Notes under the pieces: model-generated
The model's input: the letters and a program-made list of their open reading frames with translations, nothing else
What the model was told of the DNA's origin: nothing
Databases searched by the model: none
Translations under genes and position numbers: made by a program
Part shown: positions 1-41,545 of the stretch, in pieces
Layout: each line of letters starts with the position of its first letter
Numbering within the stretch: position 1 is the first letter of the stretch
Virus record (IMG/VR): IMGVR_UViG_3300035168_000015
Coordinates: 1-41,545 of that record
Source of the DNA: a virus
Reading direction: 5' to 3' (one strand)
Length of the DNA stretch: 41,545 nucleotides

Positions 1-53
1 TGTATGAGCGTGGCCTGCTCGCGGCGACGCCTTCAGGCGAACGCCGGACTCGG

Positions 54-127
54 GGCCTCGTGGCGGAGTGGCTACGCAGAGGACTGCAAATCCTTGTACG
101 GGGGTTCGATTCCCTCCGAGGCCTCCA
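54..127 (+). tRNA. tRNA-Cys (GCA anticodon)
   Basis: A complete cloverleaf can be drawn. The acceptor stem pairs GGCCTCG (54-60) with CGAGGCC (117-123), followed by discriminator T124 and an encoded CCA (125-127). The anticodon loop contains GCA within CTGCAAA, and the T arm has the usual GGTTCGATTCC. A U discriminator is the known identity base of tRNA-Cys. The gene is the prophage attachment target: its last 17 bases are the att core, so the tRNA remains whole after integration. Confidence 0.97.
111..127 (+). repeat. attL: attL core, 17-bp direct repeat inside the tRNA 3' end
   Basis: TCCCTCCGAGGCCTCCA covers the distal T arm, the 3' acceptor strand and CCA of tRNA-Cys, and is repeated exactly at 41424-41440. 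The bases on either side differ (position 110 t versus 41423 g; 128 c versus 41441 t), so identity stops at 17 bp. The integrase gene ends only 27 bp away, as is usual for tRNA-targeting prophages. Confidence 0.95.
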
Positions 128-154
128 CCTTACAAAATCGACGTTGAAATTGCT

Positions 155-1240
155 TCACTTTTCGTCGTCATTCCCGCACCTTGACGCGGGTGCGGGAATA
201 GAACGTTCCGGTTTCGCCCCGCCGAGCGCTTTCGCAAGCCCGGCCTTCGCGAGCTCTGATCGCCGCGCCGCTTTCGTGTAAATCGACGACGTGCCAATGC
301 CGCGCCAGCCGAAGAGCGCCGCGATCTCCAGCTCGCTCGCCCCCGCCTCGGCCGCCCGCGTCGCCAACGCCTTGCGCAGGCCGTGCGCAGTCCCCGGCAC
401 CTTCGCCGCGTCGCACGCCTCCCGAAACCAGTTTCCGAAACCGGCGCTCGTCATCGGCTTCCCATAGGCCGTCTCGAGGTAGGTCATCCCGCGCGCAGGC
501 GTCGCTGCAATGACCTCGGCCAGGGCCGGCGCGATCGGGATCGTCACGCGCTCGCCGGTTTTTTCCAGCGTCAACTCGAAAACGCCGTCGCGCACATGCT
601 GACGGCCGAGCCGCACCACGTCGCCGCGCCGCAGCCCCGTGAACGCGAGCAAAGCCATGGCCAGCCTCTGGCGCGTCCCGATCAGCCATCGCTTTTCGAA
701 CGCAGTCAGATCCTCGGCCGTCCAGGTGCGATGTCCTTCCGTTCGGCACTTCGCGAGCGCAACGCCAGCCGTAGGGTCGGACTGGACGAAGCCGGCGTCT
801 TTCGCCCATTTGAAGAGACCGCGAAGCGTCTTCAGGACGTGGTTTGCTTGTGCCGGCGTGTCGCGGCGCTTGTCGCGCGCGGCGGCGATATGCTCGCGAT
901 CTACGGCCGCGAAGGGCTCGCCGCCGGACTTGGCGACCATCTGCCGAAAAATCGCCTCGCGCTGCCGGCGCGTGGTCGGCTTAAGAGCTGTCCAGGCGGA
1001 GCTTTCTCGATAGCGGTCGATCAGCCACGCCAGCGAGCGCTTGTCATGGCTCGGATGCGCCTTCTCGACGATCTCGCCCGCGAGTGCAGCGCGATAGGCT
1101 GCCGCGAACTCTGGCGAGCCAAACTCGCCTCGAATGCGAATCCGAGGCCCGTCGCCACGCCTGAAATACCAGACAATCGCGCCGTGGCGCGTCTTCTCAC
1201 GGTGAAGATATGCGGGGCGCGGGCGCGGCATGGCCGGCAT
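155..1240 (-). CDS. int: Tyrosine-type site-specific integrase
   Basis: This 361-residue tyrosine recombinase catalyses phage integration into and excision from tRNA-Cys. An N-terminal arm-binding region (roughly 1-60) is followed by a SAM-like core-binding domain (about 65-155) and a catalytic domain (about 170-340). Candidate catalytic residues are R204 (in TGLRR), K227 (LEKTGE), H286 and R289 (HGLRK), W312 in the usual His/Trp position (FGWRG) and nucleophile Y321 (SSIYTK). The start codon overlaps the stop of the upstream gene (TAATG), so the two are probably translationally coupled. It is the last gene of the leftward operon and ends 27 bp from attL. An alternative start is the ATG three codons downstream. 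Confidence 0.95.
   Translation of the reverse strand: MPAMPRPRPAYLHREKTRHGAIVWYFRRGDGPRIRIRGEFGSPEFAAAYRAALAGEIVEKAHPSHDKRSLAWLIDRYRESSAWTALKPTTRRQREAIFRQMVAKSGGEPFAAVDREHIAAARDKRRDTPAQANHVLKTLRGLFKWAKDAGFVQSDPTAGVALAKCRTEGHRTWTAEDLTAFEKRWLIGTRQRLAMALLAFTGLRRGDVVRLGRQHVRDGVFELTLEKTGERVTIPIAPALAEVIAATPARGMTYLETAYGKPMTSAGFGNWFREACDAAKVPGTAHGLRKALATRAAEAGASELEIAALFGWRGIGTSSIYTKAARRSELAKAGLAKALGGAKPERSIPAPASRCGNDDEK
170..199. repeat. Inverted pair of ATTCCCGCACC, candidate integrase arm-type sites (left)
   Basis: ATTCCCGCACC at 170-180 and its exact reverse complement at 189-199 are separated by 8 bp. A third exact copy lies near the right att site at 41375-41385. Sharing by the two phage ends fits arm-type integrase binding sites. 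The pair lies inside the last codons of the integrase gene, so a hairpin at the mRNA 3' end is an alternative role. Confidence 0.55.
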
Positions 1241-1443
1241 TAGAGGTCGATCTCCCGTCTCCGGTCAACTTGCGGCGCCGCCCAAGGGTCGGCAGGCTGA
1301 GCTTGGAACGGCTCCAAGACGATCGCGCCGTCTCGCTCCACTCGGACGCGCCATGGCTCTCCAGTCCGCCCGCGCTCGACAGAGGCGGCGCGGATAGCGC
1401 GCTCGATCTCCTCTTGCGTGGCGCGGGCGGCGCGGCGGGTCAT
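1240..1443 (-). CDS. Small integrase-adjacent protein, possible excision factor
   Basis: This 67-residue protein starts with MTRRAARATQEEIERAIRAA, an amphipathic basic helix, followed by a short strand-rich part (PWRVRVERDGAIVLEP) and a charged tail. From memory, similar small proteins (helix, then VEV-PDG-IVL strands) often lie immediately upstream of integrases in alphaproteobacterial prophages, but I do not know a proven function. Its position, with ATGA overlap to the gene before it and TAATG overlap to int, suggests an accessory role in recombination such as a directionality factor. A longer open frame to 1557 exists, but ATG 1443 is favoured because of the ATGA overlap. Confidence 0.7.
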   Translation of the reverse strand: MTRRAARATQEEIERAIRAASVERGRTGEPWRVRVERDGAIVLEPFQAQPADPWAAPQVDRRREIDL

Positions 1444-1673
1444 TTCGGGAAATCCTTCATCGCCAGCAATAGGCCAGAAAGCAGTAAGCATGCGAGCGCA
1501 GTTCTCAGCTTCAATTCGAGATGTATCAGCTCTTGCAAAGAAAGATTGCTGAACCACCTCGATATCGCTTCATCTTCATCGCTTCCGCCGATGAAGATGT
1601 CACGCAGCGGCTTCGCAAACGCAGCGTAGAGCGTTGAAATTCCGACGACGAAAAAGGCGACGGCGATCGTCAT
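1440..1673 (-). CDS. Small two-helix membrane protein, unknown
   Basis: A 77-residue protein with a hydrophobic N-terminal segment (about residues 2-20) and a second one near the C-terminus (about 58-72), joined by an acidic, amphipathic loop (GGSDEDEAI). The start is supported by GGAGG 8 bases upstream of ATG 1673. It overlaps the following gene by ATGA. No family is recognised. A small inner-membrane protein in the early leftward operon could act in exclusion or host interaction, but this is speculation. Confidence 0.65.
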   Translation of the reverse strand: MTIAVAFFVVGISTLYAAFAKPLRDIFIGGSDEDEAISRWFSNLSLQELIHLELKLRTALACLLLSGLLLAMKDFPK

Positions 1674-1685
1674 CCCACAGCCCTC

Positions 1686-2348
1686 CTAAATCACGCCGTC
1701 GATCGCCTCGAGCGCGCGCTTCGCGTCATTGACGTAGTCGCTCGCGTCTCCGCCCGCGCCGTCACGATTCTCGACTTCATCCGCCACGAACTCGCGAACG
1801 TCTCGCAACGCTGCCCGCAGCCTCTCGACCTCGCCCGCGAGCCGGTCGCGCTCGGATTCGGCGGACGCCAGCGACGCCGCGTAATCCACGATTCCTTTTG
1901 CCAGATCGGAAACGATGCCGGGTATTGCGTCGGCGGACGGCACATCTCCGGGAATGCTGAACACCGTCGCGCCGATGATGGACACCGCCTTGTCCCTGTC
2001 GGCCTTCAATCTCATTACCGCCTCGAACGGCGAGCCGATCGCGCCAAGCTCTCGGCCAATGTCGAAATAGTTTTGAATGATCGTCGCGCTCTGCGTCTCG
2101 TGCGCTTCGCATTCCGCCTTGAGCCGTTCCCGATCCGCCCGCGCGTCGTCCCGCTCCTTCGTCAGCGCGTTCCGCTCGGCGATCAGCGGGGCCACGACTT
2201 CCCGCTCGATTTCCGCAATAACGAACGGCAAGCCGTCGCGCTCATAGATGATGTAGCCGGCCTGTCCGCCGTGCGGATGGCCGCGCCCGATGGTTGGCGT
2301 GCAGTGGCCTTTGATCGCGACCTCGATCGCTGTGCGCAAATCGCCCAT
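1686..2348 (-). CDS. Coiled-coil phage protein, unknown
   Basis: About 220 residues. The N-terminal region (GHCTPTIGRGHPHGGQAGY) is followed by two heptad-rich coiled-coil segments, roughly residues 50-95 (ERNALTKERDDARADRERLK) and 160-195 (SAESERDRLAGEVERLRAAL). The C-terminus is acidic. I choose ATG 2348 because GAGGAG lies 8 bases upstream; ATG 2354 and GTG 2357 in the same frame would be too close to that site. Its start follows the stop of the preceding gene by 5 bases, as expected in an operon. Similar coiled-coil proteins occur among phage left-arm genes, but I recognise no function. Confidence 0.75.
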   Translation of the reverse strand: MGDLRTAIEVAIKGHCTPTIGRGHPHGGQAGYIIYERDGLPFVIAEIEREVVAPLIAERNALTKERDDARADRERLKAECEAHETQSATIIQNYFDIGRELGAIGSPFEAVMRLKADRDKAVSIIGATVFSIPGDVPSADAIPGIVSDLAKGIVDYAASLASAESERDRLAGEVERLRAALRDVREFVADEVENRDGAGGDASDYVNDAKRALEAIDGVI

Positions 2349-2353
2349 TTCCA

Positions 2354-2611
2354 TCACTCCTCAGCTTGCATGATCCGCGCGCCAACCTCTTGCCGGCGCG
2401 CTTCGTCGAGTTTCGCGAGCGCAGCGCGAACCAATCGAAGAGCGCGCTGCGTCGTCATGCTCGGCTTCATCCCGCCGCAGTTAGTTGAGAAATTCGGTGT
2501 GTAGCGGAGGATGCTTTCCGCTGCGTCCAGAGCCTCGTAGGCGCTCGGCGCTTCGGTGAGAGCGCAGCAGCGCTCGAATTCCATCACCGCTTGCTCGATC
2601 GCGCTCATCAT
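2354..2611 (-). CDS. Small hypothetical protein
   Basis: An 85-residue mostly helical protein (MMSAIEQAVMEFERCCALTE at the start, RALRLVRAALAKLDEARRQE near the end) with three cysteines. It begins at an ATGATGA that overlaps the stop codon of the upstream membrane-protein gene. Either ATG (2611 or 2608) could be used. A longer open frame reading upstream is a shadow of the neighbouring gene. No domain is recognised. Confidence 0.65.
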   Translation of the reverse strand: MMSAIEQAVMEFERCCALTEAPSAYEALDAAESILRYTPNFSTNCGGMKPSMTTQRALRLVRAALAKLDEARRQEVGARIMQAEE

Positions 2612-3003
2612 GCAGCCCCCAGAGCAATAGCCGCAATCCACCCGATGCAAAACAGGTTCACGACGAGCGCCGCCATCGTCACCCCGAGCTGGCGCGCCGA
2701 AAGCCTCTCCTCCCGACGCCAGTCGCGCCGCTTTCCGCGCTCGCGCATGTTGTCGACGATCTGCTCTTCGATCTCCGCCGCGAAGTTCGCGCGCATCGCA
2801 GCCGATAGCACGCGAAACAGCGGATCTGACTTGCCGATAGCCTCGTATCCGCCATCCATCGAGATCGAGATCGCCTCGACGCGCCACGCGCCGGAGCCAT
2901 CATAGCCAATCGTCGCGTAGCCATAGACGTAGATCGAAAGCGGCGCTCCGTCGCGCCCTCGCCATGGCCGGCTTTCGTCGAAGGTGAATGTGATCTCGGA
3001 CAT
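2608..3003 (-). CDS. Hypothetical protein with C-terminal membrane segment
   Basis: A 131-residue protein. The first 60 residues look like a beta-rich soluble region (MSEITFTFDESRPW... SIYVYGYATIGYDGSGAWRV), followed by a charged helical part (MRERGKRRDWRREERLSARQ) and one strong hydrophobic segment at the C-terminus (VTMAALVVNLFCIGWIAAIA). ATG 3003 is chosen because GGAGG lies 7 bases upstream; an upstream in-frame start at 3054 lacks such a site. The predicted form is a tail-anchored inner-membrane protein facing the cytoplasm. The family is unknown. Confidence 0.75.
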   Translation of the reverse strand: MSEITFTFDESRPWRGRDGAPLSIYVYGYATIGYDGSGAWRVEAISISMDGGYEAIGKSDPLFRVLSAAMRANFAAEIEEQIVDNMRERGKRRDWRREERLSARQLGVTMAALVVNLFCIGWIAAIALGAA

Positions 3004-3060
3004 CTTCAATCCTCCAAGCATTCGCTGCCGCGCCTCGTAAGGCGCGGGGACCAATGCTCG

Positions 3061-3408
3061 TCAGTCGGCGCTTGCGCGAATCGCCTCCTCGAAGGGGTCG
3101 AACTCGCGGCCCGTGCGAAATTCATACATGCCGGGTTGAAGCGCGATCGACGGATGCGTGTCATGCTCGCGCAAATGATCGATTTGCGTCGGCTTCTTCA
3201 CGTCCAGGTAGGCCGTGAACTCATCGACGCGTGTCAGCACGGCGCAACCCGCGTCGACGACGTGATGATGGCCGGTCTCGCTGTGACCGACGATCAGCTT
3301 TCCGTTCACGGGCGCGACGATCTCGCCGAGCTTCTTCGGCGCGAGCGCCAGTCTCGTGATGGTCAGCTCGCCCTGCGCAGCGATCTTCTCGAATTTCAAA
3401 GCTTCCAT
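3061..3408 (-). CDS. Small His-rich protein of the GHxH type, partner of the DUF6745-like gene
   Basis: A 115-residue, mainly beta protein with a conspicuous ETGHHHVV motif (H47-H49) and a second His cluster (H78, H82, H85 in HLREHDTHPSIAL), followed by a typical C-terminus (LQPGMYEFRTGREFDPFEEA). From memory this matches a widespread uncharacterised family with motifs G-x-x-TGHAH, H-x-x-H-x-P-I-x-LPPG-Y and RQREY-P, often encoded beside DUF6745-like proteins, as here (4-bp gap). The histidines suggest metal binding; that is an inference. It is the second gene of a likely two-gene unit. Confidence 0.75.
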   Translation of the reverse strand: MEALKFEKIAAQGELTITRLALAPKKLGEIVAPVNGKLIVGHSETGHHHVVDAGCAVLTRVDEFTAYLDVKKPTQIDHLREHDTHPSIALQPGMYEFRTGREFDPFEEAIRASAD

Positions 3409-3412
3409 TTTC

Positions 3413-5020
3413 TCATCCTCTCACTTCGGGCTGCGACCACTTCGCAACCGGCTTGCCTGCAATCCACGCCTGCGCCTCGATCGCGCTGTTGCACTCCGGC
3501 GACACGGGAATGACGAACGTGCGTCCCGTTCCGCACTGAACTTTCAAAAACCCGCACTCGACAGCGCCGGGAATTTGACCGCGATAGAGAACTCCGATGA
3601 AAGGGTCGCCGTCATCGTCGATCAGTTTCGCGTCGATCCCGGAAAGCACGCGATCCCATCCGAGAATTTCGCATCCGGCGCGACGCACTTCGGCGTTTGT
3701 CTCTTTGAACACGTCGGCCGCAGTCAGATGCTCACGATCTTCGACCCAATGATCTGGCACGCGCACGCCGTGCCAGTGGTAAAGAGCCCATCCGTCACGC
3801 CAGCGATGCGACGGGCCGGTCTCGCAGTGCGGACGATGCTGATCGTCTACGCGAATGATTTCCGGGAAATCCGAGACGATGCAAAATTCCTCATGCATCA
3901 CACGAAACCCGCCGTGAATGGCGGCTTGTTCCCAGTGCGAATACGCGTCGTGCTGTGGCAGTCGCAAGCCAATCACGTCACGCATCGCCGAGAGATAACA
4001 GTCGTAACTAGCCCACATGTTGCCGCCTTGATGCGCGCGCCACCAGGTTCTTGCGCAGCTCAGTCCTAAATCTCCTGCCATTTCCTGGCAGGCTGCCGCA
4101 GCGCCTTTTTCAGCGACTGCGGCGGCGTCGGCGGCGGCGTCAGTGGCGGCGCGGGTGGCGGCGTCGGTGGCGGCGCTGGTGGCGTCGCGGGTGGCGGCGT
4201 CGGCGGCGGCGTCAGTGGCGGCGTCGGTGGCGGCGTCAGTGGCGGCGCGGGTGGCGGCGTCAGTGGCGGCGTAGGTGGCGGCGCTGGTGGCGTCGCGGGT
4301 GGCGGCGTCGGTGGCGGCGCTGGTGGCGGCGCGGGTGGCGGCGTCAGTGGCGGCGTAGGTGGCGGCGGTGGCGGCGCGGGTGGCGGCGTCAGTGGCGGCG
4401 TAGGTGGCGGCGTCAGTGGCGGCGTAGGTGGCGGCGGTGGCGGCGCGGGTGGCGGCGTCAGTGGCGGCGTAGGTGGCGGCGCTGGTGGCGGCGTCAGTGG
4501 CGGCGTAGGTGGCGGCGTCGGTGGCGACTGCGGCGGCGTCGGCGGCGGCGCGGGTGGCGGCGTCGGCGGCGGCGGTGGCGGCGCGGGTGGCGGCGTCAGT
4601 GGCGGCGTAGGTGGCGGCGCTGGTGGCGGCGGTGGCGGCGCGGGTGGCGGCGTCGGTGGCGGCGTAGGTGGCGGCGCTGGTGGCGTCGCGGGTGGCGGCG
4701 TCAGTGGCGGCGTAGGTGGCGGCGCTGGTGGCGTCGCGGGTGGCGGCGTCAGTGGCGGCGCGCTTTCGCGAATAAAGAATTGCAGCCGATGCGCCGTAGG
4801 CAAACGCCATGACGAGCGGTGACGGCGTTATTACGACGCGCGGCTTTTTCAAGCCAGCAGCGGCGTAAATGCCCTCGATTGCCGGAATGATTTTCTCCGG
4901 CTCGATCGGATCGGTTCGCATCGCGCGCTCGATCCAGAGAGCAGCGTGCTTGTCGAGAGCGACCTTTTCCTCGGCGGTAATTCCGCCTTCGGCGCGTGTC
5001 GGTGTTCTGATGATCGACAT
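3413..5020 (-). CDS. DUF6745-like protein with a large Ala-Ala-Thr-X tandem-repeat insertion
   Basis: A 535-residue protein in three parts. Residues 1-87 (with IYAAAGLKKPRVVITPSPL) and about 311-535 (WWRAHQGGNMWASYDCYLSA, RDGWALYHWHGVRVPDHWVE, NAEVRRAGCEILGWDRVL) resemble, from memory, the DUF6745 family found next to GHxH-type proteins. Between them lie about 220 residues made almost entirely of the tetrapeptide Ala-Ala-Thr-X, where X cycles through Asp, Arg, Ser and Tyr. I place the start at ATG 5020 (MSIIRTPTRAEGG); the frame upstream is a shadow of the 5050-5412 gene. No enzymatic motif is recognised. The repeat may form a long helix stabilised by Asp-Arg pairs. Confidence 0.8.
   Translation of the reverse strand: MSIIRTPTRAEGGITAEEKVALDKHAALWIERAMRTDPIEPEKIIPAIEGIYAAAGLKKPRVVITPSPLVMAFAYGASAAILYSRKRAATDAATRDATSAATYAATDAATRDATSAATYAATDAATRAATAATSAATYAATDAATRAATAAADAATRAAADAAAVATDAATYAATDAATSAATYAATDAATRAATAATYAATDAATYAATDAATRAATAATYAATDAATRAATSAATDAATRDATSAATYAATDAATRAATDAATDAATDAAADAATRDATSAATDAATRAATDAAADAAAVAEKGAAAACQEMAGDLGLSCARTWWRAHQGGNMWASYDCYLSAMRDVIGLRLPQHDAYSHWEQAAIHGGFRVMHEEFCIVSDFPEIIRVDDQHRPHCETGPSHRWRDGWALYHWHGVRVPDHWVEDREHLTAADVFKETNAEVRRAGCEILGWDRVLSGIDAKLIDDDGDPFIGVLYRGQIPGAVECGFLKVQCGTGRTFVIPVSPECNSAIEAQAWIAGKPVAKWSQPEVRG
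4093..4759 (-). repeat. 12-bp-period tandem repeat coding (Ala-Ala-Thr-X)n
   Basis: On the + strand the stretch is a run of GGCGGC-type units (GGTGGCGGC, GGCGTC, GGCGTAGGTGGC) with 12-bp periodicity and occasional 9-bp units. In the coding strand each unit gives GCC-GCC-ACC-X. A 48-bp higher-order pattern (X = Asp, Arg, Ser, Tyr) recurs at the 5' side. Units are near-identical at the DNA level, which suggests recent expansion by slippage or unequal crossover. All frames are open over most of it because the units lack stop codons. Confidence 0.95.
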
Positions 5021-5049
5021 TTGCAATTCCTCTGTTTGACAATTGAGAT

Positions 5050-5412
5050 TTACGCCGCGAGCTTCTTCTCCGCGCGGCGCCGACGCGAACGATTGCGCTC
5101 GCGGATTTTGCGAACGATCGGCCGCAGGCCGTCTTCGAAAATCTCGGCAGCGACCTGGACCTCGTAGCGCGTCACATGGCGCTCGAGCTCGGCGCGCGTC
5201 TCGCACAGATGCGCGAAGGTCATGATGTCGATCGGAGCCTTGATCGCGTTTTGCGCGGCGACGAGGCGCGCCATGAGATCGGCGTTCGCCGGATCGAGGC
5301 TGATCGGCGTCGTCTCGCAATATCGATCGCCGTCTCTCGTCGAGACGAAATAAACGCCGCCGATCGGCTTACGAAACTCGACGCTCACCAGGTCGTCGTC
5401 GCGCTTGTCCAT
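5050..5412 (-). CDS. First gene of the leftward operon, unknown small protein
   Basis: A 120-residue protein (MDKRDDDLVSVEFRKPIGGV...). The N-terminal half is strand-rich (VEFRKPIGGVYFVSTRDGDRYCETT), the middle helical, and the C-terminus is a very basic tail (KIRERNRSRRRRAEKKLA), which suggests nucleic-acid contact. ATG 5412 is preceded by GGAGGG with a 7-base spacer. It is the gene closest to the leftward promoter at 5463-5491, the place where lambdoid phages keep early regulators such as N, but there is no recognisable homology and no family assignment. Confidence 0.75.
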   Translation of the reverse strand: MDKRDDDLVSVEFRKPIGGVYFVSTRDGDRYCETTPISLDPANADLMARLVAAQNAIKAPIDIMTFAHLCETRAELERHVTRYEVQVAAEIFEDGLRPIVRKIRERNRSRRRRAEKKLAA

Positions 5413-5462
5413 TTTCTCGCCCTCCGTCGCGCGGGCCCCGCCCGCTGCTTCGATGGGGAGGT

Positions 5463-5515
5463 ATCGTGCATCACACGCACGGCAAGGTCAAGGGAAAATG
5501 TGCGTGCCATGCACG
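5463..5515 (-). promoter_or_regulatory. Leftward early promoter with two operator-like inverted repeats
   Basis: On the minus strand TTGACC (5491-5486) and CACGAT (5468-5463) form -35 and -10 elements with a 17-bp spacer, about 50 bp ahead of the first leftward gene. CGTGC-N7-GCACG (5465-5481) lies across the spacer and -10, and CGTGC-CAT-GCACG (5503-5515) lies just upstream of -35. The same GTGC/GCAC half-sites occur at the repressor/Cro intergenic region, so both promoters are probably controlled by the same repressor. Confidence 0.65.
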
Positions 5516-5570
5516 TTTTTTCGCACGACTTGTTCTTTGGCGCGTATTCCGCGATTCGGTCAAGCCAATG

Positions 5571-5594
5571 AAAAAGCCCGGCTTTAGGCCGGGC
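5571..5594 (-). terminator. Rho-independent terminator after the repressor / secreted-protein unit
   Basis: A perfect 7-bp stem, GCCCGGC (5576-5582) and GCCGGGC (5588-5594), with a 5-base loop is followed, reading leftward, by five U residues (5575-5571). It lies about 40 bases beyond the stop of the 5633-5875 gene and separates the lysogeny transcript from the leftward early operon. Confidence 0.85.
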
Positions 5595-5632
5595 CGCAGT
5601 GGTAGATTATAGAAGCTGAGAGACGATCGGCG

Positions 5633-5875
5633 TCACCAATCTGGAGAGTGAGAGCCGGCTTCCCCGGTGTATGGGTTCACATTCCCTGTCGAGCCATAAT
5701 TATCGAACTGAGTCCCGTTTGGGGCGCTTCGATGGTGAGGCTGAACATAGGTTCCGTTCCCCCTCATGTAGCCGTGGACGTATGTTGATCCGCGACTCGA
5801 CCCGCTTCCGAAATTTTGCGCGATTGCGGGAGTCGAGGCAATCAAAGCCAGCGATAGGCAAGTTATTAGTTTCAT
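5633..5875 (-). CDS. Small secreted protein, probable lysogenic-conversion (moron) gene
   Basis: An 80-residue protein with a clear signal peptide (MKLITCLSLALIASTPAIAQ, cleavage expected after AIAQ) and a Gly/Ser/Asn-rich mature part with the motifs TYVHGYMRGNGTYVQPHHRS and NYGSTGNVNPYTGEAG. Small exported proteins with this GTYV-PH-R ... GNVNPYTG signature are common in proteobacteria and some phages but have no known function that I can state. GGAG lies 8 bases before ATG 5875. It follows the repressor gene on the same strand with a 39-bp gap and is followed by a terminator, so it is probably expressed in the lysogen. Confidence 0.85.
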   Translation of the reverse strand: MKLITCLSLALIASTPAIAQNFGSGSSRGSTYVHGYMRGNGTYVQPHHRSAPNGTQFDNYGSTGNVNPYTGEAGSHSPDW

Positions 5876-5914
5876 GAAACAATCTCCAATATGCCGATAC
5901 TCGAAAACCGACGC

Positions 5915-6247
5915 TTACGAAGCCTTCAGCAATCCTTCCAAATAGCCGAGCACGCGCGCTTTCACATCAGGTGAAGCTTTTTCCAGATTGGCCCAAACCT
6001 CCCGAAGTGGGTCGCGCTTCGTCGGGTCGATCGTCAGCAGGTCCTCAGGATCGCAGCCGAATGCGAACGCAGCCTTTTCGAGGAAATCCTGATCGTATGG
6101 GGATTCGCCCTTCTCAATTCGGCTAATGGTGCTCCGGTCGACGCCGATGCGTTCGGCGGCGGCTTCTTGCGACAGCTTTCGGAACTTCCTCCATTGCAGG
6201 AAGAAGGTCGCGCGGCGCTCTCGGGATGGTTTCGAAACAGGCGGCAT
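5915..6247 (-). CDS. Prophage repressor, short XRE-family HTH protein (CI-like)
   Basis: A 110-residue XRE-type DNA-binding protein. The helix-turn-helix covers about residues 17-60 (WRKFRKLSQEAAAERIGVDR, STISRIEKGESPYD). The short C-terminal part (DPLREVWANLEKASPDVKAR) resembles helical dimerisation tails of alphaproteobacterial XRE regulators. There is no S24/LexA-like autocleavage domain. ATG 6247 is preferred because GAAGG lies 7 bases upstream; in-frame starts farther upstream (to 6331) run into the operators. It is divergent from the Cro-like gene, and its operators flank both early promoters. Confidence 0.88.
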   Translation of the reverse strand: MPPVSKPSRERRATFFLQWRKFRKLSQEAAAERIGVDRSTISRIEKGESPYDQDFLEKAAFAFGCDPEDLLTIDPTKRDPLREVWANLEKASPDVKARVLGYLEGLLKAS

Positions 6248-6259
6248 AACGAAACCTTC

Positions 6260-6332
6260 GTGCATACCTCGCACAAACGCCATAGCATCCCATGCACATC
6301 GTGCTTGACATGCACTGTGCATGTGATACACG
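6260..6332 (+). promoter_or_regulatory. Rightward early promoter and operator cluster of the lysis-lysogeny switch
   Basis: TTGACA (6305-6310) and TACACG (6327-6332) form a promoter with a 16-bp spacer. A perfect 17-bp palindrome centred on T6316 (ACATGCAC-T-GTGCATGT, 6308-6324) fills the spacer. Two more GTGC/GCAC inverted repeats lie at 6294-6304 (GCAC-ATC-GTGC) and 6260-6274 (GTGC-N7-GCAC). The arrangement resembles a three-operator lambdoid switch between divergent repressor and Cro genes. Confidence 0.75.
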
Positions 6333-6339
6333 TTCGGAT

Positions 6340-6561
6340 ATGAGACTGGATCAATACCTTAGCCATATCGGCGTCTCAGACGCGGAGTTCGGCGCGCGAA
6401 TTGGGCGCAGCCGCAGCGCGATCAGCCGATTGCGTCGCGGAAAGACGACGCCAGACTGGAACACCGTCAGCCGCATCGTGGTCGCGACCAACGGCGCCGT
6501 CACCGCAAATGATTTCCTTCCTGAGCAGGCTTCTCAGGAAGCCCCGCAACCCATTTCCTGA
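6340..6561 (+). CDS. Cro-like HTH regulator
   Basis: A 73-residue protein, MRLDQYLSHIGVSDAEFGAR followed by IGRSRSAISRLRRGKTTPDW, with one helix-turn-helix over about residues 12-45 and a short C-terminal tail. Its length and place opposite the repressor make it the Cro counterpart, expected to shut off repressor transcription in lytic growth. ATG 6340 starts about 8 bases after the -10 element and has no Shine-Dalgarno sequence, so the transcript may be leaderless. An in-frame upstream ATG (6292) would lie within the operators and is unlikely. Confidence 0.85.
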   Translation: MRLDQYLSHIGVSDAEFGARIGRSRSAISRLRRGKTTPDWNTVSRIVVATNGAVTANDFLPEQASQEAPQPIS

Positions 6562-6575
6562 AGGAGAAATTGCAG

Positions 6576-6752
6576 ATGGACGATATCGAGCAACAGTTCC
6601 TCGCCCGCATGTCGACGTTTCTTCAGGCGCTCGACGAATTTTCCTTCGCGAGGTTCTCCAGCTTTAACGGCCTCGTCGCAAAGGCTATCGCCGATGAGCG
6701 CTATCGCCGCGAGTTGGCCGAGGCCGAAGCCGCAAAGGAGCTGACGCCGTGA
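6576..6752 (+). CDS. Small hypothetical protein
   Basis: A 58-residue helical protein (MDDIEQQFLARMSTFLQALD ... ERYRRELAEAEAAKELTP). AAGGAG lies 9 bases before ATG 6576; a TTG two codons upstream is less likely. It immediately follows the Cro-like gene and overlaps the next short gene by GTGA. No family is recognised. Confidence 0.65.
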   Translation: MDDIEQQFLARMSTFLQALDEFSFARFSSFNGLVAKAIADERYRRELAEAEAAKELTP

Positions 6753-6835
6753 AGTCGATCCTCGCCATCATCATCATCGCTCTGCTCACGCAGATCGCCG
6801 CGACGCTCCATTACGTCGGGAGCCCACTTCAATGA
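6749..6835 (+). CDS. 28-residue single-helix membrane peptide
   Basis: A GTG start at 6749 overlaps the stop of the preceding gene (GTGA) and encodes MKSILAIIIIALLTQIAATL followed by HYVGSPLQ. The peptide has a strongly hydrophobic core (ILAIIIIALL) preceded by a lysine, typical of a one-pass inner-membrane peptide. Its stop overlaps a further ATG (ATGA at 6832). The tight coupling and composition support translation, but peptides of this size cannot be assigned by sequence alone. Confidence 0.5.
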   Translation: MKSILAIIIIALLTQIAATLHYVGSPLQ

Positions 6836-7152
6836 TTTCGGCCGCCATGCCAGCGACGCTAGCACCTTTTGCGACATGGCGGCCGTGCGCTGATGCGCAA
6901 CTGTTTTGCGCCCCGACTCCCGGTCTCGCTCCGCGGGGGAGCACCGCAAAGAATGCCCTTGTCGAGGGGGTGCAACGCCGACACCGGCGGCGTCTTCGAA
7001 CGAGCAACAAGGGAACCCCGTATTTTGTTCGCGTTCTCGACGATCTCGGCGGCAACGCTTCCAATCGTTCGCCAATCGTCATCAGTGGAGTTTTTCAGCA
7101 TGTCCTTACCCGCGCCTCCAATGCTTTCACCAAAGCAGAGGAGACAAGGGAA
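6836..7152 (+). other. 317 bases with no convincing gene
   Basis: The frame of the downstream gene stays open back to ATG 6832, which overlaps the stop of the membrane peptide, but the translation of this stretch is Arg/Ser-rich and does not look like a conserved protein. A 40-codon frame at 7100-7222 has GGAG 9 bases upstream of its ATG but overlaps the 7153 gene. Minus-strand frames are also open. I see no strong terminator or promoter. It may be untranslated leader or a decayed gene. Confidence 0.4.
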
Positions 7153-7566
7153 ATGTCCATTTTTACGAGGGAGCGTTCCACGATGGATTGCACAGCGGAG
7201 GCCGCGGACCTGCTCGGCGTGATAGCCGGCGCCAGCGGCTCGAAAAAAGAGCGCCAGTTGCGCGCGTGGCGTCGACTCGTTTCCGAGTTCCCGCGATCGA
7301 CGTGGACCTTCAACCGCGTCCACGACCTTTTCACATGTGACCCGCGCGCTCGCGTTCGTGCGCGGGAAATCGAAGAACTTCGCATTACGGCACGCGTCGA
7401 GCGCCGGGCTACCAAAACGCAGGCTTACCATGACGATCTCGTCAAAAGAATCGAGACTGCCATCGCTCTATCGCGCGCGCGACGCACTCGCCCTTCTGTT
7501 GTTTCGCTTCGCGAACTGCTGGGTGGTGATCGGCGAGACGATCGCGCCTTGGACGAAGATTCGTAA
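7153..7566 (+). CDS. HTH-like phage regulatory protein, unknown
   Basis: About 137 residues. The segment ADLLGVIAGASGSKKERQLR and WTFNRVHDLFTCDPRARVRA followed by EIEELRITARVE resembles small helical regulators in alphaproteobacterial phages, in which a helix-turn-helix-like part precedes an R-V-A-x-E-I-x-x-L motif. ATG 7153 (MSIFTRERS) is preferred, with purine-rich GAGGAGAC and AAGGG upstream, over the coupled ATG at 6832 because conserved-looking sequence begins near it. It precedes the recombination genes. Function unknown. Confidence 0.55.
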   Translation: MSIFTRERSTMDCTAEAADLLGVIAGASGSKKERQLRAWRRLVSEFPRSTWTFNRVHDLFTCDPRARVRAREIEELRITARVERRATKTQAYHDDLVKRIETAIALSRARRTRPSVVSLRELLGGDRRDDRALDEDS

Positions 7567-7624
7567 GTGAGCGTTCGCGCGTCGCGCCGGCTCAGGTTTC
7601 GCGTGCCGGCGCTCAACTCTTTCA

Positions 7625-8125
7625 ATGACGGGTAGAACGATGATCGCCTTTACCGTGCCAGGAGAAGCCGTCCCGTTCGCCCGCGCTGGCGCGCGCGGCA
7701 AGCAGCGCTTCACGCCCGGCAAGCAGCGCAACGCGATGGGCGCGATCAAGCATCTTGCCGCGCGCGCCATGAATGGACAGCCGCCATTCGTCGGCGCTCT
7801 GCGAATGACAATCCGCGCCGTCTATCTCGTCCCCGCTTCGTGGTCGAAGAAGCGTCGCGGCGGCGCGAGGTGGAAGGCCAGCAAACCCGACGCGGACAAC
7901 ATCGCCAAGCTCGTCAAGGATGCGCTCTCGACGATCGTCTATGCCGACGATGCGCAGATTGCCGAGCTGACTGTCCAGAAGGTTTACGGCCCGATCGCTG
8001 GCGTCACGGTCACCGTCGAGCGCTTGGAAGACGAGCCGAATACGATTTTCACCCCCGTCGTCATGTCGGGGCGTGAATCGGCAGAGGGGAGCCGGGAAAG
8101 GGCTCCCCTCATCACCGCCGAATGA
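7625..8125 (+). CDS. RusA-like Holliday junction resolvase
   Basis: A protein of about 166 residues with the RusA fold signature: N-terminal strand FTVPGEAVPFARAG, then the catalytic segment KPDADNIAKLVKDAL (D89, D91) and VYADDAQI (D108, D109). RusA dimers cut Holliday junctions symmetrically using metal bound by conserved aspartates, and phages use them to resolve recombination or replication intermediates before packaging. ATG 7625 or ATG 7640 could be the start; neither has a strong ribosome-binding site. It precedes the annealing/recombination pair at 8228-9602. Confidence 0.88.
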   Translation: MTGRTMIAFTVPGEAVPFARAGARGKQRFTPGKQRNAMGAIKHLAARAMNGQPPFVGALRMTIRAVYLVPASWSKKRRGGARWKASKPDADNIAKLVKDALSTIVYADDAQIAELTVQKVYGPIAGVTVTVERLEDEPNTIFTPVVMSGRESAEGSRERAPLITAE

Positions 8126-8227
8126 GAGCACGGGCGCGCGCCGGCAATCCCGCCGGACGCAAACGAACCGCCCTCCGCTGCACGCGCGCCCGTGCGCCTT
8201 GCGGAGGGACACAAGAGGGCGAAACAG

Positions 8228-9034
8228 ATGGCGATATCTCTTTCCAGTCTCAGGAAGCTGAAGGCCGACAAGCCGGCCCGCATCCTGATCTATGGCGAGC
8301 CGAAGATCGGCAAGACCACGCTCGCTTCGGAATTTCCGAATCCCGTCTTCATTCAGCTCGAGGATGGCACGCCGCAAGGAATCGAACCGGCCGGGTGGGA
8401 TCGCGAGGAGATCAAGACATTCGGCGACGTGATCGAAGCCATGGCGGCGCTCGCCGTCGACGATCACGATTTCCAGACGCTCGTCATCGACTCCATGAGC
8501 GAGCTGCAAAAGCTCGTCTTCGCCGAGACGTGCGCGCGTGGCGACGACAAGGGCAACGCCAAGAACAACATCGAAGACTTCGGCTATGGCAAGGGCTACG
8601 TCTATGCGCAGCGCGTCATGCAGGAATTCATCGAAGCGTTCAACGAGCTTCGCGTCATGCGCGGCATGATGATCGTCCTGGTCGCGCATTCCATCACTGA
8701 GCGCTTCGACGATCCCGAGACGACTTCATATTCGCGCTATGAGATCGCCATGCACGCGAAGCTCGTCGGCATGATCGAGGCCGAGGTCGACGCCATCCTT
8801 CTCCTGAAGTCCGACGTGAGCGTCAAGACCGAAGAGCAGGGATTCAACAAGGAACGGGCCATCGCTCAGGGCGGAGCCAACACGTTCATTTATGCGGACG
8901 GCCGCGCGGCCTACACCGCCGGCAACCGCTTCGGGATAAAGCCGAAGATCAAATACGAACTCGGCAAGGGTTTCGAAGCTCTCGCCCCCTATCTGCCGGC
9001 GCTGCCGGCGCGCGCGACCGACAAGGCCGCCTGA
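8228..9034 (+). CDS. Sak4/RecA-like phage recombination ATPase
   Basis: A 268-residue P-loop ATPase. Walker A is GEPKIGKTT (residues 23-31) and Walker B is in FQTLVIDSMSEL (about 82-93); a Lys/Arg-rich region and ITERFDDPE follow. The architecture matches the AAA_24/Sak4 group of single-domain RecA-like phage annealing proteins. Such genes usually adjoin a DUF669/SSB-like gene, as here (16-bp gap), and the two are thought to act together in single-strand annealing. The start is ATG 8228 with GAGGG about 9 bases upstream; upstream in-frame codons are not conserved-looking. Confidence 0.85.
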   Translation: MAISLSSLRKLKADKPARILIYGEPKIGKTTLASEFPNPVFIQLEDGTPQGIEPAGWDREEIKTFGDVIEAMAALAVDDHDFQTLVIDSMSELQKLVFAETCARGDDKGNAKNNIEDFGYGKGYVYAQRVMQEFIEAFNELRVMRGMMIVLVAHSITERFDDPETTSYSRYEIAMHAKLVGMIEAEVDAILLLKSDVSVKTEEQGFNKERAIAQGGANTFIYADGRAAYTAGNRFGIKPKIKYELGKGFEALAPYLPALPARATDKAA

Positions 9035-9050
9035 AAGAAGGAATACGACA

Positions 9051-9602
9051 ATGGCGGAACTTGGCGAAACCTTCAATCCTGACGAAGTCGAGCCGCGCGA
9101 TGATTTCTCGCCCGTCCCGGAAGGCACATACGCCGTCGAGATCGTCGAAAGCAGCGTCGAGGACAACAAGAAAAATACCGGCCGCGCGGCGAAATTCACC
9201 CTCAAAATCACCGAGGGCGAGTTCGCCGAGCGGCGCATCTGGTGCAACATCAATTTTCGTCACGACAGCGAGAAGGCCCAGAAGATCGGCCAACAGCAGC
9301 TCGCCGAGCTGTGCGCGGCCTGCGACCATCGTGGCCCGCTCGACGATACCGAGCTGTTGCACGGAATCCCGTTCAAGGTGCGCGTCAAGATCAGGAAGCA
9401 GGAAGGCTACAGCGATCGGAACGATATCTCGCGCTTCCTGCCCTATGACGCCGCGAGCGCGCCCGCACGCTCGGCTCCGGCGGCGCGCGCCGAGCGTCCC
9501 GCGACTCCCGCGAAGGAACAGCCGAAGGCCGCTCCGGCCGCCTCCGGCGGGAAGTTCTCGCAGATGATCGCCAATCGCAAGGCGGCGACCGCCAGCGCGT
9601 GA
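9051..9602 (+). CDS. DUF669-family protein, probable ssDNA-binding partner of the Sak4-like ATPase
   Basis: A 183-residue protein with the DUF669 pattern: FSPVPEGTYAVEIVESSVED, GRAAKFTLKITEGEFAERRI, WCNINFRHDSEKAQKIGQQQ and LLHGIPFKVRVKIRKQEGY, which together look like an OB-like beta domain (about 1-135). The remainder is an Ala/Pro-rich linker ending in a short tail. DUF669 proteins accompany phage recombination ATPases and are considered SSB-like. The stop is followed at once by a strong hairpin at 9604-9623. Confidence 0.85.
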   Translation: MAELGETFNPDEVEPRDDFSPVPEGTYAVEIVESSVEDNKKNTGRAAKFTLKITEGEFAERRIWCNINFRHDSEKAQKIGQQQLAELCAACDHRGPLDDTELLHGIPFKVRVKIRKQEGYSDRNDISRFLPYDAASAPARSAPAARAERPATPAKEQPKAAPAASGGKFSQMIANRKAATASA

Positions 9603-9603
9603 C

Positions 9604-9623
9604 GGAGCGGCTCCGGCCGCTCC
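9604..9623 (+). other. 8-bp perfect hairpin just after the DUF669 stop
   Basis: GGAGCGGC (9604-9611) and GCCGCTCC (9616-9623) enclose a TCCG tetraloop. No T tract follows, so it is unlikely to be a simple intrinsic terminator. A weaker GCAGAG/CTCTGC hairpin follows in the same 80-base gap. It could protect the upstream mRNA 3' end or attenuate transcription. Confidence 0.6.
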
Positions 9624-9683
9624 TACCTCCATATCCTCGAAACTCAACGCAGAGCCCGTCTCTGCGAACGGGAGGGCTTTGTC

Positions 9684-9887
9684 ATGAGCGAACCGAAATC
9701 CGACCTCGAACGCCGCGCCGAAAACTATCGCATCGCGCTTGGGCGTATTGTCGATCTTTGCGGCGACGCAGCTTATTGCCTTCAAGACATCCTCGAAATC
9801 GCGTCCGACGCGCTCGCCGAGGATATGCAGTCGCCAGCCAAAGGCGACGCGCAACTCGCGACCGACCTCTATTTCGCGGAGCTGTGA
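9684..9887 (+). CDS. Small hypothetical protein
   Basis: A 67-residue acidic, helical protein (MSEPKSDLERRAENYRIALG RIVDLCGDAAYCLQDILEIA in sequence) ending in LATDLYFAEL. GAGGG lies upstream of ATG 9684, and the stop is followed within 3 bases by the nuclease gene, so it belongs to the operon. No family is recognised. Confidence 0.65.
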   Translation: MSEPKSDLERRAENYRIALGRIVDLCGDAAYCLQDILEIASDALAEDMQSPAKGDAQLATDLYFAEL

Positions 9888-9889
9888 CC

Positions 9890-10843
9890 ATGGCCCCGAT
9901 CGACCCTATGAAGTCGCCCGTCGCCGCCGCGATCGAGGCGCACTATCGCGATACCCAGGAGATCGCGGACGACGAACGCCTGCGATGCTCAAAGCTCGGC
10001 GAAGAGTGCGAGCGCGCTCTCTGGTATGGCTTCCGATGGACAACGCCATTGGAACGTCACGACGGGCGGCTGGCGCGCCTCTTTCAGACGGGACACCGCG
10101 AAGAAGCGCGCATGATCGCAGACTTGCGCGCCATCGGATGCGTCGTCGAAGATCGCGACCCGGCGACAGGCGATCAGTGGCGCGTCGAGCTATCGCCAGT
10201 GCTCGGCGGATCGGCGGACGGAATTGTCACGGGCGTGCCCGGTGCCGAGAAGACGCCGCACCTTCTCGAATGCAAGACGCACAATCAAAAGAGCTTCGAC
10301 GAATGGCGCAAGAAGGGCGTCGAGGTCGCGAAGCCTGTCCACTACGCGCAGATGCAGCTCTACATGCACGGGCTCGGACTCTCGCGCGCGCTCTACATCT
10401 CGCACAACAAAAACACCGACGAAGTCGAGACCGAACGCGTGAAATATGACGCGCTCGCCGCCGAGCGCCTGCTCGCGAAGGCCGATCGCATCGCATTCGC
10501 CGATCGCCCACCGCCGAAGATCGAGAGCTTCGCGTGCAAATGGTGCCGGCATGAAACGCTCTGCCGCTACGACGGATGGGCGCGGCTGAATTGCCGCACA
10601 TGCTTGCACGCCGAGTTGCTGAAAAGCGGCGAATGGCAGTGTGGCCTCCACAGCCAAGCGCTCACGATCGACGCGCAGAAAGCCGGATGTGGCGCGCATC
10701 TCTTCATTCCCGATCTCGTGCCAGGAGAGCAAACCGACGCGGACGAACAGCGCAACACCGTCACCTATCACCTGCGCGTCGAGGGGCGCGAGTGGGTGGA
10801 TGGCAAGGACGAAGCCCCCAAAGTGCCGGAGATAGCAGAATGA
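9890..10843 (+). CDS. PD-(D/E)XK nuclease, RecB/Cas4-like exonuclease
   Basis: A 317-residue protein with the restriction-endonuclease-like core: D110 (GGSADGIV), E127-C-K129 (LLECKTHN) and a RecB-type motif Q-x-x-Y (HYAQMQLYMHGL). A cysteine-rich C-terminal part follows with C216, C219, C225, C235, C238, C251 and C267, suggesting a zinc or Fe-S site comparable to Cas4/AddB-type nucleases. Placed after the Sak4-like/DUF669 pair, it is the likely 5'-3' exonuclease that generates single strands for annealing. It overlaps the next gene by ATGA. Confidence 0.82.
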   Translation: MAPIDPMKSPVAAAIEAHYRDTQEIADDERLRCSKLGEECERALWYGFRWTTPLERHDGRLARLFQTGHREEARMIADLRAIGCVVEDRDPATGDQWRVELSPVLGGSADGIVTGVPGAEKTPHLLECKTHNQKSFDEWRKKGVEVAKPVHYAQMQLYMHGLGLSRALYISHNKNTDEVETERVKYDALAAERLLAKADRIAFADRPPPKIESFACKWCRHETLCRYDGWARLNCRTCLHAELLKSGEWQCGLHSQALTIDAQKAGCGAHLFIPDLVPGEQTDADEQRNTVTYHLRVEGREWVDGKDEAPKVPEIAE

Positions 10844-11157
10844 AAAAACCGCACAATCGATTTCACAATCTCTCGCTCGGCCAGCTTGCCGACCAGTTCG
10901 GCGAACTCAAAGCGCAGATGGACGCGCTCGAAAAACAGGCCGACGAGATCAAGGATGAGCTGAAGAGCCGTGTCCGCGACGTGCCGGCGATCGGCGAGCG
11001 CTACACGGTCACAAAAATCGAGAGCACGCAAAAGCGTCTCGACACAAAGGGACTGCGCGAACTCCTCGGCGACGCGCTCGCGCCTTACGAGAAAGAGTCG
11101 CCCGTCGTTCAGCTTCGTGTGAAGCCCACCGAAATTTTCCGGGAGGCGGCGGAATGA
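10840..11157 (+). CDS. Coiled-coil protein associated with the recombination genes
   Basis: A 105-residue protein. Residues 10-45 (LGQLADQFGELKAQMDALEK, QADEIKDELKSRV) form a coiled coil; the C-terminal half (ERYTVTKIESTQKRLDTKGL) resembles a conserved segment of small phage proteins that follow exonucleases. The start overlaps the nuclease stop and its own stop overlaps the next start (both ATGA). It could serve as an accessory subunit of the nuclease or annealing complex; this is inferred only from position. Confidence 0.7.
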   Translation: MKKPHNRFHNLSLGQLADQFGELKAQMDALEKQADEIKDELKSRVRDVPAIGERYTVTKIESTQKRLDTKGLRELLGDALAPYEKESPVVQLRVKPTEIFREAAE

Positions 11158-11372
11158 GCACGCCGGCGCCGAAACCTGTTCTCGCGTGGCGCATCTCGCG
11201 CGGCGTCAAAGGGCCGTGCCCCGCGGTTTATCCTTTCGGCGTCGGCAAGACAATCGAGCGCCATGAAACCATCGTCGCGCAATTCGAGCTGAAAGAGGGC
11301 GAAGACACTCTCTCACTCGACGAGCTCGCGCGACGCTACCCCTGCCCTGCGGTCAAGGACGAATGGGGATGA
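11154..11372 (+). CDS. Small hypothetical protein
   Basis: A 72-residue protein (MSTPAPKPVLAWRISRGVKG ... LSLDELARRYPCPAVKDEWG). It overlaps its upstream and downstream neighbours by ATGA, a strong sign that it is translated. It has two conserved-looking Cys-Pro pairs but no recognised domain. Confidence 0.65.
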   Translation: MSTPAPKPVLAWRISRGVKGPCPAVYPFGVGKTIERHETIVAQFELKEGEDTLSLDELARRYPCPAVKDEWG

Positions 11373-11644
11373 GCATATTTCAAAACGACATCGACGCAAT
11401 CAGTCAATCCGTCTTCGATCTCACGCAAAAAATGGTCAAGTCTCTTTCTGACGATCAGACGTTGACCGATGACAACCGAAAATCCATCGCTAGCAAGAAC
11501 GGCCTCGTTATCGCGCTCCTGCCTGCTCGCGTATTTCTCTATGCGCTCACGGGCCAGGAGGCGACGCCTGACCAACTGCGAAGGTTCTTGAACAGCGCGG
11601 TCGCAGACTATGAAATGGAAAAGATCAATGCGTCCCGACATTGA
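11369..11644 (+). CDS. Small hypothetical protein
   Basis: A helical protein of about 91 residues (MSIFQNDIDAISQSVFDLTQ ... QEATPDQLRRFLNSAVADYE). ATG 11369 overlaps the previous stop and has AAGGA 8 bases upstream; an ATG two codons earlier is possible. The 3' end overlaps the start of the helicase gene in another frame by 17 bases. No family is recognised. Confidence 0.65.
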   Translation: MSIFQNDIDAISQSVFDLTQKMVKSLSDDQTLTDDNRKSIASKNGLVIALLPARVFLYALTGQEATPDQLRRFLNSAVADYEMEKINASRH

Positions 11645-13037
11645 CGCCTATCGCGCCGCGTGCGCGGCGAAGCGACCGAAGCCGCTCGCCGAAGGACTGG
11701 CGCGCGTGCCAGAACTCGACACGCGCCTTTTCCCGCATCAGGCGCATGGCGTCGAGTTCGCTCTGCGCGCCGGGCGGGCCGCCCTGTTTTACGACACAGG
11801 ACTCGGAAAATCGTTCATGATGTTCGAATGGGGGCGGCGCGTCGTCGAGGCGACAAACAAGCCTGTCCTCCTGATGGCCCCTCTCGCCGTCTCTGCACAG
11901 CATCTTCGCGAGGCCGAGCGTTTCGGCATAGACGCCGCCATCTCCCGCTTCGGGCAACCACCTTCCTCGCCGAAGATCGTCATCACCAACTACGAACGCC
12001 TCGAGCGCTTCGACCCCGCCGACTATGCCGGCGTCATTCTCGACGAAGCGTCGATCCTCAAAAATTTCTCTGGTGTCACGTCGCGCAAGCTGATCGACGC
12101 TTTTTCGCAAATGCGCTTTCGCCTCTCCGGCAGCGCGACGCCGGCGCCGAACGATCATACCGAGCTCGGCCAGCAGTGCGAGTTTCTCGGCGTGATGAAG
12201 CGTGACGAGATGCTGATGCGTTGGTTCTTGCACGACAGCGCCGACACGAAATCCTGGCGGCTCAAAGGTCATGGCGTCGCGCACTTCTGGGACTGGGTGG
12301 CGTCGTGGGCGCGCTGCGTCTCCAAGCCGTCCGATCTCGGATTTTCCGACGACGGTTTCGTTCTCCCGCCGCTCAATATTGAACGCCATATCGTCGCGTC
12401 CGATCGCACGCTAGATGCTGGCGCGGAGAAAGACGGGCAGATGCGCTTGTTCCGCATCCCCGAGTGCTCGGCGACCTCGCTGCACAAGGAAAAGCGCCTC
12501 ACGTCGTCGCCGCGCGCCGCGAAGGTCGCCGAGATCGTCGCGCTCTATCCCGACGAGCCGATTTGCCTCTGGGTCGATACCGACTATGAGGCCGCCGCGA
12601 TCAAGGAAGCACTCCCTGGCGTCGTCGAGGTTCACGGCAAGATGGACGCGGACCAAAAGGAGGATCTTCTCGACAGCTTCTCGAAAGGCGAGACGCGCGT
12701 ATTGCTCACCAAGCCGAAGTTGGCTGGCATGGGGCTCAACTGGCAGCACTGCCATACGACGGTTTTCTGTGGCGTCTCGCATTCCTACGAGTCCTTCTAC
12801 CAAGCTGTGCGGCGCTTTTGGCGTTTCGGACAGCGCCGGCCCGTCACTGCGCACATTGTCCTTTCGGACACTGAGGCGGAGATCGCCGCCGTCGTCGATC
12901 GCAAGGCCGGCGACCACGATCGAATGAAGCGCGAAATGGCGGCGGCGATGATGCGCGCCGTTCGCTCGCACGAAATACTCGAACCCTATCAGCCGACCAT
13001 GCAGGCGACTTTGCCGGCGTGGCTCATTGGAGCTTGA
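11628..13037 (+). CDS. SNF2-type superfamily 2 helicase
   Basis: A 469-residue two-lobed ATPase. The first lobe has the Q-like region LFPHQAHGVEFALRAGRAAL, Walker A DTGLGKS, the DExx box LDEASILKN and motif III SGSATP. The second has HGKMDADQKEDLLDSF, motif V (PKLAGMGLNWQ) and motif VI with arginine fingers (QAVRRFWRFGQRRPV). SNF2-like enzymes translocate on duplex DNA, and in phages they often accompany a ParB-like protein and a methyltransferase, as here. The DEAS box replaces DEAH. ATG 11628 gives MRPDIDAYRAACAAKRP; ATG 11610 is an alternative. Confidence 0.85.
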   Translation: MRPDIDAYRAACAAKRPKPLAEGLARVPELDTRLFPHQAHGVEFALRAGRAALFYDTGLGKSFMMFEWGRRVVEATNKPVLLMAPLAVSAQHLREAERFGIDAAISRFGQPPSSPKIVITNYERLERFDPADYAGVILDEASILKNFSGVTSRKLIDAFSQMRFRLSGSATPAPNDHTELGQQCEFLGVMKRDEMLMRWFLHDSADTKSWRLKGHGVAHFWDWVASWARCVSKPSDLGFSDDGFVLPPLNIERHIVASDRTLDAGAEKDGQMRLFRIPECSATSLHKEKRLTSSPRAAKVAEIVALYPDEPICLWVDTDYEAAAIKEALPGVVEVHGKMDADQKEDLLDSFSKGETRVLLTKPKLAGMGLNWQHCHTTVFCGVSHSYESFYQAVRRFWRFGQRRPVTAHIVLSDTEAEIAAVVDRKAGDHDRMKREMAAAMMRAVRSHEILEPYQPTMQATLPAWLIGA

Positions 13038-13041
13038 CGAA

Positions 13042-13806
13042 ATGGCCTCGCTCAAAGATTTGGCGGAGTCACGCGCCGCCCTTCTCAATTTCGATCCTCG
13101 CAAGATCGCGGTAAAACCCGACCTCAACGCGCGCGACACAAGCTCGGAAGAAAACCGCGCGCATATCGAAGCGCTCGCCGAGTCGATCGCGCGCGATGGC
13201 GTGCGCGTGCCGCTCGTCATCTTCCAGGAAGGCGAGAGCGTCTTCGTCGCCGATGGTCATTGCCGCCTCGCCGCGACCATGCTCGCCATCGCGCGCGGCG
13301 CAGACATCAAAACCGTGCCGTGCATCCCCGAGGCGCGCGGGACAAACGACGTCGATCGCGTCCTCTCTCAGAACATCTACAACAGCGGCAAGCGGCTCTC
13401 TGCGCTCGAGGAAGGCGTGAACTTCCGCAAGGCGCTGGCGCTCGGCGCCACAGAGCAACAGATCGCCGAGAAGGTTGGGCGCTCCATCACGCATGTGAAA
13501 CAATCGATCGACATGCAGGCCATGCCGGAGGCCGTCAAGACGCTTGTGCGAGAGGGGAAAATTTCAGCGTCACTCGCCGCGAAGACGGTCAAGAAAGAAG
13601 GCAGCGAGCGCGCCAGCGCAAAGCTGAAAGCCGCCGTCGAGGCAAACGGCGAGAAACGTGTTTTGCCGAAGCATGTCGTGCCGACCTCGCTGTCGCTGAA
13701 GGATGGCTTGCGCGACATGATTTCAGGAGGGCGTCTCACGAAAGAGATGATCCCCGACGACTTCGATTGGCTATGCGCGCAGCTCGGATTGGAGACGAAG
13801 CAATGA
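13042..13806 (+). CDS. ParB-like nuclease-domain / DNA-binding protein
   Basis: A 254-residue protein with a ParB/Spo0J N-terminal domain (HIEALAESIARDGVRVPLVI, then FVADGHCRLAATML, equivalent to the DG-H/ER-R motif) and a helix-turn-helix (ATEQQIAEKVGRSITHVKQS). A further helical C-terminal region ends with DDFDWLCAQLGLE. GGAG lies 9 bases before ATG 13042. There is no ParA gene and the phage integrates, so plasmid-style partition is unlikely; a role in replication, methylation targeting or regulation is more plausible. It overlaps the methyltransferase by ATGA. Confidence 0.82.
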   Translation: MASLKDLAESRAALLNFDPRKIAVKPDLNARDTSSEENRAHIEALAESIARDGVRVPLVIFQEGESVFVADGHCRLAATMLAIARGADIKTVPCIPEARGTNDVDRVLSQNIYNSGKRLSALEEGVNFRKALALGATEQQIAEKVGRSITHVKQSIDMQAMPEAVKTLVREGKISASLAAKTVKKEGSERASAKLKAAVEANGEKRVLPKHVVPTSLSLKDGLRDMISGGRLTKEMIPDDFDWLCAQLGLETKQ

Positions 13807-14711
13807 ACGTTCTCGATCAGCATCACGGAAAATCGTTCTCGATCTTCAACGCCGACACCGTCGAATGGACGGCGGCGCTTCCTTCGAACTCGATCGATTT
13901 TTCCGTCTACTCGCCGCCGTTCAGCTCGCTCTATGTCTACAGCCCGTCCGAGCGTGATATGGGAAATGTGTCGTCGCACGCCGAGTTCGCCGCGATGTAT
14001 GCGCCGCTCGTCGCTTCGATCTTGCGCGCCACCAAGCCCGGACACAATACATTCGTGCATTGTTCAGACATCCCCACGACGCAGAGCAAGGATGGCGTCA
14101 TCGGCCTATTCGACTTTCCGGCACTCGTGCGGCAAGTGCATGAGGAAGCCGGATGGGTATATCATTGGAAAGTGACGATCTCAAAAGACCCCGTCGTCGA
14201 AATGCAGCGCACAAAAGCAATAGGACTGCTCTACAAGACGTTCCGCACAGATGCGACGCGATGCCGCGGAGGAATGCCCGATTACTGCCTCGTGTTCCGC
14301 AAGCCCGTCGATGGCGCGACGAGCAAGACGCCAGAGCCAGTCATTCATGATCCCGGCCGCTACCCTGTCGATCGCTGGCAGGAGCTCGCATCGCCTGTCT
14401 GGTGGACGGTCGACCAGACCAACACGCTCAACGCGCGGATGGCGCGCGACGCAGAAGACGAGCGTCATCTATGCCCTCTGCAACTCGATGTAATCGAGCG
14501 CGCGCTCACGCTCTACACCAATCCCGGCGACACCGTCTTTTCGCCGTTCACCGGCGTCGGCTCGGAAGGCTACGTGTCGCTGCGCCATGGGCGCAAGTTC
14601 GTCGGAACCGAATTGAAGCCGTCTTACTTCAAGCAGGCATGCAAATATCTCGACGAAGCCGAACGTCTCGGCCCGGCGAGCGATCTCTTTGCGATGGAGG
14701 CGGCGTCATGA
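13803..14711 (+). CDS. DNA methyltransferase, beta-class (N4/N6 type)
   Basis: A 302-residue methyltransferase with the catalytic motif SPPF (S37-F40) first and the AdoMet-binding motif FSPFTGVGSEGY (about 246-257) near the C-terminus, the beta-class order. An S-P-P-x catalytic motif is most typical of N4-cytosine enzymes, though adenine activity cannot be excluded. No cognate restriction endonuclease is adjacent, so it is probably an orphan that protects phage DNA or marks it. The SNF2-ParB-methylase run is a frequent phage module. Confidence 0.88.
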   Translation: MNVLDQHHGKSFSIFNADTVEWTAALPSNSIDFSVYSPPFSSLYVYSPSERDMGNVSSHAEFAAMYAPLVASILRATKPGHNTFVHCSDIPTTQSKDGVIGLFDFPALVRQVHEEAGWVYHWKVTISKDPVVEMQRTKAIGLLYKTFRTDATRCRGGMPDYCLVFRKPVDGATSKTPEPVIHDPGRYPVDRWQELASPVWWTVDQTNTLNARMARDAEDERHLCPLQLDVIERALTLYTNPGDTVFSPFTGVGSEGYVSLRHGRKFVGTELKPSYFKQACKYLDEAERLGPASDLFAMEAAS

Positions 14712-14968
14712 GTGAGCAAACTGAAATCGTCACGCGCGGCGCGCTCATAAAACGCGCAATCGCTGAAGTGGCGCGCGACCACGGCGTGACATTCGACGAC
14801 ATCGTTTCCGAGAGACGAGACAAATTCATCGTCTCCGCGCGAACAGCCGCGATCAAAAAGGTCAGAGCGAGCTTCTCCAATTTGTCGCTTACGCAGATCG
14901 GCCGCGTTTTCAATCGCGACCATACGACCATCCTCTACAACCTGCGCAAGCCGGATGTCGCGCCATGA
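14708..14968 (+). CDS. Stand-alone DnaA domain-IV-like DNA-binding protein
   Basis: An 86-residue protein whose C-terminal half carries the DnaA signature: VSARTAAIKKVRASFSNLSL then TQIGRVFNRDHTTILY, matching the basic loop and D-H-T-T motif by which DnaA domain IV contacts DnaA boxes. It lacks the AAA+ ATPase. It may bind DnaA-box-like sites to regulate host or phage replication. It overlaps the genes on both sides by ATGA. Confidence 0.8.
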   Translation: MSEQTEIVTRGALIKRAIAEVARDHGVTFDDIVSERRDKFIVSARTAAIKKVRASFSNLSLTQIGRVFNRDHTTILYNLRKPDVAP

Positions 14969-16689
14969 AGCTCCGCACCTACCAGCAAGAGGCCGTTGAC
15001 GCCGTCTTCGACTTCTGGGATCGAGGCGGCGGAAACCCGCTCGTCGACCTCGCCACTGGCACGGGCAAGAGCCTCGTCATCGCGGCGCTGACGAAGAAAC
15101 TCGTCAAAGAATGCAGCGCGCGCGTGCTCATGCTCGCGCATAAGCGAGAGCTGATATCGCAAAACACCAACGAACTCCTCCACGCATGGTCCGCAGCTCC
15201 GGTGGGGATAAATTGCGCCTCACTCGGGCGGCGTGATCGGCGCGCGCAAATCCTGTTTGCCAGCATCCAAAGCGTCGCGCGCGAAGACGCCTATTCGATC
15301 GGTGAGCGTCACGTCATCATTGTAGACGAAGCGCACCTTTTGCCTCGTAGTGGTGACGGTCAATATCTGACGCTGATCGGCAGGCTGCGCGAAGCTGTGC
15401 CTGATTTGCGAATCATTGGTCTATCCGCAACGCCATATCGGCTCGACAGCGGTCGATTAGACAAAGGCGACGGCGCTCTATTCGATGAAACAGTCTACAC
15501 ATACAGTATCGCGCAAGGCGTCGACGATGGATTTCTCGCTCCGCTCGTCTCTCGTGTGACTGGACAGGGCATAGACGTGGCGCATGTCCCGCGACGAGGC
15601 GGCGAATTCGTCTCTGGCGCGCCGCTGGAATACGCAGCGAATAAGATCACAGAAGCAGCTTGCGATGAGATCGTCGCGCGCGGCGTGGATCGTCGCTCAT
15701 GGCTTATTTTTTGCTCTGGCGTCACTCATGCCGAGAATGTTCGCGATGCTATTCGTGCGCGCGGAATCTCCTGCGAGTCGGTAACTGATCGAACGTCAAA
15801 GCAAGACAGAAATAGAATATTCGCTGCCTTCAAGGCGGGCCGACTGCGCAGTATGACTGGCTACGATGTTTTTTCGACAGGAACAAATTTCCCTAGCGTT
15901 GATTTGATCGCAGATCTCAACCCGACGCTATCGACATCGCGATATGCGCAAAAATATGGGCGCGGAACACGGCCACTCTATGCAAGTGGCTACGACCTCG
16001 AGAACGTTGAAGAACGACATGCTGCAATCGCTAACGGCCCGAAGCCGAATTGCTTGATTTTGGACTTCGCCGGCAACATCACCCGCCACGGGCCTGTGGA
16101 CGCCGTGACCGTGAATGGCGGACAGAGCGGCGGAGGAGAGGGCAAGGTCGCCGTCGATAGCGTGCTGGCGAAAGCCTGCCCCACATGCGAGTCACTCGTC
16201 TCGACGCGCATCTACACCTGCCCCTACTGCGGCCATGAATGGGAGAAGCCGCAAGAGCCAAAGCACGCGGCGCAAGCCGATCGCGACGCCGCCGTCATGT
16301 CGCGCGAGATCGTCGATCGATGGCTCGCCGTCAAATCAGCTCACGCCCGCACGCATGTCAAAGGCGAGCGCGTCTCGCTTCGGATCGACTACGAAGTTGG
16401 GATGAAGGTCTATTCCGAGTGGGTGACGCTCGAGCACGACGGCTTCGCTGGCGCGCGGGCCGAGAAGTGGTGGCGCGCCATCATGGGCACTCCTACGCCT
16501 GTGACCTGCATTCGCGCCGTCGCAGCGTTCGAAGCCGATCGTGTTCTCTCCATTCAAATTGCGCGCGATGGCGAATATTGGCGCGTCGTCGCGTGGCGCG
16601 TGAAGCGTCCAGATGGGCGCATCGTCGAAATCGACTCAAAGCTCAACGTGCGGCCGGCGGCGCTGCAAGAGATCGCGAGGGCGTCATGA
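14965..16689 (+). CDS. DEAH-box superfamily 2 helicase with a zinc-ribbon insertion
   Basis: A 574-residue helicase of the ResIII/UvrB-like group. It has RTYQQEAVDAVFDFWDRGG at the N-terminus, Walker A ATGTGKS (30-36), DEAH (about 121-124), SATPYR, and motif VI QKYGRGTRP. A four-cysteine zinc ribbon, CPTC then CPYC about 14 residues later, lies near residues 407-426, followed by about 150 residues of phage-specific C-terminal domain. It is the likely replicative or recombination helicase. The 5' overlap is ATGA with the DnaA-like gene and the 3' overlap is ATGA with the next gene. Confidence 0.88.
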   Translation: MKLRTYQQEAVDAVFDFWDRGGGNPLVDLATGTGKSLVIAALTKKLVKECSARVLMLAHKRELISQNTNELLHAWSAAPVGINCASLGRRDRRAQILFASIQSVAREDAYSIGERHVIIVDEAHLLPRSGDGQYLTLIGRLREAVPDLRIIGLSATPYRLDSGRLDKGDGALFDETVYTYSIAQGVDDGFLAPLVSRVTGQGIDVAHVPRRGGEFVSGAPLEYAANKITEAACDEIVARGVDRRSWLIFCSGVTHAENVRDAIRARGISCESVTDRTSKQDRNRIFAAFKAGRLRSMTGYDVFSTGTNFPSVDLIADLNPTLSTSRYAQKYGRGTRPLYASGYDLENVEERHAAIANGPKPNCLILDFAGNITRHGPVDAVTVNGGQSGGGEGKVAVDSVLAKACPTCESLVSTRIYTCPYCGHEWEKPQEPKHAAQADRDAAVMSREIVDRWLAVKSAHARTHVKGERVSLRIDYEVGMKVYSEWVTLEHDGFAGARAEKWWRAIMGTPTPVTCIRAVAAFEADRVLSIQIARDGEYWRVVAWRVKRPDGRIVEIDSKLNVRPAALQEIARAS

Positions 16690-16988
16690 CGAAAACAGAG
16701 CGGGTTGAGGCGCTTTTGCGCCAAGGGTTCAAGACAGGGGAAATTTACGAGCTGATGCGCGGAGAAACGACCTATGCGTCGGTCTCTGCGATCGTCTGCA
16801 AATATCGCCGCGCGCATGGATTGAAAGCTTTCGGCCGCAAGCAGCTCGAATTGAGCTTGGAGCGCATCGATTTCGACAATCTCCAAGCCGAAGCCGAGAA
16901 GCGAAAGACGACGCCCGAAGTTCTCGCGCGCAAGATCATCAGCACGATCGTCAATGACGATCTTTTCAAAGCGGTGCTGGACCAATGA
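16686..16988 (+). CDS. Small HTH-like protein
   Basis: A 100-residue protein. The first half (MTKTERVEALLRQGFKTGEI then YELMRGETTYASVSAIVCKYRRA) reads as a helix-turn-helix of the resolvase/homeodomain-like sort. The second half is helical (RKTTPEVLARKIISTIVNDD). It is in the same operon with ATGA overlaps on both sides. It may be a DNA-binding accessory factor; no family can be named with confidence. Confidence 0.65.
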   Translation: MTKTERVEALLRQGFKTGEIYELMRGETTYASVSAIVCKYRRAHGLKAFGRKQLELSLERIDFDNLQAEAEKRKTTPEVLARKIISTIVNDDLFKAVLDQ

Positions 16989-17404
16989 GCATCTTTCTCG
17001 AACGACGTGGTAACCACGAAGAAACATGCGTCGTCTGCGGGCGTCGGCATTCGTTCGGCTTTACGACTGACGCGCGCAAGCCGATCGCGTGGGTTTGCGA
17101 CTATGATTGCTTGAAGGCAGCGAAGAAGGTCTACAACATGCCGCCGAAAAAACTGGACATTTACGAAGAGCGCGCGATCGAGCGCGCGACGCGCGAAGCG
17201 ATCGACCCGCTTTTCGCCACGCTCCTGGACGCGCTTTTCGAGGGAGACGTGCGCGATCTCAACGATCTGAGCGAGGAAAAATACACGAAGATTGCGGACG
17301 CCGTGGCGAAGTCGGACAAGATGCGCGAGGTCATGACCGGGTTTCTGAAAGGGTTCGGAGATTCGATCCGCGAGCAAATCGGCTCGGGCGAAGCCCCGTT
17401 TTAA
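16985..17404 (+). CDS. Small zinc-finger-like phage protein
   Basis: A 139-residue protein with an N-terminal metal-binding pattern, C-x2-C (ETCVVCGRRH) and a second C-x4-C (VCDYDCLKAAKKVY), followed by a helical region (ERAIERATREAIDPLFATLL) with an acidic end. It resembles, from memory and weakly, short phage zinc-finger proteins such as DUF6511. It lies between the helicase and the primase-helicase, so a role in replication is plausible but unproven. Confidence 0.65.
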   Translation: MSIFLERRGNHEETCVVCGRRHSFGFTTDARKPIAWVCDYDCLKAAKKVYNMPPKKLDIYEERAIERATREAIDPLFATLLDALFEGDVRDLNDLSEEKYTKIADAVAKSDKMREVMTGFLKGFGDSIREQIGSGEAPF

Positions 17405-17416
17405 TGAAAGCGCGCC

Positions 17417-19477
17417 ATGGCCGAGCTTGGATTTGCCTTCGACCCGAGCGCGATTCAGCTCGGCAATCTCGGCGTGGCGCTCAAATTCGCCCGCGCTGGC
17501 GTGCGCGTATTCCCGTGCGACCCGAGACCGAAAGAGAAGGACCAGAATAGCCCGACCAAGCGCCCGCTCGTCGAATGGACAAAGGAAGCAACCACCGACG
17601 AGGATCGGCTCGCCGCGTGGTGGGAGCGATGGCCGAATGCGCTCGTCGGTCTCCCGGCCGGGCCGGCGGAGCTCGTCATCATCGACGCGGATCGGCACGG
17701 CGGGCCGGACGGGGTGGCGGCGTTCGAAGATCTCGCGGCCACCCATGGCCTACCGTCCGGCCCCGTCGTCGAGACGCTATCGGGCGGGCGGCACTATTAT
17801 TTCGCCATGCCGGCGGGCGAGGCGCTAGGGAACTCGCGCGGGGCGCTCCCGGCGGGCGTTGACGTGCGCGGCGCCGGCGGCTTCGTCGCCGCGGCCGGCT
17901 CGGAATGGCGCGGTCGCTCTTACAGCGGCCTGGACGATGTGCTCGAGGCGATCGAAGGGGGAAATTTCCCCGTCCTCCCCGACTGGCTCGCGGACATGCT
18001 CCGCAGCCGGCCGGAAACGCCCCTGCCATCGACTTCCGCGCCGCGTCTGGCCCCTCATGCCGGTGAGCGAGAAAGAGCCTATGCAGAGGCCGCGCTGGCC
18101 GAGGAATGTAAGATCGTCGCGGCGACCGGCAAGGGCGGGCGCAATCACCAGCTCAATACGTCAGCGTTCAAGCTCGGCCAGTGTGTCGGCGCCGGGTGGA
18201 TTTCGCGGGCCACATGCGAGAGCGAGCTTCGGCGCGCCGCGATGGCCTGCGGCTTGTGGCGGGAGGAGCCGAAGCAAACGGCGAAGACGATTCGCAGCGG
18301 CCTCGACGGCGGCGAGCGCAAGCCGCGCGAGCCTCTTGAAACTTCCGAGCCTGTCGTCTTCCACGACCCGCAGCCGCGCGCCACGATCGTCGAGGATGGC
18401 GTCGTTGCCGACGCGGAGACGGGCGAGGTCATAGAGGACGCGCCGCCAGCGCCGGCCGCGAATGGTCTGCGCTTCAAGCTCACGCGCTTCGATGAAATCC
18501 CCTACTCCATCGACGACGACGATCTCGTCGAAGGGCTCTTGCCGTCAACTGGCGTCGCTGTGATCTGGGGCGCGCCAAAGAGCGGAAAATCATTCTGGGC
18601 GCTCGATCTGTCGATGCATATCGCTCTCGGATGGAAATATCGAGAGCTGAATGTCGAATGTGGCGTTGTCGTCTATGTCGCTCTCGAAGGTCAGGCTGGG
18701 TTTCGGCGGCGCATCGAAGGGTTTTGCCGTGAAAAACTCGACGGAAAGCGCGACCATGACGCGCTATTCTATTTGATCGAAACGCCGCTAAAACTCGTCA
18801 AAGATCAGAAGAAGCTCGTAAGCGATATCCGATCGCAGCTTGGCGACTTGCAGCCAACGGCGATATTCTTCGATACATTCTTCCGGGCGTTCGAGGGATC
18901 GGAAATCGACGCTTCGGACATGGAGAAGAACCTCGCCGCCTGCGATGCGATCAAGCGCGCATTCGGGTGTCTCGTAACGCTCATTCATCACTCGGGATGG
19001 GATGGCGAGCGCATGCGCGGTCACTCTTCGCTGTTCGGCGGCGTCGATGCGGTCATATCCGTGAAGAAGGACGGCCAGAACGTCGTCGCGAAGCTCGAGG
19101 ACGCCAAGGACATCGCGTCAGGGGCGGAGATCGCCAGCCGGCTCATAGAGGTCGAGATCGGCACGAACAAATACGGCAAGCCGGTCACGACGCTCACGAT
19201 CGCCGACGCCGCCGATCCGGTCGAGATCAAGGTCGACGAAGAAGCGGAGGGGAAGGAATTGACAACGGATCAAGAGGTGTTGCGCGCCTTACTGAATAAG
19301 CCGGGCGGGAACCTTCGCGAGTGGGCCGAAATGGCCGAGACATCGAAGGATAGCGTCAGCCGCGCGCTGGAGCGCCTGAAAAAGCATAAGCTTGTCGAGA
19401 AACCATTCGCAAAATGGCGCTTGACGCCGCTCGGAAAGCGCGAGGCCACACAGATCAATGAGGAGAAAAACGGGTAG
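17417..19477 (+). CDS. Primase-polymerase / RepA-like helicase fusion with C-terminal winged helix
   Basis: A 686-residue replication protein. Residues about 10-200 form a bifunctional primase-polymerase domain (PTKRPLVEW, IIDADRHGGPDG with D90 and D92, and SGGRHYYF with H126). Residues about 355-590 form a RecA-like hexameric helicase of the RepA/RSF1010 type: Walker A GAPKSGKS (385-392), YVALEGQAGFRRRIEGF, Walker B FFDTFFRAFEGSEIDASD and the sensor-like LIHHSGWDGERMRGHSSLFG. A winged helix (REWAEMAETSKDSVSRALER) closes the protein. It probably unwinds the phage origin and primes synthesis. The origin-like repeats follow directly. Confidence 0.9.
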   Translation: MAELGFAFDPSAIQLGNLGVALKFARAGVRVFPCDPRPKEKDQNSPTKRPLVEWTKEATTDEDRLAAWWERWPNALVGLPAGPAELVIIDADRHGGPDGVAAFEDLAATHGLPSGPVVETLSGGRHYYFAMPAGEALGNSRGALPAGVDVRGAGGFVAAAGSEWRGRSYSGLDDVLEAIEGGNFPVLPDWLADMLRSRPETPLPSTSAPRLAPHAGERERAYAEAALAEECKIVAATGKGGRNHQLNTSAFKLGQCVGAGWISRATCESELRRAAMACGLWREEPKQTAKTIRSGLDGGERKPREPLETSEPVVFHDPQPRATIVEDGVVADAETGEVIEDAPPAPAANGLRFKLTRFDEIPYSIDDDDLVEGLLPSTGVAVIWGAPKSGKSFWALDLSMHIALGWKYRELNVECGVVVYVALEGQAGFRRRIEGFCREKLDGKRDHDALFYLIETPLKLVKDQKKLVSDIRSQLGDLQPTAIFFDTFFRAFEGSEIDASDMEKNLAACDAIKRAFGCLVTLIHHSGWDGERMRGHSSLFGGVDAVISVKKDGQNVVAKLEDAKDIASGAEIASRLIEVEIGTNKYGKPVTTLTIADAADPVEIKVDEEAEGKELTTDQEVLRALLNKPGGNLREWAEMAETSKDSVSRALERLKKHKLVEKPFAKWRLTPLGKREATQINEEKNG

Positions 19478-19564
19478 GTGAGCGGATGGGCATCGAACTA
19501 CCCAATACGATTGAAAAGCACCTACACCTTGTCTCATACTCAAGCTCTAGTGAGACAAGCACGT

Positions 19565-19686
19565 GAGACAAAACACAGCTAAGTGAGGCGATGCTCTAAC
19601 GAATTTCGCCTCTTGTCTCAAACGTTCTCTGCGACAAAATGCGGCTAAGTGAGGAGACGCTCTAACGAATTTCCGTTCTTGTCTCA
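19565..19686 (+). repeat. Two-copy 56-bp imperfect direct repeat
   Basis: Units at 19565-19620 and 19631-19686 match at 47 of 56 positions. Each contains GCTAAGTGAGG and GCTCTAACGAATTT, begins with GA/GCGACAAAA and ends in TTCTTGTCTCA-like sequence, so each unit has inverted GAGACAA/TTGTCTC at its ends. This gives a nested structure with direct copies built from inverted iterons. Confidence 0.9.
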
Positions 19687-19806
19687 TATGCAAAAGATAT
19701 AGCTTGAGACAAGCGAGACAAATTAGGCTTAAATGTATGAAACATCTAATGAAATTAAAATGAGACAAGCGAGACAAATTATTTCTCAGGCTGTTTTTGT
19801 CCTCTC

Positions 19807-19848
19807 CCCAAAACCCCCTAAATCTCTTACGAGTTTAGGGGTTTTGGG
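19807..19848. other. Long C/A-G/T stem-loop
   Basis: CCCAAAACCCC(C)TAAA(T)CTC pairs with GAGTTTAGGGGTTTTGGG around a TTAC loop, an 18-bp stem with two single-base bulges. The G-rich strand continues into GGG, GGGG and GGGG runs (19859-19871), giving G-quadruplex potential. It may be a bidirectional terminator or part of the origin; no clear U tract follows. Confidence 0.75.
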
Positions 19849-19950
19849 CGGACAGCGCGGGCGGGGAGGGGCGAGACAAAAGGAATAGTAGGGTAGATGG
19901 TTTCCGCGTTCGATCGATCAATCTGAAACTAAGCAATGAGGGGTAAGGCA

Positions 19951-20193
19951 ATGGTTGCGAATATCGATAATTCAGAATTCTGGGGGAGATGCCGAAGCTG
20001 CCGCTATTTTTATCCGTTTCTCACAACCGTTAATATGGAGCCTGGGGAAGCCGGAGAGTGTCGCCTCAATCCTCCCGATATCGATAGGAGGGTATTGGAG
20101 TTCGGATGGCGAGTTTGGCCCGCTGTCAGATATATGGATTGGTGCGGAAAGCATGATGGACACAGCGACGACAGCCTCAATTCAGATCCTTGA
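19951..20193 (+). CDS. Small cysteine-rich (zinc-ribbon-like) protein
   Basis: An 80-residue protein with C-x2-C (GRCRSCRYFYP), a third Cys (GECRLNPP) and a fourth (MDWCGKH), the pattern of a common family of small phage and bacterial Cys-4 proteins (CxxCxxW ... GxCR ... WPxT/V ... WCGxH). ATG 19951 is preceded by GAGGGG; an in-frame ATG at 19936 is less likely. It is the first gene after the repeat region, at the early-late boundary. It may be a zinc-binding regulator, but its function is unknown. Confidence 0.75.
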   Translation: MVANIDNSEFWGRCRSCRYFYPFLTTVNMEPGEAGECRLNPPDIDRRVLEFGWRVWPAVRYMDWCGKHDGHSDDSLNSDP

Positions 20194-20268
20194 CCGCCTC
20201 CCCTCACCTCGGCGATAAGAGCGAGCCGATTCACGCCCCGGCATGGCGACCCAGATCGAGAGGCCGCC

Positions 20269-20883
20269 GTGTCCAACTGGTTCATCGTCGAGACGGTCGA
20301 AGGTCGCACCTCGGACGTGGTGCTCACCCTGGCCCGCGCCGGGTTCGAAGCTTGGCGACCCTTCTATGAGCTGCGCTCCGCCGATCGCCGCTCCACAGCC
20401 GGACGCAGGTCGGCCGCCAAAGCCGCGCACCCTCCCCGCCGCGTCCCGCGCTTCGGCCGCTACTTCTTCCTGCGCTGCGATCTCTCCCCCTCGATCGTCC
20501 ACGAAGTGCGCCACATGGCTGGCGTGCGCGATTGGCTGCGCTCCGCAGGCTCCTACGACCCGATCCCCGTTCCCGAGCGTGTGATGGCCTACCTGCGAGG
20601 GGAAATTTCCCCACGGGCTCCGCAGGGCTGGCAAGACGCCATCCGTGTCGGCCAGCGCGTCACCATCGCGCTCGAATTCCCGCTCTGGGGAGGACGCTCG
20701 GGAATTGTGCGAGCAATTGACAGGAGAGGGCAATTGCGAGTAGACATCGACCAATTCGGGAGCCCGATCCCATTCGTCATCGAAGTCGGGCACATCGTCG
20801 AGGGACTCGCGCTGGCAAAGCCGCCGGCCTCGACGGTGTCAAATCGCACCCGGCCAGTCATGGAACTGGCAGCGGGTGCGTAA
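20269..20883 (+). CDS. NusG-like transcription elongation factor, candidate late antiterminator
   Basis: A 204-residue protein with an N-terminal NGN-type domain (MSNWFIVETVEGRTSDVVLT, LARAGFEAWRPFYELR, PRFGRYFFLRCDLS) and a C-terminal KOW-like domain (IRVGQRVTIALEFPLWGGRS, GIVRAIDRRGQLRVDID). NusG-family paralogues such as RfaH and LoaP modify RNA polymerase to read through terminators. The start is GTG 20269 with GAGAGG upstream. It is a second, phage-encoded copy, and lies exactly between the replication and packaging genes, where lambdoid phages keep Q. No Q- or N-like gene is otherwise visible. Confidence 0.85.
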   Translation: MSNWFIVETVEGRTSDVVLTLARAGFEAWRPFYELRSADRRSTAGRRSAAKAAHPPRRVPRFGRYFFLRCDLSPSIVHEVRHMAGVRDWLRSAGSYDPIPVPERVMAYLRGEISPRAPQGWQDAIRVGQRVTIALEFPLWGGRSGIVRAIDRRGQLRVDIDQFGSPIPFVIEVGHIVEGLALAKPPASTVSNRTRPVMELAAGA

Positions 20884-20887
20884 GCTA

Positions 20888-20952
20888 TTCCTGCCAGGAA
20901 GTCGCTCTGCTTGTAATGGTTGAACTCCTTGACCCGGGGCGAGCAGAGCGAC
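20888..20952. promoter_or_regulatory. Two adjacent inverted repeats between nusG-like gene and terS
   Basis: TTCCTG-C-CAGGAA (20888-20900) is a perfect 13-bp palindrome. Directly after it GTCGCTCTGCT (20901-20911) pairs perfectly with AGCAGAGCGAC (20942-20952) across a 30-base loop that contains CCTTGACCC, a possible -35. The structures sit in the only gap between the NusG-like gene and the late operon. Candidate roles are an antitermination loading signal, a terminator/attenuator or a packaging-associated site. Confidence 0.6.
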
Positions 20953-20979
20953 ACCAATTCGCCAATCGAGGAAATCACA

Positions 20980-21570
20980 ATGCCCATTCTGCCGAATGCG
21001 CGGCATGAGCGCTTCGCGCAGGAACTCGCCGCAGGAAAGAGCGCCAGTGCCGCATATATTGCCGCCGGTTTCAATCCGCATGATGGAAATGCAGCTCGTT
21101 TGAGCGGAAATGAGAGGGTCCGAGAGCGCGTCGCTGAATTGCTCAAAGAAGCTGCCGACAAGAACGGAGTGACGATCGAGCGTATCGTCGCAGAGCTGGC
21201 GAAGATCGGCTTTTCTGACATTCGTAAAGCTGTGCGTTGGAAGAGTTCTCTTATTCAGGAAGAGGATACTCCAGACGGTGGCGACGTTCTCGTCATCAAG
21301 AATATTGTGACGAATACGGTCGAGATCATCGGGAGCGACGAAATCGACGATGCGACGGCCGCGGCAATCGCCGAGATCAGCCAAAACGAAAAGGGCGGCG
21401 TGAAGATCAAGCTTCACGACAAACGCGCGGCTCTGGTCGATCTCGGCAAGCACCTCGGCATGTTCCCGAACAAGGTCGAGCATACGGGCAAGGATGGCGG
21501 GCCGATCCAAATCTCGACAAAGCAGCAGCGCGACGCCGCCGTCGCCGCAGCGCTCAGAGCCGACACCTGA
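20980..21570 (+). CDS. terS: Terminase small subunit
   Basis: A 196-residue protein with the Terminase_2-type N-terminus (PNARHERFAQELAAGKSASA, AYIAAGFNPHDGNAARLSGN, ERVRERVAEL), a helix-turn-helix that binds the packaging site. The middle is acidic (SDEIDDATAAAIAEISQNEK) and the C-terminus (HDKRAALVDLGKHLGMFPNK) is the oligomerisation/ATPase-stimulating end. GAGG lies upstream of ATG 20980. It pairs with TerL to recognise and cut concatemeric DNA. Its 3' end overlaps terL by 77 bases. Confidence 0.92.
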   Translation: MPILPNARHERFAQELAAGKSASAAYIAAGFNPHDGNAARLSGNERVRERVAELLKEAADKNGVTIERIVAELAKIGFSDIRKAVRWKSSLIQEEDTPDGGDVLVIKNIVTNTVEIIGSDEIDDATAAAIAEISQNEKGGVKIKLHDKRAALVDLGKHLGMFPNKVEHTGKDGGPIQISTKQQRDAAVAAALRADT

Positions 21571-23014
21571 AGACTTCGCGCATTCGCGATTGCTCGCCTA
21601 TGCGGCCTATCAGTGGCCGGCCTATCGTGACGCCCCGCACCATCGCTTGATTGCTCGCAAGCTCGAGGCGGTGGAGCGCGGCGAAATCACGCGGTTGATG
21701 ATCGCCATGCCGCCGCGTCATGGAAAATCGATGCTGGCGAGCGAGTTCTTCCCGGCTTGGTATATCGGTCGCAATCCGAACCATTATGTCGTCACGGCGA
21801 CATATGCTCAGGACCTCGCCGACGATTTCGGCCGCAAGGTCAAGAACCAGATCGAGGACGCGATCTTTTCGGAAATTTTCCCAGGCGTTCGACTGGCGGG
21901 AGACAGTAAGGCTGCGAAGCGGTTTCATTTCGAGCGCGATGGATCGGTCGAGGAAGGCGGCTTCGAATACGGACTCGAACAACAAGGTGCGTTTTACGCC
22001 GTTGGCGTCGGTGGCCCGCTCACAGGTCGTGGCGCGCATCTGCTCTTGATCGATGATCCGGTAAAAAACCGCGAAGACGCGGATTCCGAAGTCATTCGGA
22101 AGAAGATGAAGGATTGGTATACGTCGACAGCTTACACGCGTCTTATGCCGGGCGGTCGGATCGTCATCATTCAAACGAGATGGCATGAGTCGGACCTTTC
22201 CGGTTGGCTGTTGGAAGAGCATGTGCATGAAGGCTGGGATGTTCTCAGCCTGCCGGCGATTTCTAAGAGCGGTGAAGCGCTCTGGCCGGATCAATACGAC
22301 CTCGAGGCGCTAAACCGCATCAAGCGGACGCTCCCGGTCCGCGACTGGTCGGCTCTCTATCAGCAAGAGCCGACGCCGGACGAAGGCGCGTATTTCAAAG
22401 CCGAGTGGATTGTCCCTGTCGACACGCTGCCGCCGCTCTCGACGATGCGCGTCTATGGCGGAAGCGATTATGCGGTCACGAGCGACGGCGGCGACTACAC
22501 GGTTCACGCTGTCGTCGGCCTCGATCCTGAAGGCAATCTCTACCTGCTCGATCTATGGCGCCGGCAAGCCGCGTCGGACGAATGGGTCGAGGCGTGGTGC
22601 GATCTCGTCACGAAGTGGCGGCCGATGGAATGGGCCGAGGAAACCGGACAGATCAAATCTGGCGTCGGCCCGTTCCTCGATCGCCGGGCGCGTGAGCGCC
22701 GCGCCTATTGCGTGCGGACGCAGTTCCCGACGCGCGGCGACAAGGCGGTTCGGGCGCAGTCGATGCGCGGACGCATGGCGCTCGGCGGGTTGCGCGTGCT
22801 GGCTTCTGCGCCATGGCGTGCCGACTTCGTGAGCGAGCTGCTGCGCTTCCCCGCTGGCGTGCATGACGATCAGGTCGACGCGCTCGGCCTTGTAGGGCAG
22901 TTGCTCGATAAGATGCTCGCTGGCGTCGCGCCGAAGTCCGACAGCGCGCCGAAGCGCTCCGGCTACTCGCCGATCTCGACGCGCTCGCGTGGCGTCTCTG
23001 CGAACACGATCTGA
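21494..23014 (+). CDS. terL: Terminase large subunit
   Basis: A 506-residue packaging motor. The ATPase has Walker A MPPRHGKSM (residues 72-80), the conserved VVTATYAQDLADDFG and Walker B LLLIDDPVKN. The C-terminal nuclease has a D-rich first strand (YGGSDYAVTSDGGDYT) and DDQVDAL near the end. Start ATG 21494 gives a 77-bp overlap with terS and a weak ribosome-binding site (AAGG too close); no better in-frame ATG precedes the conserved region, and a TTG near 21590 is the main alternative. It packages DNA into the prohead through the portal. Confidence 0.93.
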   Translation: MAGRSKSRQSSSATPPSPQRSEPTPEDFAHSRLLAYAAYQWPAYRDAPHHRLIARKLEAVERGEITRLMIAMPPRHGKSMLASEFFPAWYIGRNPNHYVVTATYAQDLADDFGRKVKNQIEDAIFSEIFPGVRLAGDSKAAKRFHFERDGSVEEGGFEYGLEQQGAFYAVGVGGPLTGRGAHLLLIDDPVKNREDADSEVIRKKMKDWYTSTAYTRLMPGGRIVIIQTRWHESDLSGWLLEEHVHEGWDVLSLPAISKSGEALWPDQYDLEALNRIKRTLPVRDWSALYQQEPTPDEGAYFKAEWIVPVDTLPPLSTMRVYGGSDYAVTSDGGDYTVHAVVGLDPEGNLYLLDLWRRQAASDEWVEAWCDLVTKWRPMEWAEETGQIKSGVGPFLDRRARERRAYCVRTQFPTRGDKAVRAQSMRGRMALGGLRVLASAPWRADFVSELLRFPAGVHDDQVDALGLVGQLLDKMLAGVAPKSDSAPKRSGYSPISTRSRGVSANTI

Positions 23015-23020
23015 GGCCAT

Positions 23021-24925
23021 ATGCTCGCCACGCAAACAGCGATCGACGAAGACGAGCACGAAGCCGATGTCGGCTTGTCTCTCGACGCGCTCAAAAAGCA
23101 GTTCTCCGATTTCGCGTCGGTCAAGACGGCGGAGATCGACGAAGCGCGCATGTCGTGGCGCTATTATCACACTGCGCAATGGACGAAAGAGCAGCTCGAT
23201 AAGCTCGCCGAGCGCGGTCAGCCGGAAATCACGTTCGATCGCGTCTCGCGCAAGATCGACGGCCTCGTCGGCATCGTCCAAAAGCTCAGGACCGATCCGA
23301 AAGGCTTTCCGCGCACGCCGCAGCACGCAGCCGGCGCTGATCTCGCAACTGCCGTGCTGCGCTATGTGCTCGACGCGTCGCAATGGATCGATATCGAGCG
23401 CGATTGCGTGCGATCTGCTGGCGTTCATGGCGTTGGCGTCTTGGAGCTCGGGCTCGCGCAGGGCGACGAAGGCGACCCGGATGTGACGGTCGCGGCGGTC
23501 GACTCCACGACGTTCTTTTACGACCCGCGCTCGCTTCGTCCTGACTTCGGCGACGCTCGATATATGGGCGTCTCGCGCTTCGTTTCCGCGAGCGAGCTGG
23601 ACGAAATGTTCCATGGCGCTTCGGAGACGATCGACGCTGACGACGGCGGAGACGAGACGAATTTCGACGCCGATCGCGCCTTCTTGTGGACGAACGCGCG
23701 CCGGAAAATCCGGCTCGTCGAGCATTGGTATCGCTATCGCGGAGAGTGGCTCTATTGCATTTACACCTCGACGACGGAACTCGCGCGCGGCCCTTCGCCT
23801 TTCGTCGACGAAAAGAGGCGCACGATTCCGCGCTATGTCGCGTGGTCGAACAATGTGGATCATGACGGCGATCGATATGGCTTCGTGCGCCGGCTGAAGG
23901 GCCCGCAAGACGCGATCAATCAGCATCGCTCGAAAGCGATCTACATCATGAACACGCGCCAGATCGTCGCGCGGCGTGGCTCGTTCGGAGATATCGAGAA
24001 GGCGCGGAGAGAGATCGCGCGCCCAGATGGCGTGATCGAGTTCGATGGCCAGCCGGACGATTTCCGCATCGAGCAAGGCGCACAGGAGTTCTTGCAGCAA
24101 ACGCAATATTTCGAGGACGCCAAGCAGGAGATCGAGAACTTCGGCCCGAGCCCGGCGCTCGTCGACGCGAAGGCGCAGGCGTCGAGCGGGCGCGCGCTCG
24201 CGATGCTGCAACAGAATGGCCTCGCCGAGATCGGCCCGTTTCTCGGGAACTATCGTGCGTGGAAGATGCGCGTCTATCGCGCGGTGTGGAATGCGGTTCG
24301 CACGCACTGGCAGGCCGAGAGATTTATCCGCGTGACGGATGACGAAGGGATGGCGCAGTTTATCCAGGTGAATGCGCTGCGCCTCGGCCAGAACGGCTTT
24401 CCGCAGATGGTCAATCAGCTCGGCGCCCTCGACGTGGACATCATCCTCGACGAGGGGCCGGACACTGTGAACGTGATGGGCGACGTGTTCGACACGATCT
24501 TGTCGCTCGCTCAGAACAAGGCTCCGATCCCGCCGCAGGTCATCATCGAACTGTCTCCGCTTCCCAAAGCGACGAAGGATAAAATCCTGAAAATGCTTTC
24601 GCAGCCTGATCCGTCGCGGGCGCAGGCCATGCAGATCGAATTGGCGCAGGGCGCGGCGCAGGTCGACGAGACGCGGGCGAGCGCGGGGTTGAAGAAGGCC
24701 CAGGCGATGAAAGCGCTCGCCGACGCTGGCGCGAGTGGCGCGCAGGAAGCGCCGCAAGGTCCGACCATGCTCGAGGCGAGCGAGACGGCGGCGCGCGTGC
24801 GCGACCTCGGAGCCGCTGCGATGCTGAAGGGCGCTCAGGCTGCGAAGATCGCGCAGGAGATTGCGCTGGCGCCGCAGCGCATGGCGATGGAAGAGCGTGC
24901 GCGAGCGCGCCCGCCGCAGAATTGA
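23021..24925 (+). CDS. Portal protein, P22-type
   Basis: A 634-residue portal with typical P22-family segments: RYYHTAQWTKEQLDKLAERG then QPEITFDRVSRKIDGLVGIV, DSTTFFYDPRSLRPDFGDAR, RTIPRYVAWSNNVDHDGDRY, and GAQEFLQQTQYFEDAKQEIE. A long Ala/Gln-rich helical C-terminus follows, as in the P22 barrel, though shorter. It forms the dodecameric vertex for packaging and tail attachment. It starts 7 bases after terL. It has high confidence as a portal and good confidence for the P22 type. Confidence 0.92.
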   Translation: MLATQTAIDEDEHEADVGLSLDALKKQFSDFASVKTAEIDEARMSWRYYHTAQWTKEQLDKLAERGQPEITFDRVSRKIDGLVGIVQKLRTDPKGFPRTPQHAAGADLATAVLRYVLDASQWIDIERDCVRSAGVHGVGVLELGLAQGDEGDPDVTVAAVDSTTFFYDPRSLRPDFGDARYMGVSRFVSASELDEMFHGASETIDADDGGDETNFDADRAFLWTNARRKIRLVEHWYRYRGEWLYCIYTSTTELARGPSPFVDEKRRTIPRYVAWSNNVDHDGDRYGFVRRLKGPQDAINQHRSKAIYIMNTRQIVARRGSFGDIEKARREIARPDGVIEFDGQPDDFRIEQGAQEFLQQTQYFEDAKQEIENFGPSPALVDAKAQASSGRALAMLQQNGLAEIGPFLGNYRAWKMRVYRAVWNAVRTHWQAERFIRVTDDEGMAQFIQVNALRLGQNGFPQMVNQLGALDVDIILDEGPDTVNVMGDVFDTILSLAQNKAPIPPQVIIELSPLPKATKDKILKMLSQPDPSRAQAMQIELAQGAAQVDETRASAGLKKAQAMKALADAGASGAQEAPQGPTMLEASETAARVRDLGAAAMLKGAQAAKIAQEIALAPQRMAMEERARARPPQN

Positions 24926-25044
24926 GTTCGTAAGCGCCACGATACGGCGTCGGTTTCTGGTCTCCGGTATGACCAGCATCGCGTTCGTCCCGGCGACATA
25001 GGGGCGCTTTCGTTCTGCTCTCGACGACACAGAGGGAAATCCAA

Positions 25045-25896
25045 ATGACCACGGACAATGCCGGGGGCGACGCCCTCGACGACGATGCTTTGTATGATGC
25101 GCTCGCTACCGGACAGGACATTCCGTCCGAGCCGGAGCCGGCTTCCGAGCCGGCCGCCGAACAGCTTGCCGAGCCTGCCGCTCATGAAGAGCCCGTTGCG
25201 CAGCCAGCGGAGCCCGCTGGCTCGCCCGCCGCTCAACAGCAGGACGTTCACCGCGTCCCGTTGCGCGAGCTGCTGGACGAGCGAGACAAGCGGCAGGCGC
25301 TCGAACGCCAGATGGAGGAGCTGCGTCGCCAGATTCCGAAGCCGGAAAAAGCCCCGGCGCCGGAACTGTTCGACGATCCGAACGGCGCCGTCACGCATAT
25401 CGCGCGGCAGCTCGTCGACCCCGTGCAACAGCAGATGGCGGCTCATGCCGACCGGCTGGCGCGCATGGAGGCCGTCGTCTTGCACGGTCGCGAGAGCGTC
25501 GACGCCGCGTTCGAAGCGCTGAAGGGGATGGGCGGCAATCCCGCTGCTCAGAGCATCTATCGGCAGGTCATGTCGATGGAAAATCCCTATTCGGCGCTCG
25601 TCGAATGGCACAAGCGAGAGACGATCTTGAAGGAGATCGGGACCGATCCAGCGGCCTATCGCCAGCGCCTCGAGGAGCAGCTTCTCGCCGATCAGAATTT
25701 CCTCGCGAAGGCGATGGAGAAGGCGCGCGTCACCGCATCCGGCAAGACACCCGTGGTCGACCTGCAATCTCCGCAGCGTCGGCAAACGTCTCTCCCTTCC
25801 GTGAACACGATGGGCGCAGCCGCGCCGATCGGCGGCATGGGCGGCGACGATCTTTCGGACGATGAGCTTTACGACGCCATCGTTCGCAAGAAATAA
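25045..25896 (+). CDS. Scaffolding protein
   Basis: A 283-residue acidic protein. The N-terminal 70 residues are Pro/Glu/Ala-rich and disordered-looking (SEPEPASEPAAEQLAEPAAH), then comes a coiled coil (RELLDERDKRQALERQMEEL) and a helical body. The end is acidic (GDDLSDDELYDAIVRKK); in P22 the scaffold C-terminus is a basic helix-loop-helix, so the binding mode may differ. Position between portal and coat and this composition identify it. The 119-base gap before it holds only a 6-bp hairpin (24957-24976). Confidence 0.85.
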   Translation: MTTDNAGGDALDDDALYDALATGQDIPSEPEPASEPAAEQLAEPAAHEEPVAQPAEPAGSPAAQQQDVHRVPLRELLDERDKRQALERQMEELRRQIPKPEKAPAPELFDDPNGAVTHIARQLVDPVQQQMAAHADRLARMEAVVLHGRESVDAAFEALKGMGGNPAAQSIYRQVMSMENPYSALVEWHKRETILKEIGTDPAAYRQRLEEQLLADQNFLAKAMEKARVTASGKTPVVDLQSPQRRQTSLPSVNTMGAAAPIGGMGGDDLSDDELYDAIVRKK

Positions 25897-25928
25897 TGAC
25901 GCTGCGGGAGCCTTGAAGGCTTCCGCAA

Positions 25929-27077
25929 ATGGCTACCACTACCGCACATTCCAATCTGGAACTCGTCAAATACGCCCGCAAAGTATGGGCGAAAGGCTAT
26001 CTGCGAGAGAATCGACTCTCGCGCTATCAGGGCGACGGGCCGAACGCGATCATTCAGCGCGTGAAGGATCTGCAGAGCGACGGCAAGCAGATCAATGTCC
26101 CGCTCATCGACCACATGCGCGGCGCCGGCAAAGGCTCCGGCACGCTGACCGGCAACGAGGAGGCGATCGACAACTACGGCATGCCCATGTGGGCAGACTG
26201 GCTGCGCCATGCCACCTACTGGAAGAAGTCCGACGAGAAGAAGTCGGCGATCAATTTCCGCGACATCGGCACGCCGCTCCTGAACAACTGGTATAAGGCG
26301 CGGATGCGTGACGAGATGATCCTCGCCATGCTGTCGATTCCGACTGCGACCATTCCGACCGGATGGGGCAGCGCGGACGGCGTGCGCATCAATGGCACGA
26401 TCTGGTCGGCGGCGAACGCGACGCAAAAAAACAACTGGATGGACGCGAATTCCGATCGCGTGATTTTCGGATCGGCCCTCGGGAACCGCGTCGCCGGCAA
26501 CTTCGCGTCCAGCGCGGCGAACGTCGACACGACGGCCGACAAGCTGTCGAGCGGCGTCGTGTCTCTGGCGAAGCGCGTCGCCATGTCGACGACTCAGAAC
26601 AAGATCACGCCCTACATGGTCGAGAGCGACAGCCAGGAAATGTATATGATGTTCGTCGGCTCGCGATCGATGCGCGACCTGAAGGCGGACACGGCTGTCC
26701 AGGCGGCGTTGCGCGAGGCTATCCCGAAAGGGCAGAGTTTCGAAAATCCGCTCTTCAAGGCCGGAGACGTGTGGTGGGACAATGTCTGCGTCACGGAAAT
26801 TCCCGAGATCGACGATCTTCTGACGCTCACGGGAATCGGGGCCAGCTCGTCGAATGTCGTTCCGGCATTCCTGTGCGGCACGTCGGCCATGGCGCTCGTC
26901 ACCGGCCAGATGCCGAAGCCGACTCAGGCGGACGAAACCGATTACGGTTTCCGGACGGGCGTCGGAATCGAAGGCCAGTATGGCATCGGCAAGGTCGCGA
27001 AGGTGCCGGACGGAGCCAGCGCGCTCAAGGACTGGGGCATGGTGACGCTCTTCCTGTCCAGCGTCGCGGACGCGTGA
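25929..27077 (+). CDS. Major capsid protein, DUF4043/P22-coat-like
   Basis: A 382-residue protein beginning TTTAHSNLELVKYARKVWAK, with RYQGDGPNAIIQRVKDLQSD, GKQINVPLIDHMRGAGKGSG, TLTGNEEAIDNYGMPMWADW and KKSAINFRDIGTPLLNNWYK. This pattern matches the DUF4043/N4-gp56-like group of HK97-fold coat proteins found in P22-type neighbourhoods. The C-terminus is Ala/Gly-rich (GIEGQYGIGKVAKVPDGASA). No cleavage protease is present, consistent with P22-type assembly. It is the main shell subunit. Confidence 0.92.
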   Translation: MATTTAHSNLELVKYARKVWAKGYLRENRLSRYQGDGPNAIIQRVKDLQSDGKQINVPLIDHMRGAGKGSGTLTGNEEAIDNYGMPMWADWLRHATYWKKSDEKKSAINFRDIGTPLLNNWYKARMRDEMILAMLSIPTATIPTGWGSADGVRINGTIWSAANATQKNNWMDANSDRVIFGSALGNRVAGNFASSAANVDTTADKLSSGVVSLAKRVAMSTTQNKITPYMVESDSQEMYMMFVGSRSMRDLKADTAVQAALREAIPKGQSFENPLFKAGDVWWDNVCVTEIPEIDDLLTLTGIGASSSNVVPAFLCGTSAMALVTGQMPKPTQADETDYGFRTGVGIEGQYGIGKVAKVPDGASALKDWGMVTLFLSSVADA

Positions 27078-27132
27078 TTTCGATAGCGGCGCTTCGGCGC
27101 CGCTCTCTTCCCTCTTTCCAACAGGTGCAATC

Positions 27133-27567
27133 ATGGCCGATCGCACGGCTTATTCGAATTCGTTCGGCGCGCTCGCGCCCGTCGTCACGGCGGGCCAGTC
27201 GCGCGCCCTCAAGGCGCTCGGCGGCGTCGTCGCGCTCGTCGCGGGCGATCTAGCGCTCAACAAGACCACGGGGCTCTTCAAAGTTCCGGCGGGCTTCACG
27301 CTCGTCGACATGAAGGGCAAGGTGGACGATCTCGACACCGGCGGTTCTCCGGCGCTCGTTTTCTCGCTCGGCGATGCGGGCTCTGCGAGTCGTCTCTTGT
27401 CCGGCGCGACGACGGGGCAGGCTGGCGGCGTGCTCGGCGCGCTCGCGGCCGGCGGCGTCGGATATCGCTTCGATGTCGACACCGAGATCGTCTTCACTGC
27501 GACGACGGCGGCGGCGACGGCGGCAGCCGGCAACATCACCCTCTTTCTCATCGGCTATCTGGACTGA
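27133..27567 (+). CDS. Probable capsid-associated (decoration) protein
   Basis: A 144-residue Ala/Gly/Thr-rich beta-type protein (FGALAPVVTAGQSRALKALG, VPAGFTLVDMKGKVDDLDTG). It follows the coat gene, where head-decorating or stabilising proteins often sit, and no transmembrane segment or motif is seen. The role is inferred from position and composition alone. Confidence 0.7.
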   Translation: MADRTAYSNSFGALAPVVTAGQSRALKALGGVVALVAGDLALNKTTGLFKVPAGFTLVDMKGKVDDLDTGGSPALVFSLGDAGSASRLLSGATTGQAGGVLGALAAGGVGYRFDVDTEIVFTATTAAATAAAGNITLFLIGYLD

Positions 27568-27575
27568 GGCGCGCC

Positions 27576-27842
27576 ATGGCGAAAGTCACATATTACGACA
27601 TGGACGGCTCGGCGCCGCGCGTGACATGGCGCGGCGTGACGTTTTTGCACGGCCAGCCGGTCGAGACCGAAGACGAGCATGTGCTCGCCAAGGCGATCGG
27701 CAATCCGTTCTTCGAAGTCGACGGAGAGAACGGCGATACGCCGCCAAAGCGCCGCGGCGGATGGCCGGCCGGAAAGCCGCGCAAGCCGCGCGAGGAAGCG
27801 CCGGCGCCGGCCGAAGAGCCCGAGGAAGTCGAAGGCGAATGA
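27576..27842 (+). CDS. Small head-region protein with basic motif
   Basis: An 88-residue protein. The first 50 residues form a compact beta region (YYDMDGSAPRVTWRGVTFLH), then a basic, AT-hook-like stretch (PPKRRGGWPAGKPRKPR) and an acidic Pro/Glu tail. The ends overlap the next gene by ATGA. It may bind DNA in the head or be a minor head protein; no family is recognised. Confidence 0.7.
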   Translation: MAKVTYYDMDGSAPRVTWRGVTFLHGQPVETEDEHVLAKAIGNPFFEVDGENGDTPPKRRGGWPAGKPRKPREEAPAPAEEPEEVEGE

Positions 27843-28195
27843 AGAGCGCGCGCGATCTCTGCAATCGGGCTTTGACGCTCTTGGGCGTCATTGCGGCGGG
27901 CCAGTCGGCGGCGGCGGAGGACTATGACCTCGCCGTCGCCGGTTTGCGTCCCATGCTCGCCGAGTTGCAGGCGATCGGCGCGTGTGACATTCGCCTGCAT
28001 CCGACCGACGACACGCGCGAGCAAATTCCCGACGAGCTGTTCAACGCGCTTGCCGGGCTGCTCGCGAACGATATCGCGCCGGCATTCGGCGCGACGCCTG
28101 CCGACGAAGGAATGCGGCAGGGGATGATTATGCGGGTGCGACGTGCGACCGCCGCGCCGGCCTTCAGCTTCCCGCAGATCGTCGATTATTTTTAA
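27839..28195 (+). CDS. Head-completion / tail accessory protein, P22 gp4-like
   Basis: A 118-residue protein (MKSARDLCNRALTLLGVIAA, GLRPMLAELQAIGACDIRLH, PDELFNALAGLLANDIAPAF) with the helical fold and length expected of the gp4-like head-completion factors that attach beneath the portal. It directly precedes the gp10-like gene, as in P22. The stop and next start overlap (TAATG). Confidence 0.8.
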   Translation: MKSARDLCNRALTLLGVIAAGQSAAAEDYDLAVAGLRPMLAELQAIGACDIRLHPTDDTREQIPDELFNALAGLLANDIAPAFGATPADEGMRQGMIMRVRRATAAPAFSFPQIVDYF

Positions 28196-29616
28196 TGCCG
28201 CTCGATATCCCCTTCCCTCGCGTCTCGGCCCCAGGCGAGCGTCCGCAGCTTTCCGGCGGGCGCATCGTCAATGGCGTGCTCGAGCAAGCGAGTGGAGGGG
28301 CTGTCGTCATCAAGCGCGCGCCGGGGCTCACGCGCATCGCATCATCGGCGGCCGGCGCTGTCCACTGCCGCGGCATGATCGCGGCGAACGCCTCGACGCT
28401 GCTCGTCGTCTATGATGACACCGTCGAGGCCGTGACACGCACGGGGGCCGACACGACGGCGAGCGTCTCGCTCGGCTCGCTGCCTGGGAGCGACCTCGTC
28501 ACGCTGGCGCGGAACAACGCCGCCATCCCGCAGATCGTTTGCGTCTCATCGTCAGGCGTCTATGTGCTGACGGCGGGCGGCTCGCCGGCGCCATATCCTG
28601 ACGGTGACGTTGGCTCGCCGAACTCGGTTTGCTACATCGACGGCTATTTCGTCTTCACCTATGGCAGCGGCAAATTTGCGGTCTCTGGACTCAATACGAC
28701 GGATATCAATTCGCTCGATTATGCGACGGCCGAGGCCAATCCCGATCCGCTCATCCGAGGCGTCGCGTTCGGCTCCAAATTGCTGCTCATGGGGCAATCG
28801 ACGATCGAGATATGGATCAATGCGGGCTCGCCTCCGCCGGGCGTGCCGTTCTCGCGCTCGGCAGTGGTGCAGCGCGGGCTTGCAGCTCCGCACGCCGTCG
28901 CCGGCTTCGAAGACGGATTCGTCGGCGCTCTGGTGTGGGTGGGGCCGGACAACCTCGTCTATAAGCTCGTCGGCGCCGAAGCGCTGCGCATCTCGACGCA
29001 CGATATCGAGCGCGATCTCCAGGCGCTCACAGAAAAGAGCACGTTGCGCGCCTTCGCATATATGTGCGAAGGCCATCCCTACATCGCGATCAAAAGCCAG
29101 TTGTGGACGTGGGTCTATGACCTATTGACCGCGACATGGCAGGAACGGCGCTCGCACGATCGCCTCTCATGGCGGGCCGAGTGCTCCTATCTGCAATGGG
29201 GCGAGTGGCGGCTCGGCGACGAGTCGACAAGCGCGATCTATCGGCCGAACGGGCTCGCTTATGACGAGGACGGCGCGCCTCTCGTGTGGGAGGTGACGAG
29301 CGGCGCGGTGAAGGATTTCCCGGCTCGCTTTGGAGCTCCACGCGCCGACTTCGATTTCGTCGCCGGCACGGGCGACCCGGCGAGCGTCGCCGAGCCGCGA
29401 GTGTCGATCGCGTGGAGCGACGACGGCGGCGCGACCTATTCGACGCCGCTGCTCCGCGGTCTCGGCCGGCAGGGCGCTTACGGCAACCGCGTGGCGATCA
29501 ATCGCGTCGGGCGCGTCGGCCCGCATGGAAAGCGGTTTCGGCTCACGGTGTCCGACGCTGTTTTCGTCGGCTTGCTCGGCGGCAAGTTGCAGGCAATCCA
29601 GGGAGCGAGCTTCTGA
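28195..29616 (+). CDS. Packaged-DNA stabilisation protein, P22 gp10-like tail hub
   Basis: A 473-residue beta-rich protein, close to the length of P22 gp10. Typical elements are IPFPRVSAPGERPQLSGGRI near the N-terminus, YIDGYFVFTYGSGKFAVSGL, LLMGQSTIEIWINAG, PFSRSAVVQRGLAAPHAVA and YKLVGAEALRISTHDIE. In P22, gp10 seals the packaged genome and forms the tail hub to which the needle and spikes bind. It is encoded between the gp4-like and the ejection-protein genes as in P22. Confidence 0.88.
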   Translation: MPLDIPFPRVSAPGERPQLSGGRIVNGVLEQASGGAVVIKRAPGLTRIASSAAGAVHCRGMIAANASTLLVVYDDTVEAVTRTGADTTASVSLGSLPGSDLVTLARNNAAIPQIVCVSSSGVYVLTAGGSPAPYPDGDVGSPNSVCYIDGYFVFTYGSGKFAVSGLNTTDINSLDYATAEANPDPLIRGVAFGSKLLLMGQSTIEIWINAGSPPPGVPFSRSAVVQRGLAAPHAVAGFEDGFVGALVWVGPDNLVYKLVGAEALRISTHDIERDLQALTEKSTLRAFAYMCEGHPYIAIKSQLWTWVYDLLTATWQERRSHDRLSWRAECSYLQWGEWRLGDESTSAIYRPNGLAYDEDGAPLVWEVTSGAVKDFPARFGAPRADFDFVAGTGDPASVAEPRVSIAWSDDGGATYSTPLLRGLGRQGAYGNRVAINRVGRVGPHGKRFRLTVSDAVFVGLLGGKLQAIQGASF

Positions 29617-29759
29617 TGCCGATCGCGCGCAAAAACCCTCCTCTTCCGCCTGCGGACTTCCCGCTCGTCGACGCGTCCGGCCACATGACGACGCCATGGC
29701 GTGATTATTTCGTCGCGCTCTCGGCGCTTCTCGCGGAAATCCGCGCCGCAATCCCGTAA
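29616..29759 (+). CDS. Small tail-region protein
   Basis: A 47-residue protein (MPIARKNPPLPPADFPLVDA, PWRDYFVALSALLAEIRAAI) starting with an ATG that overlaps the stop of the gp10-like gene (TGATG). It sits where P22 has a needle or small assembly gene, but is too short to be a needle. The pattern TPWRDYF-AL is common in small phage proteins ahead of tail genes. No function assigned. Confidence 0.65.
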   Translation: MPIARKNPPLPPADFPLVDASGHMTTPWRDYFVALSALLAEIRAAIP

Positions 29760-29770
29760 GGAGCCGAGCC

Positions 29771-30478
29771 ATGGGCGCAGCAACCGACGCCGCAATCCTC
29801 GCGATGATCCTGCAACAGCAGGGCCAGCAGCAATCCCTTACCGCGCTCGGGCAAGCGAACCAACAGGCGCAGAATGCCGTCAATGAGGCGATCGGCTATT
29901 ACGAGCCCTATTACGACGCTGGCGTGAATTCACTGACGATGCTCAGCAATGCGTTGGGATTGAATGGCGCGCAAGGCAACGCCGCGGCGACGAACGCCTT
30001 TCAGGCGAGCCCCGGCTACCAGTTCACACTCGATCAGGGGATTGGCGCGCTCGACCGCTCGGCGGCGGCGCGCGGACTCCTGAACAGCGGCAACCAAACC
30101 GGCGACGTGATGCAATATGCGCAGGGGCTCGCGAACCAGGACTACAACAATTGGCTGTCCGGCGTCGGCGGCTTGTCGCAGCTCGGCATGACGGCGACGC
30201 AGGGCATGGCCGGCGAGCAGAACACGCTCGCGGGGCTCGCGACACAGTTCGGGCAGGATCAGGCGAACCTGTTTTCGAACACGTCCAACTCGATCGCGAA
30301 CAGGCTGTTCGAGGGCCAGCTCTCGGACGCGGCGTCGTCGGCGCAAGCGAAGCAAAACACGCTCGGCGGGATCATGGGCGGGTTGAATTTGGCGGCGAAA
30401 GTGGCGACGGCGCCGATTGGCGGAAGCGGGTCTCTCTTCGGGCAATCCCTTCTTGGAATGGCGACGGGGCAGAAGTAA
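29771..30478 (+). CDS. DNA ejection protein, P22 gp7-like
   Basis: A 235-residue Gln/Ala/Gly-rich protein with coiled-coil-like repeats of QQQGQQQSLTALGQANQQAQ and NAVNEAIGYYEPYYDAGVNS, and LDRSAAARGLLNSGNQTGDV. Such composition and the AAARGxLxSG motif mark internal virion proteins that are ejected with the DNA (gp7-type). A transglycosylase-bearing and a third ejection protein follow. The start is ATG 29771 with GGAG upstream. Confidence 0.78.
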   Translation: MGAATDAAILAMILQQQGQQQSLTALGQANQQAQNAVNEAIGYYEPYYDAGVNSLTMLSNALGLNGAQGNAAATNAFQASPGYQFTLDQGIGALDRSAAARGLLNSGNQTGDVMQYAQGLANQDYNNWLSGVGGLSQLGMTATQGMAGEQNTLAGLATQFGQDQANLFSNTSNSIANRLFEGQLSDAASSAQAKQNTLGGIMGGLNLAAKVATAPIGGSGSLFGQSLLGMATGQK

Positions 30479-32086
30479 ATGGCCGGCTCCTACATTCCCC
30501 AGATGGACTGGTCTCCGCTGGCGCAACTCGGACAGACGATCGTCGGCAATTTGCAGGCGGGCCAAAAGCAGCAGTTGCTTTCGCAGCTCGGCCAGCAGTT
30601 CGGCTCGGGCGACTACAAGGGCGCGGCGCAAACAGCCATGGCCGGCGGCGACCTGCAAACGGCCATGTCGCTTTTCAGCATGGGCAAGCAGTTCGAAGCC
30701 GATCAGGCGGCGCAGACGATCGCCAGCGGACAGCCGCAGTCGGCGTCGAGCGATGTCTCGCTTCTTCCTCGTGCGCGCGATGCAATCGCTGCAATCGAAA
30801 GCAGAGGCAGCGGCGACTATTCCGCGCTCGGGCCTGTGACGAAGACTGGCGATCGGGCTTATGGCCGCTATGGCGTCATGGGCGCGAATGTCGGACCTTG
30901 GACGAAGGAAGTTCTCGGGCGCTCTATGACGCCGCAGGAATTTCTCGCGAATCAGCAAGCGCAAGACGCGGTCTTTGACGCCAAGTTCGGCGGCTATGTG
31001 CGCGAAGGCGGGATGCGCAACGCGGCATCGCGCTGGTTCACGGGACGCTCGGCGGCTGATGGAGCGAACGCTGCGGACGTGAACGGGATGACGGGCTCTC
31101 GATACGTCGATATGTTCATGTCGAATATCGGCGGCCAGCAGCCCGTCCAGGTCGCGGACGCTTCCGGCGCTGTGCCGGCGAGCGCCATGCCGCAGGCCGG
31201 CGTCGACGCCATGATGCAGCGGTATCAGAACATCTCGCGCGCGCTTCAGACGCCGTGGCTTTCGGCGGACACCGCGCGGAGGCTTCAGTCGCAGGCCGAT
31301 ATGCTGTGGAAGCAGATCGAGTTTGTGAGCAAAGACGCGAACCGCGCGCCGGTCGCACTGTCCGAAGGGCAAATCCTCGTCGATCCGCGCACGGGCCGGC
31401 AGATCGCGGCAGGCGGGCCGAAGAACGACGTGGCGCGCCAGAATTCGCAGCGCGAGGCCGAGGCCGACCGGCTCGGGCTACAAGGCGAGGATCGGACGCA
31501 ATATGTCCTGAACGGCCGCGTCGCGACGGGCGTCGAAAAGCAGACTGGTGAGCAAGCGAACGCGGCGACCTTCGCCACGCGCATGGCCGAAGCCGACAAG
31601 ATCATCTCCGATCCAGCGATCTTCGGCGCCGGAATGGGCGCGAGCGGCGCGCTGCGGGATATCGCGTCGAGCGTCCCCGTCGTCGGCAATATGGCGATCG
31701 GCGCCACGCAGGGCGGCGCGGCCTATCAGAAATTCGACCAAGCGAAGCGCGACTTTGTGAACGCCGTGCTGCGCAAGGAATCCGGGGCCGCGATCTCGTC
31801 GAGCGAATTCGGGAACGCCGAGAAGCAATATTTCCCGCGCCCCGGCGACACGCCCGAGGTCATTGCCCAAAAGGCGAAGAACCGGGCCACGGCGATCGAC
31901 ACGATCGCGAATGCCGGCGGAGCGAGCTTCCGCAAAGAGTTCGCCGAGAAGCGCTCGGGTGGAGATTTAAAACCGGCGCCGGCCGATGAGCTTGCTGGTG
32001 CGCGGCGAGCTATCGCCTCTGGCGTCCCCAGAGAAGCGGTCATTTCGCAGTTGCGAACGCTCGGATTTGACCCGAGCGGCATCTAA
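30479..32086 (+). CDS. Ejection protein with lytic-transglycosylase-like domain
   Basis: A 535-residue internal virion protein. The N-terminal Gln-rich part (LGQTIVGNLQAGQKQQLLSQ) leads to a lysozyme-like segment at about residues 95-160 (AIAAIESRGSGDYSALGPVT, RAYGRYGVMGANVGPW, with candidate catalytic Glu in AIES). The rest is Ala-rich and helical. Lytic transglycosylase domains in ejection proteins open the peptidoglycan during DNA entry. It starts at the base after the previous stop. Similar to P22 gp16/gp20-position proteins. Confidence 0.8.
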   Translation: MAGSYIPQMDWSPLAQLGQTIVGNLQAGQKQQLLSQLGQQFGSGDYKGAAQTAMAGGDLQTAMSLFSMGKQFEADQAAQTIASGQPQSASSDVSLLPRARDAIAAIESRGSGDYSALGPVTKTGDRAYGRYGVMGANVGPWTKEVLGRSMTPQEFLANQQAQDAVFDAKFGGYVREGGMRNAASRWFTGRSAADGANAADVNGMTGSRYVDMFMSNIGGQQPVQVADASGAVPASAMPQAGVDAMMQRYQNISRALQTPWLSADTARRLQSQADMLWKQIEFVSKDANRAPVALSEGQILVDPRTGRQIAAGGPKNDVARQNSQREAEADRLGLQGEDRTQYVLNGRVATGVEKQTGEQANAATFATRMAEADKIISDPAIFGAGMGASGALRDIASSVPVVGNMAIGATQGGAAYQKFDQAKRDFVNAVLRKESGAAISSSEFGNAEKQYFPRPGDTPEVIAQKAKNRATAIDTIANAGGASFRKEFAEKRSGGDLKPAPADELAGARRAIASGVPREAVISQLRTLGFDPSGI

Positions 32087-32284
32087 TATGCCGCAAAAAA
32101 AAGCTGTGGCAGGAAGTGAAAAAAATAAATATCCTGCGACAAAACATAACATATAGAAGCGCGGAGCGCTCATATAATCTGGAATAAATCCAATAAACAT
32201 AATGCTTTCGGAAAGCAATATTCCGAAAGCAAAGGCTGTTGCTACTTGAAAAAGTAGCCATGCAATCTGACGAAAGAGTTCCAT
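31967..32284 (-). CDS. Antisense small membrane protein candidate
   Basis: A 105-residue frame on the minus strand begins at ATG 32284, overlapping the + strand ATG at 32283. Residues about 5-35 (IAWLLFQVATAFAFGILLSE) and about 43-68 (FYMLCFVAGYLFFSLPATAF) are strong membrane segments; the C-terminal 40 residues are basic. It covers the AT-rich gap 32087-32282 and runs 120 bases into the opposite gene. Such a hydrophobic, AT-rich product is typical of exclusion-type phage morons. No good ribosome-binding site is visible, so it may be chance. Confidence 0.4.
   Translation of the reverse strand: MELFRQIAWLLFQVATAFAFGILLSESIMFIGFIPDYMSAPRFYMLCFVAGYLFFSLPATAFFCGILDAARVKSERSQLRNDRFSGDARGDSSPRTSKLIGRRRF
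32203..32258. other. Two tandem stem-loops in the AT-rich gap
   Basis: TGCTTTCGGAA (32203-32213) pairs perfectly with TTCCGAAAGCA (32221-32231) over a 7-base loop, and GCTACTT (32241-32247) with AAGTAGC (32252-32258) over a GAAA tetraloop. A weaker GCAGGA/TCCTGC hairpin lies at 32109-32137. They stand just upstream of the ATG of the next ejection gene. No U tract follows, so a terminator is unlikely; RNA processing or translational control is possible. Confidence 0.6.
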
Positions 32285-34343
32285 GTCCGACCATTGGGAT
32301 GCGCTTATCAAGCAATACAGTGGCGGAGCTGCCGGAGGCGGGGCGGTTGTCACAACGCCATCTGGGGGCCACTGGGATGATTTGATCCGGCAATATGCGC
32401 CGCAGCAGCCGACACAACAAGCTGAGCCGCGCGTTCCGCAATTCGCAGAGAACATTCCGACGACGCCAGAAGAAAAGCAGCTCGCGGCCGAGCTGCGCGC
32501 GAAGGCCGATCGCGACCTACTCGCTCAGGCCGGACCGATCGCGCAATCTCCGATCTATGCGGCTGCGTCTTCTTTCGGGAACGCGGGAACGCTCAACATT
32601 GCGCGCAATGTCGCGGCGGCTGCAAGATCGCTGAAGACAGGCAAGCCGTTCGGAAGCGAATACAATTACATCAAGAGCATAGACGAGGCGGCGGCGCGAC
32701 AAAGACCGATCATAAGTGGGCTCGGAACTGTAACAGGAGCTATTGCCGGCGCGGCTATGGCGCCGATCGCGCCCGCCGCATCTGTCGCCGGCCGAGCCGC
32801 CCAAGGCGCGGCGCTCGGCGGCGGCATGGCCGGCGCCGCGGAACTCGCGGATAGCAAGGACATCGGCGCGGCGCTCGGCGCGGCGGGAATTGGCGCGGCC
32901 CTCGGCGGCGCTGCGACGCCTCTGACCGAAGGCGCGGTAAAGGGCCTCGGCGCGATCGGCGGGCGCGTGGCGGGCGCTGTGCGCGGTGTCGTCAATCCCG
33001 AGGCCGAAGCCGCCCGCCGCGTCTCGGCGGCGCTGGCGCGTGACGCGCGCGTGGGAGGCCAACAGCTCGACGACGCCGCCCTCGCCGCAGCACAGGCCAG
33101 TGGGCAGCCTGCCGTCGTCGCGGACATGGGCGGCCGGGTGACCCAGTCCCTCGCCCGCTCGGCCGCGAACACGAGCCCAGAGGCGCGGCACGCGCTCGAA
33201 ACCGTCGTCTCCGATCGCTTCGAAGGCCAGGCCCCGCGCGTCTCTGAGTTCGTTCTCGGGCTCGGGAGCGGCGAGGATGCGCTCGCGACGCGGGAAGCGC
33301 TCCAGCGCGCCGCCGCGGCCGCCAACCGGCCCGCCTATCAGCGAGCCTACGCGCAAGGCGGCTCGATCTGGAACGAGGGGCTGGCGCAGCTCGCCCAGGC
33401 CCCGGACATGGCGCAGGCCATCAAGCAGGCCACGCGCACGGGCGCGAACAAGGCAGCGGCCGATGGCTTCCGGCCGGTCAAGAACCCTTTCGCGGTGTCC
33501 GAGGCTGGCGAGGTCACGCTCTCCAATCCGAACGTCACGCCGACGCTTCAATTCTGGGATCACGTCAAGCGCAATCTCGACGATCGCATCTCGACGTTGC
33601 AACGCTCCGGCGAGAAGTCGGCGGCGGCCGACGCGATCGCGTTGCGGAGCCAGCTCGTCGAAATGCTGGACAACGCGGCGCCAGCCTACGCCGAGGCTCG
33701 CGCGGGCGCGGCCAAATTCTTCGGCGCGCAAGACGCGCTCGAGGCTGGCCAGAAATTCGTCACGGCGCGCGGCAAGAACAGCGAGTTCGCGCGCGTCATC
33801 GGCAAAATGAGCGAGCCAGAGCGCAAACTCTTCGCCGATGGCTTCGCGAGCGAGATGGCGACGCGCATCAATGAGACGGGCGATCGGCGATCGGTCTTGA
33901 ACAGCGTCTTCAACTCGCCGAACGCTCGTGCGCGCGTGACGATGGCGCTCGGCCCCGAGAAGGCGAAAGAGTTCGAAGCCTTCATGCGTGTGGAAAGCAT
34001 GATGGACGGCTTGCGCCGCGCGGTCACAGGGAACTCGACGACGGCGCGCCAGCTCGCTGAAGCCGGCATGGCGGGCGGGCTTGCCGGCGGCATTCTCGGC
34101 GGCGGCGACCCGCGAGATATCTCGCTCGGCGCGATGTTTGGGCTCGCGGCCCGCTCGGGGAAGGTGAGAATCGATCAGCGCCTCGCACAACGCGTCGGCG
34201 AAATGCTCTCCTCTTCCGATCCGGCGGTGTTTCGCAAGGCAGTTGGCATGGTGGCGCGCAACAAGGCGCTTCGCGATTTCATCGACGCCGTGGCAGTTCG
34301 CGTCGGCGGAGCCGCGGCCTCTTACAATGAGACGAGGCGATAA
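32283..34343 (+). CDS. Large ejection / virion protein
   Basis: A 686-residue protein. Its N-terminus contains two copies of an HWD-x-LI-x-QY motif (HWDALIKQY at 4-12 and HWDDLIRQY near residue 30). Residues about 150-240 are a long Gly/Ala hydrophobic stretch (GLGTVTGAIAGAAMAPIAPA), likely to interact with the membrane, and the remainder is helical. This resembles the largest P22-group ejection proteins, which help move DNA across the envelope. The stop overlaps the next start (TAATG). Confidence 0.78.
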   Translation: MSDHWDALIKQYSGGAAGGGAVVTTPSGGHWDDLIRQYAPQQPTQQAEPRVPQFAENIPTTPEEKQLAAELRAKADRDLLAQAGPIAQSPIYAAASSFGNAGTLNIARNVAAAARSLKTGKPFGSEYNYIKSIDEAAARQRPIISGLGTVTGAIAGAAMAPIAPAASVAGRAAQGAALGGGMAGAAELADSKDIGAALGAAGIGAALGGAATPLTEGAVKGLGAIGGRVAGAVRGVVNPEAEAARRVSAALARDARVGGQQLDDAALAAAQASGQPAVVADMGGRVTQSLARSAANTSPEARHALETVVSDRFEGQAPRVSEFVLGLGSGEDALATREALQRAAAAANRPAYQRAYAQGGSIWNEGLAQLAQAPDMAQAIKQATRTGANKAAADGFRPVKNPFAVSEAGEVTLSNPNVTPTLQFWDHVKRNLDDRISTLQRSGEKSAAADAIALRSQLVEMLDNAAPAYAEARAGAAKFFGAQDALEAGQKFVTARGKNSEFARVIGKMSEPERKLFADGFASEMATRINETGDRRSVLNSVFNSPNARARVTMALGPEKAKEFEAFMRVESMMDGLRRAVTGNSTTARQLAEAGMAGGLAGGILGGGDPRDISLGAMFGLAARSGKVRIDQRLAQRVGEMLSSSDPAVFRKAVGMVARNKALRDFIDAVAVRVGGAAASYNETRR

Positions 34344-35422
34344 TGGCGACGCTCTACAACCCCGTCCCGACGACGATTTTCGACGACAATGGCCGCGTTG
34401 CGGTCGGCGCGACGGCGGACTTCTTTCGCGCGGGAACGACGACGACGCTCACGGTCTATGCCGACAACGACATGACGACGCCGCTCGCGCCGGTGACGAA
34501 CGCCGCCGGCCGTTTCCCGCCGATCTTCATTCCTGCCGGCGTCGATTATCGTGTGCGCGTCCGATCGAAGACGGGGACGATTATCTTCGAAGCCGACAAC
34601 GTCTCCAATTCGGTCGCGACGAGCGGAGAAAGTGGAGGCGGTGGCGGGGGCGGCGGAAGCGAAATCCCGGAGAGCGCCATCTTCACGACTGGAATGGTGA
34701 CATGGACGCCAGCCGGCGGCGCAAAAACGGGATGGGTGAGGATGAATGGCCGCACGATCGGCTCGGCGCTTTCGAGCGCGACCGAACGCGCGAACGACGA
34801 TACGCAGGCGCTTTACGAATATCTCTATGGCGCTTTCCCCGACGCCATAGCGCCGGTCTCCGGCGGCCGTGGAGCGAGCGCGGCGGCCGACTTTGCCGCG
34901 AACAAGCCTATCACTGTTCCGTCGATGCAGGGGCGCGCGCCGGTCGGACTCGACGACATGGGCGGCGCAGCGGCGAATGTAATTCAGGTCACGACGACGG
35001 CGAGCGTCACCAACGGAAACGCGAACATCACCGTTGCGTCGGCGGCCGGACTGGCGCGCGGCATGAACGTCATCCTCGCTGGCGTCGCCGCCGGAACGAT
35101 CTCCAATATCAGCGGCACGACGATCACGCTCAGCGGAAATTACACCGGCGCGACTGCGACAGGCGTCGCGATGCGCGCCAGCATCTTCTCCGATGCGCAG
35201 ACAGCGGGCGCGGTCGGCGGCGCGCAAACCTACACGCAAACCACGCTCGAAATGCCGTCGCATACACACACCAGCGGAACGAGCGCGGTTGGCGCCGGCG
35301 ACGGCATTCAGAACGGCACGGGATGGGGCGAGGCCGAGATCGATATCGACTCGACCGGCGGCGGAGCGCCCATGCCGAACGTCCAACCGTCGCGACTCGG
35401 AACCTTCTACATCAAGCTCTGA
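34343..35422 (+). CDS. Tail collar / fibre protein
   Basis: A 359-residue structural protein. The N-terminus (YNPVPTTIFDDNGRVAVGAT, DFFRAGTTTTLTVYADNDMT) forms an Ig-like/attachment region, followed by a Gly-rich linker (GGGGGGGGS). The C-terminal half carries collar-type features: PSMQGRAPVGLDDMGG, LEMPSHTHTSG and LGTFYIKL. Collar-domain proteins form receptor-binding fibres. The start overlaps the preceding stop (TAATG). Confidence 0.8.
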   Translation: MATLYNPVPTTIFDDNGRVAVGATADFFRAGTTTTLTVYADNDMTTPLAPVTNAAGRFPPIFIPAGVDYRVRVRSKTGTIIFEADNVSNSVATSGESGGGGGGGGSEIPESAIFTTGMVTWTPAGGAKTGWVRMNGRTIGSALSSATERANDDTQALYEYLYGAFPDAIAPVSGGRGASAAADFAANKPITVPSMQGRAPVGLDDMGGAAANVIQVTTTASVTNGNANITVASAAGLARGMNVILAGVAAGTISNISGTTITLSGNYTGATATGVAMRASIFSDAQTAGAVGGAQTYTQTTLEMPSHTHTSGTSAVGAGDGIQNGTGWGEAEIDIDSTGGGAPMPNVQPSRLGTFYIKL

Positions 35423-35429
35423 GGCCAAG

Positions 35430-35777
35430 ATGGCTCCCTATCTCTCCGCCGGCCAGTCCAATTCTGGCGACTGGCGCTATGCGTCGCAAATCCTCAAATC
35501 CGATGGCGAGCCAGCGTGGAGCGCATCTCCGCCGAGCGGACTCGTCGTCACCATTACGATTGTCGATCAGCGGAGATGCGAGCGCCTCTCGTCATCGTCC
35601 GACGACGGAACGGGCGTCGTGACCGTCCAGCCCAACGGCTATTTCACGATCGCCCTTCCCGCATCGCGCATGTCCGGCCTGAGCGAGGGGCTTTACGACG
35701 TGCACATGCAAACCGACGCCGGCGGCTTTCGATCAGAGTTCGTTCTCGGCCGCCTTCCGATTCTTCAGGGGGCCTAA
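35430..35777 (+). CDS. Small fibre-associated protein
   Basis: A 115-residue beta-rich protein (MAPYLSAGQSNSGDWRYASQ, VVTITIVDQRRCERLSSSSD, GFRSEFVLGRLPILQGA), reading as a single Ig-like or receptor-side domain. It sits between the collar and tailspike genes, separated from the next gene by nothing but the stop codon. Function is inferred only from position. Confidence 0.65.
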   Translation: MAPYLSAGQSNSGDWRYASQILKSDGEPAWSASPPSGLVVTITIVDQRRCERLSSSSDDGTGVVTVQPNGYFTIALPASRMSGLSEGLYDVHMQTDAGGFRSEFVLGRLPILQGA

Positions 35778-38700
35778 ATGACTGTGTTCGCCGATATCCA
35801 ATTTCCCGCATCCGTCTCCGCGACAGCGCCTATCAAGATCACGATCTCCGGAAACACCTATACGTTTGGTTTCGATCCGGCAGCTCTGATCGCTTCGGGC
35901 GAAAGTCTCGGACTGGTCAAAGCCGGCGATCTTCTCGGCATTTCGTCGGATGGCACAATCGATCTGACATCCGATCTTCAGGCGCGCTTTTCCTATTTCG
36001 GTTCGATCAAGAGCTTCGTGACGACGCCGCCGACCTCGCCGGCCGAAGGCGACCGCTATATCATCGCCACCGGAGCGACGCTCGCTTTCGCCGGCTATGT
36101 GAACCACCTCGCAGAATGGCGCAATGGCGCGTGGAGCTACACGGCTCCGAACAGTAAGATGCTGTATGTCGCCGAGGCAGATCATCGCGCCTATGTGTGG
36201 ACGAGCGCCGCATGGGTTTCGATCGCCGAAGGCCGCTTGACGGTCGCGCTCGAAAGCGATCTCGCCGGCATTATCGGAGCTGGCGCGAACACTCAGGCCG
36301 AAGTCATCTCCGATGTGGTCGCGACAACCACGCATCGCGCCCGAGCGTCGAATGTCGCTACGCTCACAACCGCTTCCGCGCATGGTCTCAGCGTCGGCGA
36401 TTTCGTGAACGTGCGCGGGCTCGGCGGCACGGGCTACAATGGCCGCGTCGAGTGCATCACCGGCACGACGGGCTCGACGATCGTCTATGCGAGCACGGGC
36501 GCCAATGAGGGCTCGACCGCCGACACGGGAGGCCAGGTCGATCGCAATGGCGTCTACACATATGACGGCGTCAGCAATTGGGCATGGCTCGACGATATCA
36601 GTCTCGCCGCTCTCGAAGCGCGTATGGACGCGCTTTACGCCGCCAATGAGGCGACGATCGCCGCCATGGTAGCGGACGCCAACAACGACGTCTCTACAGC
36701 TATCACGGCAATGGAAACGCAGATAAACGATCTCGTCGCGGACGCCAGCTCGCTGCTCTTCGTTCGCGATGCGATCTTTTCACCGCAGGCGAAGCCGTCG
36801 CGAGGCACGCTCAAGGCGCTCTGGTATGCGGACGGTCCAAAGACATTCTATGCGACGGATATCGTCTCCACGCTTACCAGCATCGACGCCAACGCGCGCG
36901 TTCTCGGGCTGCACTCGACGCTTTTCTCCGGGGCCGATCCGCGCCCAGTCGTGCAAGACAAGGGAATCTATTTCAACAATCAGGCCGGTCTTTCCATTGC
37001 GTCCGGAATCCTTACGAAGACCGATAAATTTGCGCTGCACCATGTCTTCGAGATCGGCGTGACGAATACCTACACGCTGAAAGCCGATATGGACGCAGCG
37101 GGCGGAACCGAAGGCGACATTGCGCAGGTCACCGGCGATACGATCACGACCTACACGCCTGACATCACCAAGGTGTTCGAAGGTGGCTACGCGGATGCGA
37201 ATCTGGTCAGAGGCTTCTATATTCGCAATGTGAGTAGCTGGTCTACAAACAACGTGATTTTCGAATTGTTCGCATTCACGTCCACTGACGGCAAATATAT
37301 GAAGGCATATCTCAACCGTCTCGGACAGATTACCTTTCAGATGTATAACGGAACTATAATCGTCACCGTCCAGAGCAAGGCGACCGTCGTCGTCGGGAAT
37401 GGGCGTCATCAGATGTCGATTTTTCGCGACGCCTCGGGGACGCACATGTTCCTCGACGGCGTCGAGATCGGGTATGACGAGTCGGTGGTGAAAAGCTTCG
37501 GCGTCGTGACGGGCCAGATCAATATCACCAATCTCGCGAACTTCTACATCAATGGGGATTCGCGCGGCGTAAATCCCGCCAATCCGGTCAATGGCGTCCG
37601 GCACTGGTTCACTGCGTTCGCCGTGATCGATGATTGCTCTTGGGACGGCTTCCAGATGTCGCATGACGCCATCGCCAATTATGCCGGAACAGCGCGGCTC
37701 GATAATCGTCCAGAGGTGTGGGGCATCGCGAAGAGCGGGCAGTCATGGGGCCAGGGGTCTATCGACACGTCGTCGGATACCTGGACGAACCCGAATGGCT
37801 GGAACGGCATGGTGACGCGCGAGAACACGTCCAACTCGGGCGAGCATAATTCACTGACGCGCGAATTTCTGCCGGGAGTGTTCGCGCATGCGCTCCCGTC
37901 GAATAACGACTCGATCGGCCCCATGACGATCGAAACGAACCTTTTCGGCAATATAACGAAAACGAACGGCTTTTCGAGCAGCGGCGAAACCATCGAGTGG
38001 GGCATGATGAAATGGTTGACCAATCATGCCGCCGCGCCGCGCGTCGACTGGCTGCTGACGAATGCGAGCGCCGGAGGAAATACGATCGCCAATCTGTCCG
38101 CGGAGTCGAGCCCGCCGATTTTGGTCCAGGCGCTGAAGTCCTACAATGAGGGTGCGTCGCCGAATGTCATCACGACATATGAGATGCTGCTCCAGTCGAT
38201 CGTCGCTGCGAGAGACTGGGCCATCGCGCGCGGCAAGCGCTACAAGCTGAAATTCTTCATCTGGCAGCAGGGCCATTCCGACACATCGAACACGAATTAT
38301 GTGACCGACTTCTTCGCCTATTACGACAAGTTCAACGCGGCGGTGAAGCGGATCACGGGCCAGTCCGACGACGTGATGTGCTTCATTCCGCAGATCAGCT
38401 ACTCATCGGACGGGACGAACAATCGCGGCGTGTCCGCCTCGGCCTATATCGATCAGCTTTTCCTCGACATCATCGATCAGCGAGGCACGCGTCCGATTTA
38501 CAACGTCGGGCCGATGTATCAGATCACCAATCACATCCATCCCTACCGCCTCGCCTATCGATGGATCGGCGAGATTTTCGGAAAGATCATATCGCGCATC
38601 GCTTTCGAGGGCGTCGATTGGCAACCGGTGCGGCCGAAGACCTTCACGCTCGGCGCCAATTATGTCGATATCAAATACTGGCTAATGCCCAGCCGACAGC

Positions 38701-39059
38701 TTCAGTTCGTCGCGTCGAACAACAACAACATCAACGGAGTCGTCCAGACATCCGGCATCGACACCTATGGATACGAATATTCCGGCGGCGGCCTGACGAT
38801 CACCGGCGTCACGATTCGAACCACGACCACGACGAACGACACGGTGCGCGTCTCGCTGTCGGGCGCGCCGGCCGCCGGACACGAGATCAAATACACGGGG
38901 TCACGGCGCTTCGGCAATCTGTGCGACGATGATCCTGCCGTGGCCTACTACAAGGATCAGGACTGGACGCAGCCGCTCGTCTCGGGCGCGCCGGTCTATA
39001 AGGAAGGCCAGCTGAACGATCTGCGCAATTGGGGCTGTGCGTTCCGCAAGGTGCTCTGA
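35778..39059 (+). CDS. Tailspike with SGNH / sialate-O-acetylesterase-like domain
   Basis: A 1093-residue virion protein. Residues 1-150 resemble a DUF2793-type head-binding part (FVTTPPTSPAEGDRYIIATG, LAEWRNGAWSYTAP); a beta-rich lectin-like region (about 410-600: GQITFQMYNGTIIVTVQSKA, HMFLDGVEIGYD) follows. The esterase spans about 645-940: block I AKSGQSWGQGS with S656, block III WQQGHSD (829-835), block V NHIHPYR with H921. These resemble the SASA/CE6 catalytic blocks, which remove acetyl groups from sugars, so it probably deacetylates a host capsule or LPS. C-terminal 150 residues are beta-rich. Confidence 0.85.
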   Translation: MTVFADIQFPASVSATAPIKITISGNTYTFGFDPAALIASGESLGLVKAGDLLGISSDGTIDLTSDLQARFSYFGSIKSFVTTPPTSPAEGDRYIIATGATLAFAGYVNHLAEWRNGAWSYTAPNSKMLYVAEADHRAYVWTSAAWVSIAEGRLTVALESDLAGIIGAGANTQAEVISDVVATTTHRARASNVATLTTASAHGLSVGDFVNVRGLGGTGYNGRVECITGTTGSTIVYASTGANEGSTADTGGQVDRNGVYTYDGVSNWAWLDDISLAALEARMDALYAANEATIAAMVADANNDVSTAITAMETQINDLVADASSLLFVRDAIFSPQAKPSRGTLKALWYADGPKTFYATDIVSTLTSIDANARVLGLHSTLFSGADPRPVVQDKGIYFNNQAGLSIASGILTKTDKFALHHVFEIGVTNTYTLKADMDAAGGTEGDIAQVTGDTITTYTPDITKVFEGGYADANLVRGFYIRNVSSWSTNNVIFELFAFTSTDGKYMKAYLNRLGQITFQMYNGTIIVTVQSKATVVVGNGRHQMSIFRDASGTHMFLDGVEIGYDESVVKSFGVVTGQINITNLANFYINGDSRGVNPANPVNGVRHWFTAFAVIDDCSWDGFQMSHDAIANYAGTARLDNRPEVWGIAKSGQSWGQGSIDTSSDTWTNPNGWNGMVTRENTSNSGEHNSLTREFLPGVFAHALPSNNDSIGPMTIETNLFGNITKTNGFSSSGETIEWGMMKWLTNHAAAPRVDWLLTNASAGGNTIANLSAESSPPILVQALKSYNEGASPNVITTYEMLLQSIVAARDWAIARGKRYKLKFFIWQQGHSDTSNTNYVTDFFAYYDKFNAAVKRITGQSDDVMCFIPQISYSSDGTNNRGVSASAYIDQLFLDIIDQRGTRPIYNVGPMYQITNHIHPYRLAYRWIGEIFGKIISRIAFEGVDWQPVRPKTFTLGANYVDIKYWLMPSRQLQFVASNNNNINGVVQTSGIDTYGYEYSGGGLTITGVTIRTTTTTNDTVRVSLSGAPAAGHEIKYTGSRRFGNLCDDDPAVAYYKDQDWTQPLVSGAPVYKEGQLNDLRNWGCAFRKVL

Positions 39060-39084
39060 TCTCCATCTCAGAAAGGAAAATTCA

Positions 39085-39930
39085 ATGACTATGCGAATGA
39101 GCGCGGATGGCCGCGCCCAATTGATCCGTCGCGAGGGTTTTCGCACGAAAGCCTACAAGGACAGCGTCGGCGTGTGGACGATCGGAGTCGGCCACACTTC
39201 AGCGGCCGGCGAGCCCCACGTCACGCCCGGCCTCGTCATCACCAAGGCGGAGGTCGACGAAATCCTCTCGCGCGATCTCGGCCAGTATGAAGAGGCTGTG
39301 CGCTCCGCCGTTCGCGTGCCGCTCTCTCAGGGACAGTTCGACGCGCTCGTCTCGTTCTGCTTCAACATCGGCGCGAGCGGCTTCCAGAAATCGACCGTCG
39401 TCCGGCGGCTGAACGCTGGCAACTACAAGGGCGCGGCCGATGCGCTCTTGATGTGGAACAAGCCGCCGGAGATCATGGGGCGGCGTCGCAGCGAGCGGGC
39501 GCAGTTCATCGCCGCGACGGGTGCGCCGAAGACGGCGGCGGCCATAGTCAAGGCCGCCCCCGCGCCGATCGCGGATATCCCCGTCGAGGAGACCGTCTCC
39601 GCCGATTATCTCCGTGCCGCGGGCTCGCGCACGATCGCCGGCGCCGATATCGCGCAACAGGGGCTCGCAGGCTCGATCGCCTCGATCGGCGGCGCGACGG
39701 CAGCGCTCTCCCAGATGCAGGACGTGGCGAGCCAGGCGCAAGAGGCCGTCGTCGCGGTCCAGAGCGGCGTCGGCGCGCTCGAAACGCTGCGCACCTATTG
39801 GCCTCTCATCGCCGTCGTCGCGCTCACCGGCGCGGCGGCCTTCTTCGTCTGGCGCGCATGGCGCGGCGCGAGCCTCGTCAAGGTCGCACGCGTCGACGAC
39901 GCCCTCTCCGGCCTGCACGTCGGTCGGTGA
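39085..39930 (+). CDS. Endolysin, GH24 (T4-type) lysozyme with C-terminal membrane anchor
   Basis: A 281-residue muramidase. The catalytic triad E17-x8-D26-x5-T32 (RREGF, AYKDSVGVWTIGVGH) is intact; the fold continues to about 150. An Ala-rich linker and helical region follow, and a transmembrane segment at about 237-257 (WPLIAVVALTGAAAFFVWRA) sits near a basic C-terminus. GAAAGG lies upstream of ATG 39085. The anchor could tether the enzyme to the inner membrane or act as a holin-like part; either is inferred. Lysis genes follow. Confidence 0.88.
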   Translation: MTMRMSADGRAQLIRREGFRTKAYKDSVGVWTIGVGHTSAAGEPHVTPGLVITKAEVDEILSRDLGQYEEAVRSAVRVPLSQGQFDALVSFCFNIGASGFQKSTVVRRLNAGNYKGAADALLMWNKPPEIMGRRRSERAQFIAATGAPKTAAAIVKAAPAPIADIPVEETVSADYLRAAGSRTIAGADIAQQGLAGSIASIGGATAALSQMQDVASQAQEAVVAVQSGVGALETLRTYWPLIAVVALTGAAAFFVWRAWRGASLVKVARVDDALSGLHVGR

Positions 39931-39934
39931 CGCA

Positions 39935-40321
39935 ATGCCGCTCCTGGCCATCCTCCTCCCGGCCGCGCGCTCTGCGCTCGGCCTCGTTTCGGCCGCCATC
40001 CGAACGCCGCTCGGCGCGGCTACGCTCGCTTTCGGGCTCGCATGGCTCATCGCCGGCTCGCGCGAGCGCGCCGCGTGCGAGGCGCGCGCCGTCGCCTTTC
40101 GCGCCGAGATGCAACGCGCCGCCGACGCCGAGCACGCCCGGCGCGAGGCCGCCATCGCCGAAGCGCGCGCCGCCGGCCTTGTCGAATCGGAGGCTCTGGC
40201 TCGCAAAAGCCTCGACCTCGAGGCCCGATTGAAGGAGTCCGAAGATGCGTCTCATGCTGCCGATCGCCGCCCTTGCCTCGACGCTGCTGGCGTCATGCGC
40301 CTCGACCGGCTCGCCCGATAG
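39935..40321 (+). CDS. Rz-like inner-membrane spanin
   Basis: A 128-residue protein with an N-terminal membrane segment (about 8-40, LLAILLPAARSALGLVSAAI and GAATLAFGLAWLIAG) and a charged helical coiled-coil domain (RAEMQRAADAEHARREAAIA). This is the i-spanin topology. The Rz1-like lipoprotein gene starts within its 3' end in another frame (40245), the classic nested arrangement. It is the last-step lysis partner that disrupts the outer membrane. Confidence 0.8.
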   Translation: MPLLAILLPAARSALGLVSAAIRTPLGAATLAFGLAWLIAGSRERAACEARAVAFRAEMQRAADAEHARREAAIAEARAAGLVESEALARKSLDLEARLKESEDASHAADRRPCLDAAGVMRLDRLAR

Positions 40322-40544
40322 CAGCCGGACCCGGCCGGTGCGCGAGCTGGCGCGCTCTGTCGCCCCGGGCGATCTCGACGCGCCTTGCGCGCGCCCGGTG
40401 AGGCTCGGCGGCGCTGCGCTCGGCGCGGGCGAGGTCGAGCGGCTCTGGGGCCGCGATCGGGCCTCGCTGGTGACCTGCGGCGATCGTCACGCGGCGAATG
40501 TCCGATGGCGGCTCCGCCGCGACGCTGGCCTCGCTGGCGACTGA
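40245..40544 (+). CDS. Rz1-like outer-membrane lipoprotein spanin
   Basis: A 99-residue protein with a lipoprotein signal, MRLMLPIAALASTLLASCAS, lipobox LASC giving a lipidated Cys at residue 18. The mature part is Arg/Ala-rich (RPVRELARSVAPGDLDAPCA). It overlaps the Rz-like gene by 77 bases out of frame, matching Rz/Rz1 of lambda. It is expected to bridge to the inner-membrane spanin to fuse membranes. Confidence 0.8.
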   Translation: MRLMLPIAALASTLLASCASTGSPDSSRTRPVRELARSVAPGDLDAPCARPVRLGGAALGAGEVERLWGRDRASLVTCGDRHAANVRWRLRRDAGLAGD

Positions 40545-40590
40545 TTCCCGCGCCGGGCGGCACCCGGCAATCTCCCTGAAAGGCCTTGGA

Positions 40591-41010
40591 ATGCGAAACG
40601 CTCCTGCTTTTGTGAGCGCGATCCTGCTCGCGCTCATTTTCATCGACTGGCCGGGTTCCGGCTATTTTTTGTCCGGCGCTTCCCTGATCGTCTTCGGCCC
40701 GGCCGTCGCGACGCGCGTCGCCGAGGCCGCGCTCTGGTGCCTCGGCGCGATCATGGACGCCTGTCGCGCCAGCGCCGCGCGCGAGGTCGTGCGCATCGCC
40801 GCCATCGCCGCGCTCGCCACGGCCGCCATCACCGGAGCCGTCTCGGCGGGCTATGCCGCCGAGCCCGCCAATGAGCCGCCGTTCTTCGTGACGGTCGAAA
40901 GCTACATCAACTCGGCGACGGCGCTCCCCGACATGTCCGAGGCCGATCGAGCGGCGCTCCGCAGCGTCCTGCGACCGATCGTCGAGGCCGCTCGCGACGG
41001 CTGCAAGTAA
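40591..41010 (+). CDS. Multi-helix membrane protein, possible holin
   Basis: A 139-residue protein with hydrophobic segments at about 7-25 (FVSAILLALIFIDWPGSGYF), 28-50 and 70-88 (IAAIAALATAAITGAVSAGY), and a hydrophilic C-terminus. Position within the lysis cassette and membrane topology suggest a holin or pinholin, but there is no sequence proof. ATG 40591 with AAGG upstream is favoured over an upstream ATG at 40498 that overlaps the Rz1-like gene. Confidence 0.6.
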   Translation: MRNAPAFVSAILLALIFIDWPGSGYFLSGASLIVFGPAVATRVAEAALWCLGAIMDACRASAAREVVRIAAIAALATAAITGAVSAGYAAEPANEPPFFVTVESYINSATALPDMSEADRAALRSVLRPIVEAARDGCK

Positions 41011-41022
41011 GGAGCGCGGGCC

Positions 41023-41265
41023 ATGCCGATCGACTTCTCTGTTCGCCTCGGTGACCTCCTTCAAGTCGTGACGATCGCCGGTGGCGGGCTCATGGTCTTT
41101 GCGACCATGCGCGCCGAGGCGCGGCTCAGCGCGCGCCGTCTCGACAACGTCGAGGCCGAGCTGGCGAAGCAAACGACGATCTTGACGCAGCTCGCGGCCG
41201 GCGAAGCCCGCATGGACGGCTTCGACCGGCGCATCAGCTTGCTCGAGGGAGGTCGCGGCCGGTAG
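41023..41265 (+). CDS. Small membrane-anchored coiled-coil protein, holin-like
   Basis: An 80-residue protein with an N-terminal transmembrane segment (about 8-27, RLGDLLQVVTIAGGGLMVFA) and a C-terminal coiled coil (RRLDNVEAELAKQTTILTQL). GGAG lies 8 bases before the ATG. It is the last gene before the phage terminator. The topology resembles accessory holin-type (XhlA-like) proteins, but with the anchor at the opposite end. Confidence 0.6.
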   Translation: MPIDFSVRLGDLLQVVTIAGGGLMVFATMRAEARLSARRLDNVEAELAKQTTILTQLAAGEARMDGFDRRISLLEGGRGR

Positions 41266-41288
41266 GCATGGCAAGCCCAAATTTCGGA

Positions 41289-41317
41289 CCCCGCCCGCTC
41301 CGGCCGGCGGGGTTTTT
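41289..41317 (+). terminator. Rho-independent terminator of the late operon
   Basis: CCCCGCC (41289-41295) pairs with GGCGGGG (41306-41312), followed by TTTTT (41313-41317). It lies 24 bases after the last phage gene and shields the host from late transcription. Confidence 0.92.
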
Positions 41318-41374
41318 CATTTCAGAAGGTGCGGAAGGCGCTTAAAAAACGCTAAGGCTTTCAATGCGCACATA

Positions 41375-41385
41375 ATTCCCGCACC
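41375..41385 (+). repeat. ATTCCCGCACC, candidate right arm-type integrase site
   Basis: This is the third exact copy of the 11-mer that forms an inverted pair near attL (170-199); here it lies 38 bases from attR. In both places it is followed within a few bases by CTTGAC. Sharing between the two ends supports a recombination function. Confidence 0.55.
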
Positions 41386-41423
41386 CTTGACCTATCGTCT
41401 TGATATTTATAGAGTTGCGCAAG

Positions 41424-41440
41424 TCCCTCCGAGGCCTCCA
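41424..41440 (+). repeat. attR: attR core, 17-bp direct repeat
   Basis: TCCCTCCGAGGCCTCCA is identical to the end of tRNA-Cys at 111-127. It is the displaced original 3' end of the tRNA gene and closes the prophage. No other part of a tRNA is present here. Confidence 0.95.
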
Positions 41441-41545
41441 TACTTCCAGCGCTTTCCGCCTCGTCCACAGCGACCCTCAACGCGGCATTTGATTGACGGC
41501 GCTTCCGCAGCTCGCCTTGATCACGGGGCTGCGTTCCCCCGGCCG
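41441..41545. other. Host flank, no gene seen
   Basis: The 105 bases after attR show no complete open frame or RNA structure that I can support; they should be contiguous with the host sequence downstream of tRNA-Cys in an uninfected strain. The left host flank (1-53) is also without a gene. Confidence 0.6.

Follow-up and report, generated by a model that had tools for sequence, protein, structure and literature searches.

We found that a temperate prophage carries its own NusG paralogue at the boundary between the early block and the terminase genes, and we put the probability that this gene encodes a late elongation factor with a leader-loaded mechanism at roughly two in three. In the proposed mechanism, the phage-specific paralogue would be the late-gene elongation factor (antitermination or anti-Rho) and would take the place that Q has in lambda. 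The protein would be the last product of the early transcript, would load onto host RNA polymerase at a leader site before terS, and would then remain attached to it across the ~20 kb of the late block, suppressing pausing or the action of Rho. A hairpin between nusG and terS (20901–20952) is the best candidate for the loading or leader element. We infer RNA polymerase binding and antitermination, as well as the use of this hairpin as the loading site.

Genome organization of the prophage

The window, meaning the whole stretch of 41,545 nt that was analyzed (IMG/VR record IMGVR_UViG_3300035168_000015), was a complete temperate prophage of ~41.3 kb, since a 17-bp att duplication (TCCCTCCGAGGCCTCCA) was present at 111–127, the 3′ end of a tRNA-Cys gene, with its second copy at 41424–41440. 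The main features are listed in Table 1, in which the start of terS was set by homology with the terS of a relative (L001). Downstream of terL, a P22-like portal was encoded (PF16510, E 4.9e-98). The late block of ~20 kb was entirely on the + strand, and the early proteins that were scanned included no Q- or N-type product. These results agreed with the earlier note, which had described a late operon of about 20 kb, no visible Q or N homologue, and a NusG-like gene between the replication and packaging genes; the last point was borne out by the gene order and by the Pfam and PHROG matches given below.

The non-coding region right after the primase/helicase gene is probably the replication origin; alternatively, it could be part of the late leader. 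Its hairpin had a folding z-score of −5.4, which ranked 5 of 2,965 + strand windows. The small ORF upstream of nusG had no match in a Pfam search. On the minus strand, the ORF at 3413–5320 contained a long repeat tract rich in alanine, threonine and aspartate (about 4070–4760), with strong folding at the DNA level.

Table 1 Features of the prophage and of its early–late boundary.
Feature	Position	Strand	Evidence or remark
Integrase	155–1240	minus	From ORF list
Repressor and Cro-like genes	5915–6561		
Recombination/replication block	7.6–19.5 kb		
Primase/helicase	17417–19477		
Non-coding region between primase and nusG block	19478–19935		GAGACAAG iteron-like repeats; strong hairpin at 19803–19850
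Small ORF (85 aa, with cysteines) before nusG	19936–20193	+	PHROG only, E 0.006
NusG-family gene, NGN + probable KOW-like C-terminal domain, 204 aa	20269–20883	+	Pfam, PHROG, AlphaFold
13-bp palindrome TTCCTGCCAGGAA	20886–20898		At chance level; not regarded as belonging to the system
Long structured hairpin, candidate loading/leader element of the late operon	20901–20952	+	11-bp perfect arms; folding z-score
CCAATTCGC directly 3′ of the stem	20954–20962	+	Tentative
terS, small subunit of terminase; opens the late block	20980–21570	+	PF03592, E 1.1e-19; PHROG 51, E 1.6e-30
terL, terminase large subunit	21494–23014	+	PHROG 38, E 3.6e-116

The NusG-like protein

The ORF that starts with GTG at 20269 and ends with TAA at 20883 is a genuine NusG-family gene and encodes a NusG paralogue. 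Residues 3–108 matched the NGN domain (Pfam PF02357 NusG, 35.9 bits against a cutoff of 22.2), and residues 1–168 matched the profile of PHROG 6386, 'transcription antiterminator' (E 1.9e-13). The fold of the AlphaFold model (pLDDT 75.9) matched NusG and RfaH structures with a best E of 6.7e-11, and the model consisted of an NGN domain and a beta C-terminal domain (strands 130–133, 144–150, 155–162 and 165–172). The matches of the model to NusG structures were full-length, but model confidence was moderate and Pfam gave no separate KOW HMM match. Global superposition of the model on the NusG and RfaH structures was poor, probably because the two domains are free to move relative to each other. 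The FG motif was retained.

The assignment of the protein to a named group of paralogues was rejected in three cases. The scores were 18 bits for RfaH (TIGR01955), far below the curated cutoff of 144.5, 12.7 bits for LoaP (NF033641; curated cutoff 125), and 15.1 bits for UpxY (NF033644; curated cutoff 100). The phiLM21-type proteins of several relatives (L016, L098, L099, L019, L108) seemed to be without a KOW domain, and their C-terminal part looked helical in sequence, unlike that of the window protein.

Occurrence of the gene upstream of packaging genes

Genes of this type are known, as NusG-like genes have already been annotated in phages. At this same position, NusG-like antiterminator genes are annotated in the Sinorhizobium phages phiLM21, phi2LM21, and phi3LM21 and in the Rhizobium phage RHph_N28_2. 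The phiLM21 literature describes the early region as ending with a 'transcription antiterminator', and an antiterminator ORF was present in all 25 phiLM21-like prophages studied (PMC12429752). The statement that a NusG-based late switch would be unusual for a phage was therefore too strong. In phiLM21, phi2LM21, and phi3LM21, the nusG-like gene overlaps the upstream early gene and is therefore the last early gene. NusG-like ORFs were also found upstream of terL in three prophages of named genomes from Rhizobiaceae (L103), Rhizobiales (L106), and Chelativorans (L108).

No close relatives of the window (above 60% identity) were found in the collections searched. With the window protein as the query, phage and plasmid collections yielded no relatives, tblastn against phage records gave no match at this degree of divergence, and a motif scan of an 84,980-species genome collection confirmed no relative. 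A viral search with the phi3LM21 NusG as the query found nothing. Window-type relatives were obtained from viral contigs; they had 25–40% identity, and the gene lay upstream of packaging genes.

Across unrelated phages, the gene keeps its place in front of the packaging genes. The terminase families downstream of the gene differed, being PHROG 38 in the window, PHROG 15 in L008, L010, and L349, PHROG 9 in L012, L341, L348, L351, and L353, and PHROG 2/979 in L013. The downstream large ORF of L002 matched an uncharacterised family only, and the record of L005 ended before any terminase. Of 48 records whose TerL is related to that of the window, four carried PHROG 6386, each 0.8–3 kb upstream of terL. 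Since the other 44 records, several of which were fragments, lacked the gene, the nusG-like gene does not belong invariably to the TerL clade of the window but is a mobile module. The conserved linkage in related phages envisaged by the earlier note thus held for the gene and its place upstream of packaging genes, but not for the hairpin sequence of the window, which was not found in relatives.

Conserved elements behind nusG in relatives

In a sample of 80 loci with phiLM21-type proteins (L136–L215), the DNA right after nusG was strongly conserved although it is non-coding. The leader RNA was ~90 nt long (for example, 3684–3776 in L136 and 3623–3715 in L148), and its elements came in the order GTGATTTG, outer helix, CGGACC, variable stem, GGGAAYACTCGMCGG, and outer helix. 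Across 42 distinct sequences, 90.7% of cells paired in the named 14-pair structure. The covariation score was 0.332, compared to 0.101 for shuffled and 0.026–0.125 for slid versions, with part of the excess over the slid versions being expected from a structure that was derived from the same sequences. Double changes were found in 75 cells against 23.9 expected, many of them in the outer helix. At the gathering threshold, no Rfam family matched this leader RNA, and tRNAs were the only Rfam families in the window or in the leaders of its relatives.

A sigma70-like promoter lay over the 3′ end and the stop codon of the phiLM21-type nusG, at a fixed distance and mostly with a 17-nt spacer. A score of at least 8 of 12 consensus positions was reached by 55 of 57 distinct sequences, which are mutually related and not independent cases, and by 112 of 1,140 background windows. 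When the RNA motif alone was used for the search, a NusG-like ORF was present upstream at 71 of 80 sites (63 within 100 nt), which is a linkage check rather than a fully new sample, given that many of these sites came from the same records as the protein search. Five of the nine sites without an upstream NusG-like ORF had less than 500 nt of upstream sequence. Exactly one motif copy was found in each of the 50 records that were searched whole, and none with a reversed-pattern control. A pattern scan of 397 genomes of one order returned one match, which mainly shows that the phiLM21-type leader motif is rare. Ten host genomes scanned with the RNA model yielded no copy, a result that carries no information because of the initial filter of that scan. 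Motif copies without a NusG-like ORF directly upstream were observed in L237 (at 1028), L220 (at 1501), L242, L289, and L292, and the regulator for these copies may be elsewhere or lost.

An intrinsic terminator followed the leader in 5 of 67 phiLM21-type loci, as well as in L100, L101, and L005. With only these 5 of 67, a lambda tR′-like terminator after the leader was rejected as a general feature. We found no description of nusG-adjacent leader elements in the open-access literature searched.

A second group of relatives had a stem-loop plus AAGTGCGAAGC behind nusG. The motif GTGCGAA(A)GC occurred once after nusG, on the + strand and 1–343 nt from the stop codon, in phi2LM21, phi3LM21, L010/L011, L012, L341, and L351–L354, in most cases just behind a short stem-loop that was rich in G+C and differed in sequence between loci. 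The chance expectation was 0.0037 per 350 nt, for a motif that was noticed by eye and a list made up of the loci that have it. The exact motif was absent from L348 and L349, which belong to the same protein group. A stem-loop followed by AAGTGCGAAGCT, 1–343 nt after nusG, was observed in L351 (4640–4665), L352 (4645–4670), L353 (4643–4668), L354, L341, L010, L012, L100, and L101. The sequences GCGAAGC and GCGAAAGC in this second element are known from DNA work to form very stable mini-hairpins; the DNA-folding program used did not reproduce this special stability. By analogy, the second element is perhaps an ops-like site.

The hairpin between nusG and terS

Two inverted repeats between nusG and terS had been read in the earlier note as parts of a possible late antitermination system. 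The perfect 13-bp palindrome was indeed present right after the nusG stop codon, but it was rejected as a functional site because 26 palindromes of this 6-1-6 type were observed in the window against 22.3 expected, which is the chance level. The 11-bp perfect stem before terS was confirmed, with arms at 20901–20911 and 20942–20952. Its 30-nt 'loop' was itself structured (outer helix of 14 bp including G-U, inner helix of 6 bp), and the RNA folding energy of the hairpin was −31.3 kcal/mol.

Folding was scored for 56-nt windows against dinucleotide-preserving shuffles over the whole + strand of the prophage. The window at the hairpin, the start of which was placed on purpose while the remaining windows were on a 14-nt grid, had a z-score of −7.05 and ranked 1 of 2,965, the next being −5.5. 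Across calculations, the z-score of the hairpin was about −6 to −7. Its absolute energy was not unique in the G+C-rich DNA of the prophage. About a dozen further 11-bp inverted repeats were present in the window, and the exceptional property is therefore the whole hairpin together with its place. It took up the greater part of the 96 nt that separate nusG from terS. The string CCAATTCGC stood 1–2 nt after the stem and also after a stem at the corresponding place in L002 and L003, a short match that was noticed after the fact.

The phiLM21-type RNA model had no match in the window, and neither did the ops-like GTGCGAAGC motif of relatives, for which the best near-matches had 4 mismatches and lay far from nusG. 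In a z-score scan of relatives, a strong hairpin right after nusG was not seen as a general rule. We propose the hairpin as the loading site of the window because it is the strongest in the prophage and occupies the place at which conserved elements are found in two groups of relatives; the proposal is tentative, at slightly below even odds.

Alternative roles of the protein and the hairpin

It is possible, though rather doubtful, that the NusG-like protein is the late regulator while the hairpin is an mRNA processing or stabilising element (e.g., an RNase III site) that sets the early messages apart from the late ones, with loading elsewhere, either within nusG or in the region 19478–19935. 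Long rod-like hairpins with a small internal loop resemble processing sites, and the hairpin of the window has this form. No clear promoter was found before the hairpin, including the stretch between it and nusG; the best candidate (TTGACA-18-TAGACA at 20717) matched 9 of 12 positions, and chance alone would give about one site of this quality in the region. In L001, nusG and terS overlap with zero gap, and therefore no leader fits after this nusG and loading there must be elsewhere. A second strong hairpin was present at 19803–19850, inside the region 19478–19935. These points are opposed by the placement itself, as the two groups of relatives keep their element right after nusG, where the strongest hairpin of the window stands.

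On the + strand, no intrinsic terminator was found at 5516–40613, and the NusG-like protein, if it acts, therefore acts on Rho or on pausing. The absence of such terminators from the late block as far as 40.6 kb would also fit a global action, in which the protein vies with the host NusG for RNA polymerase or interferes with NusG–Rho silencing and the end-of-early position serves only for timing. Rho silencing of foreign DNA via NusG is established in E. coli (PMC7819879), and the model of the window protein has a NusG-like beta C-terminal domain with the FG motif kept. A decoy needs no leader element, however, yet the relatives keep single-copy elements exactly behind the gene, and we consider such a global action improbable.

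Packaging sites are often at or next to terS, and the inverted repeat adjoins terS, which would suit a terminase recognition (cos/pac) site unrelated to transcription. A P22-like portal such as that of the window goes with headful packaging, in which pac is usually inside terS; moreover, in relatives with extra genes between nusG and terS, the elements follow nusG and do not precede terS. A cos/pac site is accordingly quite improbable. Finally, a housekeeping-type NusG acquired by chance, with no phage-specific role and a coincidental hairpin, is hardly credible: NusG genes are universal and 25–40% identity among relatives indicates little sequence constraint beyond the fold, but the phage and plasmid collections gave no match, the 84,980-species genomes none that the motif scan confirmed, and viral contigs yielded relatives at the same position beside unrelated terminases.

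Comparison with known antitermination systems

The window resembles the phiLM21-type antiterminators (phiLM21, phi2LM21, phi3LM21, RHph_N28_2; PHROG 6386) in that a NusG-domain gene ends the early block upstream of the terminase genes. It differs from them in the probable KOW-like domain of its protein, which is seemingly absent from the phiLM21-type proteins, and in its leader, which does not match the phiLM21-type RNA. RfaH, which works with ops in Enterobacteria, is likewise a specialised NusG paralogue for long operons, and its fold was matched by the window model. The ops hairpin is read by RfaH in the non-template strand (PMC6391919). The GCGAAGC motif in one group of relatives is reminiscent of this non-template hairpin, whereas the window has no such motif. 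RfaH has an alpha-helical autoinhibited C-terminal domain that refolds; that of the window protein was beta in the one model, a result compatible with fold switching.

LoaP of Bacillus velezensis, also a NusG paralogue, depends for its activity on an RNA hairpin that lies in the leader of the operon (PMC12691694). The window is similar to LoaP/dfn in combining a NusG paralogue with a candidate leader RNA hairpin, but the dfn hairpin is small, of the UNCG type, and followed by an intrinsic terminator, while the window hairpin is long with no terminator after it. In the lambda Q/pR′ layout, a promoter and then a leader that contains a loading element come after the last early gene, and the phiLM21-type relatives similarly have a last early gene, then a promoter and a leader with a putative loading element. 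However, Q is not a NusG homologue, the window is without a clear late promoter, and a terminator behind the leader is not general among the relatives. In the Caulobacter GTA cluster, antitermination by GafZ involves host NusG in a complex with another protein (PMC11150451). The likeness here is an alphaproteobacterial phage-derived late cluster run by an antiterminator, as is proposed for the window, and the difference is that the phage factor of the window is itself NusG-like.

Implications for late gene control in phages

Many Alphaproteobacteria phages may use their own NusG paralogue in the Q position as late-gene antiterminator, each lineage with a cognate leader element directly behind the gene, a reading to which we give an even chance. 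With odds that are just as balanced, the cognate elements would be the covarying ~90-nt RNA plus the promoter over the nusG stop codon in the phiLM21 type, the stem-loop plus GCGAAGC DNA mini-hairpin in the phi2/3LM21 and L351 type, and the long rod hairpin in the window. If this pairing by lineage is true, gene and element would form a mobile regulator–site module that co-evolves, and phage antitermination would gain another class in addition to lambda N, lambda Q, and HK022 put. To date, the way in which NusG-family proteins choose their operons has come from only a handful of systems, including RfaH/ops and LoaP/dfn, and the paired leader elements would add examples that use a DNA hairpin, an RNA hairpin, or both. 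Many Alphaproteobacteria phages are without visible Q or N homologues, and if phage NusG paralogues do the late switching, they would provide a testable late switch for many prophages.
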